Shown here in pieces: positions 1-64,000 of a stretch of DNA of 64,000 nt (positions are counted from its first letter, which is position 1; every line of letters begins with the position of its first letter). This DNA is from Acidobacteriota bacterium (GTDB lineage Bacteria; Acidobacteriota; Terriglobia; Terriglobales; Acidobacteriaceae): positions 1-64,000 of the forward strand of contig QIAN01000048.1 in the NCBI GenBank assembly GCA_003225005.1. Direction: 5' to 3'. A model generated the notes under the pieces. It made no database searches. It had not been told where the DNA came from and saw only the letters and a program-made list of their open reading frames with translations. The position numbers and the translations under genes are program-made.

Positions 1-131
1 CCCAAGCGGATTTCGCTTGCACCTCCTGCGGCCATACGGACAATGCAGACCACAACGGGGCAGTAAACATATTGGCTCGGAATGAGCCACTAGACGCTAA
101 CGCAAACGGAGTAACGCTATGCGTAGTCTAG
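1..131 (+). CDS. tnpB: 3' end of a TnpB-like (IS200/IS605 OrfB) protein, partial
   Basis: Reading from base 3, the frame gives about 42 residues ending at a TAG at 129-131. It carries the hallmark TnpB C-terminal zinc-finger and RuvC-III signature: CTSCG followed by NADHNGAVNIL, where the ADxN motif holds the last catalytic Asp. TnpB is an RNA-guided DNA nuclease encoded by IS200/IS605-type elements. Only the tail lies in the window, so intactness cannot be judged. A hairpin typical of the element's right end follows directly, and a truncated sdhB lies downstream in the same reading frame. The family call is well supported by the motif. The exact subgroup is unknown. Confidence 0.85.
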   Translation, partial: QADFACTSCGHTDNADHNGAVNILARNEPLDANANGVTLCVV

Positions 132-135
132 GAAT

Positions 136-163
136 CTTCGCCCTTCAGGGCGGAGAGGTTCAA
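136..163 (+). mobile_element. Right end of the IS605-type element / 3' end of TnpB guide RNA scaffold
   Basis: Five bases after the tnpB stop lies an 8-bp stem, CTTCGCCC / GGGCGGAG with a TTCA loop (one G-U pair), followed by AGGTTCAA. A GC hairpin just after tnpB and then a TTCAA-like end is the usual right end of these elements, and it doubles as the 3' part of the omega (reRNA) scaffold. If so, the element ends near base 163 and the guide would be read from the bases after it. The boundary is inferred by resemblance only, because the left end is outside the window. Confidence 0.6.
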
Positions 164-224
164 ACAGAAGTACGCGAAGGACGGACGCGCGGCACGGAAC
201 ACGGCGGCGCTTATCTCGACATCT

Positions 225-800
225 CGGGGCAAGTGCGGCTCGTGCTCGGCGGAGGTTAATTGCCGTCCTCGGCTCACGTGCAGGACACGCATGGATGCGC
301 TTCCCCTCGACCAACCCGTCACGGTTTATCCCATGAAGGCGTTTCCCGTGATCAAAGATCTGGTCACCGACGTTTCCTGGAATTACCGCGTGAACAAGAA
401 AATTCCGCCGTTCGCTCCCCGGCCGGACACCGACTGGAGAATCTACCAGGAGGACGTGGATCGGGTGCAGGTGTTTCGTAAATGCATTGAATGCTTCTTA
501 TGCCAGGACGTATGCCATGTGCTTCGCGAGCACGAGCAAATGGAGCAGTTCGGCGGACCAAGGTTTTTTGTCCGGGTCGCGGCGCTCGAAATGCATCCTC
601 TCGACTCGGTGTCGCGGACGCGCATGCTCAAGGATGAGCTTGGCATCGGCCTGTGCAACATTACGAAGTGCTGCACGGAGGTGTGTCCGGAGGAGATCCA
701 CATCACCGATAACGCGATCATTCCATTAAAGGAGCGCGTGGTCGACGAGTTTTATGATCCCCTGCTCATGCTGGTGCGGAAGATTCGAGGGGCAAAATAA
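225..800 (+). pseudogene. sdhB: Succinate dehydrogenase iron-sulfur subunit, 5'-truncated
   Basis: This is the C-terminal two thirds of SdhB, the Fe-S subunit that passes electrons from the flavoprotein to quinone. The [4Fe-4S]/[3Fe-4S] domain is intact (CIECFLCQDVC and CNITKCCTEVCPE). Homology starts near base 225 with GKCGSCSAEVN, then RPRLTC at about 264-281. The first Cys of the [2Fe-2S] site and all the preceding ferredoxin domain (about 60 residues) are missing. There is no ATG, GTG or TTG in this frame between 132 and 291, so translation could begin only at ATG 291 (169 aa, against about 245 for the family), after the [2Fe-2S] ligands. The upstream frame runs directly out of the tnpB element. 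It is probably a broken gene, unless the junction is an assembly error. Confidence 0.8.
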
Positions 801-844
801 ATATAGCAGTGAAACAGGAATCGGGCTGACGTAAAGGAGGTCCT

Positions 845-1354
845 GTGGAATTCAAGCTGAAGAGCATCTCGAAGGCCGGCATTCCGGAAGCGATCTCGAA
901 GGTTGAGCTCTACCGCTCGCTGAATGAACCGGAAGAGGCGGAGTCGATCTGCCGTGACATCCTGGCCGTCGAGCCGGAGAACCAGTTGGCGCTCCGTCTG
1001 CTGGGCCTGGCGATCACTGACCAGTTCTGTGGAGACGCCTCGGATCGTTCTCGAGAAGTAGAAAACCTTTTCGAGAGGCTCGTGGAGCGCTATGAACGCC
1101 TCTACTACACCGGGCTGCTTCATGAACGGCGAGCGAAGGCGCAAATGCGCGTGGGACGTTCGCCGCACACTCTCGCTCCACTTTTTGGGGAGGCGATGCG
1201 CTGCTTCGCCGAGGCGGAAACGATTCGTCCCCCGGGCAACGATGACGCTATCCTTCGCTGGAACCGTTGCGCCCGCTTGCTGCAAAGCCATCCCGGCTTC
1301 GTGGAAGAGAGAGAGTCGGAAGCATTCGATGCCTTTGACAGCTCCCCAATCTGA
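845..1354 (+). CDS. TPR-like protein of unknown function
   Basis: A 169-residue protein starting at GTG 845, with a strong AAAGGAGG at 833-840. The N-terminal 60 residues read as a helical hairpin of tetratricopeptide type (LYRSLNEPEEAESICRDIL, then AVEPENQLALRLLGLA), and a second helical pair lies around AMRCFAEAETIRPPGND. TPR folds mediate protein contacts, and no catalytic motif is visible. No signal peptide or membrane segment is seen. It sits 44 bp after sdhB and could be co-transcribed with the sdh locus, so a role in assembly or regulation of that complex is possible but only inferred from position. Confidence 0.75.
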   Translation: MEFKLKSISKAGIPEAISKVELYRSLNEPEEAESICRDILAVEPENQLALRLLGLAITDQFCGDASDRSREVENLFERLVERYERLYYTGLLHERRAKAQMRVGRSPHTLAPLFGEAMRCFAEAETIRPPGNDDAILRWNRCARLLQSHPGFVEERESEAFDAFDSSPI

Positions 1355-1732
1355 GTGGAGGTGGTGGGGGGGCCTAACCCGGGCGAAGCTGCCAATTTTA
1401 GACGGTTGCTGCTCTTTGCGGACCTGCCTGCCCTATGTTCAGGGCGAAAATCGGGAAGTTGAACCCGAGGGTCATTGCCCTGCAGTTGTGCAAATCTCAA
1501 TAATTGCCGATTTTTAGCGGGCTCCCCCTTGGAGCCAGTGTTAATTTGTAATGAATTATATAACTGATTACTACTCATATATTTAAAGCCCACTAAAAAC
1601 TATTCTGTCCAACCGACCGAACGGTCTTTGCCAAAAGAGAATTGAAAACCGGGAAATACTTCCACAAGCTTTCCACAGGCGGCGGGTGGGTTCTGGCACC
1701 AAGCTGCCCTTCGAGAATGCCTCCTATTGGCC
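1355..1732. other. Convergent intergenic stretch, no gene seen
   Basis: This stretch lies between the TPR gene and dnaB, which face each other. It contains an AT-richer patch around 1545-1590 and two DnaA-box-like motifs at 1660-1677 (ACTTCCACA and CTTTCCACA). Short open frames crossing it show no recognisable protein. Confidence 0.5.
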
Positions 1733-3097
1733 TCAATTCTCAGGAGGCAGGCCATCCTCAGCAAGCGACTCGAAGCGCGTGCAATTCTTTATGAAAGCGA
1801 GCTTCACCCTACCCGTGGGGCCGTTGCGCTGCTTGGCAATGATGAGTTCAGCCTTGCCCTGCAGGTCAGGATCGCCCTGCTTATAGACCTCTTCGCGGAA
1901 TATGAAGGCAACCACGTCGGCGTCCTGCTCAATCGATCCCGATTCCCGCAAGTCGGCCAGTTGTGGACGGTGATCGCCGCCACGGCTCTCAGGGGCGCGA
2001 CTCAACTGCGACAGCGCGATGACCGGAACCGCGAGCTCCTTGGCCAAGGCCTTCAGGCCCCGGGAAATGGCTGAGACCTCCTGGGTGCGGTTCTCGTAGC
2101 GCTTGCCACCGCCAGACATGAGTTGCAGGTAGTCCACGATAATCAGGTCGAGCTTGCCGGCTGACTGCTTCAACCTCCGTGCCTTGGCCCGCATCTCGCT
2201 CAGGGTAATGCCGGGAGTATCGTCGATATAAACCGGCGCATGCGCCAGTTGTTCCATAGCGCGCACCAATTTCTTGGTGTCATCCTGCCACAGCGAGCCG
2301 GTGCGCATTTTGTGGGCGTCCACTCTGGCCTGGGAGCAGAGCAGGCGCAACAGTAGAGCTTCGCGCGACATTTCCAGCGAAAATACCCCGACCACCTGCT
2401 GATCTTCGATGGCGGCGTTCTCCGCGATGTTCATGGCGAAGGCTGTTTTGCCCATCGACGGCCGCCCGGCGATGATGACCAAGTCAGCGCGCTGCAGGCC
2501 ACTGGTCATCTCGTCGAGATCGGCGTAATGCGTGGCCAGCCCGGTGATGCGTTGCCCACGTTGCAACAGGGCGTCGACCGAGCCAAAGGACTCGCGCACG
2601 ATCTCCTGCACGCCCAGGAAGCCGCGCCCGATGCGCTTCTCGGAGAGCTGGAAGATCGCTGCCTCAGCATCGCTCAGGACGTCTTCCGCAGCGTCCGATT
2701 GATCGGCGGCGCGCGCGATGGCGGTATTGGCCGCATGGATCAGGCCGCGCAGCAGTGCCTTATCGCGCACGATCTTGACGTAGTGCTCAATGCTGGGGCG
2801 GTCCGGTACTCCGTCCACTAAGCTCGAGATATAGCCAACATCGCCAACCGATTGCAGGTCCTTGTGCCGGTCGAGCTCCTCAATCAGCGTGATCATGTCG
2901 ATGGGACGCGAGGACTCGGCCAGATCGATCATGCGCGAATAGATACGGCGATGCGAATCGAGCGAAAAATCGTCCGCACGAAGATGCTCCGCAGCCTGGT
3001 TATAAGAAAAATTATCGAGCAGAATGGCGCCCAGGATGGAGCGCTCGGCGTCTACGTTCGCCGGAAGACTGCTGATGCTGTAGTCGGTGGTGGCCAT
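1733..3097 (-). CDS. dnaB: Replicative DNA helicase
   Basis: A 454-residue hexameric helicase that unwinds DNA ahead of the replisome and recruits primase. The N-terminal DnaB domain (residues about 10-115) is followed by a linker and a RecA-like ATPase domain with Walker A GRPSMGKT at residues 211-218, Walker B LDLIIVDYLQLM, and the late motif SQLSRAPESRGG. Length is normal for the family. Start ATG 3097 follows a plausible promoter on the same strand. rpoD and dnaG lie upstream on the same strand but are separated by 1 kb, so dnaB probably has its own promoter. Confidence 0.97.
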   Translation of the reverse strand: MATTDYSISSLPANVDAERSILGAILLDNFSYNQAAEHLRADDFSLDSHRRIYSRMIDLAESSRPIDMITLIEELDRHKDLQSVGDVGYISSLVDGVPDRPSIEHYVKIVRDKALLRGLIHAANTAIARAADQSDAAEDVLSDAEAAIFQLSEKRIGRGFLGVQEIVRESFGSVDALLQRGQRITGLATHYADLDEMTSGLQRADLVIIAGRPSMGKTAFAMNIAENAAIEDQQVVGVFSLEMSREALLLRLLCSQARVDAHKMRTGSLWQDDTKKLVRAMEQLAHAPVYIDDTPGITLSEMRAKARRLKQSAGKLDLIIVDYLQLMSGGGKRYENRTQEVSAISRGLKALAKELAVPVIALSQLSRAPESRGGDHRPQLADLRESGSIEQDADVVAFIFREEVYKQGDPDLQGKAELIIAKQRNGPTGRVKLAFIKNCTRFESLAEDGLPPEN

Positions 3098-3133
3098 GCT
3101 TGCCTCGGTTACTTTGGACCCGCCATGGCTACC

Positions 3134-3161
3134 AGCATAGCGAAAATAAAGCGAAAATCAA
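3134..3161 (-). promoter_or_regulatory. Candidate sigma-70 promoter of dnaB
   Basis: Read on the minus strand: TTGATT (3161-3156), a 16-base spacer, then TATGCT (3139-3134), about 40 bases before the dnaB start. The spacer contains a tandem TTTCGC-type repeat. The match is good but unproven. Confidence 0.45.
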
Positions 3162-3167
3162 AATGAT

Positions 3168-3208
3168 TTGTGCAGAAGCTGTGCACAGGTCCCGATAACT
3201 GTGGAAGG
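3168..3208. repeat. Copy 1 of an imperfect 40-bp direct repeat with DnaA-box-like half
   Basis: TTGTGCAGAAGCTGTG at 3168-3183 is followed by CTGTGGAAG near 3199-3207. The same 16-mer and a similar TGTGGAAAG recur in the same order at 3670-3710. Copy 1 lies just upstream of the dnaB promoter. Confidence 0.6.
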
Positions 3209-3278
3209 CCTTCGATAAAGCGGGCTTTACCTGAACTAGTCCGAAGTCCAAGGCACTCCTGTGGGGACGCACGTCGGC

Positions 3279-3317
3279 AAAAACAAATGCGGCCCGGGCC
3301 AGCCACCCGAGCCGCAT
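3279..3317 (-). terminator. Rho-independent terminator, minus strand
   Basis: Read on the minus strand, a stem ATGCGGC / GCCGCAT is extended by CGGG / CCCG after one mismatch, with a short loop, and is followed by TTTGTTTTT. This is a textbook intrinsic terminator, yet no firm gene ends here. It implies a transcript coming from about 3300-3670 on the minus strand. Confidence 0.65.
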
Positions 3318-3402
3318 GGTACGTGGACTTCCTAGCTTGCTTTTCCCGCGGTGCGGGGAGAGGCTCGAGATCCGACAGCGCCCCTCGGGAGGCGTGCCAC
3401 TC

Positions 3403-3651
3403 TTACCCGAGCTGGCAGCAGATCATGATTTTCATCACCGCTCTGCATGCCTTGCGGGGACCAGCGGCCTGATCCTGTTCAAAGACAGGATGGGGAGGAG
3501 GCCGCAATGCCCGGACAACCAGCACCCTTTCACACGCGGTCTGGAATGTCCCCGGCGATTGCCACTGGCTCTGCCGCAATTGATCCAGCAAGCGCAAGAA
3601 GCTCTCACGTTTCATTGTCGACACTCTGCGGCACCCCGCAGTTGTCCGCAA
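3403..3651 (-). other. Possible small ORF or non-coding RNA upstream of the terminator
   Basis: A minus-strand open frame (82 codons, or 70 from an internal ATG at 3615 beginning MKRESFLRLLDQL) runs toward the terminator at 3279-3317. No Shine-Dalgarno precedes either start and the protein resembles nothing I recognise. The DNA also folds well: GCGGCCT / AGGCCGC enclosing ATCCTGT / ACAGGAT at about 3463-3504. A structured RNA is as likely as a protein. Confidence 0.3.
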
Positions 3652-3669
3652 TAGGAAAACCTCGTCCGC

Positions 3670-3710
3670 TTGTGCAGAAGCTGTGAACTATGCGGATTAC
3701 TTGTGGAAAG
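3670..3710. repeat. Copy 2 of the 40-bp direct repeat
   Basis: TTGTGCAGAAGCTGTG at 3670-3685 and TGTGGAAAG at 3702-3710, in the same order and spacing as copy 1. Copy 2 lies upstream of the minus-strand unit that ends at the 3279-3317 terminator. Apart from the hairpin repeat near 4022, nothing else is recognisable from 3711 to the rpoD stop. Confidence 0.6.
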
Positions 3711-4021
3711 GGACGGAAAAGATAGGGTGAAATCTGTATTCGCTGGGCTGGAGCGATTGTCGCCGCCTGACTTGAGCGGGTTGCGGTTAACGCAGTGGCT
3801 GCGGTTTTGAATGGTAGCGCCTATTTTGGCCTCGCGAAATCGGGAAGTCAGCCACTCGGCAAATTATAGGTCTTTTGAGTCGTCGTCGCCGCCGCATTAA
3901 GCCTTCTAGTTCTAGTTCGCGCCCGCGCTGAAACTCGGCGATAACGCCAGCGGCTGAAGCCCAGGGATGCCGCGACATAACAAAAGGCACGGCCAAAGGT
4001 TGCTTTGTTGACGCTACTCGG

Positions 4022-4081
4022 GATCCTTCGACTCCGCGAGTGATTCGCATTCGCGAATCACTCTGCTACGCTCAGGTTGAC
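4022..4081. repeat. REP-like palindromic repeat after rpoD
   Basis: The core is the palindrome GAGTGATTCG / CGAATCACTC with a short loop, flanked by GGATCCTTCGACTC and TACGCTCAGG-TGAC arms. The same arm wording recurs degenerately at 21768-21800 and 60128-60150, so this is one member of a dispersed intergenic repeat family. It lies just after the rpoD stop. Confidence 0.55.
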
Positions 4082-4092
4082 GGGGGGTAGAG

Positions 4093-5787
<1,695 letters not shown>

Positions 5788-6028
5788 AACGTGTCCTCAA
5801 ACAACTCAATTCGCTCTCGTGGGAGCGTGTGATACAGTCTCAAAGGGTGGGAATCTGGGGTGGCTCGGGATTGTGCATCTAGCACAAACTCGTTGATGTT
5901 AGCAGATAAGTGCCACAGCGTCTATCACTTGCCGCAGAACCTCTGCCCCGGCCTCTATCCCCACCTTCCCTAGATACTTAGATGGCTGCGGGTGCCATTT
6001 TGTTTCACCCCCTTTCATGCAGTAGCGC

Positions 6029-8026
6029 TCAGACGGCGATTGCGGTCCCGCTGTCCGCTATTCCCGGATCCATCAGCGCCCGCTTGAGACGCATTTTCTC
6101 CTGCAGCAGTTCCTGCAGCTGTGCCGGCTCCTTACCCCCCGCAGACTGCAGCTCCCGCTGCACCTGCTCCAGACGCCGTCGCAAATGAATTTTCCTGAGT
6201 GCCCGTACCGCCCCATCCAGTCGCTCAGCAGTTAGTTCTTCATCTTCTTTCAGCAGGATCGAAGCCAGCAGCCTGCGGTCCGCCTCCGAGCGGGGTAGGT
6301 CCATTACATCGGCAACATCGGAAGCAGCATTGAGCAGCGCCTCCGCCAGCGACTCCGTTGCCAGCCCGTGATGCAGACCTTCATTGTGCAAGGCATACTG
6401 TGCCTGCCGCGCGGGATCAAACTCTTCTTCAGCTCCATCTCGCGCAGAGAGATGCTCTTCTCCGGGCTGCATCTGCTGTGCCGAGGCCAATGCCCGGATA
6501 AGGATGCGCTCAGAATCCGTGACCTGCGCCTCCGCCGGGGCCTTCACGGCCGCCGCCGCCCGCGTCCCGGCAGCGTGTTTCAATTCTTGTCGCAGCACCG
6601 ACGAATCAATGCCGAGCTTCTGCGCAATTTCATGCGCCAGTTCGTCGCGCACAATCCGGCTCGGAACGCGCTGAATGTGTGGCAGCAGGTGGTTCACCGC
6701 TTTGACTTTACCCTCCGCGCTGCGCACCGGGAATTGCGCACGGGCACGTTCGATCAAATAATCGAAATATTTTTGGGAATTCTTGAGAGCAGTCCCATAC
6801 GCGTCTTTGCCTTTGCGTCGAATGAACAGGTCAGGATCGAAGCCTTGCTCCAGGGTTAGAACCTTGATCTGAAATTCCTCTTCCACCAACAGCCCCAGAG
6901 TCCGCTCCGTGGCCTTGGCCCCAGCCGTGTCCGGATCAAAATTCACCACAACATTCTTGGAAAAGCGCCCGACCAGCTTCGCCTGCAACTCCGTGAATGC
7001 CGTGCCTGAGCTGGCAATCACGTTGTGAAAGCCAGCGGCGTAAACGGAAATGCAATCCATTTGCCCCTCGACCAGCACGGCGTAGTCGAGCTTTCGCATA
7101 GCCTCCTTGGCATGGTCCAGATTGAATAGGACTCGCCCCTTGGAGTAAATCGCCGTCTCAGGAGAATTCAAATATTTCGGCCGGGACTTTTCGTCTGTAG
7201 CCAAGGTGCGCCCGGTGAAAGCCATCACTTTGCCCGCTTCGCTGCGAATGGGAAACATCACCCGGTCGCGAAACTTGGAATACATAGAAGCCGCTGCTAG
7301 CTTCTGGCTGCTAGCTTCTGGCTTTTCCTCGAGGCTCTTGTCATTCCGAGCGGGCGCAAGCCCGGGAGCCATCTGCTCTTGCTGAGAGCCGATGGCTGAC
7401 AGCTGAGAGCTGCCGGGCTGGAGCCTGGAACCTGAAGCCTGAAGCCCGCTTTCCTGCTTCCAGGAAAACAGCCCACTCTCCCGCAAAACTTCTCCGCTGA
7501 ACTCACTCTTCAAACGATCGCGCAGCAGAAATCCGGAATCCGGCGCATACCCAATGCGAAATTCCGCAATCGTTTCTTCATCCAGCTCCCGGCCCAACAA
7601 ATATTCCCGCGCCCGGGCTCCCTCCGGACCCTTCAAACATTCCTGAAAAAACCCGCAAGCGCGCTCGTGGACCTCCAACAACTGAGTCCGCAGCCGCGCT
7701 TCCTTAGCCTCCGCCGGATTCGAATAGCTGGCCTTGGGCAGCGCCATCCCCAGCTTCTGCGCCACGAATCGCACGGCCTCGGGGAAGGTGATGTTCTCGA
7801 TTTTCTGCACGAAGCTGAACACGTCCCCGGAGATGCCACACCCGAAGCAGTGATAGAACTGGCGCGTAGCATGCACCGAAAATGACGCTGTGTTCTCCCC
7901 ATGAAATGGACAAAGCCCCGACCAGTTTTGCGCCCCAGCCCTTTTCAGCTTGACGTAGTCCCCCACAATGCGAACGATGTCCGCCTGCTGTTTAACCGTG
8001 TAAGCGAAGTCGCCGGGGTTAGCCAT
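6029..8026 (-). CDS. dnaG: DNA primase with an in-frame repeat-derived insertion
   Basis: A 665-residue primase that makes RNA primers for replication. The CHC2-type zinc finger has C39, H42, C60 and C63 (CPFH and HCFGC). The TOPRIM domain follows, with VLVEGQMDCISVYAAG and NFDPDTAGAKA. The C-terminal part is the DnaB-interacting region. Residues about 192-247 are not primase-like: they are a low-complexity stretch rich in S, Q, A and G, encoded by short tandem DNA repeats at 7286-7453, sitting exactly where the RNAP-core linker meets MYSKFRDRVMFPIR. The frame stays open, so the enzyme is probably functional with an extra loop. Confidence 0.96.
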   Translation of the reverse strand: MANPGDFAYTVKQQADIVRIVGDYVKLKRAGAQNWSGLCPFHGENTASFSVHATRQFYHCFGCGISGDVFSFVQKIENITFPEAVRFVAQKLGMALPKASYSNPAEAKEARLRTQLLEVHERACGFFQECLKGPEGARAREYLLGRELDEETIAEFRIGYAPDSGFLLRDRLKSEFSGEVLRESGLFSWKQESGLQASGSRLQPGSSQLSAIGSQQEQMAPGLAPARNDKSLEEKPEASSQKLAAASMYSKFRDRVMFPIRSEAGKVMAFTGRTLATDEKSRPKYLNSPETAIYSKGRVLFNLDHAKEAMRKLDYAVLVEGQMDCISVYAAGFHNVIASSGTAFTELQAKLVGRFSKNVVVNFDPDTAGAKATERTLGLLVEEEFQIKVLTLEQGFDPDLFIRRKGKDAYGTALKNSQKYFDYLIERARAQFPVRSAEGKVKAVNHLLPHIQRVPSRIVRDELAHEIAQKLGIDSSVLRQELKHAAGTRAAAAVKAPAEAQVTDSERILIRALASAQQMQPGEEHLSARDGAEEEFDPARQAQYALHNEGLHHGLATESLAEALLNAASDVADVMDLPRSEADRRLLASILLKEDEELTAERLDGAVRALRKIHLRRRLEQVQRELQSAGGKEPAQLQELLQEKMRLKRALMDPGIADSGTAIAV
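7286..7453. repeat. Intergenic-type repeat inserted in frame in dnaG
   Basis: The DNA consists of short tandem or near-tandem units. Read on the minus strand they are CCAGAAGCTAGCAG twice, GGCTTCAGGCTTCAGG, CAGCTCTCAGCTGTCAGCC, and a degenerate GGCTCCCGGGCTTGCGCCCG palindrome followed by CTCGGAATGAC. Such wording is typical of intergenic repeats, not primase coding sequence. Confidence 0.65.
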
Positions 8027-8359
8027 GAATGAGACGCCATGATCCGCAGGAATTGTGACGTAGAAAATCTCTCAAGGGAATATAGCAGGAGAGTTTGACT
8101 GCGGAAAACCTGTGGAAAGTTGACTTTAGTAGTTGATGCGATAGGAAAAGCGTCCTCTTCTCTTGCATTTCATGCTGAGCGTGGTGAGACATTCGCTGGC
8201 GCATGGCCTCCCGGAGTCGAAGCAGCCCTTACCAGAAACAAGCTGTGAGCACGATCACAAACAAAGCACAGCCGCACTAAATCGGAAGCGCCGCACTGCC
8301 CTTTCATCTGCAGGGGTTCGCCGTCTGGTCAGGAGCCAGGCTCAACCTGCCTGGCTCCT
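8027..8359. other. mutS2-dnaG intergenic region with dnaG upstream signals
   Basis: No gene was found. On the minus strand a TATATT at 8084-8079 could be the dnaG -10 element, with only a weak -35. A DnaA-box-like CTTTCCACA lies at 8119-8111, just upstream. Around 8168-8220 there is a REP-like stretch (CATGCTGAGCGTGGTGAGAC). The hairpin AGGAGCCAGG / CCTGGCTCCT at 8331-8359 abuts the mutS2 stop and may protect or end that mRNA, but it lacks a T-run. Confidence 0.45.
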
Positions 8360-10825
8360 TTACCCCCGCAACTCCACCACAGTCGCCCCCCCTCCGCCCT
8401 CATTTTGCGGAGGCTCCGCCACCGATTCCACATGCGGATGCTCTTTCAACAACTGCCGCAGCGCCTTGCGCAGAATGCCCATGCCGCTGCCATGCACCAC
8501 GCGCACGCGTGTCAGACCGGCGAGAAATGCCTGGTCAATGAATCTCTCGACTTCACGCGAGGCATCGTCGACCGTGCGTCCAATCACGTTGATTTCGCTG
8601 GGCACGTTCTGGCTCTCACGCTCGAGCGACACCGAAATGCCTCGCGCCCGCGCCGCTTTCACTGGAGAATCCGCCGCCCGCGCATCACCCTGGCCGATCA
8701 GCACCTCCGCAATATCGTCACGTGCGATCTTCATTTTCATGGCGCCGACAACGACTTCGAAGTGAGCCTCATCCAATTTTCGCGACACCAGCGCCGGACG
8801 TCCTGTCGATTTCAGTTTCACCTTGTCGCCCTCGGAAACATGTTTCACCAGCTGCGGCTGGGCGTGAGGATCGCCACGATCCGCCCCGGTCGCGTGTGCC
8901 ACTACTGTCGAGTCGAACTGCTCGCGGAATTCACGACGCAATTTCGCGATCCGCCGCTCGGCATCTTTGGAAAGCTTCTGCGCTGCTGCCCGTTCCTGAA
9001 TCGCATTCACCGCCTCGCGGGCATGATATTCGAAATCGCGCAACACGCTTTCCAGCTTCTTTTCCATTTCGCGGACCTTCGCCAGCTGTTCCTTCTTGCC
9101 TTCCACAGCCAGATGCGCCTTCTCCCGCTCCAGTTCCTGTTCGCGCTGGTTCAGAAGTAACCTCTTACTCTCAGCCGTGCGCAGCTCGGCATGCAGGCGA
9201 TCGAGAAACTTGCCCACATCACGGGCCTGCGTTCCTAATCGACCCCGCGCTGCCTCGATGATCGCCGGATTCAGTCCCAGCCTCTTCGCAATGTTGATCC
9301 CCGCCGACGCCCCCGGCACGCCTACTTTCAATTCGTAAGTCGGCTGCAAAGTGGCCTCATCGAAACCCACTGCCGCATTCACCACGCCCGGCGTATTGGC
9401 TGCATAAACTTTCAACGACGTGTGATGCGTCGAAATCACCGACATGCAGCCAACCGCCGCAAAGTGCCCGGCAATCGCCACCGCGAGGGCCGCGCCCTCT
9501 TCCGGATCAGTAGCCGATCCCAACTCGTCCAGCAGCACCAGAGATTGCTCGGTCGCAGTCTGCGAAATGAAATCAATATTGGTGACGTGAGCCGAGAACG
9601 TCGAAAGATTCTGTTCAATCGATTGATAGTCGCCAATATCTGCCAACACCGCATCGAACGCGGGCAACTCCGCCCGATCGGCTGGAACCGGAATGCCCGA
9701 CTGCGCCATCAACGCCAGCAGTCCAACGGTTTTGAGGGTGATCGTCTTTCCGCCAGTGTTGGGGCCAGTGATCACCAACTGCCGCCGTGCGCCCTCGAGT
9801 TCCACACTCACCGGAACGACGCTCGCCCCTTTGAGCTTGAGATTCCGCTCTAACAATGGATGCCGGGCATTGTGCAGAACAAGCCGGCCGCTGTGCGACA
9901 ACCCATTCTCGGCGCTGAGCGTTACTGCGACGCACTTGTAATCTTCCGCAAAGCACGCTTTGGCAAACTGTAACTCCAACTCGCCCAGCACCGCCGCCGC
10001 CTCCCCTATCGCCTCTGCCAGCTCAGCAATACGCCGCGTCATCTCCAGCAGGATGCGGTGAATCTCCGCCAGCTCCTCATCCAGCAACCGCACCAGTTCG
10101 TTGTTCTGCTCGATCGTCTCCAGCGGCTCCACAAACACGGTCTGCCCGCTAGAACTGGCACCGTGTACCACACCCTGCACCCGGCGCTTTTGTTCGGTCT
10201 TCACCGGAATCACAAAGCGCTCGCCGCGTATGGTGATCAGCTCATCCTGCACTGCGCCATCCTCGGCCAGTCGACGCAGGTAACCGCGTAGAGATTCCTG
10301 AATCGCTCGCCTTTGCTTTTCAATTTCTCGGCGTACCCGCGCCAGTTCTGGCGACGCGCGGTCTTCGAGAGTTCCATCCGGCTGGATCTTGTTGCGGAAA
10401 AATCGCAGGAATTCCGTGAAGTCGGCAACCCGTTCCGAAAGCGCCCGCACCCGACACCACTCTGACTTCATGCTCGCCGGCGGATGTAACGCAATTTCCC
10501 GCCACTCGGCGGCGCGATCCACCACGAGCACGACATCCCGGATCTCCGCTGTCTCCAATGCGGCCCCGGCAATACGCGCCTTATCGAGGAGCTTCGCCAT
10601 CCCGAGCAGTCCGGAAAAATCGAATCGACCTCCCGCGCGACGGAATTCTCGAACCTCCTCCGCCAACTGTTGCTGCTCGTCGATCCAACTGCGGTCCGTT
10701 GAAGGTGTAAGCCCATCGATTCGCTGCCGGCCTAGGGTCGAAAAGCTATATCCGCGCAGCAGTTCGCGCAAAGCGTCGAACTCGAGAACCCGCGCCGAGC
10801 TGTGCAGTAGTCGCAGAGAATCCAT
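8360..10825 (-). CDS. mutS2: MutS2 family DNA mismatch/recombination ATPase
   Basis: About 821 residues from the ATG at 10825, starting MDSLRLLHSSARVLEFDALR. The frame is open 33 codons further up to 10924, but that extension has no family character. The core and lever domains lead to the ABC-type ATPase with Walker A ITGPNTGGKT and signature LSTFSAHVTN, then Walker B LVLLDELGSATDPEEG. A coiled-coil KOW region follows, then a C-terminal Smr nuclease domain (VIGRTVDDASREVERFIDQA and VVHGSGMGILRKAL). MutS2 acts against recombination intermediates and on stalled ribosomes rather than in classical mismatch repair. It is complete. Confidence 0.95.
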   Translation of the reverse strand: MDSLRLLHSSARVLEFDALRELLRGYSFSTLGRQRIDGLTPSTDRSWIDEQQQLAEEVREFRRAGGRFDFSGLLGMAKLLDKARIAGAALETAEIRDVVLVVDRAAEWREIALHPPASMKSEWCRVRALSERVADFTEFLRFFRNKIQPDGTLEDRASPELARVRREIEKQRRAIQESLRGYLRRLAEDGAVQDELITIRGERFVIPVKTEQKRRVQGVVHGASSSGQTVFVEPLETIEQNNELVRLLDEELAEIHRILLEMTRRIAELAEAIGEAAAVLGELELQFAKACFAEDYKCVAVTLSAENGLSHSGRLVLHNARHPLLERNLKLKGASVVPVSVELEGARRQLVITGPNTGGKTITLKTVGLLALMAQSGIPVPADRAELPAFDAVLADIGDYQSIEQNLSTFSAHVTNIDFISQTATEQSLVLLDELGSATDPEEGAALAVAIAGHFAAVGCMSVISTHHTSLKVYAANTPGVVNAAVGFDEATLQPTYELKVGVPGASAGINIAKRLGLNPAIIEAARGRLGTQARDVGKFLDRLHAELRTAESKRLLLNQREQELEREKAHLAVEGKKEQLAKVREMEKKLESVLRDFEYHAREAVNAIQERAAAQKLSKDAERRIAKLRREFREQFDSTVVAHATGADRGDPHAQPQLVKHVSEGDKVKLKSTGRPALVSRKLDEAHFEVVVGAMKMKIARDDIAEVLIGQGDARAADSPVKAARARGISVSLERESQNVPSEINVIGRTVDDASREVERFIDQAFLAGLTRVRVVHGSGMGILRKALRQLLKEHPHVESVAEPPQNEGGGGATVVELRG

Positions 10826-10954
10826 CAGGGATGATGTTACTAGAGGGGGATGAAAAGCGAGCCGAACAGGGACCCGTCGATTTCTACTGGTGCAGGCCGC
10901 TAGCCTTGCGATGGAACCCGGCACAATTGGAACCTGACAACCGGAACTCTCTCG

Positions 10955-12703
10955 TCACGCTCTCGCCGCCACAGCTTTGATGGCCGCGTCAGTCGCCACG
11001 GGCAACCGCAGGACAAAAAGTGCTCCACCTTCCGGCTTGTTCTGGCAGGTAATTTGTCCCTGGTGATCCTGGATCACCCCATAGACTGCACTCAGGCCCA
11101 GGCCCGTGCCCTTCCCGATCGGCTTGGTGGTATAGAAAGGATCGAACACACGCTGCGGCTCGCGGATGCCGGACCCAGTGTCGGAGAACTGTATGACTAC
11201 CTCCCGGGTTTGCCGCTGCGCGATGATGTGCAGCGATCCGCCGCCAGTTTCTTCTAACGCGTCCACGGCGTTTTCCACGATCTGCACGAACGCCTGGAAA
11301 AGCTGGTTGGCGTTTCCCCAAACCAGCGGAAGCTCAGGATCTATGAAGGTTTCCGCTCGAATCCCGCCCGCTCGCCGCTGCAGCTCCAGCATCACAATGC
11401 TACGCTGCACCAGCATCGCCACGTCTACCAGAGTCTTCTCGGCAGGACTCTCTTGGGCGAAACTGAGCAGGTCTGACACCAAGTCACGAGTTCGCCTCGC
11501 CTGGTTTACAATCTTGCGCACCAGGACGTCTTGCTCGTCGGTCAACCGTTGATTCGACCAGAGCTGCTCGGAGTACGTCATAATAGCCGTCAGTGGATGG
11601 TCAATCTCGTGCGCCGCCCCAGCCACCAAATGGCCCAGGGAGGCAAGCTTTTCCTTCTGGACCAGGTGACTCTGCAACCGCTCCCGGTTCTCATAGCCGC
11701 TGCGCGATTCGTCCAAAAGGCGCATGAGTGCCTGGTCTTGCAGATACTGCCGTAGAAAAACAAACGCGCCCAGCACGACCATGGCTGCCAAGACGGTGAA
11801 TAGTCGAAAAACGCGGGACCCTTCAGCGGACCGGTCGAACAGGAACGTCCACAATCCCAGCGCGGGCAGCGAAAGAATCGCCAACATGGCCAGTCGCGGT
11901 GTAATCGCTCGCTGCCCGATCCCAGGCTTCGCGGGGGCAGCCTCCAGTTGCCATTGCCGTGCTGTCAGAGCGGTGGCCGCCATCCAACTGATGGCGGCCA
12001 CTAAGGGAACGTCGTACCAGCTGCCGGAGTAATAGCGGCCACTTGCCAAGGCAACATTCGTAAGTTGCGAGCTGACGAGGTATAAGGCGCAGGCCACGAA
12101 AAAGTTCAGGTACAAACGCCTCCACGGCGCCGAGGATCTCCATGCGGCAAATCCTATGAGTGTAATTAGCAGCACATGTTGCACCTGGTACAGCAAAAGG
12201 TAGTGCTGATCATATGAGGCGACGTTCAGCGTGACATATTGATCGGGAAAAACTAAAAACGCATACAGGAACATCCACCACACCAGCAGCATGAGAAAAT
12301 TCAGCGTGCTGAGGTGGAATCTCTGCCCCTGCTTGAGTTGGTGCGGACTCCAGGCTACAGCCGCGATCATCGGTATCAGGTGGAAGAACAGAATGATGTC
12401 CACGAAATACGGATCAGGGACATTCTTGCGCAGTACCACTTCGCAAAACACCCAAGTTCCTTGGTTAAACGTCCAACCGACAAGGCCCGCTGCCATTAAT
12501 CCCCAAAACCAGCGCTCCCGTCCCGGCCTGATCATGGCATTCGCCACCATGATGCCGCCCGCGACCAGCATTGCCACAAAGACGAAAATGTCGGAAAATG
12601 CGGTCAGCCCGGCGCTGCGCTGCGCGGCCAGACACACCGCGGCGAACGCGAGCGAGACTCCGCCTGCGGTCGCAAACCAGCGAAAACGCCCTAACCCACC
12701 CAT
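10955..12703 (-). CDS. Orphan membrane sensor histidine kinase
   Basis: 582 residues. The N-terminal half (about 1-320) is a multi-pass membrane region with roughly eight hydrophobic segments and no recognised extracytoplasmic domain. It is followed by a short coiled coil (LMRLLDESRSGYENRERLQ), then the HisKA phospho-acceptor box GAAHEIDHPLTAIM near residue 365. The ATPase domain has the N-box QIVENAVDALEE, G1 FSDTGSGIRE, F-box FDPFYTTK and G2 GKGTGLGLSAV. It autophosphorylates and should pass phosphate to a response regulator, but none lies nearby. The signal is unknown. The gene is divergent from hemB. Confidence 0.92.
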   Translation of the reverse strand: MGGLGRFRWFATAGGVSLAFAAVCLAAQRSAGLTAFSDIFVFVAMLVAGGIMVANAMIRPGRERWFWGLMAAGLVGWTFNQGTWVFCEVVLRKNVPDPYFVDIILFFHLIPMIAAVAWSPHQLKQGQRFHLSTLNFLMLLVWWMFLYAFLVFPDQYVTLNVASYDQHYLLLYQVQHVLLITLIGFAAWRSSAPWRRLYLNFFVACALYLVSSQLTNVALASGRYYSGSWYDVPLVAAISWMAATALTARQWQLEAAPAKPGIGQRAITPRLAMLAILSLPALGLWTFLFDRSAEGSRVFRLFTVLAAMVVLGAFVFLRQYLQDQALMRLLDESRSGYENRERLQSHLVQKEKLASLGHLVAGAAHEIDHPLTAIMTYSEQLWSNQRLTDEQDVLVRKIVNQARRTRDLVSDLLSFAQESPAEKTLVDVAMLVQRSIVMLELQRRAGGIRAETFIDPELPLVWGNANQLFQAFVQIVENAVDALEETGGGSLHIIAQRQTREVVIQFSDTGSGIREPQRVFDPFYTTKPIGKGTGLGLSAVYGVIQDHQGQITCQNKPEGGALFVLRLPVATDAAIKAVAARA

Positions 12704-12971
12704 CCTGGTTTATTTTATTGATGAGAATCGGCCTTGGCGGTCAGCTTCCGGGTCTCCGAAGTTACTTTCGTCATACTTCAAAGAGCGCTCAAGTTCCGGG
12801 CCGGCCGGTGAAACCAATGGAATCAGCATCTGCTAAAATCAGACGGGAATTAACCTGTCGGTGGGAGCTGAACTGGGTCGAACTCAGTCCTCTAGAGCGG
12901 GCATAGAGCGGGCACTCCGGCTCCTGCTTTTTCACTTTGGATTGTTGATCCTGTGAGCTTCCGGTGCAATC

Positions 12972-14069
12972 ATGGCATTTCCTGAAACTCGTCTTCGCCG
13001 ACTGCGTCGCACCGGACCACTTCGCGACCTGGTTCGCGAAACTCGCCTCAGCGCAGAATCCTTCGTCTATCCCATCTTCGTCTGCCCGGGAAAGGGCGTA
13101 CGCAAGGAAATCCGCTCCATGCCCGGAGTCTTCAACCTCTCCGTCGACCAGGTTGTTAAAGAGGCCCGTGAAGCGCGTGGGCTGGGAGTGTCCTCGGTAA
13201 TTCTGTTCGGCCTGCCCGAGAAAAAAGACGAAGTAGCCACCGGAGCCTGGACCGACGACGGCGTCGTGCAACAGGCGGCCCGCGCCATCAAGAGCGAAAT
13301 TCCTGACCTCATTCTTATTGGCGACGTCTGCCTTTGCGAGTACATGTCGCATGGTCATTGCGGCATCGTACGCAAGCCGTCAGCCCCCAAGTCCCTCGGG
13401 GCGGCAGCGACGAGCGCCATCACGGTGGCGGTCGAGCCCCATGAGAAGATGAAGGCCATCGAGGCGGCGGCAGCAGTTGCAGCGCGAGCCACGCAGCCCG
13501 AATTCGAGATTGACAACGACGCCACGCTCGACCTGCTAGCACGCACGTCGGTCTCGCTCACCCGCGCCGGCATCGACGTTATTGCACCCTCCGACATGAT
13601 GGATGGACGTGTCGCCGCCATCCGCCGCGCCCTCGACGGCGCCGGCTGCATCAACACGCCCATTCTTTCTTACGCAGCCAAGTTTGCCTCCGGCTTCTAC
13701 GGACCATTCCGCGAAGCCGCCGACTCCGCTCCGCAATTCGGCGACCGCCGCTCTTACCAGATGGATCCGGCAAACGTGCGCGAGGCTATGCGCGAAATCG
13801 ACCTCGACATCGCGGAAGGCGCCGACATGATCATGGTCAAGCCGGCGCTTCCCTATCTCGATGTCATCGCCGCCGCTCACGCCCGCTTCGACCTCCCGCT
13901 AGCCGCATATCAGGTCTCCGGCGAATATGCCATGATCGAAGCCGCCGCCCGCAATGGCTGGATCGAGCGCGACCGCGTCATGATGGAATCTCTAGTCGCG
14001 ATCCGCCGCGCCGGCGCAAGTATTATCGTTACCTACTACGCCAAAGAAGCCGCTAAGCTGCTGCGTTGA
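12972..14069 (+). CDS. hemB: Delta-aminolevulinic acid dehydratase (porphobilinogen synthase)
   Basis: A 365-residue cytoplasmic enzyme that condenses two 5-aminolevulinates to porphobilinogen in haem, sirohaem and cobalamin synthesis. The zinc site cysteines are present in [14 protein letters not shown], indicating a Zn-dependent form. The Schiff-base lysines lie in [15 protein letters not shown] and [12 protein letters not shown]. Start ATG 12972 gives a normal N-terminus with the family's [18 protein letters not shown] arm. The 268 bp upstream, shared with the divergent histidine kinase, hold a repeated GAGCGGGC but no promoter I would defend. It appears monocistronic. Confidence 0.97.
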
Positions 14070-14206
14070 CCTGCAAGGGGATTCTGCGGGTGGCTCCAAT
14101 CGCTTCCCTTTTCAAGAGTCCCAACCCAGTCATTGTTTGGCCATTTCCGGGTGTTCCATGTGGAGACTTTCCACTATGGGCCCGTGTTTCCACGCGAACC
14201 CTTCGC

Positions 14207-14797
14207 CTACGCGCCCGTCGCACCCTGGCCGCTGGCGAACTTCACGTCCACAAGCCGCCGGTCTTCATCGGACACTTTAAACATGTCGCGCGGCTTCAGA
14301 TTCATAAAGCTGGCCACGAACACCGCCGGAATCTGGCCGATGCGCGTGTTGTAGGTATTGACGTCGTCGTTGAAAAACTCGCGGCGGTCAGCGATACGCT
14401 CTTCGAGTTCACTGATACGGTTCTGCAGCTTGAGAAAGTTTTCATTGGCCCTTAGCTGCGGATAGTTCTCCGCTACCCCGAATAGGCCGCGCAGCGCGCC
14501 CGTCATCATCACGTCGGCCTGCGCTTTCTGACGCACGCTGGCCGCGTTCATCGAGGCGGCACGCGCCTGCGTCACCGCTAGCAGCGTTTGCTGCTCATGC
14601 TGCATGTATCCCTTCACTGTCTCCACCAGGTTCGGAATCTCCTCGTGGCGCTGCTTGAGCAGCACGTCAATATTGGCCCACGCGCGGTCGTTGTCGTTGC
14701 GCAGGCGCACCAATTCATTGTAGAGAATCACAACGTAGATCGCCACACCGACAATCAGCAGAAGAAACGCAGCTTCGGTCACGATGCCGCTGTCCAT
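14207..14797 (-). CDS. lemA: LemA family membrane protein
   Basis: 196 residues with a single N-terminal membrane helix (AAFLLLIVGVAIYVVILYNEL), then a long helical coiled-coil domain typical of LemA: NDNDRAWANIDVLLKQRHEE, the signature IPNLVETVKGYMQHEQ, and later LRANENFLKLQNRISELE. The family is widespread and its function is not settled. The domain is probably extracytoplasmic. ATG 14797 is preceded by a GGAGGCC Shine-Dalgarno. The gene is convergent with hemB, and no partner such as a YgcG/TPM gene is adjacent. Confidence 0.93.
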   Translation of the reverse strand: MDSGIVTEAAFLLLIVGVAIYVVILYNELVRLRNDNDRAWANIDVLLKQRHEEIPNLVETVKGYMQHEQQTLLAVTQARAASMNAASVRQKAQADVMMTGALRGLFGVAENYPQLRANENFLKLQNRISELEERIADRREFFNDDVNTYNTRIGQIPAVFVASFMNLKPRDMFKVSDEDRRLVDVKFASGQGATGA

Positions 14798-14964
14798 TCC
14801 GGGGCCTCCTAAGATTCAGCCTTATCGAACATGCCTCACGCTTGCGGCAAATGCTATCCGAAGAAATGGGGTCACGCAATTAATGCGTAAGGCGCTCCTG
14901 CAGCGGCACACCCGCACCAGACCATAGTAAGACCGCCGGTTCCGATGGAGCCTGATATTGCTGC

Positions 14965-15030
14965 GTAGCCTTCAGCACCCAGCCTTCAGCACACTGTTTC
15001 CCTGGCTGCATGCTGAGTGCTGATTGCTTT
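14965..15030. repeat. Short tandem CTTCAGCAC-type repeat
   Basis: CCTTCAGCACCCAGCCTTCAGCAC followed by CTGAGTGCTGA and a T-run. It resembles the wording of the dnaG insertion (GGCTTCAGG units), so it may belong to the same dispersed repeat class. Nothing else is seen between lemA and the next gene. Confidence 0.4.
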
Positions 15031-15031
15031 T

Positions 15032-15676
15032 TTAAAGCGCGAAGTAGGTTTTCTTGTGCAGCAAGCTGTTCTCGTCGCCGATCATCAGATGCTGCTCGGA
15101 ACCCTTGGTGGTGACGAGCAGGCGAAACGCGGCGGTGCCCTTGGGAAGGTCGAATTCGAGCTGCGTGGTGTAGGAGTCGGTGGGTTTTAGAGGCGTATCC
15201 AAGGGTGTTCCATGAACGGCTGCGGGCGAATACTCACGTGCGCTCGGGTCGATGAGCCGCAGGATCCGGGGGTTAGGGGTGAGAGTGGCGTCCTTGGGGC
15301 GTCGGGAAGAGATTGTGGTCTCGTCGAAGCGCGTGCGCAGGGTCACAAAGTAGCGGGTCGTGAGGGCAGCGGACTCGGTCTTTACCTCAACCACCGAATA
15401 GGCCAGATGGCAGTCGATTTCGCAGAAATACTTTTCCTGGCCGCGGTTCAGCACGCTGTCGTGGCTGACCAGCGAAAGGCCGAAAAGAAAGCTGAAGTAG
15501 ACGACGGCTCCGGCGGCCACGAGCAACGCCATGGCGCGAGCAATCCTGGGCTTGCGTATGAACCAGGCGACGAGCGCAGCCGCGGCGGCGACGAAGGTTC
15601 CTGCGCAGGCGGCGAGGAACCCGAGCACCGATGCCGGGGGCGGAAAATTCATATTACTGATGGGGGGGTTGCACAT
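15032..15676 (-). CDS. Uncharacterised membrane protein with operator upstream
   Basis: 214 residues. After a short N-terminus there are two membrane helices (VLGFLAACAGTFVAAAAALVAW and MALLVAAGAVVYFSFLFGLSL). A C-terminal soluble domain of about 130 residues follows, predicted to be beta-rich and probably outside the membrane, with a lone CEIDC motif. I do not recognise the family. ATG 15676 has GGAG eight bases upstream, and an internal ATG at 15652 is an alternative. A palindrome identical in plan to the one before the neighbouring membrane-protein/regulator operon sits 26 bp upstream, so this gene is probably controlled by that regulator. Confidence 0.7.
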   Translation of the reverse strand: MCNPPISNMNFPPPASVLGFLAACAGTFVAAAAALVAWFIRKPRIARAMALLVAAGAVVYFSFLFGLSLVSHDSVLNRGQEKYFCEIDCHLAYSVVEVKTESAALTTRYFVTLRTRFDETTISSRRPKDATLTPNPRILRLIDPSAREYSPAAVHGTPLDTPLKPTDSYTTQLEFDLPKGTAAFRLLVTTKGSEQHLMIGDENSLLHKKTYFAL

Positions 15677-15701
15677 GGAGGGATCTCCAAACTCATAATG
15701 T

Positions 15702-15718
15702 ACTTTGGGTTACAAAGT
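15702..15718. promoter_or_regulatory. Palindromic operator, copy 1
   Basis: ACTTTG-GGTTA-CAAAGT, extended on both sides by CATAA / TTATG arms. It lies 26 bp before the membrane protein gene that starts at 15676. The same half-sites occur at 16773-16789. Confidence 0.6.
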
Positions 15719-15740
15719 TTATGATGGCAAAAAAAAAGCC

Positions 15741-16121
15741 TCAGTCCTCGCGGGTAAGGCGGATCCACTCTTCCATCTGATCGAGATACTGGCTTAAGGC
15801 GCGTCTACCGGCAGCGTTCAGACGATATTGGGTGCGGGGGACGCGGCCCTCAAAATATTTCGAACATGAGATGTATTGCGCGTCTTCGAGTTTGCGGGCA
15901 TGCACGCTGAGATTGCCGTCGGTGGTCTTTAGGATCCGCTTGAGGTCGTTGAAGCTCAGTGAATCATTGGTCGCCAGTGCGCTCACAATTCCCAGACGAA
16001 TGCGCTCGTGAATCAAGCGATCGAGTTCCGGCAATGCCGGCGCGTGTTGAGGAGCACTGGGCCGCGGGAGGGATCCCATCCTTGCTGGCTTTCGCTGTTG
16101 GGCCGAAGCTTTAGCCACCAT
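15741..16121 (-). CDS. Winged-helix transcriptional regulator
   Basis: About 126 residues from ATG 16121 (an upstream ATG at 16145 would add 8). It has a compact winged-helix domain: [20 protein letters not shown], the helix-turn-helix [20 protein letters not shown], and a wing containing [20 protein letters not shown]. This is the pattern of the small MarR/ArsR-like family related to PF13601. Its start overlaps the stop of the upstream membrane gene (ATGGTGGCTAA), so the two are translationally coupled. A short GCCT / AGGC stem followed by nine T residues at about 15725 likely ends the transcript. It probably represses its own operon via the palindromes; this is inferred from position. Confidence 0.85.
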
Positions 16122-16731
16122 GCCGCCTCGCGATGAGTGCTCCAAACAAGACGTGCAGACCGCCGAAACCTGCGGCCAGAAACCAGTTTCCCCATACCAC
16201 GGGCGCCATGACCGCGAGCGCTCCCATAGCCATGAAGCAAATTCCCATGACCGGAACTAGAGGCACGGAAAAAGCGCCTCCCGTCACGATGCCTGCTCCA
16301 TAGAGCAGGAGCCATGTGGCGGGCAGCGCGGATTGCATGCCGGCACGAACAAGAAAAAATGTCAGCACTGCTCCCGAGGTGAGAGGAGGAAGGAGGCCGA
16401 GCGCAACTTTGCGTCCCGGGCCGGTAAACAGCGGCAAGCCTCGGCGGCTGGCCTTCCAGGCCATGAAAAGCAGAGCGATCGTAACCGCGAGAATGGCCTC
16501 GGCGAGCCACACCCGAAGCCACGCGAAAGCATTGGGCTGACGCGCCGCGAGGTAAGCCGCGGCTAAAGCTGTTAGCCCGAGGACGATCAGGCCCCATCCG
16601 GAAACGGCAGTAAAGGCGACCGAGCGCTCCATGGTCTGGCGGATGAAACGGAGGTCGTCGGCCGCGCCGCCGGGTAGTGATCGATGGAAATGTTGCGGGC
16701 GACGGAGGCGGTGTTGAGGGTGCTCTACCAT
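16111..16731 (-). CDS. Uncharacterised multi-pass membrane protein co-transcribed with a regulator
   Basis: About 206 residues from ATG 16731, with alternatives at ATG 16746 and TTG 16770. A soluble N-terminal stretch containing [13 protein letters not shown] leads into six hydrophobic segments (for example [17 protein letters not shown] and [22 protein letters not shown]). Nothing catalytic is visible. The downstream winged-helix gene overlaps its stop, which is a common arrangement where the regulator senses or controls the membrane partner. A perfect palindrome lies 42 bp upstream. Function is unknown. Confidence 0.75.
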
Positions 16732-16772
16732 GATCGCGGAAAGCATAGCTGTGCAATTCGGTTTTGTCAAGT

Positions 16773-16789
16773 ACTTTGTATCACAAAGT
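16773..16789. promoter_or_regulatory. Palindromic operator, copy 2
   Basis: A perfect inverted repeat, ACTTTGT-ATC-ACAAAGT, upstream of the membrane-protein/regulator operon. It shares TACTTTG and ACAAAGT half-sites with the copy at 15702-15718. It is the likely binding site of the winged-helix protein encoded at 15741-16121. Confidence 0.65.
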
Positions 16790-16903
16790 TAAGGGATTGC
16801 CTGGCGGAACGATCTCCACCGCGAAGTCCTTAGGCCAGCAGCAAAATGTTTGCCAGCCGCCAGTAGAAGAGACTGTCGAGAGCTGCGGGATTAGACTTTC
16901 GTT

Positions 16904-17128
16904 ATGGCAGATTTTGGTAGGGTCCTGGCGCTTTTGGGAGTAATTCTGGCGGTGGCCGGCATGGTGATGGTGTGGCTGGGTCGGACCGGTTTGCCTTTAG
17001 GGCGGCTGCCCGGGGACATGGTTTACCGGGGAAAGAATGCGACGTTTTATTTTCCGCTGGCCACATCACTGCTTCTGAGCGTTGTGCTTTCGTTTGTGCT
17101 GTACGTGATCGGCCGGTTTCGTCGCTAG
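16904..17128 (+). CDS. DUF2905 family small membrane protein
   Basis: 74 residues with two membrane helices (LALLGVILAVAGMVMVWLG and FPLATSLLLSVVLSFVLYVI) flanking the conserved loop GLPLGRLPGDMVYRGKNATF, which is diagnostic of DUF2905. Function is unknown. ATG 16904 lies just after a region of no other signal. xseA starts 104 bp downstream on the same strand. Confidence 0.88.
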   Translation: MADFGRVLALLGVILAVAGMVMVWLGRTGLPLGRLPGDMVYRGKNATFYFPLATSLLLSVVLSFVLYVIGRFRR

Positions 17129-17232
17129 GCGCCCGTCTCCTGGGTCGCGAGTGTCTGGTCGCCGACCTCCGCTCCTGCCTCATTGAAGGGCGGGGAACTC
17201 ACGGAGCTGGCTGCTGCGGTACACTGCCCTCG

Positions 17233-18606
17233 ATGTCTTCTCTGAGTGGACAGTTCGGATTTAGCTTTGTTCCGTCGGACCGCCGGGTGTGGACGGTGCG
17301 GGATTTGGTGGGGGCCGTGCGGTCGCACATCGAACACGAGTATTCCGACGCCTGGGTGGAGGGAGAAATCTCGAATTTCCGGGCGCCGGATTCCGGACAT
17401 CTCTACTTCACGCTGAAGGATGGCGATGCGCAGATTCGCGTTGTGATGTTTCGCTCCGCAGCGCGTTTGCTGCGCTTTCGCCCCGCAGATGGCATGCAGG
17501 TGGTGGTCCGGGGGCGAGTAACGATTTATGAAGACCGGGGTGAGCTGCAGATTTCCGCCGAGTATCTCGAGCCCAAAGGCGCGGGATCGTTGCAAGTGGC
17601 GTTTGAGCAACTGAAGGCCAAGCTGGCAGCCGAGGGGTTATTCTCTGCCGATCGCAAGAAAGCGATTCCGTCTTTGCCGGCCCGCATTGGCATCGTTACC
17701 TCCCCGCAGGCGGCAGCGCTGCGCGACATTCTGAATGTGTTGCGGCGGCGGCACCGCTCGGTGAATGTGGTCATTTACCCGGCGCAAGTGCAGGGTGAAA
17801 CGGCGGCTGCGGAGGTGGCCTCAGGCATTCGCTATTTCAGCCGGCAACGCAATGTGGAGGTCATCCTGGTGGCGCGTGGCGGTGGGTCGGCCGAAGATCT
17901 GGCGGCATTCAATGATGAAGGACTAGCGCGCACAGTGGCAGCTTCCAATGTTCCCGTGATTTCGGCGGTAGGGCACGAGACGGATTTCACTATTCTCGAC
18001 TTCGTATGCGATTTACGCGCGCCCACCCCTTCGGCCGCGGCGGAGTTGGTGATACGTTCGCGCCAGGAAGTCGACGAGCATGCGGCAGCACTGCACGAGC
18101 GCCTGTCTCGAGCGCTGCGTTATCGGCTCCTTATCATGCGGCAGACGCTCACCCAGTTGGCGCAGCACGGGGCTTTCGGCCGCATGGTGGACCTGATCCG
18201 CCAGCGGCAGCAGAAACTGGACGATTTGACCCACCGGGCAGAGAGAGCGCAGAGGCAGTTGCTTGAACCGATGCGGCGGCGGTGGGAAACAGTGTCGGCG
18301 ACGGTGCGGCACTATGACTTACGGCTGGTGCTTTCTGGAATGCGGAAGGAATTGAGCGCCGTGACCGGGACTCTGCTGGCTGCAATGCGTAACCTGCTGT
18401 TGCAAAACCGGGTCCGCAGCGACCGCTTGGGCACGGCTTTGGAAGGTCTGTCGCCGACGGCGATTCTGGAGCGCGGTTATGCTCTGGTCTTTGATGCTTC
18501 GGGCAAGCTGGTTAAGGACGCGAGCCGCGTGCATGCTGGTGAGGAGATCTCGGCCCGGTTGGCACGCGGAGAGATTCACGCGACGGTGCAAAAGAAACGC
18601 ACCTAA
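17233..18606 (+). CDS. xseA: Exodeoxyribonuclease VII large subunit
   Basis: 457 residues from ATG 17233 (MSSLSGQFGFSFVPSDRR). The open frame continues upstream through the DUF2905 gene, but that part is only a shadow. The N-terminal OB-fold has VWVEGEISNF-type wording (AWVEGEISNFRAPDSGHLYF). The catalytic domain includes GIVTSPQAAALRDIL, VARGGGSAEDLAAFNDE and SAVGHETDFTILDFVCDLRA, and is followed by a long coiled coil and a C-terminal GYALVFD segment. The enzyme degrades single-stranded DNA with the small subunit XseB. No xseB-like gene follows in the expected place. Confidence 0.96.
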   Translation: MSSLSGQFGFSFVPSDRRVWTVRDLVGAVRSHIEHEYSDAWVEGEISNFRAPDSGHLYFTLKDGDAQIRVVMFRSAARLLRFRPADGMQVVVRGRVTIYEDRGELQISAEYLEPKGAGSLQVAFEQLKAKLAAEGLFSADRKKAIPSLPARIGIVTSPQAAALRDILNVLRRRHRSVNVVIYPAQVQGETAAAEVASGIRYFSRQRNVEVILVARGGGSAEDLAAFNDEGLARTVAASNVPVISAVGHETDFTILDFVCDLRAPTPSAAAELVIRSRQEVDEHAAALHERLSRALRYRLLIMRQTLTQLAQHGAFGRMVDLIRQRQQKLDDLTHRAERAQRQLLEPMRRRWETVSATVRHYDLRLVLSGMRKELSAVTGTLLAAMRNLLLQNRVRSDRLGTALEGLSPTAILERGYALVFDASGKLVKDASRVHAGEEISARLARGEIHATVQKKRT

Positions 18607-18675
18607 CCCAGCACCTGAAGGTGGCATTACAATGAGCACGGTCTACCTCGGATTCGCGGTGGGAGCGAGGTCCCG

Positions 18676-19557
18676 ATGACGCAGTTGCCGGCCCCATGGT
18701 CAACAATATCGGTGGCCCTCGACATTTTGCTGGTAGCCGTGGTCTTTTACCAGGTGCTGGTGATGATTCGCGGCACGCGCGCGGCACCCATGCTGGCCGG
18801 CGTGGCCGTAGTTGCCATCATTTTCTACCTGGCCCGTGTCGGTGAACTCACAACCCTCAACTGGTTGATAAGCCGGTTGGTACCCTACGTTCTCTTCGCT
18901 CTCATTGTCGTTTTCCAATCAGAGATTCGACACGTCCTCGCCGATGTGGGACGACGCCTGAGGTTTGGGCGAGGGTCGGCGAGCGAGAGCGACACCTACG
19001 ATGACATTGTTTTGGCGGCGAATCTATTCTCCCAGCACCAGACCGGGGCGCTGATCGTGATTGAGCGGGAGATTGGACTGAGAACCTATATAGAGAGTGG
19101 CGTTCCGCTGGATGCACGTTTGTCGTACGACCTGCTGGCAACAATTTTCCGGCCTAGCGCCCCGTTGCATGACGGCGCGGTTATCGTCCAAAAAGAGCGC
19201 GTTGCGGCCGCGGCATGTTTTTTGCCGCTCTCGATGAATCCGGTGCTTTCAACGCAATTGGGGACGCGTCACCGGGCTGGTATGGGCATAACCGAAGAAA
19301 CGGATGCAATCGCGGTAATCGTTTCCGAGGAAACCGGGGCGATCAGTGTTGCCGTAGGCGGGAAGATCGAGCGTGACCTTTCGGTGGAGCAACTGCGTGA
19401 ACGGCTGAGCGGTGAGTTGCGCCGCTACATGTCTCCGGTCACGTTGCCGACTGCGATTGCGCCGGAAGATGAAAGCGATGCAGCCCTGGATTCTCCGCGA
19501 CGGGCCGCTGGATCACGAAGTGACGACACGGACTCCCTGCTGGGACCGGGACGCTAG
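18676..19557 (+). CDS. cdaA: Diadenylate cyclase (c-di-AMP synthase)
   Basis: A 293-residue membrane enzyme that makes cyclic di-AMP from two ATP. Three N-terminal membrane helices (about 12-30, 38-55 and 66-82) precede the DAC domain with the catalytic DGA motif at residues 166-168 (APLHDGAVIV) and the RHR motif at 198-200 (GTRHRAG). It is the first gene of the conserved cdaA-cdaR-glmM operon, and its stop is 2 bp before the next start. A low-complexity C-terminal tail follows the domain. The product probably links osmotic and cell-wall control. Confidence 0.95.
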   Translation: MTQLPAPWSTISVALDILLVAVVFYQVLVMIRGTRAAPMLAGVAVVAIIFYLARVGELTTLNWLISRLVPYVLFALIVVFQSEIRHVLADVGRRLRFGRGSASESDTYDDIVLAANLFSQHQTGALIVIEREIGLRTYIESGVPLDARLSYDLLATIFRPSAPLHDGAVIVQKERVAAAACFLPLSMNPVLSTQLGTRHRAGMGITEETDAIAVIVSEETGAISVAVGGKIERDLSVEQLRERLSGELRRYMSPVTLPTAIAPEDESDAALDSPRRAAGSRSDDTDSLLGPGR

Positions 19558-19559
19558 CC

Positions 19560-20240
19560 ATGAAGGAATTGTTTCGGCGCTATGTGCTGCACAATTTTGG
19601 ATTGAAAGTATTGTCGCTATTGCTCGCAACGGGCCTGTGGATGGCGATTTCTCCCGAGAATCAGCCGGCGGAAATGGCTCTGCGGGTACCGATCGAGTTT
19701 CACCAGGTGCCGGATAATATTGAGATCAGTTCGGCGAACATTCCGGAGGCGCAAGTGCGGGTGCGCGGACCGGAGCGATTAATCCGGCAGTTGCGGTCTA
19801 CGGACGTGCATGCTGAGATCGGCTTGGCCGATGTCAAACCGGGCGAGCGTACTTTTGATCTGACCTCAGGTCAAATCCATCCGCCACGCGACGTGAGTGT
19901 CGTACAAGTGTTGCCCGGGCAATTGCACCTGGACTTTGATACGCGGCTCAGCCGTGAAGTTGAAGTGCATGCCCGCGTGACCGGCAACTTTGTGGCGGGC
20001 GAGCAGATTGCGCAGCTTCTGGTCGATCCCGCGAAAATCACGATTACCGGGCCGCGACGTCACGTGGAACTGGTGGACTCTGCCACAACCGATCCCGTGG
20101 ACGCTTCCGGGACCATGACGCGAGCTGTGTTTGTGACCAACGTGTATGTCTCCGATCCGCTGGTGCAGGTGGTGCAGCCGACGCCGATTCATGTGACTGT
20201 AATTATGGGAAAGTCGCCTGGGACGCCGAGCGCCCCCTGA
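19560..20240 (+). CDS. cdaR: YbbR-like domain protein, regulator of CdaA
   Basis: 226 residues with an N-terminal membrane anchor (FGLKVLSLLLATGLWMAIS) and two YbbR-type repeats outside the membrane (for example VPIEFHQVPDNIEIS followed by PEAQVRVRGPERLIRQL, and a second unit with ITGPRRHVELVDS). In Firmicutes the cognate protein binds and modulates CdaA. It begins 2 bp after cdaA, so the two are surely co-transcribed, and glmM follows 110 bp later. Firmicute homologues have more repeats, so this is a short version. Confidence 0.9.
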   Translation: MKELFRRYVLHNFGLKVLSLLLATGLWMAISPENQPAEMALRVPIEFHQVPDNIEISSANIPEAQVRVRGPERLIRQLRSTDVHAEIGLADVKPGERTFDLTSGQIHPPRDVSVVQVLPGQLHLDFDTRLSREVEVHARVTGNFVAGEQIAQLLVDPAKITITGPRRHVELVDSATTDPVDASGTMTRAVFVTNVYVSDPLVQVVQPTPIHVTVIMGKSPGTPSAP

Positions 20241-20350
20241 CGCACAGTCGGGGACCTTCGATATTGTCCTGCTGTTGCCGTCCTCGTTTATCATCCTCGT
20301 GGTTCTTATGATTATTCTGTTTGATCATTTGATCTGAAATCGAATTTGTT

Positions 20351-21730
20351 ATGAGCCAGCAAACACGGCAGTTATTCGGGACGGATGGCATTCGGGGTGT
20401 GGCAGGAGAATTTCCGCTCACGACGCAGAGCACGTATCTGATTGGGCGGGCTCTGGGGCACGATCTGATTCGGTCAACGCGGACCGCGCAAGCGGTGATT
20501 GGTCAGGACACGCGAGAATCCAGCCGATGGATCGCGGATCGCGTGGCAGCAGGACTGGTTTCGGTCAGTGTGGAAGTACATAGCGCTGGCGTGATCACTA
20601 CCCCCGGGGTTGCGTATCTTGCCCGGTCGCGGGGGTTGGCGGCCGGGGTCGTGATCTCCGCTTCCCACAATCCCTGGACGGATAACGGGATCAAAGTTTT
20701 TTCTGGCGACGGTTACAAGCTGACAGACGCGCGCGAGCTGGCCATGGAGAAAGAGATTTTTGCCCTATTGCAGAATCCAGCAGCGGCGGAGGGAGTTACT
20801 GGAACAGCTCCGGCGCCGAGTCTTCCGGGAGAGGCGGGATTGCGGCATGCCTACATCGAGTGGCTGGCGGGCAGCGTGTCTTCCGACTTGAGCAAGATGC
20901 GGGTGTTGGTGGATTGCGCAAATGGGGCGGCTACGGCTGAGGCTCCTGAGTTGTTTCGGCGGATGGGAATTCAGGCGACATTCATGCAGGGGGCTCCGGA
21001 TGGGAAAAATATCAACGAGGGTTGCGGGGCGCTGCATCCGGAGACGCTAGCTGCGGCTGTGGCAGAGTCGGAGGGGAGGTTTGATCTGGGAGTGACGTTT
21101 GACGGCGATGCGGACCGGGCTCTATTTTGTGATGCGCATGGGCGCGTGGTCAATGGCGACGGCGTGCTGCTGATTGCGGCACGCGATCTGCATAGCCGTG
21201 GGAAATTGAACGGAGAAATGGTGGTGGCCACGACCATGTCGAATATGGGATTGGAGATTGCGCTGAAACGATCTCACATTTCCATGTTGCGAGCGAATGT
21301 TGGCGACAAGTATGTGCTCGAGGAGATGCTGAAGACTGGCGCGACTCTGGGTGGAGAGCAGTCGGGGCATATTCTTTTTCGGGATGGCGAGGCGACTACT
21401 GGCGATGGTTTGCTCACAGCGCTGCGCGTGATGGACATGGTGCTGCGAAGCGGACGTTCGCTGGCGGAGCTGGCCGGTGATCTAAAAGTTTTTCCACAAA
21501 AGATTCAGAATGTGCGCGTGCGGGAGAAAGTTCCGTTTTCGCAGGTTCCCGAGATTCAGCGGGCGATCGAAGCGGCGGAGCGCGAGCTGGATGGAAACGG
21601 GCGCGTGGTGGTTCGGTATTCGGGGACGGAGGCCTTGGCGCGAGTCATGGTGGAAGCGGAGTCGGAAGAGAAGATGAAGGCGCTGACAGCGGTGATTGCT
21701 GGCGCTATTCAGAAGGCGCTCGGGGTGTGA
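20351..21730 (+). CDS. glmM: Phosphoglucosamine mutase
   Basis: A 459-residue enzyme converting glucosamine-6-phosphate to glucosamine-1-phosphate for UDP-GlcNAc. It starts LFGTDGIRGVAGEFPLT. The active phosphoserine lies in ISASHNPWTDNG (about residue 105). The metal-binding loop is TFDGDADRALF and the sugar-binding loop is GGEQSGHI. The phosphate-binding end RYSGTEALARVM is complete. It is the third gene of the cdaA operon. A strong intrinsic terminator lies about 330 bp downstream. Confidence 0.97.
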   Translation: MSQQTRQLFGTDGIRGVAGEFPLTTQSTYLIGRALGHDLIRSTRTAQAVIGQDTRESSRWIADRVAAGLVSVSVEVHSAGVITTPGVAYLARSRGLAAGVVISASHNPWTDNGIKVFSGDGYKLTDARELAMEKEIFALLQNPAAAEGVTGTAPAPSLPGEAGLRHAYIEWLAGSVSSDLSKMRVLVDCANGAATAEAPELFRRMGIQATFMQGAPDGKNINEGCGALHPETLAAAVAESEGRFDLGVTFDGDADRALFCDAHGRVVNGDGVLLIAARDLHSRGKLNGEMVVATTMSNMGLEIALKRSHISMLRANVGDKYVLEEMLKTGATLGGEQSGHILFRDGEATTGDGLLTALRVMDMVLRSGRSLAELAGDLKVFPQKIQNVRVREKVPFSQVPEIQRAIEAAERELDGNGRVVVRYSGTEALARVMVEAESEEKMKALTAVIAGAIQKALGV

Positions 21731-22057
21731 CGGTCCCGAATTCGCTTCTCGCGGAAGTAAAAAAGTGCGAGGGTCGTTCGCTTCGCTGAGGATGACAGGG
21801 GCTATAAAACAGTCCGTGTCTTAAGGCATAGCGCTTTCGGTCGATAGCCGCGTAGGTGGGGTTGGTAGCCTCCAGGAGAAAAAAGCGTCTGCACGCGCAC
21901 GCATGGTTACAGGATCCACCCCTCAAGCCTTTGCACCGAAAAAACCGGGCCCCTGATCAGATTAGTACTCCATCAAAATCTTAAACCATTCGTCACGGCA
22001 GCTCAGCATGACAAGATTGCCAGGATGACGAGATTTAAACCAGGAGTCCTGGAGGCT

Positions 22058-22085
22058 AGGGGGCTGTGTAGCCCTCTTTTTCTTT
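22058..22085 (+). terminator. Intrinsic terminator downstream of glmM
   Basis: An 8-bp stem AGGGGGCT / AGCCCTCT (one G-U pair) with a GTGT loop, followed by TTTTTCTTT. It reads on the plus strand and probably ends the cdaA-cdaR-glmM transcript or a small RNA in its 3' region. Confidence 0.7.
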
Positions 22086-22145
22086 GAGTAGGTTAGCGTT
22101 CTCCATCCTGCCATTTTTGACCCCTTCAGCCCTCCGTAGTGATCA

Positions 22146-22252
22146 ATGGGAACTTAACAGAGACCAGATTCTCACTGAAGGAAAAGAGAGGCAATGAGGA
22201 CCTCTAACAGGACCTCTCGCCTCGCGATTCTGATCTCCGTTCTAGTTCCCAT
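22146..22252. ncRNA. Candidate structured RNA or MITE-like hairpin
   Basis: ATGGGAACT at 22146-22154 pairs with AGTTCCCAT at 22244-22252. The stem continues inward with AAC/GTT, GAGA/TCTC and CAGA/TCTG, broken only by single mismatches, then by GAGAGG / CCTCTC around a GGACCTC repeat. About 25 pairs over 107 nt is far more than chance in this region. It could be an RNA gene or a small inverted-repeat element. No known family was recognised. Confidence 0.4.
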
Positions 22253-22809
22253 CAAGATTTTCGGCAGAGACGCAGAGGTTAGCCCATAGATAAGCGAACG
22301 GCTATTTCGTTAGTGGTTCGTTTCGCATCTTGTGTTGATGCGCCCTGAGCGCTATCCGACTTTGGTGGCTCTTGAGCCGTTTGGCCTTGAGTACCTCCGA
22401 GAGTCGTTGGTACTCCGAATAGACCAGACTCTGAGGCGGATGTGTCAGTGCATTGGCCACTGCGTTCTCTCGGAGCGGCACTCTTCAGCGATAGCGAAGA
22501 GCCGACGTGCTTCTGCGTGATCTGGCATGGGTTGATGGTATATCGAAATCCAGCATGGGTTTTATCCTAAGGTATCAGAGCAGCCTCGATGCCCATTGGC
22601 AGTCGAATACTCGTCGCAAGGATTATTGACCTGTGTTTAGAGGGAATCATGCCTTCAGGCGTTCGTCTCAGCACGGGTCTTGGTGCGTTGTTGGGGTTGG
22701 TCTTTTGCGACCACTCGCCGGTCACGATGCGGGTCGGTGCGGGGCTGCCCCGTACTGAGTTCGGTTTTCTGTCTGGGAGCGGCTCCTATTAGATAGATAG
22801 GAGTTAATT

Positions 22810-25635
22810 CTAGAGGTCCTGGAGATCTCTCCAGTTGGGGCCGATGCCGATTTCCACTAACAGCGGCACGGCCAGGGCATGGACTTTTTCCATTTGCTCG
22901 CGGACCAGAGATAGGATGGTCTCTACTTCTTTGTCGGGGACCTCGAAGACCAGTTCGTCGTGAACCTGCAACATCATTCGGGATTTCAAGCTGCGTTCTT
23001 CGAGGGCGGCATCGATGCGGATCATGGCTAGTTTGATCAAATCGGCGGCGGTGCCTTGCAGGGGAGTGTTTACGGCGGTGCGCTCGGCGAAACCTCGCTG
23101 GTTGGAGTTCTTGCTATTAATATCGGGGATGGGGCGCACCCGTCCAAAGAGCGTTCTCACCTTCAGATCACGGCGAGCTTCATCAAGTGTTTTGTCGATG
23201 AAGGTGCGAACCCCTTTGTATCTCTCGAAATAGGCAGCGATGAACTGTTTGGCTGCGGCGGGCTCGATGCCGAGATTTTGTGAGAGGCCGAAGGCGGACA
23301 GACCGTAGACGATTCCGAAATTGACCACTTTGGCCTGTCGGCGGTGATCGGACGTCACCATGAGCGGAGGAACTCCGAAAACTTGGGAGGCCGTGAGCGT
23401 GTGAATGTCGTCGCCGCGGCGGTAGGCCTCAACCAGCAAGGGATCGCGGGAGAAGTGGGCGAGCAGGCGAAGTTCGATTTGCGAGTAATCGGCGGCGAGG
23501 AGAACGTGGCCCGGCTCGGCGATGAACGCCGCGCGGATTTCGCGTCCTAACTCGGTGCGGATGGGAATGTTCTGGAGATTGGGATTGGCGGAGGAAAGGC
23601 GTCCGGTGGCGGTTCCGGTCTGGCCGAAGGTAGTGTGCAGGCGACCGCTGGCGGGGTCGAGAAGCGACGGAAGTGCGTCGACGTAAGTAGATTTGAGCTT
23701 GGTGAGCTGGCGGTAGTCGAGAACCATGCGGGCGATGGGATGATCTTCGGCAAGGCCTTCGAGCACATCGACCGCGGTCGAAATTTTCTTGCCTTTGCCG
23801 TATTTGACCGGGGTAGGCAAGTTTAGCTGGTTGAACAGTACGTCGCCCAATTGCTTGGGGGAACTAATGTTGAATTCGGTTCCAGCGACATCGTAGATTT
23901 CTTTGGCTTTGGCGTCGGCTTCGCGCTCCAGCTTTGTGGACATCTTCGCCAGGGCTTTGGTGTCGATCTTTACTCCGCAATGCTCCATGCGGGCGAGCAC
24001 GGGAACGAGCGGCAGATCGATTTCTTGGTAGAGCTTCGCGAGTCCTTCGCGTTCAAGTTCTTCGCGGAGAGCAAGGGCTAGCCTGAAGGTGATGTCGGCC
24101 GCTTCCGCAAGCTCTCCCGAGAGTTTGAGGTTGAAGCGGCGCAGAGCTACGTCGGAGAGGAGGTGGGATGAGTACGTGGGGTCGAGCAGGTATGAATACA
24201 GCGTGGAGTCGTGCTTCACCCCCGCAAGATTGATCCCGAGAGCATTGAACGCGTGAATTGCGGATTTGTAATCGTGGATCGCTTTGGCGACGGATTTGTC
24301 GGCCAGGGCGGCACCGAGTTTCGCTGCTGGTTCGCCTGAGTCCAGACGCAGTGTGATGGCCGAGCCCGCAGCTGCGGATATGGCGGCGCGGCGCCATGCA
24401 GGTGTGGTTACGGCGGCGGCAGCCGCGCTGAGCGGTAGCATGCTTTCTTGCGACTCTTCTTCGGCGGGTTCTGGTTCTGGCCTGGAGGCGACTTCCGCCT
24501 GCTCGATGGCGATTGCAAGCGCGCCACTCGCGACCACGGAATGGAGGACCGCTTCCACATCCGCGGCAGAATTTGCCTCAGAGTAGTGCGCTTCCGTAAC
24601 TTCTGTGACCGGCAACAACTCTTTGAGCAGTGAAGTGAACTCCAATTCAGTGTAAAGCGCTTTCAGCGATTCCGCATCGGGGTTGCCCGCGCGCATGGCT
24701 TCCACATCAAGTTCCACGGGAACGTTCGTGGCAATGGTCGCCATGCTCTTGCTGAACAGAATCGTGTCACGATTGTTCTGCAGGGATTCGCGGTAGGTCT
24801 TGCGCTCGACCTCGGCGGCGCGCTCCAGAGCTTGCTCTACGGAGCCGAAGCGCTTGATGATCTCGACGGACCCTTTTTCGCCAATGCCGGGGGCTCCGGG
24901 AATGTTGTCGATGCTGTCACCGCGGAGAGCCATGATATCAATCACGCGCTCGGGTGGAACGCCGAGGATTTCTTCCACTTTCGCGGCGTCACAGATCAAA
25001 TTGTCTTTAGGCGGATTCAGGACGCAGACCCTTTCATTCACCAGCTGCATCATGTCCTTATCGCTGGAGACCACGTAGACAAAGTACGAAGTAGCTGCGG
25101 CCTTGCGGGCCAGAGTTCCGATCACGTCGTCGGCTTCGAAACCCGCAAGCTCGAGAATTGGTATGCGATACGCCTCCAGCGCGCGGCGGATGTATGGGAC
25201 TTGCTGTGCCAGATCCTCGGGCATGGCAACCCGATTGGCTTTGTAACCTTTGTATTCGATCTCGGTGAAGGTCTGCGTCTTGATGTCAAACTTACGGACT
25301 TTCGTAATGGCCTCGGCTTGCTGATCGCGAAAGGTAGGCGCGGCTACATCGAAAACCGCTGCCAAGTATTCTGGCGCAAAATCATCACGCAGCTTGCGCA
25401 GCATATTGAGGAAGACGTAAATCGCCGCTGTGGGAAGACCAGTCCTGGTCGACATGGGGCGCTGTCGCACCATAGCGTGATAGGCGCGGAAGATGAACGA
25501 CATGGCGTCGATCAGGAAGATTCGACCTTGGTCTAAACCGGCCTGCGGCTGCGCCACTTTGCGGGCAGACGAAGGCCCGGGCGAAGCAATGGTAGCCTCA
25601 ACCTTTGCTAGCGGTGATTGTTTTCGTGGAGACAA
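22810..25635 (-). CDS. polA: DNA polymerase I
   Basis: 941 residues from TTG 25635 (GTG 25557 is a later alternative start). The 5'-3' exonuclease domain includes IFLIDAMSFIFRAYHAM and ILELAGFEADDVIGTLA. The middle domain has the 3'-5' exonuclease fold but lacks its catalytic acids: motif I reads ALAIAIEQAE and motif II HDYKSAIHAF, so proofreading is probably lost. A polymerase domain follows, with LLAADYSQIELRLLAHFS, RRQAKVVNFGIVYGLS and MMLQVHDELVFE. It repairs gaps and removes primers. An Ala/Glu-rich linker (EPEPAEEESQES) interrupts the middle domain. Confidence 0.96.
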   Translation of the reverse strand: MSPRKQSPLAKVEATIASPGPSSARKVAQPQAGLDQGRIFLIDAMSFIFRAYHAMVRQRPMSTRTGLPTAAIYVFLNMLRKLRDDFAPEYLAAVFDVAAPTFRDQQAEAITKVRKFDIKTQTFTEIEYKGYKANRVAMPEDLAQQVPYIRRALEAYRIPILELAGFEADDVIGTLARKAAATSYFVYVVSSDKDMMQLVNERVCVLNPPKDNLICDAAKVEEILGVPPERVIDIMALRGDSIDNIPGAPGIGEKGSVEIIKRFGSVEQALERAAEVERKTYRESLQNNRDTILFSKSMATIATNVPVELDVEAMRAGNPDAESLKALYTELEFTSLLKELLPVTEVTEAHYSEANSAADVEAVLHSVVASGALAIAIEQAEVASRPEPEPAEEESQESMLPLSAAAAAVTTPAWRRAAISAAAGSAITLRLDSGEPAAKLGAALADKSVAKAIHDYKSAIHAFNALGINLAGVKHDSTLYSYLLDPTYSSHLLSDVALRRFNLKLSGELAEAADITFRLALALREELEREGLAKLYQEIDLPLVPVLARMEHCGVKIDTKALAKMSTKLEREADAKAKEIYDVAGTEFNISSPKQLGDVLFNQLNLPTPVKYGKGKKISTAVDVLEGLAEDHPIARMVLDYRQLTKLKSTYVDALPSLLDPASGRLHTTFGQTGTATGRLSSANPNLQNIPIRTELGREIRAAFIAEPGHVLLAADYSQIELRLLAHFSRDPLLVEAYRRGDDIHTLTASQVFGVPPLMVTSDHRRQAKVVNFGIVYGLSAFGLSQNLGIEPAAAKQFIAAYFERYKGVRTFIDKTLDEARRDLKVRTLFGRVRPIPDINSKNSNQRGFAERTAVNTPLQGTAADLIKLAMIRIDAALEERSLKSRMMLQVHDELVFEVPDKEVETILSLVREQMEKVHALAVPLLVEIGIGPNWRDLQDL

Positions 25636-25664
25636 CTAGACAGTTTATCAGCAGAAAATGCGGG

Positions 25665-26340
25665 CTAGAAATCCACGGTAAAGTTTGCTTGCACGATTTT
25701 CTTGCCCTCTTCCCGGGAGCTGTTGCGGAACAGCAGGTAAATACTCTTGCGGTTCGGCCGCAGAGACGGGAAGGCCGAGGTTCACTCCCTGGTCATGCGT
25801 TGCGTCTGCTGAAAAGAGTGCTTCGCTCGGGCGCCCATTAGCCAGTTCGGTATATTGCTGTCGGTTCAGCAGGAGAGAGTCCACGTTCGCGCCGTCGTCG
25901 CCGGACTGGGCTCCGGCCTGCTGGACAAAAGATCGGAAGGTCCCGTGCAGGTGCGGTGTGGCGGCTTGGGCTGGAATTTCGAATGCAACTTTTATCTGCT
26001 ACCGGCGAAGGTTCTATGCAGGATGTGTTCGTGCTGCCCACCGGGAAGCCAGCGATGTGATCGGAGGGATGCGGTTTTCAGGGTGCGGAATGTTCCTGCC
26101 TGGGGTTTGCTCCGATTTGTCTTTGCCCATCCACGAGTCTAGGGGACTGACAACCTTCATCATTGGTTGCGTGGCCGGCTGAGGGGCTGGTGGAGGCTCG
26201 GTTTCTGTGGATTCCGATTTACCGGTCGGCCTGCGGCAGTCGATTGAACACGGCTAACAACCTTTGTCTGGATTTTCGCGGACAAAGCCATAGCCTAGTG
26301 CCAATAGCCTACCGAGCAGCGCCCATGAGAATCTCTTCAT
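25665..26340 (-). pseudogene. Decayed gene for a hypothetical protein
   Basis: From ATG 26340 (MKRFSWALLGRLLALGYGF, a membrane or signal segment) one minus-strand frame continues through a Pro-rich linker (ESTETEPPPAPQPATQP) but meets stops near 26255, 26015 and 26003. It reopens as KVAFEIPAQAATPHLHGTFR and runs cleanly to EPQEY near 25740. A single-base frameshift then switches to YLLFRNSSREEGKKIVQANF and the stop at 25665. The last 100 codons look like a real folded C-terminus, and the 5' part is badly broken. The family is unknown. Sequencing error could explain one lesion but not all. Confidence 0.6.
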
Positions 26341-26418
26341 CATTGGCGTGGTCCTGTCGAGGCCTTCATTGAGTAGGGACTGTCGCCGAGGGATGCCGGT
26401 TGGCCAAGATTCCGGAAG

Positions 26419-26997
26419 TCACTTGCAAGACTTGCCGTATTCGGTGGTGTAGTGCAGTTTAATCTCACCACACGTACCCTGTTCGGCTGAATAGACGATG
26501 CAGGTGTCGAAGGGCCGCGAATAGACGTGCAAGCTGACGGCGCGCGCATTGAAGCGGCGGGGATTGAGCACACGATGCACGGGCTCGCGTGGGTCGACGG
26601 CGCAAGGTTGGGAGATATTCATCTCTAGGGTATCGGTGGCTTCCAGCTTACACACGCCGGCATCGACGTCTTGATGGAGGACACGGAAATTTTCAACCTG
26701 TAAGCGACCGATGGGGACGGCCATCCAGCAATTCTGGTCGCGGTGGTTATGCACGGAGCTGACCTGGCCGACCTCCCAGCAAATGGCAACCAACTCGTAG
26801 AGTGGGGTCTTGTCGACCAAATTGCGGGTGTAATGCTGCGCGTCCCAGGTGAGATAGGGGGCCAGCGAATCTGAAGCGACCGGAGTGTCCTGAAGAAATT
26901 TCCAGATCTGTTCGGTTTGATCGAAGGCGGCGTCGGGAAACTTCCGTAATTCGGCTGCGAAATCCGCAATGGAGACCGTTTTCGCCAGGGTGGTCAT
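26419..26997 (-). CDS. Cysteine dioxygenase
   Basis: A 192-residue cupin iron enzyme oxidising cysteine to cysteine sulfinate. The iron ligands fit SSVHNHRDQNCW (two His) and EPVHRVLN (third His). A substrate-binding Arg is in HYTRNLVDKT. Compared with the mammalian enzyme, both partners of the Cys-Tyr cross-link appear present: the Cys in HNHRDQNC and the Tyr in VSLHVYSRPFDTC. Many bacterial homologues have Gly instead of that Cys. It starts at ATG 26997 with AGAAGATC upstream. It lies 51 bp downstream of queA on the same strand, so the two may be co-transcribed. Confidence 0.92.
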   Translation of the reverse strand: MTTLAKTVSIADFAAELRKFPDAAFDQTEQIWKFLQDTPVASDSLAPYLTWDAQHYTRNLVDKTPLYELVAICWEVGQVSSVHNHRDQNCWMAVPIGRLQVENFRVLHQDVDAGVCKLEATDTLEMNISQPCAVDPREPVHRVLNPRRFNARAVSLHVYSRPFDTCIVYSAEQGTCGEIKLHYTTEYGKSCK

Positions 26998-27048
26998 GAT
27001 CTTCTCCGGAGAAAAAGTATAGCGCAGCGGTGCAGGCGGGGGCCAGGA

Positions 27049-28140
27049 CTACTCGAGGTACATGCAATCGCCATAGGAATAAAAGCGGTAACGGGCGGCG
27101 ACGGCATGCTGATAGGCAGGTAAAATGTTTTCGCGGCCACCCAGGGCGCTTACCAGCATGAGCAGCGTGGATTGCGGCAAGTGGAAGTTGGTTAGCAGCG
27201 CGCTGACGACCCTAAAATCGTATCCGGGATAGATGAAGAGGTTGGCCTCGCTTTGGCCCCCGGTGACGGTGCCAGAGCCGCGCTGGGCCGCGTGCTCCAG
27301 AGCCCTGACTGTTGTTGTACCTACGGCGACGACGCGGCGAGATTCCCTTAGTGCCCTAGCAATCTTTGCCGCGGCTTCGGGCGTAATGGAATACGACTCG
27401 GAGTGTAACTTGTGTTCCTCCACACGCTCAACCCGTACGGGTTGAAATGTTCCCAGGCCCACGTGGAGGGTGATGTTAGCGGTTTCGATGCCGCGCTCCC
27501 TGATGCGAGCCAGGATCTCGGGGGTGAAATGGAGACCCGCGGTGGGAGCGGCTACAGATCCTCGGGCTTCTGCATAGACGGTCTGGTAGCGTTCCCGGTC
27601 GGCGGGAGAATCCGGGCGGGCAATATAGGGGGGAAGGGGGATGTGTCCAATTTGCTCCAGCCTGGCAAAAAAGTCATGCACGGGGAGAAACCGAATCTTG
27701 CGCTCTCCGAATGAAGCCCGGGCGATCACTTCCGCTTGCAGTTCGTCATTCTCTCCAAAAAACAGGCGCTCTCCGACCAAGATTTTGCGTCCGGGGCGGA
27801 CCAGGCATTCCCAGTGGTTGGGATCTCTTGAGATTTGGCGGAGTAGCAGGATTTCGACGCGGCCTTGAAGGAAATCCCTGGCGGCGGGGTTGTGCGGACT
27901 CAGTGGCTGCGATTTGATGCCGGCGCGGCGGCCATACAGCCGGGCGGGAAGCACTCGAGTGTTGTTGAAGACCAGCAGGTCCGTGCATCGCAGGAGATCT
28001 GGGAAATCGACAAACTGGCGATCCGCGAGGCGGCCACTCGATTTTTCCACGTGCAGCATCCTCGATGCGGAGCGATCCGCAAGGGGTTCCTGCGCGATCA
28101 GGTCGTCGGGAAGACGGTAGTGGAAGTCGGAAACCTGCAC
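27049..28140 (-). CDS. queA: S-adenosylmethionine:tRNA ribosyltransferase-isomerase
   Basis: A 363-residue enzyme that moves the ribosyl part of SAM onto preQ1 at tRNA position 34, forming epoxyqueuosine. Signature segments are present: [62 protein letters not shown] and the C-terminal [17 protein letters not shown]. Length is normal and the start is ATG 28140. Other queuosine genes are not in the window. It is divergent from the class II aldolase gene. Confidence 0.97.
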
Positions 28141-28308
28141 CCAGTCAGATTATAGGGAGAGAGTCCGAAAGGCTGCGTCAGGCTGTCCTGGAATCGGCTG
28201 AGAAATTTCATATTTTTATGAGTAAATTGGATTGTCTCTTGGCGCACAGTGCTGTAGTATGCGGAGGCTGTACTGCGGTTTGTTTTCGCCGCTCCTTCCA
28301 AACTCTCC

Positions 28309-29007
28309 ATGGCCGCTGATCGCAAACCGAGGGAAGAAATCGTTCGCTTCGGGCGCATGCTGCACCAGCGTGGCTTCGTTGCGGCGATGGACGGAAATCT
28401 GTCGATCCGGCTGGACAACCGGCGAATTCTGGTCACACCCACGTGCGTGAGCAAGGGAGCCATGCGACCGGCGGATATGGTCGTGGTGGACCTCGAAGGA
28501 CACCGACTCGCCGGGCGCCGGGCGGTGACCAGCGAAATTGGCATGCATCTTCTGATTTATGAGCTGCGGCCGGATATCAGGGCCATCGTGCACGCGCATC
28601 CGCCTACGGCGACGGGCTTTGCGGCGGCCGGCATGGCCCTCAACGAGCCTTTGGTGTGCGAGGTTGTCATGGGGCTGGGGTCGATTCCTTTGGCGCGCTA
28701 CGGAACGCCCGGGACCTCTGAACTGGCGGAAACTCTCGCGCCCTACGTTCCCCATTACGACGCCATTCTCATGTCGAACCACGGGGTAGTGGCCTATGGG
28801 GACACCCTGGAGCACGCTTACATGAAGATGGAAACCGTAGAGCACTTCGCCCAAATTGCCCTAGTCACGCACCTGCTCGGCCGGCAGCAGCCGCTAGGGG
28901 AAGATGAGGTCGAAAAACTACTGCTGGCGCGCGCGAAGTATTTTGGCGCCAAGATGGCGGCTTCCATGCCCGTGCCGGCGGGCTCCTCGCCAGATAAGAC
29001 CAGCTAG
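28309..29007 (+). CDS. Class II aldolase/adducin family protein
   Basis: 232 residues, zinc-dependent class II aldolase fold of the L-fuculose-phosphate aldolase type. The N-terminus has the phosphate-binding GFVAAMDGNLSIRL and ILVTPTCVSKGAM. The catalytic acid is in TSEIGMH, and the zinc ligands are HAHPPTATGFA and the later ETVEHFAQI. The substrate cannot be told from sequence: fuculose, rhamnulose and methylthioribulose-type sugars are all possible. Start ATG 28309 matches family ends. It is followed by a hairpin (29062-29082) separating it from the convergent btuB-like gene. Confidence 0.9.
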   Translation: MAADRKPREEIVRFGRMLHQRGFVAAMDGNLSIRLDNRRILVTPTCVSKGAMRPADMVVVDLEGHRLAGRRAVTSEIGMHLLIYELRPDIRAIVHAHPPTATGFAAAGMALNEPLVCEVVMGLGSIPLARYGTPGTSELAETLAPYVPHYDAILMSNHGVVAYGDTLEHAYMKMETVEHFAQIALVTHLLGRQQPLGEDEVEKLLLARAKYFGAKMAASMPVPAGSSPDKTS

Positions 29008-29061
29008 GCGCCGACCCGGCGCGGCATGGCCCACTTAGAAGCACCTTCGCTAGGCTCGGGT

Positions 29062-29082
29062 GGACAGCCGAGGCGGCTGTCC
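29062..29082. repeat. Perfect palindromic repeat GGACAGCCG-AGG-CGGCTGTCC
   Basis: A 9-bp perfect stem between two convergent genes. It may act as a bidirectional terminator, but it lacks T-runs. A half copy (GCCGGAGGCGGCTGTCC) occurs inside the dusB insertion near 60292-60308, so it is a dispersed repeat module. Confidence 0.6.
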
Positions 29083-29094
29083 CTAGCTGAATTC

Positions 29095-31290
29095 TTAATC
29101 TCCTCCGATTCGGAAGCGCAATCCGGCGCGGAAATTGATGGGTAAGGCGGGATAGCCCACCACTTCGTTGTACCGCCGATCGAAGGCGTTCTCGATGTTC
29201 AGGTATGCGGTGACGCGGGGATGGACCGCGTACCAGCCGCCGAGATCCACTCGGGCGTAGCCTGCGGCATGATCCACAGGGGTGGGTAACACGAAGAAAT
29301 CAGAATCCGGTCTGCGTCCGACAAAGCTGCCGCCCAAGTTCGCGGCCCAGCGGCTACCCAAGTATGAGAGCAACAGGCTTCCCGAATGTTTGGGACGGCG
29401 GATCAATGGATTTCCTGGCTCGTGCTGCGGGTCAAAAGCGAAGGGCTGCTCAAGGATCTGCGTGGACGCATAGTTGTAGGCGGCGTCAAAGGACAGGCGC
29501 GAGAGCAGTCGGCCGTGGAATTCCACCTCGGCGCCCTGCGCGAAAGACTTGTCAATGTTTTCGTATTCGCCGGTGAAGGTGTGGGGATCGACGAGGGCAA
29601 AGTCAATCTGGTGCCGAAACAGGTTGTTGAAATAGATGGCCGAAAACGTACACCGTCCCGACAGGAATGACTGCTCCATCCCGGCCTCGAAGGCGCGGTT
29701 TTCTTCTGCTCTCAGATGAGGATTGGGAACGATTCCCGGTCCGCTGGCGAAAGCCTCTTCGAAACGCGCCTCTTTGATTCCGGTGGCGTAGGAAAACCGC
29801 AGCCGGGTCCCGGAAAACAATTGGCCGCCACGCAGCGCCAGGTAGCTCAATGCCATCCTGGGCACGAATTTGTTGCCAAAGGTTTCATTGTGAACGAAGC
29901 GGCCTCCGGCCACCACAGATAACCGGTTGACCAGTAACACCTGCTGGGCGTAGCCGGCGTGGTTCCGCCGCAACCCGTGAGTCACGGGCGGGAAGTTGGT
30001 GTCGCCCACGAAGGCGTTTTCGTCCTCCCCTTCATAGCCGAGGGTGGTGTGCGCCCAGCTGCGCTCGGAATAATCTCCCTGATAGTCAAATCCGGCGCGG
30101 TTGAAATGGTCGACGGCGTGGAAGGGACAGTCGAGGAAAACAAAGTTCGTAGGATCGCAGCCTCGGTCGGGGACGCTATCTTGGTTAGATCTTCCGTGGT
30201 GATATTCAAAGCCGGTGAGGCGGTGCTGCCAACCCGATGGGCCGCTCAGGGTCAAATCGGCGCTTCCTAAGACATCGTTGGTGCGTGCCTGCTGATCCGC
30301 GTCGGGCGGAAGCAGGGGCTGGTTGTTGAAGTCCCATTCGCCCTGCACCCCGGTGTGGCTATTGGCATGGCGCGCACGCACGCGGAGCAGCGCGCGGGGG
30401 CCGAGCTCGAGGCCAATGTTGGCCCCTTGGAGAGAGTTAGAGTAATCGTCGTTCGGACCTTTGCCGGCGCTGTTGAACTGATCGCCGAAAAAGTTGTAGT
30501 CCGAGCGACGCAGTGCGCCCGAGATGCTGGCAAAACCATGGGCGGTATCGAAGTTTCCTCCGTCGGCGCCAAAGCGAAGTTCGGGAGTGTGGGTATTGCC
30601 CGTCGTGCTGAACGTCTGCACAACGCTGGTCATGGCGTCGGAACCGTAGAGCGTGCTCTGGGCGCCACGAGCAAACTCGACCCGAGAGACATCGGTTAAT
30701 CGGACGGGCCCGAAGTCCATGGTGCCGCCGGAATCGTTGACCGCCACGCTGTCGATGAGCACCTTGTTGTAACGGGAATCCCCGCCGCGCACGAACAACG
30801 AGGCCAAGCCACCGCGCTGCCCGGCGGTGTCCACGATGGCGCCAGGAAGGAAGCGGAGCGCATCGGAGGCGTCCATGGGCTGCATCACCTGGAGCTGGGC
30901 AGCCTCCAAGACCGCGACACTGGCTCCTGATTCGGCTGCGGGAACAGGTGTTCGCGTGGCGACCACGACCACCACCTCCGTGGCCGGGGCCAACTGGAGC
31001 GACGCCGTGAGGGAGGCAGGGCGGGGAACGGTTACAGCGACGGTGAGGCTGGCGAATCCTGGGGCGAGAACCTGCACCTGGTATTCACCGTCGGGGACAT
31101 CGTCAAACGAGACAGTTCCATCTCCGGCGGAGGTGGCAGTGTGCAGGGCGGGTCCCTTGTTCCTGAGCAGCGATACCTGGGCCCCGGAGACGGCTGCGGA
31201 TTGGGGATCAACGAGCTTGACTTTGAGATCAGCAGCTAACGACGCCGCCAAGTATGAACCAACAAAAAGCAGAGCGCAAAATGCACGCAT
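29095..31290 (-). CDS. TonB-dependent receptor, probable cobalamin transporter (BtuB-like)
   Basis: 731 residues. A signal peptide (ALLFVGSYLAASLAADL) is followed by a carboxypeptidase-regulatory-like beta domain (about 22-100, AAVSGAQVSLL). Next comes the plug domain (ASDALRFLPGAIVDTAGQRG, then VLIDSVAVNDSGG and RVEFARGAQSTLYGSDAM) and a 22-strand barrel ending in Phe-rich strands (INFRAGLRFRIGGD). It imports a large substrate across the outer membrane using TonB. A cobalamin riboswitch precedes it, so vitamin B12 or a corrinoid is the probable cargo. ATG 31290 has AAAGGAGG upstream. Confidence 0.93.
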   Translation of the reverse strand: MRAFCALLFVGSYLAASLAADLKVKLVDPQSAAVSGAQVSLLRNKGPALHTATSAGDGTVSFDDVPDGEYQVQVLAPGFASLTVAVTVPRPASLTASLQLAPATEVVVVVATRTPVPAAESGASVAVLEAAQLQVMQPMDASDALRFLPGAIVDTAGQRGGLASLFVRGGDSRYNKVLIDSVAVNDSGGTMDFGPVRLTDVSRVEFARGAQSTLYGSDAMTSVVQTFSTTGNTHTPELRFGADGGNFDTAHGFASISGALRRSDYNFFGDQFNSAGKGPNDDYSNSLQGANIGLELGPRALLRVRARHANSHTGVQGEWDFNNQPLLPPDADQQARTNDVLGSADLTLSGPSGWQHRLTGFEYHHGRSNQDSVPDRGCDPTNFVFLDCPFHAVDHFNRAGFDYQGDYSERSWAHTTLGYEGEDENAFVGDTNFPPVTHGLRRNHAGYAQQVLLVNRLSVVAGGRFVHNETFGNKFVPRMALSYLALRGGQLFSGTRLRFSYATGIKEARFEEAFASGPGIVPNPHLRAEENRAFEAGMEQSFLSGRCTFSAIYFNNLFRHQIDFALVDPHTFTGEYENIDKSFAQGAEVEFHGRLLSRLSFDAAYNYASTQILEQPFAFDPQHEPGNPLIRRPKHSGSLLLSYLGSRWAANLGGSFVGRRPDSDFFVLPTPVDHAAGYARVDLGGWYAVHPRVTAYLNIENAFDRRYNEVVGYPALPINFRAGLRFRIGGD

Positions 31291-31330
31291 ACCATCCTCC
31301 TTTACACGCGAAAGGGTTGCGGTGGACGGT

Positions 31331-31535
31331 TTGCGCCGGTCTCCTGGCTTGCGAGTGAGGATGAGGCTTGATCGCAGTAAAAACGCCGCGATCTGACAAC
31401 ATCCGATGGCGGCAGACGGCCTTCCCGGGCATCCCCCAGTGACCGGCTGCTATTTCCTCGCTTACAGTTGCGCGGCAGCGCGGGATTTTCACCCGCTTCC
31501 CTGTCTTCGCCGAAATGGCAAAGACGCGCAAATCG
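31331..31535 (-). promoter_or_regulatory. Cobalamin (B12) riboswitch
   Basis: On the minus strand the leader of the btuB-like gene carries the conserved core GGGAAGCGGGTGAAAATCCC, then GCTGCCGCGCAACTGTAA (31501-31462). This is followed by the B12-box-like GGTCACTGGGGGATGCC, GGGAAGGCCGTC and the 3' closing AGCCAGGAGACCGG near 31337-31351. The order and wording match the cobalamin family. B12 binding would be expected to switch off the receptor. Its limits are approximate. Confidence 0.93.
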
Positions 31536-31628
31536 AAGGACTTTTGAAAGAGCAAGAAAAAACTGGTGTGAGGAATTTACCGGGGTGAGTTGGGGAAGTC
31601 AAATTTTTACCGTGCACTGGGCTTGGGA

Positions 31629-32432
31629 TCAGGCATCTCGCCCGTAGCATGGAAACTCGGCTGAACCGACCTTGCTTACGTTGGCGTCTGCGAACTCCAC
31701 CACACGGTCGAGCGATTCCTGCAGCTGTGCTTGGTATCGTTCGAGATCTTCATCCCTGGCGTCAGCGGGCACCGGGATGGACTTACCGATGCGCATCATG
31801 GCCCGCGAGAACGGCATGGGAATCATCAACCGGTCCCAGGTGTTAAGAACCCAGGCTTTGTCGACTGCGATGTGAAACATCGCGAGAGGCACGCCTGTGG
31901 CTCGTCCCAGCGCAACCGGACCAGGCTTCACCTTGTAACGTGGACCGCGTGGGCCATCGAGGGTGAAGGATACGGTCCAACCCTCTTGCAGTGCGCGACG
32001 CAATCCGAGGAGAGCGCGGACCGCATTTCGACTGCTCGAGCCTTTCACGGGGACAAAACCGAACTTGATGGCGATGCGGCCCATATACTCGCCGTCGTAG
32101 CTGTTGCTGCTCATCACCCGTATGCCGAGATTGCGGCATATATACGTCGAGGGAATGATGCACGAGTGCCACGAAGAGGCGATCACCGGACGGGCTTCCC
32201 GCGCGGGGGCCCCTTCTTCGCGGGAGACGCAAACGCGCAGGGTGGCGCCGATGAGGCGGATCAGCGTGGATCCACCCCAGACGATCAGGCTCAGAACGAT
32301 TCTTTGACGGAGGGTGAAGCGGCGGACGCCGGATGCGGGCTGGGCGGTAGCAGAAGCGGCTGGAGGTGTGCTGCCTTCGCTCACGTGGCTATTGTAATGC
32401 GCGGGACCGTGACCCTCGACAGTGGCAGGCAT
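31629..32432 (-). CDS. Lysophospholipid acyltransferase-like protein (DUF374)
   Basis: About 267 residues from ATG 32432. The open frame reaches 32507 but would overlap the PilZ gene. After a disordered N-terminus and one membrane segment (RIVLSLIVWGGSTLIRLI) comes the DUF374 core: SSWHSCIIPSTYICRN, VMSSNSYDGEYMGRIAIKFG, VPVKGSSSRNAVRALLG and FTLDGPRGPRYKVKPG. The WHS and DGPRGP motifs are typical of this family, which is related to PlsC acyltransferases and possibly acts in lipid A or lipoprotein acylation. The substrate is unknown. Confidence 0.85.
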   Translation of the reverse strand: MPATVEGHGPAHYNSHVSEGSTPPAASATAQPASGVRRFTLRQRIVLSLIVWGGSTLIRLIGATLRVCVSREEGAPAREARPVIASSWHSCIIPSTYICRNLGIRVMSSNSYDGEYMGRIAIKFGFVPVKGSSSRNAVRALLGLRRALQEGWTVSFTLDGPRGPRYKVKPGPVALGRATGVPLAMFHIAVDKAWVLNTWDRLMIPMPFSRAMMRIGKSIPVPADARDEDLERYQAQLQESLDRVVEFADANVSKVGSAEFPCYGRDA

Positions 32433-32479
32433 CGATGGCAGCGCTCGAGCGCTCGGCCACCGAAAATCAGAGGGGAGCT

Positions 32480-33220
32480 CTAGCTTTCCAGGTAGGAATC
32501 TATCCATTCTTTGATCTTGTGGCGGCGTTCATCAGCGGAATCGAAACGTACCCCAAATGATTTGGGTTGGCGCCAGCTAATCACGCCCCGAACACTGACT
32601 CGAGGCAGGGTCAACAGGGCGAAGGAAACGTCTACGTTGGTACCGGCAGAAATATCTTCCGCACTCTTCAACGACATACCGCCGGCGCTAATTTCGGCGC
32701 TGCTGGTGCTTAACCTGCGCCCGTCGGCGCATACCACCGAGACCTCAGTCATGACCGGGATGCGGGCATAGCGCCTGAATTCGTGGAGTACAAGAATACG
32801 AGTGGCACGAACTAACTTGAGAGCAGCAGGCCGCTCCAAGGGCTCGTGAAACATGGCGTTGATTCCGTACTTGGAGTAGCGCATGGCGTGCTGCGCATTG
32901 CCCCCGACGCCATAAATCACGAGGCGGCTGTTTGACGGCGAGCTGCGGGCTGCCTGCATCACGGCCTCCGCGCCAGAGTCAAGCGTCAGCACGCACGCCT
33001 CAAACTTCTCCGTGTGCAGCCGCTCGGCGGCATTTGCGGACATGGCCACAGCCTCGATGCCAAATTGCCGGAAGCACTCGGACAGAAGGCTTCGTGCCGA
33101 TTCTTTGAGGTTGACCAGTGCAGTACGGGCTCCGGCCTTTCTTATGGGAGAGGAGGCAGCGAAGGAGGTAGCGAAGGCGGTGGCGAAGGCTTTTTCCATG
33201 GTCGGGAACTGCGTATGCAA
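32480..33220 (-). CDS. PilZ domain protein with a degenerate receiver-like N-terminus
   Basis: 246 residues. Residues about 30-145 have a receiver-like alternation (ALVNLKESARSLLSECFRQF, then FEACVLTLDSGAEAV and SRLVIYGVGG) but no phospho-acceptor Asp I can assign. The C-terminal PilZ domain holds the c-di-GMP motifs: EFRRYARIPV (RxxxR) and SAEISAGGMSLK (D/NxSxxG with E first). It probably binds c-di-GMP and acts on a partner. ATG 33220 is used, with ATG 33199 as an alternative. The 227 bp up to fabF hold nothing recognisable. Confidence 0.82.
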   Translation of the reverse strand: MHTQFPTMEKAFATAFATSFAASSPIRKAGARTALVNLKESARSLLSECFRQFGIEAVAMSANAAERLHTEKFEACVLTLDSGAEAVMQAARSSPSNSRLVIYGVGGNAQHAMRYSKYGINAMFHEPLERPAALKLVRATRILVLHEFRRYARIPVMTEVSVVCADGRRLSTSSAEISAGGMSLKSAEDISAGTNVDVSFALLTLPRVSVRGVISWRQPKSFGVRFDSADERRHKIKEWIDSYLES

Positions 33221-33447
33221 CGAAAGTCTATTCTGGCCTGTGATCCGGCACTTGGAAAGACCCGAACGGGCTAGTCAGACAAGTACAAAAGGGCCATTAC
33301 TTCAGTGACGCTCAGGAGTAATTACGCAAGTCTATGAAATCTATTGCAGATTGAGAGAGTCCCCCAGCAGATTAAGAGGCAGCCATCCAATCATTCGCTG
33401 TGCCGCAAGGGCTGCGCAACTCAAGTATAGAGTTTCTCTTAAGCCGG

Positions 33448-34686
33448 TCACGCCGACCAGCGACGAAACAGCAGCGCCCCGTTGGTGCCACCGAAACCGA
33501 AAGAATTCGACATGGCGTATTCAATTTCCGTCTTGCGGGCGTGGTTGGCAACAAAATCCATTCCCGCAGTTTCCGGGTCCTGGCTCTCCAAGTTGACGGT
33601 CGGAGGCAGTACTTGATCCCGAAGCGCCAGCACGGTAACTCCGGCCTCGAGCCCGCCCGCACCACCGAGAAGATGGCCCGTCATTGACTTGGTGGAGCTG
33701 ACGGGAACTTTGTGCTCTCCGAAGAAATTGCGGATGGCATGAGCTTCGAGCGTATCGCCGATCGGAGTAGATGTGCCGTGCGCGTTCACGTAACCGACGA
33801 CATCTGGACTAAGGCCCGCATCGCGCACGGCATTGCGCATCACGCGGAAGCCGCCTCCATGCTCCGGAGCCGGCTGGGTCATGTGATATGCGTCGCCGCT
33901 CATGCCGTAGCCAACGATTTCAGCCAGGATCGGAGCGTCGCGCTTCCGCGCGTATTCCAACTCTTCAAGGATCAGGATGCCCGCGCCCTCGCCGATGACA
34001 AAGCCGTCGCGTTCCTTGTCCCACGGCCGGCTGGCCTTTTCGGGATCGCCGTTGCGCGTGGAAAGAGCGCGCATGGCCGCGAATCCGCCAACACCCATGG
34101 GAGTGATTGCGGCTTCCGAGCCGCCGGCTATCATGACATCGGCGTCGTTATGCTGAATGATGCGGAAGGAATCGCCGATGGAATGTGCGCTGGTAGTGCA
34201 GGCCGTAGCTGTAGCTTCATTGGGTCCCTTTGCACCATAGCGCATGGAGACGTGCCCAGCCGCCAAATTGATGATTGCCGCGGGAATGAAGAAGGGAGAT
34301 ATCTTGCGCGGGCCGCCTTCCATCAGCGCCGTATGCTCGCGCTCGATGATGTCGAAGCCTCCGATGCCCGAGCCGATATGGACCCCAACCCGTTCGTCAT
34401 TCTCTGGGGTGATTTTGAGGCCTGACATCTGCATGGCTTCGTCCGAGGCCGCGATGGCCAGATGGATGAAACGTCCCATCTTTTTCAGTTCTTTTTTCTC
34501 GATGAACTTCAAAGGGTCGAAGTTCTTGACCTCGGCCGCGATCTGGCAAGCAAAATTGCCGGCATCGAACTGCGTGATGCTTGCAACCCCGCTCTTGCCC
34601 GCAAGTAGGGCTTTCCACACGTCCCCGGTGGTATTGCCCACTCCGCAGATAAGCCCCAGGCCGGTAACGACGACCCTGCGTCCCAA
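33448..34686 (-). CDS. fabF: Beta-ketoacyl-ACP synthase II
   Basis: 412 residues if started at TTG 34686 (GRRVVVTGLGLICGVG), which has AAAGGTGG about 9 bases upstream overlapping the end of acpP. GTG 34698 is the other option. The longer frame to 34776 lies inside acpP and is unlikely. It catalyses chain elongation in fatty acid synthesis. The catalytic Cys is in ATACTTSAHSIGD, and the two His are in VNAHGTSTPIGD and STKSMTGHLLGGAGG. It is coupled to acpP, with the genes touching. Confidence 0.95.
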   Translation of the reverse strand: MGRRVVVTGLGLICGVGNTTGDVWKALLAGKSGVASITQFDAGNFACQIAAEVKNFDPLKFIEKKELKKMGRFIHLAIAASDEAMQMSGLKITPENDERVGVHIGSGIGGFDIIEREHTALMEGGPRKISPFFIPAAIINLAAGHVSMRYGAKGPNEATATACTTSAHSIGDSFRIIQHNDADVMIAGGSEAAITPMGVGGFAAMRALSTRNGDPEKASRPWDKERDGFVIGEGAGILILEELEYARKRDAPILAEIVGYGMSGDAYHMTQPAPEHGGGFRVMRNAVRDAGLSPDVVGYVNAHGTSTPIGDTLEAHAIRNFFGEHKVPVSSTKSMTGHLLGGAGGLEAGVTVLALRDQVLPPTVNLESQDPETAGMDFVANHARKTEIEYAMSNSFGFGGTNGALLFRRWSA

Positions 34687-34687
34687 A

Positions 34688-34933
34688 CTACTTGCCACCT
34701 TTCGAGTGCTTGGAGATGTAATCGACCGCGTCCTGCACGGTGCGGATTTTCTCCGCGTCTTCATCGGGAATTTCAATGTCGAAGGCCTCTTCGAAAGCCA
34801 TGACCAGTTCGACTGTATCGAGCGAATCCGCGCCCAGATCGTCTACGAACGAGGCGCTCGATGTGACTTCGCCCTCATCGACGCCCAGTTGTTCCACAAT
34901 AATCTGCTTAACTTTCTCGTCCACTGCTGCCAT
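34688..34933 (-). CDS. acpP: Acyl carrier protein
   Basis: 81 residues from ATG 34933 ([19 protein letters not shown]). An upstream extension to 35062 is not family-like. The phosphopantetheine attachment Ser is residue 37 in [16 protein letters not shown]. It carries acyl chains for FabF and other Fab enzymes, and acpS elsewhere in the window (39790) makes it active. The 259 bp between acpP and the divergent dtd hold the promoters for both, with no clear boxes. Confidence 0.97.
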
Positions 34934-35192
34934 ATTTTTCCTCGCTTGCCTCGATTTTGTTCGAACGCCGATTCCAGGTCGCCGGGGTCGCGGTCCGCAC
35001 CTTTTCCGGTCAGGCCGCGCTCGGGTAGTCCACCATGTCGCCACCTTTGCGTGCCGCGTCAATAAAAAGGCGAGTTTGTAGTGTAATAGTCCGGCTAAAT
35101 GGCTGTAAAGGAAGCGCGGATTCGCTGACCGATCCAGGCTTGTGGTATACCTTCTGCATCCTAACTGCGGTCACTCGTACCGGTCAAACCAG

Positions 35193-35642
35193 ATGCGGGC
35201 CGTCGTCCAGCGCGTGAGCCGTGCCCAAGTCACGGTGATCGACGAGAGTGTCGGCGCGATTGACGCTGGGCTGCTGGTTTTGCTGGGCGTCGGCAGATCC
35301 GACACTGAGGCTGACGCCTCCTACCTGGCCGAGAAAATCGTTGGCTTGCGGATCTTCGAAGATGAACGTGGGAAAATGAACCGCAGCGTTCAGGACATAC
35401 GCGGCGGAATCCTGGTGGTTTCGCAATTCACCCTGTATGGAGACGTCCGAGGAGGCAAGCGGCCCTCATTCGACGATGCGGCCCCACCGGAGAATGCACG
35501 CGGGATGTACGAATTCTTCGTCGAACAGCTGAGAAAATCCGGCTTGCGCTGCGAAATGGGCCGATTCCAGGAAATCATGCAAGTGGAACTCGTCAATGAA
35601 GGGCCAGTGACCATCCTGCTGGACTCGACCAAGACGTTTTAG
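35193..35642 (+). CDS. dtd: D-aminoacyl-tRNA deacylase
   Basis: 149 residues from ATG 35193 ([15 protein letters not shown]), the usual family start. The open frame upstream to 35142 is spurious. It removes D-amino acids, and Gly from tRNA-Ala, using the two signature loops [10 protein letters not shown] and [11 protein letters not shown]. Complete. It is convergent with folP, with a 17-bp gap. Confidence 0.96.
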
Positions 35643-35659
35643 CTTGCCGTCGGTCGATT

Positions 35660-36592
35660 TCAGCGCGCCTGAAGAATGGCGTCGCTCACGCGAGCTGCTT
35701 CCACGGCCGCCTTTACGTCGTGCGTGCGCAGAATGTGTGCGCCCTTCAAAAGCAGCGCAGTATGCGTTGCGAGAGTTCCGAACAAACGCTCTTGCGCGGG
35801 TGCGTCTTTACCATCTTTGGCGAGCGTCCGGCCGATAAAAGACTTACGGGAAGTGCCTGCGACTAACGGGAATCCTAACGCTTGCAAGTCGCTGAACCGA
35901 GCCAGCAGCGGATAATTTTCGTCAAAACTTTTGCCGAAGCCGAAGCCCGGATCGACCGCGATTCGTTCCCTTCGCACACCGGCGAGAATAGCCGATTCCG
36001 CCCATTCTTTGAGCTCGCGCTTTACCAGAAGCACAACGTCGCCGGGCGGCGGCAGGCTTCGCCATTGCTCTGGTCGTCCGCGCATATGCATGAGCAGCGC
36101 GCCACACTTCAATTCCGTAACCGTTTTTGCCATCTGCCGATCCCAGCGAAAGCCGCTGACGTCGTTTACGATCTCTGCTCCGGCCTCGACTGCCGCTCGC
36201 GCTACAACAGATTTGTAGGTGTCGACGGAGACTACTGCCTGGGGTCGCTGTTTTTTGAGCGCAGAGATGACCGGGAGTATGCGCGCGAGTTCTTGTTCGG
36301 CAGTGACCGCGAGCTTGGCGGTGACTCCATTCGTGTTGGCTTCCGCCGGCGCTTGAGGATTTTCCGCAACCCCCACGGTCACTCCGGGACGCGTGGATTC
36401 ACCGCCAACGTCAATGATATCCGCGCCTTCGTCGAGCATACGAACAGCGTGTTCCAGCGCTGTGCCGCTGTCGAGATATAAGCCGCCGTCAGAAAAAGAG
36501 TCGGGCGTGACATTCACGATTCCCATGATCAGCGTGCGTTTCCCGAGCTCTAGGGCACGCGCTCCGAGGCTCCAGTGAAAAACAGCTCTCAT
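35660..36592 (-). CDS. folP: Dihydropteroate synthase
   Basis: 310 residues from ATG 36592 (nine further codons are open upstream to 36619). It joins para-aminobenzoate to the pterin diphosphate in folate synthesis. Signatures are MGIVNVTPDSFSDGG, GADIIDVGGESTRPG, VSVDTYKS, IVNDVSGFRWD, IAVDPGFGFGKS and AGTSRKSFIG. Between STRPG and the usual EELARILPVI there are about 25 extra residues (VAENPQAPAEANTNG), an insertion unlike its neighbours but in frame. It is otherwise normal. Confidence 0.96.
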   Translation of the reverse strand: MRAVFHWSLGARALELGKRTLIMGIVNVTPDSFSDGGLYLDSGTALEHAVRMLDEGADIIDVGGESTRPGVTVGVAENPQAPAEANTNGVTAKLAVTAEQELARILPVISALKKQRPQAVVSVDTYKSVVARAAVEAGAEIVNDVSGFRWDRQMAKTVTELKCGALLMHMRGRPEQWRSLPPPGDVVLLVKRELKEWAESAILAGVRRERIAVDPGFGFGKSFDENYPLLARFSDLQALGFPLVAGTSRKSFIGRTLAKDGKDAPAQERLFGTLATHTALLLKGAHILRTHDVKAAVEAARVSDAILQAR

Positions 36593-36681
36593 CCCGGTCG
36601 ATTCTAACTGAAGGTGCAAAACTCGGGGCGAACCGAGAAAACGGAGTAGGAGAAAATCTGGGTCTCGATCCGAAGGATTGC

Positions 36682-37113
36682 CTAGCGGCGCCGCATCGCT
36701 GCGTCTTGCTTCCTGATGGCGCGAATGGCGCCGGGACCCGTGCCGGTCGGCGGCTTCCGCATCCCGTCCAGCAACTCCTTCAGCACGACGGCATTGTTGT
36801 GTCTTTCATCCTTGGCGGCAAACAGCAGGGTGAGGCGCTTCTTGTGGTGCGGGAAAGTGTAGAGCGTCCGCAGGTCTTGTTCGGCGTCAGGACGCGCTAA
36901 CTCTTTGAGATACTGCCGTCGGAAATCACTCCATAGCCCAGGATGGGCGTGGAACCACTCCCGCAGCTCACGGGAAGGAGCAAGATCGCGCAGCCACCGG
37001 TCCACTGAGGCGCGCTGCTTGCTGAGACCGCGGGGCCAGAGACGATCCACCAAAATGCGGGCGCCGTCGCTGCGCGAGGCTGGTGCATAAATGCGCTTCA
37101 AGGAAACGGGCAT
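36682..37113 (-). CDS. DUF488 family protein (YeaO-like)
   Basis: 143 residues. The N-terminus KRIYAPASRSDGARILVDRL followed by WPRGLSK is diagnostic of the YeaO branch of DUF488, as are LREWFHAHPGLWSDFRRQY and LLFAAKDERHNNAVVLKELL. Its function is not established. A second DUF488 protein of a different branch is encoded at 39170-39700. ATG 37113 lies almost back to back with the cytochrome gene's promoter region. Confidence 0.9.
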   Translation of the reverse strand: MPVSLKRIYAPASRSDGARILVDRLWPRGLSKQRASVDRWLRDLAPSRELREWFHAHPGLWSDFRRQYLKELARPDAEQDLRTLYTFPHHKKRLTLLFAAKDERHNNAVVLKELLDGMRKPPTGTGPGAIRAIRKQDAAMRRR

Positions 37114-37149
37114 GGCTTGCTCTATTATTGTAAGGGGGTCGGGCTTCCT

Positions 37150-37596
37150 GTGTTGACAGATCCGGGCACGACGAGACGCGTGCGAGGGTTACGGCAGCAG
37201 TCCGAGAAATCAGTCGCAATTTCGCGAGCGCAATGCCTTCGGGGCGTTTTCGCCGCGCTTGTAGCTTGGTTCTCTCTTGCCTCAATTTTAGGCTGTGACG
37301 TTCAGCGACGGAAGTCGGATGCGGAGCTGGGATTAACGGCTCAGCAGGCGGCGGGACGCAGGATTTACGAAGATCGCTGTGCGCGTTGTCACGAGCCTTA
37401 TTCGACCAAAGACAAGAAAGGTCCGGGACTCGAAGGCCTGTTCAAGCGTCAGTATCTTGCGGTGAGCGGACTTCCCGCGAATGACGAGCGGGTGTTAGAC
37501 ATCGTCAGCCATGGCCGCAAGGACATGCCGGGTTACAGCCAGGTGCTCACCCCCCCGCAGATGGCTGATTTGCTGGCCTACCTGCATTCCCTCTGA
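37150..37596 (+). CDS. Lipoprotein-type cytochrome c
   Basis: About 148 residues. The start is uncertain: GTG 37150 follows an AAGGGGG, with TTG 37117 and TTG 37153 as alternatives. The N-terminus has a hydrophobic segment and a lipobox (LVAWFSLASILGC), so it is probably a membrane-anchored periplasmic lipoprotein. A single haem site CARCH is present, with a distal Met in RKDMPGYSQVLTPPQ. This is a small class I cytochrome c domain for electron transfer. Its partner is unknown, and selA follows on the same strand. Confidence 0.88.
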   Translation: MLTDPGTTRRVRGLRQQSEKSVAISRAQCLRGVFAALVAWFSLASILGCDVQRRKSDAELGLTAQQAAGRRIYEDRCARCHEPYSTKDKKGPGLEGLFKRQYLAVSGLPANDERVLDIVSHGRKDMPGYSQVLTPPQMADLLAYLHSL

Positions 37597-37665
37597 AGGC
37601 CGCGGTAACGGCACAGAACCGGAGATCGCGGCATCATACGATTCCGTTCGTGGGATAATTTCCCG

Positions 37666-39147
37666 GTGAAAAAAGCGGCTCAAAAGGACCTTTTCCGTTT
37701 GCTCCCTTCTGTGGATGAGCTTATGCACAGTCCTCGAGTGTCGGCGCTCACCGCCGATCATGGCCATGCTGCCGCGTTGGACGCGGTTCGCGCCGTGCTC
37801 GAGCGTTTGCGGCGCGAGATCGGCTCGGGAGAACTCGATGATCGGGGTGTCGACCTCGCGCTCTCGAACCTCGAGGTTGCGGTGGAAGGCCAACTTCGCC
37901 AAGATCTCGGCTATTCACTGCGTCCGGTGGTCAATGCGACGGGTGTAATCCTGCACACCAATCTGGGCAGAGCTCCCCTGGCCGAGGTTGCGCTGGAGCA
38001 CGTTCGCCAGGCGGGAGCCGCCTACTCAAATCTGGAGTTTGATCTCAAATCGGGCAATCGCGGCCAGCGTGATGTCCACGTCGAGCACCTGTTTCGCAAA
38101 CTTCTCGGCGACAATTACCGGCGAGGAGAGGTTTCGACGAAATCCACCGGGTTGGGGTCGGCTCGGAGGGGCGGCCCCGTTCCTCGACAGGCCGCCGTCT
38201 CCACCATTGTCGTCAACAACAACGCCGCAGCGGTGCTGCTGGCGCTGAATACTCTGGCCGAAGCCGGCGAGGTCATCGTCTCACGCGGTGAACTGGTGGA
38301 AATTGGCGGATCGTTCCGCATTCCGGATGTGATGACGAAGTCGGGCGCAATTCTGCGCGAAGTCGGCACTACGAATCGAACACGGATCTCCGATTACGCG
38401 CGTGCGTTCAATGATCGCACCCGACTGCTGCTGCGCGTACACCGTTCAAACTTCGAAATAACCGGTTTTACGAAACAACCTTCCGTGGATGAGATGGTGA
38501 CCCTGTCGCGGGATCGCGGCGTGCCCCTGATGGAGGATCTGGGCAGTGGTGCGCTGTTTGACATGCGTGCGATCGGCATTATCGGTGAACCGGGCTTGCT
38601 CGACAGCTTGCGCAGCGGAGTGGACATCGTCACTTACAGCGGCGACAAACTGCTCGGTGGCCCGCAAGCCGGGTTGATCAGCGGACGGCAAGATTTGGTT
38701 GCGCGCATGCGTTCGAATTCCCTGTTCCGTGCTCTGCGCGTGGACAAACTCACGTACGCTGCTCTGGAAGCGACGCTGCTGGCGTATGTGAAACGGGATC
38801 ACGATGCCATTCCAGCGTTGCGGATGATGCGGCTTTCCAAAGAAGAAATTGGAAATCGAGCCGAGGCTCTGCGAGCGAGATTCGCCCCATCGCCGTGGAG
38901 AGTCGCGATCGTTGACGGAGAGTCGATCATCGGCGGCGGCGCCGCGCCGTCCGCGGTGTTGCCGACGCGGCTTTTGGCGTTGAGCTGTAAGGACCTTAGC
39001 GCCGAGGAGCTCGCCGCCCGGCTTCGCACATCCGATCCGCCGGTGATTGCACGCGTCGCCGAGGGGCGGGTGCTACTGGATTTGCGAACTGTATTTCCGG
39101 AGCAAGATTGTTCAATCGCAGATGTCGTGAACAGAATCGGTCCATGA
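37666..39147 (+). CDS. selA: L-seryl-tRNA(Sec) selenium transferase
   Basis: 493 residues from GTG 37666. It is a PLP enzyme that turns Ser-tRNA(Sec) into selenocysteinyl-tRNA. Signatures are RPVVNATGVILHTNLGRAPL, AYSNLEFDLKSGNRGQRD, NNNAAAVLLAL, EDLGSGALFDM and the PLP lysine in TYSGDKLLGGPQAG. Residues about 150-177 (YRRGEVSTKSTGLG and onward) are extra relative to family members and rich in R, G and S. It implies selenoprotein synthesis in this organism, although neither selB nor the tRNA(Sec) gene selC is in the window. Confidence 0.95.
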   Translation: MKKAAQKDLFRLLPSVDELMHSPRVSALTADHGHAAALDAVRAVLERLRREIGSGELDDRGVDLALSNLEVAVEGQLRQDLGYSLRPVVNATGVILHTNLGRAPLAEVALEHVRQAGAAYSNLEFDLKSGNRGQRDVHVEHLFRKLLGDNYRRGEVSTKSTGLGSARRGGPVPRQAAVSTIVVNNNAAAVLLALNTLAEAGEVIVSRGELVEIGGSFRIPDVMTKSGAILREVGTTNRTRISDYARAFNDRTRLLLRVHRSNFEITGFTKQPSVDEMVTLSRDRGVPLMEDLGSGALFDMRAIGIIGEPGLLDSLRSGVDIVTYSGDKLLGGPQAGLISGRQDLVARMRSNSLFRALRVDKLTYAALEATLLAYVKRDHDAIPALRMMRLSKEEIGNRAEALRARFAPSPWRVAIVDGESIIGGGAAPSAVLPTRLLALSCKDLSAEELAARLRTSDPPVIARVAEGRVLLDLRTVFPEQDCSIADVVNRIGP

Positions 39148-39169
39148 TCAACTCGCATCCAAACTCATA

Positions 39170-39700
39170 TTGGCGCGCCTGAACACAATCGGCCATTCAA
39201 CTCGCACCTTCGAGGAGTTGATTGCGGCTTTGCATGCCCATGCTATTGGTACCCTGGTTGATATCCGCGCCTTCCCCCTGTCGCGACGCTTGCCGCATTT
39301 CAATCACGAATCTCTGAGCAAGAGCTTGCCTGCGGCCGGAATCAAGTACGTTTGGATGAGGTCGCTCGGCGGCTATCGCAAGAAGATTCTTGACGATTCG
39401 CCCAACATTGGTCTACGCAACGCCAGCTTTCGCAATTACGCCGATCACATGCTCACGCCCGAATTTGAGAATGCCATGGCCGCCTTGATTTCACTGGCGG
39501 AGCAATCGCCGACAGCCTACATGTGTTCAGAGAGAGTGTATTTCCGCTGTCATCGCATGCTGGTGTCAGATTGGCTCGTTGCTCACCGTCATGAGGTGCA
39601 GCATATCGATGGCCCCGGAACGGCGCGGCCTCATAAGCTCACTGCCGAAGCGTGCCTCGTGGACGGACGGCTGATCTATCGCGGTGACCGGTTGCTGTAG
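39170..39700 (+). CDS. DUF488 domain-containing protein
   Basis: 176 residues from TTG 39170. It has the second DUF488 type: NTIGHSTRTFEELIAAL, LVDIRAFPLSRRLPHFN, LPAAGIKYVWMRSLGGYRK and the Cys motif YMCSERVYFRCHRMLVSDWL. Function is unknown. The conserved CxE and CHR pattern suggests a metal or thiol site. It lies 22 bp after selA and could be in the same transcript. Confidence 0.88.
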   Translation: MARLNTIGHSTRTFEELIAALHAHAIGTLVDIRAFPLSRRLPHFNHESLSKSLPAAGIKYVWMRSLGGYRKKILDDSPNIGLRNASFRNYADHMLTPEFENAMAALISLAEQSPTAYMCSERVYFRCHRMLVSDWLVAHRHEVQHIDGPGTARPHKLTAEACLVDGRLIYRGDRLL

Positions 39701-39789
39701 ATTTCGCATTGGCGCTTGCCGTTTTGGTCGAATCGCGAAGGTGCTCGTAATCCTCGGCAATGGGAAGTTGGAAAGGGGGAGTTCCTCCT

Positions 39790-40167
39790 ATGATCGTAGG
39801 CACTGGCATCGACATCGCGGAAGTTCCGCGCATACGCAAAGCGATCGAGCGCTTCCCTGGCCGGTTTCTCGAACGCATATACACTGCCGGCGAGATCCGC
39901 TATTGTGACTCGAAGGCCAACCGCGTGGAGCGTTACGCCGCCCGCTTTGCGGCCAAGGAAGCTGCGATGAAAGCTCTGGGAACGGGCTGGAACCACGGAG
40001 TGCGGTGGCGCGATTGCGAAGTTGTGCGCATGGCGGGGGGACGCCCGAACATGGTTTTTCACGGGAAGGCTGCGGAATTCGCGGCCCAGCTCGGAGTGAA
40101 AAACTCCGCGCTCTCCATTTCTCACACTGTCGATCAGGCCATCGCGCAAGTTATCCTGGAAACTTAG
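39790..40167 (+). CDS. acpS: Holo-[acyl-carrier-protein] synthase
   Basis: 125 residues from ATG 39790 (MIVGTGIDIAEVPRIRKAIE), with GAAAGGGGGA at 39771-39780. It transfers the 4'-phosphopantetheine of CoA to ACP. The metal-binding GIDIAEV and the catalytic FAAKEAAMKALGTG are present, as is LSISHTVDQAIA at the end. Ten codons of open frame upstream are ignored. Confidence 0.96.
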   Translation: MIVGTGIDIAEVPRIRKAIERFPGRFLERIYTAGEIRYCDSKANRVERYAARFAAKEAAMKALGTGWNHGVRWRDCEVVRMAGGRPNMVFHGKAAEFAAQLGVKNSALSISHTVDQAIAQVILET

Positions 40168-40209
40168 TTCAGGGCAGATATTTAAAAAACAGCCACGAAC
40201 CAAAGTGCT

Positions 40210-40632
40210 TCACTCGGTGCCTCCATCCGTGACATAGGCGTCGGCCTCAATCTCAATCAGCATCTGGGGAGAGATTAGCGCGCTGACCTCAATCATGGAT
40301 GTGGCCGGCCGGATCCCACCGAAAAACTCGCCATGGGCTCGGCCGATCTTCTCCCAATCCGCAATATTGGTCACAAACATCCGAGTGCGGACCACGTCTT
40401 TCAGGCTGGCCCCAGCCATCTGCAGAGCAGTTTCGATATTTTTCAAAGTTTGCACAGCCTGGGCGTAAGCATCTCCCAGGCCGACAATCTTCCCATCGGC
40501 TCCCGTGGCGGTAGTCCCTGAGACGTGAACATGGGGACCAAGTTTCACCGCGCGCGAGTATCCGACGATGGGTTCCCAGGGTGCGCCGCTCGAAAAATTT
40601 CGCCGTTCTATTCGTGGTTGCATGACACTCAT
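40210..40632 (-). CDS. RidA family protein (YjgF/YER057c/UK114)
   Basis: 140 residues. The RidA fold signatures are [56 protein letters not shown] and the end [20 protein letters not shown]. The key Arg of true imine deaminases is seen as RTRMFVTN. True RidA hydrolyses reactive enamines and imines; this member could be a related subgroup, so no gene symbol is given. The 283 bp upstream to 40915 carry no recognisable gene. Confidence 0.88.
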
Positions 40633-40915
40633 CCTCGACCGGCGTCCATTCTACAGAGTTGTTGATCGCAAGTTACTGGGTCCATCGAGCCTGGTTACTG
40701 TCGCCGATTGCATCGGAAGTTGGCAGCCGACGCAGCCGAGTGCCAGCGTCCATGCCCAAGAAAACCCCGGCGCGGCTGCTCACGTCTAATGCATTCGGAG
40801 ATAGACAAAAGTCACTTGCGTTTGCAGTCGAAGTGAGGTATCAGTCACCATAAGCAATTGCGGGTCGAGTGATTGAAAGTCCTAGTAGCCGAGTGCTCTG
40901 GGAGGGACAAACACG

Positions 40916-41467
40916 ATGATTTCGGAATCTCATCCCCTGCAGCAGCTTTTTCAAGAATTGGTGGGGCGCCACTACGCCGAGGAGATCGGCCTTCGTGACC
41001 CGCAGCTGGTCGCTTATGTCGCGCATCTGCTGGCCGAGTTTTGTGATGCCGATCAGCTATTCAAGATTCACGATACGGCGGATCGCCCGCTCGCCGATGT
41101 GGGAGAGATGCTGCTGGAGTCTGATCCAGTCTCCGGCCCGGCGGCCTCCTTTGATCGTGAGCGCCAGGTGCGCAAGCACATCGGGGACTACACCCTGTTT
41201 TTCACCGGCATGTTTCCCGAGAGCATCAATCACTTCCGCCTCCGCCATCAGCGCCTGGAAAATTTCGTGGATTGGATGAAAGCCGGCAAAGAGAGTTATT
41301 ACATCGTCTCTAAGTTCGAACATTTCGAGTACACCAAGGTCGCGGCGCTGTTTGCCAACCTCTCGAGAAATTTTGAAGGATGCGTTTACGGATTAAATAG
41401 GGTGAAAAACGACCTGGAGGAGATGCAGCATCCCATCGCCCGTCGCGCCGATGAGCTGCTGATGTAG
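40916..41467 (+). CDS. Conserved protein of unknown function
   Basis: 183 residues, ATG 40916 with GGGAGG 10 bases upstream. It is largely alpha-helical and soluble, without signal or membrane segments. Noticeable motifs are PLQQLFQELVGRHYAEEIGL, the aromatic stretch IGDYTLFFTGMFPESI, and SYYIVSKFEHFEYTKVAALF. The composition looks like a real protein, with strong codon structure and a clear start. I do not recognise the family. It has no co-directional neighbour close by. Confidence 0.75.
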   Translation: MISESHPLQQLFQELVGRHYAEEIGLRDPQLVAYVAHLLAEFCDADQLFKIHDTADRPLADVGEMLLESDPVSGPAASFDRERQVRKHIGDYTLFFTGMFPESINHFRLRHQRLENFVDWMKAGKESYYIVSKFEHFEYTKVAALFANLSRNFEGCVYGLNRVKNDLEEMQHPIARRADELLM

Positions 41468-41512
41468 GATTCCAGCCGCTCGAAATGGAGGCCTCGGTGA
41501 GGGTTTAATCTT

Positions 41513-42088
41513 TTAATATCTTACGCCGTGGCGGTAGAAGCTCAGGCCCGCGTCCCCTTGGACCAACTTTCGAAATCTCACCAGGGGTCCAAACTTTTCC
41601 CCGGGATCAAATTTCTTCTCGTGCTCCGCAACCACCAGTGACATGGCCCACACCAGCCTAGAGTCCGCCAGAGCTCTCAGGGTCTCGCTGTACGCATCCC
41701 GCATCTTGTAGGGTGGATCAAGAAAAACGACGTCGGCAGCCACATGTTGTCGCTCCATCCGCCAGACCGCTCGGGCCAGATCGTCCCGCAATACTTTGAA
41801 ACCGCTTTCGATACCGAGATGATTGAGATTGCGGCGAATCAGTTCCACGGCTGCGGTCGAGGATTCAACGAAGTAAACCTGACTGGCGCCGCGGCTTAGC
41901 GCTTCGATGCCCACTGCTCCGGTACCGGCATACCAGTCGATCCAGACGGTGCCCTCCAGTGCAGCAGGATTTCCCGCGGTCAGAACGTTAAAAAGCGCCT
42001 CGCGCAAGCGATCCGAAGTCGGGCGAATATTCATTCCGCGCTGCGAATAGAGCGGACGGCTTCCATATTTGCCGGCGATCACTCGCAT
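41513..42088 (-). CDS. rsmD: 16S rRNA (guanine-966 N2) methyltransferase
   Basis: 191 residues. MRVIAGKYGSRPLYSQRG, RPTSDRLREALFNVL, the SAM site WIDWYAGTGAVGIEALSRGA and the catalytic VVFLDPPY are the RsmD hallmarks. Length is normal. It is divergent from the M50 protease gene with 71 bp between. Confidence 0.95.
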   Translation of the reverse strand: MRVIAGKYGSRPLYSQRGMNIRPTSDRLREALFNVLTAGNPAALEGTVWIDWYAGTGAVGIEALSRGASQVYFVESSTAAVELIRRNLNHLGIESGFKVLRDDLARAVWRMERQHVAADVVFLDPPYKMRDAYSETLRALADSRLVWAMSLVVAEHEKKFDPGEKFGPLVRFRKLVQGDAGLSFYRHGVRY

Positions 42089-42159
42089 GTCTCATGCACC
42101 TTCGGCTGGCCGAACCAATATATCCATCCATGTAGAATAACTGTAGTGGCGGGAGTTTC

Positions 42160-43281
42160 ATGAGAAGCTGGTCGGTTTCTATAGGACGTCTGTTCGGCGT
42201 TGAAGTCCGCATTCACCTCACCTTCTTCGTCCTCCCGCTGTTCATTTTCTGGACGGAATACGGAGCACACGGTTCGGCCAACGGGCCCCGCGATCTCGCG
42301 CTGGTGGGCATCATTCTGGCCTGCGTCATCGCCCACGAACTCGGGCACATGCTGGCCGCCGCGCGCGCGGGCATCATCCCCAAAGCGGTCATTCTGCTGC
42401 CCATCTGTGGCGTGACCGTGGCAGACGAATCCCGGGCGGAGAGGCCGCAGTCGGGAGTGGCAGGCTGGAAGCGGGAGATCCGCCTTGCGCTGGTTGGCCC
42501 GTTGGTCAATTTCACCCTGGCCGCACTCCTAGCCGGAATTGTCTTTGCATTTGCCCCGGGCATTGATCTTTGGAAGTGGCCCTTCCTCCAGTCCGCCAAT
42601 CTGCCGCGTAGTACGGTGTGGGCCAATTTGTATCTGGCGGGCCTGAACATTCTGCCTGCCTATCCCCTCGATGGCGGCCGCATTTTGCGAGCGTTGTTCT
42701 CGCGGACCATGGATTCCTCCGCAGCAACTCGGCGGGCTGTCTCCATCGGTAACACCGTTGCCATGGTGCTTATCGTCTCCGGCCTGTTCAGCGACACTTG
42801 GCTAACCATGGTCGGAGTAATCGTCTTCTCGGCCGCGCAACTGGAGGAGCGGGCAGTCGTATTTCAGTCCGTGCTCGACAGCGTACGGCTGGAGGAAGTG
42901 ATGCTCACCGACTTCGCCACGCTCTCGCCCGCAGACACGCTCGAAGACGCGCTGCAAAAGGCGGTGCACTCATTACAGGACGATTTTCCAGTGGTTCGCG
43001 GCAGCGACATGGTGGGAGTGATTTCGAAACAGCGCATCCTTGATGTGCTGCGCCTGGAAGGCAACGGCTACGTGCAGGCGGTGATGAACAAACTTTTTGA
43101 AGTGTCAGCGCGGCAGGAGTCACTCGCCTCGGCGTTCCGAAAGCTTACGGCCCGCAACCTCAGCATCATTCCCGTGGTAGAAGACCAGCGCCTCATAGGT
43201 ATCGTGACTTTGCAGAACTTGATGCACTCCATGGCCCTGCTGGCCGAGAGCCGGAAACTGCGACGGGACAGCACAGAGTGA
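42160..43281 (+). CDS. M50 site-2 protease with CBS domains
   Basis: 373 residues. It is a membrane metalloprotease with five or six helices, the zinc motif VIAHELGHMLAA near residue 60 and the third ligand segment LNILPAYPLDGGRILRALF. The C-terminus carries a tandem CBS pair (EVMLTDFATLSPADTLEDAL, then MNKLFEVSARQESLASAFRK) that probably senses adenylates or another ligand. It is likely to cut membrane-bound regulators, but its target is unknown. ATG 42160. Confidence 0.93.
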   Translation: MRSWSVSIGRLFGVEVRIHLTFFVLPLFIFWTEYGAHGSANGPRDLALVGIILACVIAHELGHMLAAARAGIIPKAVILLPICGVTVADESRAERPQSGVAGWKREIRLALVGPLVNFTLAALLAGIVFAFAPGIDLWKWPFLQSANLPRSTVWANLYLAGLNILPAYPLDGGRILRALFSRTMDSSAATRRAVSIGNTVAMVLIVSGLFSDTWLTMVGVIVFSAAQLEERAVVFQSVLDSVRLEEVMLTDFATLSPADTLEDALQKAVHSLQDDFPVVRGSDMVGVISKQRILDVLRLEGNGYVQAVMNKLFEVSARQESLASAFRKLTARNLSIIPVVEDQRLIGIVTLQNLMHSMALLAESRKLRRDSTE

Positions 43282-43376
43282 ACTTCACCGCGGCGGTCGG
43301 ATCTTTGATTTCCAGTTTTCGCTTTCCCGTTGCCGATTGCAATTCGCGACTTCGTGCAGCCGCCCATCGGGAATGA

Positions 43377-44981
43377 TCAAAACAGCCGGACAGCTTTGGC
43401 CTGCTGCATGGCGGGAATCTTACGCAGCTTCTTCAGCACCTCCTCCGGTACGCGTCCGTCGATGTGCACCACCGCAATCGCCTCAGGTTGCGCGGCGGAC
43501 TCTCCGTTGGCTGCCCGTCGACCCAAGGAAAAATTCGCGATATTGATTTTGTGCTGGCCAAGAATCGTGCCCACCTTACCGATCACACCGGGCACGTCAC
43601 GATTTCGCAAGTAGATGAGGTTGCGTTCGAGGGGAGCCTCCACGTCGATGTCATCCACGTGCAGCAATCGCGGCGCGCTCTTGTGCAGCACCGCGCCCTT
43701 CACCAAGTGCTCTTCGCTCGCGGTCTTGAGCAGAATCGAGAGCACGCTGCCTGAACCCCCCGTGGAACCCTTTGCTTTGTGCGCTTCATGCACGCGCAAG
43801 CCACGCGAGTCAGCGATGGACGCGGCATTGACCAGGTTGGCTTTCTCTTCCAGGGCCTGGTTCAGGATGCCCTTGATGGCCGCATTTCGAATCAGCTCTG
43901 TTTTCCACTCGGCGATGTGACCGCTGTAGCGCAGCGAAATTTCCTCAATGGTCCCTTCGGAGACCTGAGCGAGAAAAGCTCCCAAGCGTTCGGCCAGCAC
44001 GATGTAGGGCTGCATCACGGCATATTCCTCGGCAGAAACGGAGGGCACATTCACCGCATTCTGGATGACCCCATGCTTCAAATACTCCCTGACCTGCCGC
44101 GCAATCTGCACTCCCACGGCGTCCTGCGCTTCGTGTGTGGATCCCCCGGTGTGGGGCGTGAGCACTACATTTTCCAGCGCAAGCAAGGGTGAATTCTTCG
44201 GAGGCTCTTCGGCAAAGACATCGAGCGCCGCGCCTGCTACGCGGCCTTGCTTCAGTGCCCGCACAAGATCGCTCTCGTTCACTAACTCTCCGCGAGCGCA
44301 GTTCACCAGCCGTACGCCCTTCTTCATTTTCTTGATCGAACTGGCGTCAATCATTCTCGTGGTTTGTGGCGTGAGGCCCACGTGCAGGGTGATGTAGTCG
44401 GCAGTGGCGTAAAGTTCGTCCAGGCCAGACATGCGGATTCCCTGTTCCTTCGCGACTCCCACGGAGACAAACGGATCGTGCGCTACAATATCCATGCCGA
44501 ACGCGTGGGCGCGCCGGGCGACTTCGATGCCGATGCGCCCCAGACCCACAACTCCCAGGGTTTTTCCTCGAAGCTCCGTGCCTTGCAGTGATTTCTTCTC
44601 CCATTTTCCCGCGTGCATGAGTGCGTCCGCCCGGCAGAGATGGCGGGCCATGGCCAGCATCATGCCCAGAGTCTGCTCCGCCACCGCCACGGCATTGGCA
44701 CCCGGAGTGTTCATCACGGCAATGCCCTTATGCGTGGCGGCGTCGAGATCGATGTTGTCGACTCCCACACCAGCGCGTCCGATCACACGTAGTTTTTTGG
44801 CATGTTGAAGGAGCGCCGCGTCCGCCTGTACCGCCGAGCGGACGATCAGTGCGTCCGCAGACTCCAGATGCGTCGCCAGCTTGCCATCAAGCTGGTCCCA
44901 GGTGAGCACGGTCCAGCCCGGTTCCTTGAGCTCATCGACTGCCGCTGCTGAGATTTTTTCCGCGATGATGACTTTTGCCAA
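43377..44981 (-). CDS. serA: D-3-phosphoglycerate dehydrogenase
   Basis: 534 residues from TTG 44981, with GGGGAAG eight bases upstream. It catalyses the first step of serine synthesis. The substrate and NAD domains have VIGRAGVGVDNIDLDAAT, LGVVGLGRIGIEVARRA, NCARGELVNESDLV and the catalytic His region LTPHTGGSTHEAQDAVG. The ASB domain and C-terminal ACT domain (NLIYLRNRDVPGVIGKVGTI) give the long allosteric form. It is followed upstream on the same strand by a class V aminotransferase that probably performs the next step. Confidence 0.96.
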   Translation of the reverse strand: MAKVIIAEKISAAAVDELKEPGWTVLTWDQLDGKLATHLESADALIVRSAVQADAALLQHAKKLRVIGRAGVGVDNIDLDAATHKGIAVMNTPGANAVAVAEQTLGMMLAMARHLCRADALMHAGKWEKKSLQGTELRGKTLGVVGLGRIGIEVARRAHAFGMDIVAHDPFVSVGVAKEQGIRMSGLDELYATADYITLHVGLTPQTTRMIDASSIKKMKKGVRLVNCARGELVNESDLVRALKQGRVAGAALDVFAEEPPKNSPLLALENVVLTPHTGGSTHEAQDAVGVQIARQVREYLKHGVIQNAVNVPSVSAEEYAVMQPYIVLAERLGAFLAQVSEGTIEEISLRYSGHIAEWKTELIRNAAIKGILNQALEEKANLVNAASIADSRGLRVHEAHKAKGSTGGSGSVLSILLKTASEEHLVKGAVLHKSAPRLLHVDDIDVEAPLERNLIYLRNRDVPGVIGKVGTILGQHKINIANFSLGRRAANGESAAQPEAIAVVHIDGRVPEEVLKKLRKIPAMQQAKAVRLF

Positions 44982-44999
44982 TGCGTTCTTCCCCGTATC

Positions 45000-45187
45000 G
45001 GGAGCAACTTTCTAAGCAACGCCGCTGTAAACTTCAACGGCACGGCCCAGGCGACCACGCATGTCAGCGCCAACCAGCTTATCGCACAGGTCCCGGGCTC
45101 GGCCGACATGAATTCTGGCACGGTGCCGGTTACCGTGACCAAACCCGGTACCGCGGGCGGACCGTACGGCGGCGGCACACTGGCTGA
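45000..45187 (+). pseudogene. Fragment of an IPT/TIG-domain protein
   Basis: One plus-strand frame reads GSNFLSNAAVNFNGTAQATT, HVSANQLIAQVPGSADMNSG and TVPVTVTKPGTAGGPYGGG, an almost complete immunoglobulin-like IPT/TIG repeat of the kind found in large secreted proteins. It starts abruptly at the serA ribosome site and fades after 45187, with no start codon or flanking repeats. It is wedged between two minus-strand genes, so it is a leftover of a larger, lost or displaced gene. Confidence 0.65.
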
Positions 45188-45258
45188 AACTTCATCTCCT
45201 GAACTTTACGATCCACTAGCGAGGATGGCGACTAAGGATCTCCCCGGGCGCCCAGTCC

Positions 45259-46449
45259 TCAAGCTCCGATCAGTTGGCGCTTGTCGGACAGGCTGCCGGC
45301 GTAAACTTCCTGCGCTGCCCGAACCGCCGCGCCGTACTCTACGGGCTTGGCGGTCACTTTCGCTAATACGTGTTCGAGCGCGGCCAGGATGCCAATGGTG
45401 TCGAGGTAGTCGTAGTAGCCGATGTGCGCAATACGGAAGAGCTTGCCTTTCATCTCGCCCTGGCCGTTGGCTACGACGGCATCGAACGATTCGCGGAATT
45501 CCTTCACGATCACGCCGGCGTCGACCCCATCAGGCGAAGCGATGGCAGTCAGCGCCGATGCGGGTCGAGACGCGTAGAGTTTTAATCCCAGCGCCCTGGC
45601 GCCGGCGCGCGTCATCTCGGCGCACAATCCCGCATTACGCACGAGCTCTTGGCCTCCTTGGGCCAGATTTCCGTTGCCCATTTCGCGGATGAAGTGCAGC
45701 GCCGCCCCAAGCGCCGCAAACAGAGAGGTGGCTGGCGTATAGGCGGATTCGCCCTTAGCCGCGGACTTGCGCTCCTTGCGCAGATCAAAATAAAAGCGAG
45801 GTGAAGTGGTGGTCTCCATGCGTTTCCATGCCCGCTCGCTGACGGCGCAGTAAGCCAGGCCGGGAGGCATCATCAGAGCCTTCTGCGAGCCGCCAATGAT
45901 GAAGTCCACCCCCCAGGAATCAACCTCGAGGTGCGTTGTGCCCAGCCCGGTGATGGCGTCCACGATGAATAGGGTGTCGTCTTGGGCGTGCACGATCTTC
46001 GCGATGCGTTCCACGTCGTGTCGCACGCCCGTTGAACTCTCCGTTGCCTGGACGTACACAGCGCGGATGTCGGATGTGAGCTTGGCCTGGATATCATCGA
46101 GCGAGAAGGTCTCGCCGTATGGCCGGCTCAGTACCTCGACTTTGCAACCGAAAGCTTTGGTCAGTTCCGTCCAGCGTTCGCCAAACTTTCCGGCCGTCAG
46201 CACTAGAACCTTGTCACCCGGGGAGGTGAGGTTCGAGACCGAAGCTTCCATCACGCCCGTGCCCGAACACGCCAGCACCAGCACATCATTCCGTGTGCCG
46301 ATGAATTCCTTCATGTCGGCCAGCACACGCTGAAACAGCTCACGGAAGTCAGCGGTGCGATGATGCGCCGTAAACGACGCCATTGCCGTTTGCGCCGCAG
46401 GCAGCAGGGGCGTCGGTCCGGGAGTAAAAAGACGATTTTTGCGCAGCAT
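45259..46449 (-). CDS. Class V aminotransferase (serine/phosphoserine or alanine-glyoxylate type)
   Basis: 396 residues, PLP fold-type I. It begins LFTPGPTPLLP, with SGTGVMEASVSNL, the PLP-Asp loop FIVDAITGLGTTHLEVDSWG and the lysine IIGGSQKALMMPPGLAY. The closest families are alanine-glyoxylate and serine-pyruvate aminotransferases. Because it lies just upstream of serA on the same strand, phosphohydroxypyruvate amination is plausible, as in archaeal and some bacterial serine routes that lack classical SerC. Specificity cannot be read from sequence alone. Confidence 0.88.
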   Translation of the reverse strand: MLRKNRLFTPGPTPLLPAAQTAMASFTAHHRTADFRELFQRVLADMKEFIGTRNDVLVLACSGTGVMEASVSNLTSPGDKVLVLTAGKFGERWTELTKAFGCKVEVLSRPYGETFSLDDIQAKLTSDIRAVYVQATESSTGVRHDVERIAKIVHAQDDTLFIVDAITGLGTTHLEVDSWGVDFIIGGSQKALMMPPGLAYCAVSERAWKRMETTTSPRFYFDLRKERKSAAKGESAYTPATSLFAALGAALHFIREMGNGNLAQGGQELVRNAGLCAEMTRAGARALGLKLYASRPASALTAIASPDGVDAGVIVKEFRESFDAVVANGQGEMKGKLFRIAHIGYYDYLDTIGILAALEHVLAKVTAKPVEYGAAVRAAQEVYAGSLSDKRQLIGA

Positions 46450-46579
46450 TCCGGTAAAGTCCTTGAGATCCTGAAAATACTCGTCTCTAGGAGTTTACCG
46501 GAAGCTGGCAGATGGTTGCACCAGGAACGCCTTACCCTCATCACAACAGTCTCAAGGCAGGCAATGCGCACGCCTGAAT

Positions 46580-46885
46580 TTATCCCCGCGCAGACTTGGA
46601 CGCCAGAATCTCGGGCTTTTTAATTTCCGGAGGTTTCGCGAACAGATCTTGCGCCTTGGCAAAAAGAGCTTTGGCGATCTCGCCTTTCAGGTGCGCATTT
46701 CGGCCACTCTCGTCGGCGAAAGTATCAAAAATGCCATAACTCGACGGTCCCATTTTTATGGCATACCAGGTAATCGTCTCCGGTTCTTTTTCGGCCAGTG
46801 GTTGCGCGGACTTGAGAAATTTCTCCACTTCCTGCTCCTTGCCCGGCTTGGCTTCCAGTTGTGCCCAAATGGCAAGCTTTCCCAT
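46580..46885 (-). CDS. ABM-family putative quinol monooxygenase
   Basis: 101 residues from ATG 46885, preceded by AAGGAGG. Ten open codons upstream are ignored. The antibiotic biosynthesis monooxygenase (dimeric alpha-beta barrel) pattern is clear: LAIWAQLEAKPGKEQEVEKF, TITWYAIKMGPSSYGIFDTF and SGRNAHLKGEIAKALFA. These small proteins oxidise quinols or aromatic compounds, or serve unknown roles. The substrate is unknown. Confidence 0.85.
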   Translation of the reverse strand: MGKLAIWAQLEAKPGKEQEVEKFLKSAQPLAEKEPETITWYAIKMGPSSYGIFDTFADESGRNAHLKGEIAKALFAKAQDLFAKPPEIKKPEILASKSARG

Positions 46886-47084
46886 GGTGATTTTCCTCCT
46901 TGGGATGAGATGCACGAGATAGGCATTCGGTGGCGTATCCGTCTAGAACAACGAATGCTGGACAAAGAGCAGGGTCCTCGAGCTCGCACCTCGGCCCAAT
47001 AAGGCGAGTCAGTGGGGAAGTGCAAAATATTTTCCCGCCTAACATTCGGTCAGGGTCCACAACGCCAACCGCTATAATCGCACC

Positions 47085-47543
47085 ATGAGCCTCGTCGACC
47101 AGATCCAGAAAGACATCACGACCGCCATGAAAGCGCGCGAAGAGCAGCGCCTGTCCACTCTTCGGATGGTCAAGAGCGCGCTGAAAAACCGCGAAATCGA
47201 GAAAATGGCGCCCCTCGACGATAAAGAATCCCAGGCCGTGCTGACCACGCTGATCAAACAGCGCAAGGAGTCCGTCGAGCAGTTCACCAAGGGCGGACGC
47301 CAGGAGATGGCTGACAAAGAAACCGCCGAGATCGGCATCATCGAGGCCTATCTACCGAAAGCCGCGGGCGAGGCCGAAGTCGACGCTGGGGTGAAGGCGG
47401 TGATTGCTGAAATGGGCTCGCCCGGCATGAAAGATATGGGTACGGTGATGAAAAACGTCATGGCCCGCTTCGCCGGAGCTGGCATGCGCGTGGATGGCAA
47501 GATGGTCAGTGAAATCGTCAAGCGGGAGCTGGCGGGGAAGTAG
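47085..47543 (+). CDS. GatB/YqeY domain-containing protein
   Basis: 152 residues, the stand-alone YqeY form of the tRNA-amidotransferase tail domain: IQKDITTAMKAREEQRLSTL, RMVKSALKNREIEK, EAYLPKAAGEAEVDAGVKAV and MKDMGTVMKNVMARF. It probably binds tRNA, but its role is not firmly known. ATG 47085, convergent with rsmI. Confidence 0.93.
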   Translation: MSLVDQIQKDITTAMKAREEQRLSTLRMVKSALKNREIEKMAPLDDKESQAVLTTLIKQRKESVEQFTKGGRQEMADKETAEIGIIEAYLPKAAGEAEVDAGVKAVIAEMGSPGMKDMGTVMKNVMARFAGAGMRVDGKMVSEIVKRELAGK

Positions 47544-47549
47544 CGCAGT

Positions 47550-48476
47550 TCACCTGCTCCTCTGCAGCTCCCGATACGCTGCGCTCTTCGAAACGCCCCG
47601 CTCTTTGGCCGCTTTCTTCAGGGCCGCCTTCTCGTCGACCTTCTCTGCTGCCATGATCTGTTCAACCCTCTGGCGGACGCTTACCCGTGACTCCGCAGAA
47701 ACCTGAGCCGGCGCTTCCTCAGCCTTACCAATCAGCAGCGTGATCTCCCCCTTCACTCCATCCCGCGATTTCAACGTCTCCACCACCTCCCCCGCCCGCC
47801 CGCGTAGAAACTCCTCATGCAGCTTGGTCACTTCCCGCGCAATCACGACATGCCGCAGCGCCCCCAGAACCTCGACGACATCTTCCAGAGTCTCTACGAT
47901 TCTGTGGGGAGTCTCGTAGAAAACCTGCGTGCGCGGCGAACTCTTGATCGCCTCCAGCGCCGCCCGCCGCTCCCCCCGCTTCGCCGGAAGAAATCCACTG
48001 AAGCGGAACGAATCCGTGGGCAGCCCACTCGCCACCAGTGCAGCCAGAAACGCCGCCGCCCCCGGAATTGGGACAACCGGCACACGGTGCCGAATTGCCA
48101 GCGACACCAAGCGAAATCCCGGATCAGAAATTCCCGGCATTCCGGCATCGCTCACCAGAGCGAGGCTCCCACCTTCCTGCATTGCCTTGACCAGTTCTGC
48201 TGAGCGCGTCATCTCATTATGCTGGTGATAGCTGATGGTGCGGGTGGTGATGCCGTAGTGGTTGAGCAACTTCTGGGTCTGCCGCGTATCTTCGCAGGCG
48301 ATCACATCTACTTCCTTCAAGACTCGCACAGCCCGCAGAGTGATGTCCTCCAGATTGCCGATGGGCGTGCCCACCAGGTAGAGCGCCGCTCCTTGATCAA
48401 GGTCACGGCGATTGCGATCCCCGGGCGCGGCGTCACTCGCTTGAGCCTCATCCGATCGGTGCACGGTTGATTTCAT
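47550..48476 (-). CDS. rsmI: 16S rRNA (cytidine-1402 2'-O) methyltransferase
   Basis: 308 residues from ATG 48476 (seven further open codons upstream). It is a tetrapyrrole-methylase fold: LYLVGTPIGNLEDITLRA, VIACEDTRQTQKLLNHYG, GMPGISDPGFRLV and YETPHRIVETLEDV. It methylates C1402 in the ribosome decoding centre. The C-terminus ends in an extra basic helix (AAEKVDEKAALKKAAKERGV) common in this family. Confidence 0.95.
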   Translation of the reverse strand: MKSTVHRSDEAQASDAAPGDRNRRDLDQGAALYLVGTPIGNLEDITLRAVRVLKEVDVIACEDTRQTQKLLNHYGITTRTISYHQHNEMTRSAELVKAMQEGGSLALVSDAGMPGISDPGFRLVSLAIRHRVPVVPIPGAAAFLAALVASGLPTDSFRFSGFLPAKRGERRAALEAIKSSPRTQVFYETPHRIVETLEDVVEVLGALRHVVIAREVTKLHEEFLRGRAGEVVETLKSRDGVKGEITLLIGKAEEAPAQVSAESRVSVRQRVEQIMAAEKVDEKAALKKAAKERGVSKSAAYRELQRSR

Positions 48477-48620
48477 GTGCCGAAGTCTATCATTCAAAGT
48501 TTAGCCCTGACTGGGCCCCTGACTGGGCAGCCTGGATTGACGCCAGTGAAGCCGCACCCCTAAAATCAAAATGCAAGCCGTGAGTGCCCTCACAAGAATC
48601 TTATTTAAGTCTTACGCCCC

Positions 48621-48980
48621 ATGCCCCTTTACGAATACGAGTGTAAGAAGTGCCACCACCGCTTTGAGAGAATCCAGAAATTTTCCGACCGGATGGTCAA
48701 GAAATGTCCGGACTGCGGGGGCCCGGTCGAGCAGATGATCTCCGCCCCGGCGGTGCAGTTCAAAGGCTCGGGATGGTATGTCACCGATTACGCGAAGAAG
48801 TCTTCTGCGCAATCCTCTTCGGACGGTTCCGGCACAGACTCCAAGAAGGAAGATAAGCCCAAGTCAGAAAGTTCCTCGAAAGAGGGATCTTCCAAGGAGG
48901 GCTCGTCGAAAGAAGTCTCTTCTAAAGAAAGTGGCTCGAAGGAAAGTTTTTCGAAAAAGGCCGAGAAGCACAGGTCGTAG
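48621..48980 (+). CDS. FmdB-type zinc ribbon protein with Ser/Lys/Glu repeat tail
   Basis: 119 residues. Residues 1-45 are an FmdB-like zinc ribbon with CKKCHHRF and CPDCGGPV, followed by a short conserved GSGWYVTDY. The last 60 residues are low complexity: tandem SSKEG/SSKEV/SSKES units that are probably disordered. Function is unknown. ATG 48621. Confidence 0.88.
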   Translation: MPLYEYECKKCHHRFERIQKFSDRMVKKCPDCGGPVEQMISAPAVQFKGSGWYVTDYAKKSSAQSSSDGSGTDSKKEDKPKSESSSKEGSSKEGSSKEVSSKESGSKESFSKKAEKHRS

Positions 48981-49073
48981 ACCCCGTCTCGCCTCCGCTC
49001 TGCCTTCCTGTTCCCTGCGGTTTCAGGTTCTCGACCCCAGTACTCAGTGCCCGCGACTTCGGTACTGCCGTTT

Positions 49074-51323
49074 CTACTTCAACTCCTGCTCAAAATGATC
49101 TTCGATCATATGGAACAGGTGAATGCGAGCCTCGGGACCAGCAATACCGTGGGTCTTATTCGGATACACCATTAACTGGAACTTCTTGCCGGCCTTGATC
49201 AACGCGTCAATCATCTGCATGCTGTTCTGGAAGTGCACGTTGTCATCGCTGGTGCCGTGGGCCAGCAGCAGCGCCCCGTGCAGCTTGGCGGCCGACTTTG
49301 TTACATCGGATTCCGCATATCCTTTCGCGTCGTCCTGCGACAAACCCAGGTATCGCTCAGTATAAATCGTGTCATAGTTCAGTTGATTCGTCACCGGAGC
49401 CACCGCCACGCCGGCGCGGAAGATTTCCGAGTGTGTCATGGCATAAATCGTCATCGAGCCGCCGTTCGACCAGCCCCAAATCGCCATGCGGTCCCGATCC
49501 AGCTGCGGATACTGCGCAAAAAGCTGATCCAGCGCGGTGAGCTGATCCTGCAATTCGATCGCGCCAAACTCATGCCGGATCGCAGTCTGGAACTTACGAT
49601 CGCGCCCCGGCGTCCCGCGGTTGTCGACGGCAAAGATGGCGAAACCTTTTCGGATCAGAATCTGATCGAAGAGTTCGCCAGAGCCGCCCCAGCCCTTAAG
49701 CACCATCTGCCCGGCAGGGCCACCGTATATGTTCACGATCAGCGGGATCTTGCCACCGGCCGGCGAGTCCGCCGGCAAGAGCAAACGCCCATAGAGAGTG
49801 CTGCCGTCGTCCGCTTTGAACTCTAGAAATTTCGGAGCGCTCACTCCATAAGCGGACACGCTGCGCGCTTGCCACACCGGGCTGCACGATGCGCCCAGCG
49901 CACACACAGATAGCCGAGGCGGCGCAAGCACATTCGAGTACGTGTCGGCGTAGTGCTTGCCGTCGTCGGAGAACTCGCCAAAGTGCATTCCTTCGTCGTG
50001 AGTTAGCGCCTGCATACCCGAACCGTCGAGCTTCACCGAGAACAAGTGCCGCTGCCGCGGGTCATCCTGGTTCGCGGCGAACAGCACAAGGCCCGCCGCG
50101 TCATCCACTGCCTGCACTCCCAGCACCTCAAAGTCGCCCTGGGTCAATTGCCGCTCCAGCTTGGCATCCGCCGTCAGCGGATTTTGCTTGTCAAAACGGT
50201 AGAGGTAGAGATGCGTGTGCCCGTCGCGCCAGCTCGACCACAAGAAGCGGTCTCCCGATTTCAGGATCTTGAAGTCGTCATTCACGTTGATCCACGCGCC
50301 CGGACTGGTCTCGGTTAAAACCTTTGCGGACTTGCCCGAGTTCGCGTCCACGAAATATAAATCCATCTTGTCCTGCGTGCGATTAAGCACTTCAGCCCAA
50401 AGCAGCCCCGCGCGCACCCAGCCAAAACGCGGAATGTAGGTATCGCGATCCTCAGTCAGCGAGATCCACCGAATCTTGGCGTTGTCCGTCTTCACGATCC
50501 CCAGCTTCACCACCGGGTTGGGATCTCCCACCTTGGGATATTTCTCGTAGTCCACCGTCGCATGAGTAGGTATCCAATCGGTGATGGGATAGGCGGGCAC
50601 CTTGGTCTCGTCCATGTGCAGGAATACGATCTCCTTATTGTCGGGTGACCAAAAGTAGTTGCTTCGCACCGCCAGCTCTTCGGCATAAACCCAGTCGATA
50701 TCGCCGTTGAACAGGTTGTCAGCTTTGTCTTTGGTGAGTTGCTTTTCATCTTTGCCGTTCACCGGTCGTAGATACAAGTTATGTTTGCGCAGGTATGAGA
50801 CATGGCTGCCGTCCGGAGAAAACTTAGGGTCTCCGGTGGGGTCGGGAGCCGATGTGAACTGCACTGCGGTGGCGCTGTTCAAGTCATAGAGCCAAAGCTG
50901 TCCCTGCGAATCAAAGATCAGATGCTTCGAATCCGGAGCCCACAGGTAGGCGGCTACGTGATACCGGGTAAGGCGCTCTTTTTCCCGCTCGTTGGTGACT
51001 TTGTTGTAATCGGGAGCCAGTGACGCCAGCTTGGCGGCGCTGACCAATACTTTCTTTTCGCCGGTGGCCGCATCCACATACCAAAGCTCGCCTTTTTCGC
51101 CGTCACCATCCCGTTGGACGAATGAAAGTTTCGTGCCGTCCGGACTCCACTCCATGGATTCGGGGCCACGTCCGGTTAAACCACCGGGTGCGAAGATGCT
51201 TTCAATGGTGAGCGGCTGTACGCCTTGCGGCGCGGAAGATTGTCCCGCAGCCGGCGGAACCACGAAGGGCGTCGTTAGGACCAGCAGTGGGGCGAGCACA
51301 ACAATGAGCGCAAAACGCTTCAC
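49074..51323 (-). CDS. Dipeptidyl peptidase IV-like serine peptidase (S9B)
   Basis: 749 residues from GTG 51323, preceded by CAGGAGTCC. The open frame reaches 51440, but the signal peptide (FALIVVLAPLLVLTTPF) begins at this GTG. The N-terminal beta-propeller (for example SMEWSPDGTKLSFVQRDGDG and LYVRDL-like blades) is followed by the alpha/beta hydrolase with the nucleophile GWSNGGSMTIYAM and the catalytic His in PNKTHGI; the Asp is in HGTSDDNVHFQNS. It is a secreted or periplasmic enzyme cutting X-Pro dipeptides. Confidence 0.93.
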   Translation of the reverse strand: MKRFALIVVLAPLLVLTTPFVVPPAAGQSSAPQGVQPLTIESIFAPGGLTGRGPESMEWSPDGTKLSFVQRDGDGEKGELWYVDAATGEKKVLVSAAKLASLAPDYNKVTNEREKERLTRYHVAAYLWAPDSKHLIFDSQGQLWLYDLNSATAVQFTSAPDPTGDPKFSPDGSHVSYLRKHNLYLRPVNGKDEKQLTKDKADNLFNGDIDWVYAEELAVRSNYFWSPDNKEIVFLHMDETKVPAYPITDWIPTHATVDYEKYPKVGDPNPVVKLGIVKTDNAKIRWISLTEDRDTYIPRFGWVRAGLLWAEVLNRTQDKMDLYFVDANSGKSAKVLTETSPGAWINVNDDFKILKSGDRFLWSSWRDGHTHLYLYRFDKQNPLTADAKLERQLTQGDFEVLGVQAVDDAAGLVLFAANQDDPRQRHLFSVKLDGSGMQALTHDEGMHFGEFSDDGKHYADTYSNVLAPPRLSVCALGASCSPVWQARSVSAYGVSAPKFLEFKADDGSTLYGRLLLPADSPAGGKIPLIVNIYGGPAGQMVLKGWGGSGELFDQILIRKGFAIFAVDNRGTPGRDRKFQTAIRHEFGAIELQDQLTALDQLFAQYPQLDRDRMAIWGWSNGGSMTIYAMTHSEIFRAGVAVAPVTNQLNYDTIYTERYLGLSQDDAKGYAESDVTKSAAKLHGALLLAHGTSDDNVHFQNSMQMIDALIKAGKKFQLMVYPNKTHGIAGPEARIHLFHMIEDHFEQELK

Positions 51324-51474
51324 CAGGGACTCCTGCCAAGAGAATTGACTGCCTGCAAGATGCCGCAGAAGGAAGAACCGCCGGATGAGTGTACACCCTG
51401 AGAACGCCACCAGTCGTGTCCTTCGGTCGAATTGCGGCATGCAGGTGCTAAAATGATGGCAGCTTCATTCCCCG

Positions 51475-52602
51475 ATGCTTCCTGACATCGAAAACCTGTT
51501 GAAACTGCAAGACGCGGACAAGGAAATGCGCCGCCTGCAGGAGGAAATCGCCGAATTGCCCAAGCGTGTCGCCGCTATCGAACAGAAACTGGCCGGCACC
51601 AAAGCTCAATTGGAAAGGGCGCAAGCCAGCGTCAAGGCTGATGAAGCAGCCCGCCGCCAGCAGGAGACTTCCATTCAGGATTTTCGCGCTAAAATCTCCA
51701 AATACCGCGATCAGTCGCTCGAGGTAAAGACCAACGATCAATACAAAGCGCTTCTGCATGAGATTCAATTCGCGGAGAAAGAAATTGCCGCCGCTGAGGA
51801 CAAGATTCTCGAGCTCATGTTGAACACGGATGCTCGCGAAAAAGAAGTAAAACTCGCACAGGCTGAACTGAAGGCCGAGACTGCCGAAATCGAGAAAGAG
51901 ACGGCCGACGCCCACCAACGAACCGCGGAAGATCAAAAGCAACTGACCGAATGGCGCGCCCAACGTGACCAACTGCGGGGGGGAATTGATGCCGACCTAT
52001 TGCGCCACTACGAACGAGTCGCCAAATTCCGCGGAACCGGCATTTCGGAAGCGTTTGATCACAAGTGCACGACATGCCAGGTCATGCTGCGCCCACAGAC
52101 CTACAATGAGGTCCGCACTGGGCAGCACGCTGTCGTATGCGATTCCTGTCAGCGCATCCTCTATTTCAATCCTGCCCATGAACTCGCCGCGAATAAGCCG
52201 GTGGCAGCGCGTCCTCGCCGCCATCATCCCAAAATGGACGCCAAACAGGCCTGGTATTACCGCAGCGAGTATGGCGAAGCGGGAGAGACCTACCTCTGCT
52301 TCATCAAGAGCCAGGGCCAATGCACTCGCCGGGTCTACGACGTTCATAACGGGCGGCAGGTCGGTGATATCCTCATCCGTGAGGGCGAGTATCACGCGGC
52401 CTTTCCCGTAGACCTTGCGGACGCTATTCGCCTGAACGGAAGCTGGGACGAGACCGACTTGGAAGCATGGGGTACGGAACTCCCTATGGTCGTCCTCGAT
52501 GCCCTGCAAGCCGACCTCGATGCTGCGCGGGCCGAAGCCAGCGCTGCCGCATCTCATACCAAGCGCGCCGCTCCAGCTGCGACTGAGCAAGCCGCAAGCT
52601 AA
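51475..52602 (+). CDS. Coiled-coil C4 zinc-ribbon protein with an added C-terminal region
   Basis: 375 residues, ATG 51475. Residues about 1-170 form a long antiparallel coiled coil (LLKLQDADKEMRRLQEEIAE) and residues about 195-240 the zinc ribbon (CTTCQVMLRP and VVCDSCQRILYF), as in the widespread CT398-like/zf-RING_7 proteins of about 240 residues. About 130 further residues follow, with a conserved-looking core (QAWYYRSEYGEAGETYLCFI, then GDILIREGEYHAAF) and an Ala-rich tail. The coiled-coil part probably binds DNA or secretion machinery. The role of the extra region is unknown. Confidence 0.88.
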   Translation: MLPDIENLLKLQDADKEMRRLQEEIAELPKRVAAIEQKLAGTKAQLERAQASVKADEAARRQQETSIQDFRAKISKYRDQSLEVKTNDQYKALLHEIQFAEKEIAAAEDKILELMLNTDAREKEVKLAQAELKAETAEIEKETADAHQRTAEDQKQLTEWRAQRDQLRGGIDADLLRHYERVAKFRGTGISEAFDHKCTTCQVMLRPQTYNEVRTGQHAVVCDSCQRILYFNPAHELAANKPVAARPRRHHPKMDAKQAWYYRSEYGEAGETYLCFIKSQGQCTRRVYDVHNGRQVGDILIREGEYHAAFPVDLADAIRLNGSWDETDLEAWGTELPMVVLDALQADLDAARAEASAAASHTKRAAPAATEQAAS

Positions 52603-52708
52603 AGTTCTCCTACAACTTCTTAGATCACCCTGCGTTTCGAAGGGCATCGCCTGAGCTGGGGCGACCGGGTTCCATCCTTGAGGAAGAGTCGCGGTTTAAG
52701 ATTTCATC

Positions 52709-53908
52709 ATGTCTAAAAGGATTACCGCAAGCGCCGCGAACCTCCCTACGGTGAAAGTTTCCGCTCGCGGCGCGGCCCGCCTTCAAGACGGCCACGTCTG
52801 GGTCTATCGCTCCGACGTTGTTTCCGCGGAGGGAGTTTCTCCCGGCTCTCTCATCACAGTCACAGACCATCGCGGCCAGGCGCTCGGTATGGCGCTCTAT
52901 TCCAGCGCCTCGCAGATCGCTATTCGCCTCATTTCCCGCGAGCCTGTCGCGGATCTTCCGGCTCTGCTGCGCAAGCGAATTGCTGCGGCGATTGGCTATC
53001 GCGAACCCCTCATCCGCGATACCGATGCCTATCGGGTCATCTTCAGCGAAGCCGACTTCCTGCCTGGCCTCATCGTCGATCGTTACAACGACGTACTCTC
53101 GGTTCAAATCCTCACCCAAGCGATGGATACCGCGCAAGTTCGCGAAACCATCATTTCTGACTTGGCCGCTCGCTTACAGCCAGCTTCTATCTTCGAACGC
53201 GTCGATCCGCGAATACGGGAGCTCGAACAGCTGCCGCCGCGTGATTCCTCCCGGCTGCACGGCGAAAGAGCGACCGCCATCTTCACCATGAACGGCGTCC
53301 AGTTTCACTATGACGCACTCCGAGGGCAGAAGACCGGCGCCTTCCTCGATCAACGGGAGAATTACGCCGCCGCTGCTCTATATGCCGGCGGAGAGGCGCT
53401 CGACGTCTTCTGTTATCAGGGCGGATTCGCCCTGCACCTGGCTCCAGGCTGCTCTTCCATCACGGGCGTCGATAGTTCCCGTCCGGCGCTGGAAATGGCC
53501 GACCAGAACGCAGCCCTGAATCATCGCGACATTGCATGGATCGAAGCCAATGCTTTCGACCTTCTCCGGGACTATGCCGGCTCGGGACGCCGTTACGACA
53601 CCATCGTCGTTGACCCTCCCGCATTCGCCAAGTCGAAGCGCGACCTCGATACTGCTCTGCGTGGTTATAAAGAGCTAAATCTTCGCGCTCTCAAAATGCT
53701 CCGGCCCGGCGGTCTGCTTGTGACTTGTTGCTGCTCATACCATGTCAGCCCAGCCGACTTCGTTCAAATGCTTGCCGAGGCTTCGCGCGATGCCCACCGA
53801 GGCCTGCGAATCGTCGAGTTGCGCGGGCAGGCAAAGGACCATCCGGTGCTGCTGAATGTGCCCGAAACGTCGTACCTAAAGTGCGTGATAGCGCATGTAA
53901 GTAATTGA
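52709..53908 (+). CDS. RlmI-like class I SAM-dependent rRNA methyltransferase
   Basis: 399 residues, ATG 52709. An N-terminal PUA domain (VKVSARGAARLQDGHVWVYR) precedes the Rossmann methyltransferase. The SAM loop is ALDVFCYQGGFALHL and the catalytic VVDPPAFAKSKRDL is followed by LLVTCCCSYHVSP. This resembles RlmI, which makes m5C in 23S rRNA. A Cys-rich end of the TCCCSYH type suggests a Cys-based mechanism. The exact target base is not certain. Confidence 0.9.
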   Translation: MSKRITASAANLPTVKVSARGAARLQDGHVWVYRSDVVSAEGVSPGSLITVTDHRGQALGMALYSSASQIAIRLISREPVADLPALLRKRIAAAIGYREPLIRDTDAYRVIFSEADFLPGLIVDRYNDVLSVQILTQAMDTAQVRETIISDLAARLQPASIFERVDPRIRELEQLPPRDSSRLHGERATAIFTMNGVQFHYDALRGQKTGAFLDQRENYAAAALYAGGEALDVFCYQGGFALHLAPGCSSITGVDSSRPALEMADQNAALNHRDIAWIEANAFDLLRDYAGSGRRYDTIVVDPPAFAKSKRDLDTALRGYKELNLRALKMLRPGGLLVTCCCSYHVSPADFVQMLAEASRDAHRGLRIVELRGQAKDHPVLLNVPETSYLKCVIAHVSN

Positions 53909-53928
53909 AAATGCATCCCAAGTAGTAC

Positions 53929-53957
53929 TTGACAACAATGCACTCAATTTTTATGCT
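53929..53957 (+). promoter_or_regulatory. Promoter of hsp20
   Basis: TTGACA (53929-53934), a 17-base spacer, then TATGCT (53952-53957), a strong sigma-70 type pair about 110 bases before the hsp20 start. No CIRCE element is visible, so heat control, if present, must act otherwise. Confidence 0.7.
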
Positions 53958-54066
53958 TCTTTTACGCTAACCAGGCATCTGATAGGTGAACGAAGCCCGC
54001 TGTCCCGAGCTTCTTAACAACGTCAGTTCTTAACAAATTAAGGACTTCTGAAGGAGGAATTTAGCC

Positions 54067-54564
54067 ATGACCGTACTTACACGCTGGGAACCTTTCCGTG
54101 AGTTTTCCACCCTGCAAGACCGCATGAACCGCCTATTTCGCGAAACCCAGGGCAATAGCCAGGATGAGTCTCTGATCGGCTCGAGCTTCGCCCCGGCCGT
54201 CGACGTTTACGAGGACGAGCATAACGTCACGCTCAAGATCGAAGTACCGGGCATCGACGAGAAAGACATCGATGTGCGCATCGAAAACAACACTCTCACC
54301 GTGCACGGCGAGCGCAAAATCGAAAAGGAAGAAAAGGAAGAGAACTATCGCCGTGTGGAGCGTCAATACGGCGGCTTCACCCGCACCTTCAGTCTTCCTC
54401 CCACCGTAGACGCCGAAAAAGTCCAGGCTGACTACGACAAAGGTGTTTTGAAGATCACTCTGCCCAAGAAGGCCGAAGCCAAGCCCAAGCAGATCAAGGT
54501 GAACGTAGGCCAGAGCGCAGGGCAGAAAACCATCGAGAGCAAGGGCCCCAGCAAAGCCGCATAA
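54067..54564 (+). CDS. Small heat shock protein (Hsp20/alpha-crystallin)
   Basis: 165 residues, ATG 54067 with GAAGGAGGAATT upstream. The alpha-crystallin domain (about 45-140) has APAVDVYEDEHNVTLKIEVP and the C-terminal DYDKGVLKITLPKKAE typical of Hsp20. It is an ATP-independent holdase. It precedes clpB, a natural chaperone partnership, with a terminator-like hairpin between them. Confidence 0.95.
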   Translation: MTVLTRWEPFREFSTLQDRMNRLFRETQGNSQDESLIGSSFAPAVDVYEDEHNVTLKIEVPGIDEKDIDVRIENNTLTVHGERKIEKEEKEENYRRVERQYGGFTRTFSLPPTVDAEKVQADYDKGVLKITLPKKAEAKPKQIKVNVGQSAGQKTIESKGPSKAA

Positions 54565-54657
54565 GTTGTATTGGGGAGGGCACAACTGTAAGTCGTGCCG
54601 CCAAGACCCAAGCTAACCGTCGGCTTCAGCCACCGAAGGACATCAATCTGAGAAACC

Positions 54658-54694
54658 GGGAGGCGGAAGAAAGTGACCGCCTCCCATTCTTTTT
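54658..54694 (+). terminator. Intrinsic terminator or attenuator between hsp20 and clpB
   Basis: A 9-bp perfect GC stem, GGGAGGCGG / CCGCCTCCC with a 10-base loop, followed by ATTCTTTTT. It would strongly reduce readthrough into clpB, giving more Hsp20 than ClpB or separate transcripts. Confidence 0.8.
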
Positions 54695-54741
54695 ACATCA
54701 TTCGCTGCGCTCAGAACCACCAGAAATCAGAGGAACAAGTT

Positions 54742-57378
54742 ATGGCCATACGTTGGGACAAATTCACCGTAAAGGCGCAGGAAGCGGTCCAGCGCGGGAG
54801 CGAACTTGCGTCTGAGCACGGCAATGCAGAGTTGATGCCGGTCCACCTGCTCACGGCCTTGATGGAAGACAAAGCGGGAATCGTTCCCCCAATCCTGGAA
54901 AAGATCGGCATCGGCCCGCAGGCCGTGCTTAGCGATCTCCGTCCTGAACTCGACAAGCTTCCAAAAGTTTCCGGAGAAGCGGCGCAGCCCACCATCTCGA
55001 ATGCCGCCAACAAGCTGCTCGACCAGGCGTTCAAGGAGGCCTCGAATTTTAAAGACGAATACGTCTCCACCGAGCACCTTTTGCTGGCAGCCACGCACCT
55101 CAAGGATGCGGCCCAGCAGATTCTCAAGAGTCATGGCGCAACCTACGACGCCATCCTCAAAGCTCTGACCGTAGTCCGTGGGTCGCAGAAAGTAACGGAC
55201 CAGAACCCCGAAGCCAAGTACCAGGCTCTCGAGCGCTACGCCCGCGATCTGACGGAGCAAGCCCGCCGCGGCAAGCTCGACCCAGTCATCGGCCGCGACG
55301 AAGAGATTCGTCGAGTGATCCAAGTTCTTTCCCGCCGCACCAAGAACAACCCCGTGCTCATCGGCGAACCGGGCGTAGGCAAGACCGCGATTGTCGAAGG
55401 CCTAGCCCAGCGCATCATCTCGGGCGATGTGCCTGAGGTGCTTAAGAACAAACGCGTGGTCGCGCTCGACCTCGGTGCCATGCTCGCGGGGGCAAAATAT
55501 CGCGGCGAATTTGAGGACCGTCTGAAGGCCGTTCTCAAGGAAATCGAAGATTCCCAGGGTCAGGTCATTCTCTTCATCGACGAACTTCACACTTTGGTCG
55601 GAGCAGGAGCCGCCGAGGGCGCCATCGACGCCTCCAACATGCTCAAGCCCGCGCTGGCCCGCGGAGAGTTACGCGCCATCGGCGCCACCACGGCCAATGA
55701 GTACCGTAAATACATCGAAAAAGACGCCGCCCTCGAACGTCGCTTCCAGATTGTCTTTGTCGGCGAGCCCAATGTCGAAGACACCATCGCAATCTTGCGC
55801 GGCTTGAAGGAACGTTACGAGGTGCATCACGGCGTGCGCATCAAAGACTCCGCCATCGTCGCGGCTGCCACCCTCTCGCATCGCTACATCTCGGACCGTT
55901 TTCTCCCTGACAAGGCCATCGATCTCATCGACGAAGCTGCCGCCTCACTGCGCATCCAGATCGATTCCATGCCCACCGACATTGATCAGCTCGAGCGCAG
56001 AGTCACACAGCTCGAAATCGAAAAGCAGGCGCTCAAGAAAGAAAGCGATCCCAATTCCAAGGAGCGGGTTGCCATCATCGACCGTGACCTGGCCGAGATA
56101 CGCGAGAAAGCGAACACACTTAAGGCTAACTGGAAAAAAGAGAAGGACCTGATCGCGCGCACTCGCGAACTGAAAGAACGCATCGAGAAGCTGAGGATTG
56201 AAGAGCAGGCCGAAGAGCGCAAAGGCAATCTGCAGCGCGTAGCTGAAATCCGTTACAGCCTCATCCGGCAGGCGGAAGACGAACTCGCCAAGCTCACGAA
56301 ACAAATGGAGAGTCAGGGCTCGCGCATGCTCAAGGAAGAAGTTGACGAAGAAGACGTCGCGGGCATCGTCTCCAAATGGACTGGCATCCCAGTCTCCAAA
56401 ATGCTGGAGGGCGAAGTCAAAAAGCTGGTCACAATGGAAGAGCGGTTGCGCCACCGTGTTGTCGGCCAAGACGAGGCTCTTGAACGTGTCGCCAACGCCA
56501 TCCGCCGCTCGCGCGCCGGACTCAGCGATCCGAAGCGTCCGATTGGCTCATTTATCTTCCTCGGTCCAACCGGTGTCGGCAAAACCGAAGTCGCTCGCGC
56601 CCTTGCTGACTTTCTCTTCGACGACGAGCATGCCATGATCCGCATTGACATGTCTGAATATCAGGAGAAACATTCGGTTGCCCGCTTGATCGGGGCGCCT
56701 CCCGGATACGTGGGTTACGAAGAGGGGGGGCAGCTCACCGAGCAGGTCCGTCGCCGTCCGTACTCGGTTGTGCTCTTCGACGAAATCGAGAAAGCACATC
56801 CCGATGTGTTCAACGTTCTGTTGCAGATAATGGATGATGGCCGCCTCACTGACGGTAAAGGCCGCATCGTCGACTTCAAGAATGCGATCATCATCATGAC
56901 TTCGAACATCGGATCGTCGTATCTGCAAGCCGAAGGGGTGCGTTCTGATCGTGATTTCGAAGAGGCCTTGAAACCGGTCTTGGAGGCTTTGCACGCTCAC
57001 TTCAAGCCCGAGTTCCTTAATCGGGTGGACGACATCATCGTCTTTCACCCGCTCGGCAAGGAGCAACTGGTCAAGATCATCGAGCTTCGCCTTGAAGATG
57101 TGCGTCGCTTGCTGGCTGACCGGAAGATTTCGCTTGAGCTCACGGACGCAGCGAAAGAACTGCTATTCGCGCAGGGCTACGATCCGAACTTTGGCGCGCG
57201 TCCGTTGAAGCGGGCTATCCAGAAGTTAGTGCAGGATCCGCTGGCGTTGAAGATTCTCGACGGCGAAGTCTTGAACGGCGACCACGTAATCGTTGAGGCC
57301 GACAAACGCCTTGGCAAGATGACGTTTGCGATCAGCAAGCGCGTCGGAGAGAAGCAACCAGCCAAGGCGAAACGCTGA
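54742..57378 (+). CDS. clpB: ATP-dependent chaperone ClpB (disaggregase)
   Basis: 878 residues from ATG 54742 ([19 protein letters not shown]). Open frame upstream to 54673 runs into the terminator and is ignored. The N-domain is followed by AAA-1 with Walker [18 protein letters not shown] and a Walker [13 protein letters not shown]. The middle coiled coil lies near residues 400-520. AAA-2 has [19 protein letters not shown]. ClpB threads aggregated protein through a hexamer with Hsp70. Length is normal. Confidence 0.97.
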
Positions 57379-57407
57379 CCTTGGTTTTTTTCCGCAATAC
57401 AAGAGCG

Positions 57408-57485
57408 CCACGGATTTTCACCGGGTTCACACGGATGCTCCAGACATGTTAAGAGATCCGTGTTGCTCGCATCAATCCGTGGCAA
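57408..57485. repeat. ATCCGTG-type intergenic repeat after clpB
   Basis: GCCACGGATT at 57410-57419 and AATCCGTGGC at 57473-57482 form a wide inverted repeat enclosing CACACGGAT and GATCCGTG. This TCCGTG-CATCCGTG wording is a common bacterial intergenic repeat. It separates the convergent clpB and pirin genes. Confidence 0.55.
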
Positions 57486-57503
57486 TGACTTGCGGATCAG
57501 TGC

Positions 57504-58202
57504 TTACGCTAGATCAAACAACAATACTTCCGCGTCCTCGGCGCCCTTGATGCTTAACTTTTTTTCTGCGCTGATGGCGGCACCGTCGCCCTGGGCCAAT
57601 GTATGACCGTTCAGCTCTGCGGCTCCGCGCGCTATCTGTAGCCAGCCGTGACGTCCTTCTCCAAACTCATGCACGACTTCCTCGCCCGCTTTGAGCAGTG
57701 AGACGTAGAGCCTCGCATCCTGATTAATCTTCACCGATTCATCTTGCGCGTCTCGCGAAGCAATCACCCGCAACTTGCCGCGCTTCTCAGCTTCCGGAAA
57801 ACTCTTCTGTTCGTAGCTGGGCTGCAAGCCGTCCTTCTCCGGCACAATCCAAATTTGCAGAAGGTGCGCCGGCTCGGTTTTCGACGGGTTGAACTCGCTG
57901 TGGCGTATGCCGCTGCCGGCAGTCATGCGCTGGCCGTCGCCGGGCAGAATTACTGAGCCCGTCCCGAGGTTGTCCTTGTGTTCGAGTTTGCCTTCGAGGA
58001 TGTAGGTGATGATCTCCATGTCGCGGTGCGGATGCGCTGGGAAGCCGTTATCAGGCGCGACCCAATCTTCGTTGATGACGCGCAGCGAACGGAATCCCAT
58101 CCATTTCGGATCCCAGTAATCGTTGAAGCTGAAGGTGTGATGCGTCTTCAGCCAGCCGTGATCTCCGCCCCCGCGTTCGTTGCTTCTTCTGATTTGAATC
58201 AT
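57504..58202 (-). CDS. Pirin-like protein (quercetinase type)
   Basis: 232 residues, bicupin. The metal site lies in the N-terminal cupin: FPAHPHRDMEIITYILEG and GSGIRHSEFNPSKTEPAHLL. The bacterial homologue YhhW has quercetin 2,3-dioxygenase activity, while others are regulatory. Start ATG 58202 (IQIRRSNERGGGDHGWLKTH) is the family norm. Its substrate is unknown. Confidence 0.92.
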   Translation of the reverse strand: MIQIRRSNERGGGDHGWLKTHHTFSFNDYWDPKWMGFRSLRVINEDWVAPDNGFPAHPHRDMEIITYILEGKLEHKDNLGTGSVILPGDGQRMTAGSGIRHSEFNPSKTEPAHLLQIWIVPEKDGLQPSYEQKSFPEAEKRGKLRVIASRDAQDESVKINQDARLYVSLLKAGEEVVHEFGEGRHGWLQIARGAAELNGHTLAQGDGAAISAEKKLSIKGAEDAEVLLFDLA

Positions 58203-58732
58203 GGGGTGTGCTCTCGCTCTGTTAACTATTTAGTACCGATGCTTTAGATGCGGGACGGTAGAGGAGGATTCGCGGCGACCGACGCCAAGAAAGGTACGGA
58301 CGGTTGTGGACAGTGCGCATGCCAATCTGGGATTTTTTGCGTGATGCGGCGCCACCCCTCGCCCTCGACCTATGGAATGCGGGCAAAGTCCAGAGAACAC
58401 GGGAGTTAGGCCTGTCGTAGCCCTGGCTCGCTGTACCGCCTCCGCCTTTGACCCTGAGCGGCTGAGTTTATGCGTGGAAGCAAGGTGGGATATTCCATGG
58501 TTTTGAGGCGACGGGGGGGGAAATCTCTGGAGATCCTGAATGTAGTCGTTTTCAGCAAAATCCATCGCGATTGGGGGCACTGGGGAAGAAAGGTTGGTTT
58601 GTTCTATTTCTTTCGCCTCTCTCCGGGCTTGGCCGAGCCCAAGCTCCCTTCCACGGCTCACGCCGTGGGCTGCTTTCTGCGGCTTCATCGTCTGCAGGTC
58701 CGTGGTGTTTCCTGATATGGCAAACTTGGGGC
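58203..58732. other. Intergenic region before the metallo-beta-lactamase gene
   Basis: No gene was found. A 152-codon minus-strand frame (58230-58688) has no start signal and resembles nothing. Around 58630-58680 there is an inverted repeat (CCACGGCTCACGCCGTGGG) of the dispersed intergenic type. The remaining sequence holds nothing I can name. Confidence 0.45.
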
Positions 58733-59575
58733 ATGCATCGGATTATGGTCGGCGACTTCGAATTGACAATTTTTTCTGACGGCACTTACCCATTGGATGG
58801 TGGCGCGTTCTTCGGCGTGATTCCGAAAGCGATGTGGTCGCGCAAAGTCGACTCGGACGAAAAGAACTACGTAACTGCGGGGCTCAACTCTCTGCTTATC
58901 CGCACGGGCAAGCAGAACGTGCTGGTCGAAACCGGTATGGGCAACAAGTTATCGGAGCGCATGGTAAAGATTTTTGGCCAGCCCGCCGAGCTCTTCGACA
59001 ACCTCTCGGCTGGCGGGATTTCTCCGGAAGATATCGGCATCGTCATCAACACCCACCTGCACTTCGATCACTGCGGCTGGAATACTGTCCGCAACCAAGA
59101 TGGCAAAATCGTCCCCACTTTTCCGCGCGCAAAATATTATGTGCGGGAGGGCGAATGGCAGTATGCTCGACAGCCTTCGCTACGTGATGCGATTAGCTAC
59201 GTCCCTGAGAATTACGATCCGTTGGTTCAGAGTGGCCAGATGACTTTGCTCAAGGGTGACCAGGAAATAGTTCCTGGCATTTCAGTGAAAGCCTTCCCCG
59301 GTCACACCGCGCATATGCAAGCGGTGGTCGTCACCAGCGGCGGCCTGACCGCGTGTTACATCTCCGACTTGATTCCAACCACCGCGCACATTGATCTGGT
59401 TTGGGGAATGGCCTTCGATCTGTTTCCGCTTCAGACTATCGAGAGCAAGAAGCAGTACTACGCACAGTCGGTGCCGGGGAAGTGGTTGACGGTGTTTACC
59501 CACGATGCGAAGACGCCGTGGGCGTATGTGGAGAGGGATGGGTTGGGGAAGATGGTGGTGAGGGGGATCATCTGA
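58733..59575 (+). CDS. Metallo-beta-lactamase fold hydrolase
   Basis: 280 residues from ATG 58733 (MHRIMVGDFELTIFSDGTY). The longer frame to 58571 carries repeat sequence and is not used. The zinc site is in INTHLHFDHCGWN, with later ligands in FPGHTAHMQ and CYISDLIPT, and the final His in TVFTHDAKTP. The family includes lactonases and hydrolases of acyl-homoserine lactone type. The substrate is unknown. Confidence 0.9.
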   Translation: MHRIMVGDFELTIFSDGTYPLDGGAFFGVIPKAMWSRKVDSDEKNYVTAGLNSLLIRTGKQNVLVETGMGNKLSERMVKIFGQPAELFDNLSAGGISPEDIGIVINTHLHFDHCGWNTVRNQDGKIVPTFPRAKYYVREGEWQYARQPSLRDAISYVPENYDPLVQSGQMTLLKGDQEIVPGISVKAFPGHTAHMQAVVVTSGGLTACYISDLIPTTAHIDLVWGMAFDLFPLQTIESKKQYYAQSVPGKWLTVFTHDAKTPWAYVERDGLGKMVVRGII

Positions 59576-59760
59576 AAAAGTTTGCCATGACCTAACGAAA
59601 ACCAGCGGATTCTGCTCGGAAGCAAGACGCGACCCTTTCCCCATAAGCAGATGAGACTGAGATTTCTCCGCCCCCGAAGCAAAGCGCGGGCTGTCGGAAT
59701 GACGTCTATTCTTTTAGGTCAAAGATTCGCAACCGCGGCCAGTTCGTTATCTCAGGTTCG

Positions 59761-61185
59761 TTATCTAAGCACAGCAAGGTCTGAATCAGCCTTCGCGGGC
59801 GCTGCCGCGCCACACGGCTGGAGGCGAGCTTCGAAGAATTCTTCTACGCGGCCCAAAATCTCCGGCGCGCTCTTCGATTCGTAGATGGCTTTGCGCAGGC
59901 CTGCACCGCCGGGAACTCCGTGCGTGAACCAGGAGGCGAACTGCTTCATCTTGCCTACGGCGTCGGGGAGTTCTTCTTCGATCAGCATCTGGAAGTAGGT
60001 GCGGATCATTTGGTAGCGGTCGAGCTCGCTGGGCTGGTCGTAGGCAAGCGCGCCGAAGGCGCGAGTGTTGCCCTGGCAAAGTCCCTCAGGGGCTAAAGCC
60101 GTCAATCTGCTGGCGTTTGTGGCACCCTTCGACTCGTTTTGCTTGCTCAGGGCAGGCTCAAAACTAAAAGTCGTGCCCTGATACGAATCTCGAGTTTTTT
60201 CGGGGCTTGTGAAGTCGCGCCCTTTGCCGGTCGTCTCGACATCGAAGCTTCTGGCGATATCAACAGCTGTCGAGCCGTGCTCGACCGGATAGCCGGAGGC
60301 GGCTGTCCCCACATGGCGGTTGCTGGGCCCACCGCTGAGACCTACTTCGTAAGTTTCGAGCGCCGCGCAGTACTGTTGGATTTGGCGGAAGATCCAGGGA
60401 TTTGAGGGGGCGGTGCGGCCTATCATTACGGCGTCGCAGCCGGTTTGGCTGACCATGGCGCAGGCATCCTCGGGGGTGCGGATGTCGCCGTTGCCGATTA
60501 CAGGAATCTTTACGGCGTTCTTGACGGCGGCGATCCACTCCCAGCGGGCGTTGCCGCTGTATCCCTGTTCGCGAGTGCGGGCGTGGAGAGCTACGGCGCA
60601 GAGGCCGCAGTCCTCCGCCATTCTGGCCAGCTCGACGCAGACGATTTCTTCGTCGGTCCATCCCGCGCGGAATTTCACGGTGAACGGAATCGTCACCGCC
60701 GCGCGGACGGCCGCGAAGATCTTTCCTATGGCGGGTAGATCGCGCAGCAGGCCGGAGCCTCCGTTGCACTTCACGACTTTTTTCGCGGGGCAGCCTAGAT
60801 TCAGATCGATGAGGTCGAAGCCCAGATCTTCGACCATGCAGGCGGCGTCTGCCATGACGCAGGGATCGCTACCAAAAAGCTGGGCAGAGATGGGATGCTC
60901 GTCTTGGTAGAAGTGCAGGTAGCGTTTGGCCTTCTGATCTTTCTTGCGGAGTACACCGTCGGCCGAGGTGAACTCGGTCATGATCAGGCCGCACCCGCCG
61001 AGGTTGCGGATGAAGCGGCGGAACACAGTGTCGGTCACTCCGGCCATGGGGGCGAGGACGGTTGCGGGGGAGATGTTGATGGCCCCGATCGAAAGACTTG
61101 TGGGGACGGGCTTCAGCAATGGTGCCTCGCCGGTGGGGGCTCCCGCGCCCCACGAGCCTGCCGAGTTGTCCCAGAACTTGCGCAT
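59761..61185 (-). CDS. dusB: tRNA-dihydrouridine synthase B with an in-frame insertion
   Basis: 474 residues (the usual length is about 330-350). The TIM barrel FMN domain starts ATVLAPMAGVTDTVFRRFIR. The catalytic Cys is C140 in LNLGCPAKKVVKCNGGSG (the Cys in GCPAKKV is the family mark), and later come VKFRAGWTDE, VALHARTREQGYSG and IGRTAPSNPWIF. Residues about 279-384 are foreign to the family, rich in Ser, Gly and Thr, and encoded by intergenic-type repeats (60034-60351). The usual helical domain resumes at PSELDRYQMIRTYFQMLIEE. The frame is intact, so the enzyme may still work. Confidence 0.93.
   Translation of the reverse strand: MRKFWDNSAGSWGAGAPTGEAPLLKPVPTSLSIGAINISPATVLAPMAGVTDTVFRRFIRNLGGCGLIMTEFTSADGVLRKKDQKAKRYLHFYQDEHPISAQLFGSDPCVMADAACMVEDLGFDLIDLNLGCPAKKVVKCNGGSGLLRDLPAIGKIFAAVRAAVTIPFTVKFRAGWTDEEIVCVELARMAEDCGLCAVALHARTREQGYSGNARWEWIAAVKNAVKIPVIGNGDIRTPEDACAMVSQTGCDAVMIGRTAPSNPWIFRQIQQYCAALETYEVGLSGGPSNRHVGTAASGYPVEHGSTAVDIARSFDVETTGKGRDFTSPEKTRDSYQGTTFSFEPALSKQNESKGATNASRLTALAPEGLCQGNTRAFGALAYDQPSELDRYQMIRTYFQMLIEEELPDAVGKMKQFASWFTHGVPGGAGLRKAIYESKSAPEILGRVEEFFEARLQPCGAAAPAKADSDLAVLR
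60034..60351. repeat. Repeat cluster inserted in frame in dusB
   Basis: The coding strand includes units seen in spacers: GGCTAAAGCCGTC (compare CGGCTAAAGCCGC at 61211), a CCCTTCGACTCGTTTTGC to GCTCAGG arm like that at 4022, and GGAGGCGGCTGTCC (compare 29062-29082). It inserts about 105 codons between the DusB barrel and helical domains. Confidence 0.65.
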
Positions 61186-61421
61186 GTCGGCGAGGAAAGC
61201 CTCCCTCAGCGGCTAAAGCCGCATTGCTTCTGTAACCGCCACGGCCCGGCTGAAGGCCGGGTCCCCTCAAAGCTGCATAGAATTTCGCGCCCGGTTGAGA
61301 AGCCAGGTCCTTTCCAATCCCGACCTGGGCAGCGTTCTTCGACTATGTTCAGCCTTACCGGCATGCCAGGATTAGCCTGGCCCTTCCCCATTATGCCGAA
61401 CTCTATTGTAACGGTCATTCC
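61186..61421. repeat. Palindromic repeats between dusB and rpmE
   Basis: AGCGGCTAAAGCCGC and GGCCCGGCTGAAGGCCGGG at about 61209-61262 are two short palindromes of the dispersed intergenic type. No gene is seen from here to the rpmE terminator. Confidence 0.5.
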
Positions 61422-61452
61422 AAGCAAAAGCCCCCGCCAAAGGGCGAGGGCT
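61422..61452 (-). terminator. Intrinsic terminator of rpmE
   Basis: On the minus strand AGCCCTCGCC pairs with GGCGGGGGCT (two mismatches or wobbles) around a CTTT loop, followed by TTTGCTT. It stands about 30 bases after the rpmE stop. Confidence 0.7.
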
Positions 61453-61480
61453 GATTTTGGACGATTCCTCTCGTGGAGAG

Positions 61481-61714
61481 TCAGCTCTTTGCGGGCACAG
61501 TCGCAGCACTGTCTTTCTTGGCGTACTTGCGGCGGAAGCGCTCCACGCGGCCGGCCGTGTCCATCAACTTCTGTTTGCCGGTAAAGAACGGATGGCACGC
61601 CGAGCAGATTTCAACGCTGATGTCGCCGCGATGGGCGGAGCGAGTGACAAAGGCATTGCCACAGGCGCAATGGACGCGCACTTCGTTATAAGCCGGATGA
61701 ATAGCTGGTTTCAT
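61481..61714 (-). CDS. rpmE: 50S ribosomal protein L31
   Basis: 77 residues, zinc-binding type: [14 protein letters not shown] and [20 protein letters not shown] hold the Cys ligands, and [13 protein letters not shown] is the conserved end. It is a component of the large ribosomal subunit. ATG 61714. The presence of CxC and CxxC indicates the Zn-dependent L31 form. Confidence 0.97.
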
Positions 61715-62142
61715 AGGATATTCAGGCCTCGATACGAATCATTAGATTCTACCGGAAGGCCGCGGGATTCAGCAAACGCCGCCGCCAGCGGCGCTAGCGG
61801 CAGGAGGTCAGGTTGAGGGCTCCGACCACCCATTCTCGAGGCACGAGAGGATCAGCGGACCGCTGTGGTTAATTCAGCAAGGCCTGAGCCGATTGCTGCA
61901 AGAGCTCGGAGGCCTTTTCGATTTCCCTTTACCGCGACTTCACCTGTACCTCCACGTTCATTGCGGGCCCTGTAGGCGAGCACCTGGAGCGAGAATCTCA
62001 TCGTTCTGACAAGCGTTTCCCGGGTTGCGGTTTCATCCATGTCCTCTCTCGCACTCTCGCTTCTCCCGGCGAGGCTTTGTGGATTTCAAATTGACCAAAA
62101 TTAATTACGGAGATTTTCAGTATCCGCTGAAGTCAGGATTGT
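61715..62142. other. Intergenic region between rpmE and the DUF5916 gene
   Basis: It contains a 62-codon minus-strand frame (61852-62040, start MDETATRETLVRTMRF, preceded by GAGAGGAC) that resembles no known family and could be a small gene or chance. The palindromic CGCCGCCAGCGGCG lies at about 61780. Nothing else was recognised. Confidence 0.35.
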
Positions 62143-64000
62143 TTAAAAGCGGAATAGATAGGACACCTTCACGAAAAACTGCCGGCTGTCATTGCTGTAG
62201 CCTTTGGAACTGTGCAGGCCGTAGGTGGGGTCTACGTCCAAATTTCGATTCAGGTTCTGCAGGTCGCTGTTATAGCCGACATAGATCGCGGTGCCGGGAT
62301 GCACCAGATAGGTGATTAAGAAGTCGGCATTGAATTGTTTCGACGTCGGCAGATAGGTAGAAGATGCGGCCGTTGCCGCCACGCACGAGGGCAGCGCGCT
62401 GTCGCACGGCGTATTAGCCAGGACTGAGTTGTATTGCAGGATGACGCGCACCGAGAGCTGGGGACTGAACTGCCAGTTCCATTTGCTGCGCAGGATGTGG
62501 TTGTTGAAGATTCCGGACCCTGTAGCAATGGTTCGCAGGCGTTCGAACAGATACGTGTTCTCGATCTTGAGCGGACGAACAGGACGCAGCGAGAGCGTGG
62601 CGGTGCCCGTGTCCGACCTCCCCAGCATCGACTGCGGCAGCAGAGTTGACGAAGGCACAAAATTCACTCCGTCTCCCCAGCGATAGCTCGCACCCAGTGT
62701 CACTTTAGGGAAGTAGCTGGTCTGGATGGAAGCTCCGCGGCTGCGCTCGTGGTAATCCTGATTCTCGGTGGCGGTAACGCCCAAGGCGGCAAAATCCCGG
62801 GGACGGAGCCGCTCCCGCAACTCTTCATAGGGAAATAGAAAAATGAATGTCTGTCCGCGGCCCTGAATCGCCAAATAAGGAGTGTAATCTGTATCCAGCC
62901 GCAGCCCGGTGTGATCAAAGACGTAGCGGTTCATCAGGGTCGGACCCCAGTCCACAATCCAGCCTTTCTTCGGACGAAACCGGTAGTCCGCCTCCTGGTA
63001 GGAATAGCGAATATCCGTACGATTTACGAAGCCAGGCACAGTCACAAAGCTAGGGCTGATGTCGTCGTACATGGCGTCGTAAGTAAAGTGCAGACCGTCG
63101 CGCTTGAGTTCGAGCTTGTCCGCCGGACCGGCATAGTAATTCGCGCCGAATTGGCTCGAACTTACGACGGCCTGACCTTCCAAGGTCCAGTTGGGATTGA
63201 ACTTCAAGCGGGTGTCCACTCCGCCGATGCGGTTGAACTCTCTGGCCGCGGAATATTCCCAGTCCGTATAAATCACGCCCAAGCTCGATTGCTTGAAGAT
63301 GTCGCGGCTCGCGCGGGCAATCGTGAAGTAGGCGCGCGTTCCCGAGAGCGGATTACGATCCGGGACACGCAGGCCCGGACTGCGGTCGTCGGTTGACATC
63401 AGCCCCACCGAATACGGGCCCTGCTTGCCGGTCAAGCGAATTCCGGCGGACGGATCGCCGATATTGCGGGTGAAAAATAAGTCGAGGGGAGTGCGGAAGT
63501 AATCTTCATTCTCGAGAAAAAAAGGCCTCTTCTCCGGAAAATACACGGCAAAACGCTGGTTCACGGTGATTTGCGGATCTTCCGATTCGACCTGGCTGAA
63601 GTCGGGATTCGCCGTCATGTCGACGACGAAGTGGTCGCGGATCACGAACTTGGCATCCATGCCGATTTGTCCCTGGCCGACGGCATGCTGAAAATAGGGA
63701 TCGCGGGGATCGCGGGTATCAAGGGCGCGGAAGCCGCGCATGATTCCGTAAGGGATGAGTTCGATGCTGTGGCCGGGCGAAATTCCTTCCAGGCCGTGCA
63801 GCGTCGCAGCTTGTCCCAGACGCCCGGCTATTTTGTATGAGATGTGCGGCCAAAATGAATCCTCATTTTTGCGTACGATGCCGCGGTAGAGAATGACGCC
63901 CCAAGTTTGCTTTTCTGTCGCCGGGAAACGCAGACTCTTGAATGGAATCGCGATCCACACGATGTAGCCGCGGTCGGTTGTCTTCCCCCGCGACTTCCAC
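62143..64000 (-). CDS. DUF5916 domain protein, 3' part (5' end outside the window)
   Basis: 605 residues from GTG 63960 are visible, but the frame is open to the window edge (WKSRGKTTDRGYIVW) and the family's N-terminal carbohydrate-binding (CBM9-like) domain would lie upstream, so this is a partial gene. The visible part is the DUF5916 beta-rich domain: VESEDPQITVNQRFAVYFPE, KRPFFLENEDYFRTP and LFFTRNIGDPSAGIRLTGKQ. It ends in outer-membrane-barrel-like strands with a terminal Phe (VKVSYLFRF). It is probably surface-exposed. Function is unknown. Confidence 0.85.
   Translation of the reverse strand, partial: WKSRGKTTDRGYIVWIAIPFKSLRFPATEKQTWGVILYRGIVRKNEDSFWPHISYKIAGRLGQAATLHGLEGISPGHSIELIPYGIMRGFRALDTRDPRDPYFQHAVGQGQIGMDAKFVIRDHFVVDMTANPDFSQVESEDPQITVNQRFAVYFPEKRPFFLENEDYFRTPLDLFFTRNIGDPSAGIRLTGKQGPYSVGLMSTDDRSPGLRVPDRNPLSGTRAYFTIARASRDIFKQSSLGVIYTDWEYSAAREFNRIGGVDTRLKFNPNWTLEGQAVVSSSQFGANYYAGPADKLELKRDGLHFTYDAMYDDISPSFVTVPGFVNRTDIRYSYQEADYRFRPKKGWIVDWGPTLMNRYVFDHTGLRLDTDYTPYLAIQGRGQTFIFLFPYEELRERLRPRDFAALGVTATENQDYHERSRGASIQTSYFPKVTLGASYRWGDGVNFVPSSTLLPQSMLGRSDTGTATLSLRPVRPLKIENTYLFERLRTIATGSGIFNNHILRSKWNWQFSPQLSVRVILQYNSVLANTPCDSALPSCVAATAASSTYLPTSKQFNADFLITYLVHPGTAIYVGYNSDLQNLNRNLDVDPTYGLHSSKGYSNDSRQFFVKVSYLFRF

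What the first reader, a model, noticed from the sequence alone, without database searches (positions are those of the whole stretch)
1..800. TnpB element abutting an sdhB that has lost its [2Fe-2S] domain
The tnpB tail and its right-end hairpin lie in the same reading frame as a truncated sdhB, whose first cluster Cys and the whole N-terminal ferredoxin domain are gone. About 60 bases between 164 and 225 match neither gene. Either the element disrupted the only sdhB, a second complete sdhB exists elsewhere, or the junction is an assembly artefact. If real, the bases after 163 would be the guide of a TnpB nuclease.
Basis: partly seen in the sequence, partly recalled or inferred. Interest (0 to 1): 0.6.

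Follow-up and report, generated by a model that had tools for sequence, protein, structure and literature searches.

The report
Dead sdhAB remnant beside a TnpB
The start of this contig holds the tail of an ordinary TnpB transposon sitting in the leftover scrap of a spare succinate-dehydrogenase operon; the 60 'unmatched' bases are a piece of the neighbouring gene sdhA, and the genome keeps two other iron-sulphur genes of this family, so this is a dead duplicate and not a striking new system.

Summary
Window bases 1-163 are the tail and right end of an IS200/IS605-type TnpB element, identical over 165 bases to one other copy in the genome. The window starts at base 1 of its contig, and that other copy is also cut by a contig end, so the assembly breaks inside this repeat. 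Bases 164-226, said to match neither gene, are a fragment of sdhA (TEVREG..GTEHGGAYLDIS). They are joined at 226/227, out of frame, to sdhB beginning inside the [2Fe-2S] motif (GKCGSC..C). Against the intact sdhC-sdhA-sdhB operon of the best-matching same-genus genome, about 0.96 kb is missing there; sdhC and the rest of sdhA are not found in the assembly. The sdhB remnant keeps the second half of its ferredoxin domain and its other cluster cysteines, but shows relaxed selection. The genome carries two further full-length sdhB-type genes of other subfamilies, each beside an sdhA. Best explanation: a dispensable third sdh operon took a TnpB insertion inside sdhA and an internal deletion, in unknown order, and is decaying. 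The bases after 163 would be the TnpB guide, as for any such element. Ordinary; low interest.

The parts
1..131 (+). 3' end of tnpB (zinc ribbon and RuvC-III motif; TAG at 129-131), cut off by the start of the contig
   Evidence: Translation; identical to C507:18687-18851, whose longer 152-aa tail matches NCBIfam guided_TnpB (157.8 bits, cut-off 100), Pfam Cas12f1-like_TNB and OrfB_IS605 and the ISDra2 TnpB structures 8h1j and 8bf8
132..163 (+). Right end of the element: hairpin (GCCCTTCAGGGC core at 140-151) and terminal GGTTCAA; the 3' part of the expected reRNA/omega RNA
   Evidence: The two copies diverge after base 165; the motif occurs only at these two places in the genome within 3 mismatches; window 30-179 folds with z = -3.1; related elements end in a similar hairpin followed by GAGGATGTCA-type ends
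164..179 (+). Expected TnpB guide (first 16 bases of the flank), itself sdhA sequence; inferred, not tested
   Evidence: Guide position by analogy with ISDra2 (PMC8612924); exact match only here in the genome
164..226 (+). sdhA remnant (codons for TEVREG..GTEHGGAYLDIS) with a 6-base insertion not seen in the intact relatives whose sdhA was read here
   Evidence: BLASTN and local alignment to the sdhA of G044 and G052; relatives listed
226..227 (.). Deletion join sdhA | sdhB, out of frame, at most about 3 bases of shared sequence; about 0.96 kb absent relative to G044
228..800 (+). sdhB remnant (PRK12386 subfamily): second half of the [2Fe-2S] domain plus the complete C-terminal cluster domain; longest start-codon ORF is 291-800
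   Evidence: NCBIfam NF009052, 310.8 bits, cut-off 256; Pfam Fer2_3 and Fer4_8; lineage changes 27 synonymous: 13 nonsynonymous against 24: 2 in G044
845..1354 (+). Intact 169-aa gene with weak TPR similarity that follows sdhB in relatives too; shows the remnant lies in its operon neighbourhood

Best explanation
This is the decaying remnant of a third, dispensable succinate dehydrogenase/fumarate reductase operon (PRK12386-type sdhB). An IS200/IS605-type element carrying tnpB inserted inside sdhA, and about 0.96 kb spanning the 3' part of sdhA and the 5' part of sdhB was deleted by illegitimate end-joining. Order and cause are unknown. What remains on the contig is element right end, 63 bases of sdhA, and sdhB from the second half of its [2Fe-2S] domain. 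The element's RNA, if made, would carry an sdhA-derived guide, as in the normal peel-paste-copy cycle. Shown: element boundary, sdhA and sdhB identities, the missing segment, the paralogues, relaxed selection (weakly). Inferred: insertion and deletion as events, guide use, loss of function.
For: The two copies of the element share 165 identical bases and diverge at the expected right terminus GGTTCAA(AC). sdhA homology starts at the element's terminus. G044, G052, G054 and G050 hold contiguous sdhC-sdhA-sdhB, and G044, G052 and G054 also have the same downstream gene. A 9-kb DNA search with the G044 locus finds no sdhC or other part of sdhA in the own genome; a protein search with 440 aa of sdhA finds only the 24-aa scrap plus paralogues. 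Two other full-length sdhB genes beside sdhA genes are present. Substitutions on the own lineage are 27 synonymous: 13 nonsynonymous against 24: 2 (Fisher p about 0.03), including Gly to Cys and Glu to Val at positions kept in nearly all of 27 relatives.
Against: No reads; the contig starts inside the repeat, so the left junction and anything upstream are unseen, and the missing sdhC/sdhA part could lie in an assembly gap. The C-terminal part of sdhB still has all its cluster cysteines and an ORF from ATG 291, so some expression cannot be excluded. The selection test is small and its counts include one codon counted twice and one multi-hit codon.
Confidence: 0.85

Rival explanations
1. Assembly artefact: the join at 163/164 or at 226/227 is chimaeric and the cell has an intact operon.
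For: The contig begins inside a two-copy repeat, and the other copy also sits at a contig end; draft of 550 contigs.
Against: A break inside a repeat produces truncated contigs, and flank sequence leaving the repeat still needs supporting reads. No repeat lies at 226/227. sdhC and the rest of sdhA are absent from the assembly. The sdhA scrap carries its own 6-base insertion, and the sdhB remnant its own nonsynonymous changes.
Confidence: 0.1
2. The shortened sdhB is still a functional protein, for example a ferredoxin-like 169-aa product from ATG 291.
For: An open frame with all the 4Fe-4S/3Fe-4S cysteines is kept over 169 codons.
Against: No sdhA or sdhC partner of its type in the genome; excess of nonsynonymous change on this lineage; operon start lost.
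Confidence: 0.04

Closest known systems
ISDra2 (IS200/IS605) TnpB and its reRNA
   Same: The C507 copy matches ISDra2 TnpB (8h1j, 8bf8; E 1.4e-27); right-end hairpin followed directly by the flank that would act as guide
   Different: Only the C-terminal part of this TnpB is in the assembly (152 aa in C507, 42 aa here); about 43-51% identical to the best relatives found; tnpA, left end and TAM not seen
PRK12386 / NF009052 succinate dehydrogenase/fumarate reductase iron-sulfur subunit
   Same: 310.8 bits over the remnant, above the curated cut-off; 91% protein identity to the intact gene of G044
   Different: Lacks the first half of the [2Fe-2S] domain and its first Cys; no partner genes left

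Membership tests
IS200/IS605-type element with TnpB | TnpB C-terminal domain (RuvC-III and zinc ribbon) | tested here: met
   on the C507 copy that is identical over the shared 165 bases
IS200/IS605-type element with TnpB | Right-end hairpin just after tnpB and a sharp right boundary shared between copies | tested here: met
IS200/IS605-type element with TnpB | Left end, Y1 TnpA and target motif (TAM) to the left | not testable with these tools
   Both copies are cut by contig ends. The N-terminal tnpB fragment on C505 belongs to another family of elements (95% to C234); the one on C535 could not be paired
IS200/IS605-type element with TnpB | Guide activity of the flank RNA | not tested
   Inferred from PMC8612924
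Functional SdhB/FrdB (PRK12386) | Complete [2Fe-2S] domain with four Cys | tested here: not met
   First Cys and first half of the domain missing
Functional SdhB/FrdB (PRK12386) | Adjacent sdhA and sdhC | tested here: not met

The most novel reading that the evidence does not exclude
The sdhA scrap carries a lineage-specific 6-base insertion that can be placed about 15-26 bases from the element end, overlapping where ISDra2 TnpB cuts (15-21 bases from the TAM). It could be a repair scar of TnpB self-cleavage after excision, with the nearby 0.96-kb deletion a by-product of TnpB breaks.
Probability: 0.03. Interest if true: 0.4.

Novelty: new member of a known kind. Interest (0 to 1): 0.1.

Why it matters
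It settles an annotation puzzle: the genome has not lost its sdhB function as far as gene content shows, and the junction is explained by a TnpB insertion in sdhA plus a deletion in a redundant operon. It adds one more example of IS200/IS605 elements sitting in dispensable genes; it opens no new question by itself.

Tried and rejected
Search for the left end: tnpB N-terminal fragments at the ends of C505 and C535; C505 is from another element family and C535 could not be assigned; neither left flank is sdhA as far as read. Class-wide DNA search for the element in 399 genomes found no other real copy; the exact right-end motif has no match in viral contigs. Genome-wide search of GTDB contigs found only relatives at about 49% identity or lower apart from a 31-residue piece. 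Rfam finds no known RNA family at 1-300. The C424 flavoprotein was considered as a lost sdhA and set aside as probably L-aspartate oxidase (no NCBIfam run on it; it lacks an sdhB neighbour in the stretch read).

Full report
Observation. Window base 1 is base 1 of contig C332 (139,839 bp) of a 7.9-Mb, 550-contig draft genome. Frame 3 reads the last 42 residues of a TnpB up to TAG 129-131, and the same frame is open from there to the sdhB stop at 798-800, but its first start codon is ATG 291. The shared frame is a coincidence: a stop and an out-of-frame piece of sdhA lie between.

The element. Bases 1-165 are identical to C507:18687-18851 (minus strand), the only other copy. That copy runs 330 bases further into tnpB before its contig ends too. 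The 152-aa C507 tail passes the NCBIfam guided_TnpB cut-off, has the Pfam Cas12f1-like TNB domain, and matches the solved ISDra2 TnpB. The copies part after GGTTCAAAC; since the AC is also expected from sdhA (ACG/ACA codon of TEVREG), the element most likely ends at 163. The strand folds strongly (z = -3.1). By analogy with ISDra2 (PMC8612924), the next 16 or so bases would be the guide; this was not tested.

The 60 bases. BLASTN places 188-226 inside the sdhA of the same-genus genome G044 (92%) and, in a more distant relative, 177-225 at 82%; local alignment extends the match to about 164. Intact sdhA sequences read here encode TEVREGRGTEH or a close variant; the own copy has six extra bases after TEVREG.

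The deletion. At 226/227 the sdhA scrap meets sdhB inside its [2Fe-2S] motif. In G044 these two points lie about 0.96 kb apart. The join shows at most about 3 shared bases and is out of frame.

The intact state. G044 (91% protein identity), G052, G054 and G050 carry contiguous sdhC-sdhA-sdhB; in G044, G052 and G054 the same 169-aa gene follows. In the own genome neither sdhC nor any other part of this sdhA is found by DNA or, for 440 aa of sdhA, by protein.

Decay. On 190 codons, polarised with G052, the own lineage has 27 synonymous and 13 nonsynonymous changes against 24 and 2 for G044 (Fisher p = 0.033). This is suggestive; one codon is counted twice and one apparent stop is a product of site-by-site polarisation.

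Redundancy. C494 has a full-length PRK08640-type sdhB next to an sdhA, and C293 a full-length PRK12385-type sdhB next to an sdhA. In the genus the PRK12386-type operon is patchy, whereas weaker matches of about 30-35% identity, as expected for the other types, occur in most genomes. Loss of the third operon is therefore unsurprising.

Verdict. A pseudogenised, redundant sdh operon with an ordinary TnpB element in sdhA and an internal deletion. The assembly-artefact reading is unlikely but needs reads.

Noticed in passing
window 31317-31546 (-): Cobalamin riboswitch (RF00174, 80.5 bits).
   Followed up: no
C507 (L006:about 3510-3687, -): The second copy of the element is followed by the C-terminal coding sequence of what looks by eye like a quinoprotein-type beta-propeller (LYNSNQAANGRDHFGAGNKF...), apparently frameshifted near the element; Pfam gave no match on the 55 residues tried.
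   Followed up: partly
window 164-190: Six extra bases in the sdhA scrap, absent from the intact relatives read here, overlapping the distance from the element end at which ISDra2 TnpB cuts.
   Followed up: partly
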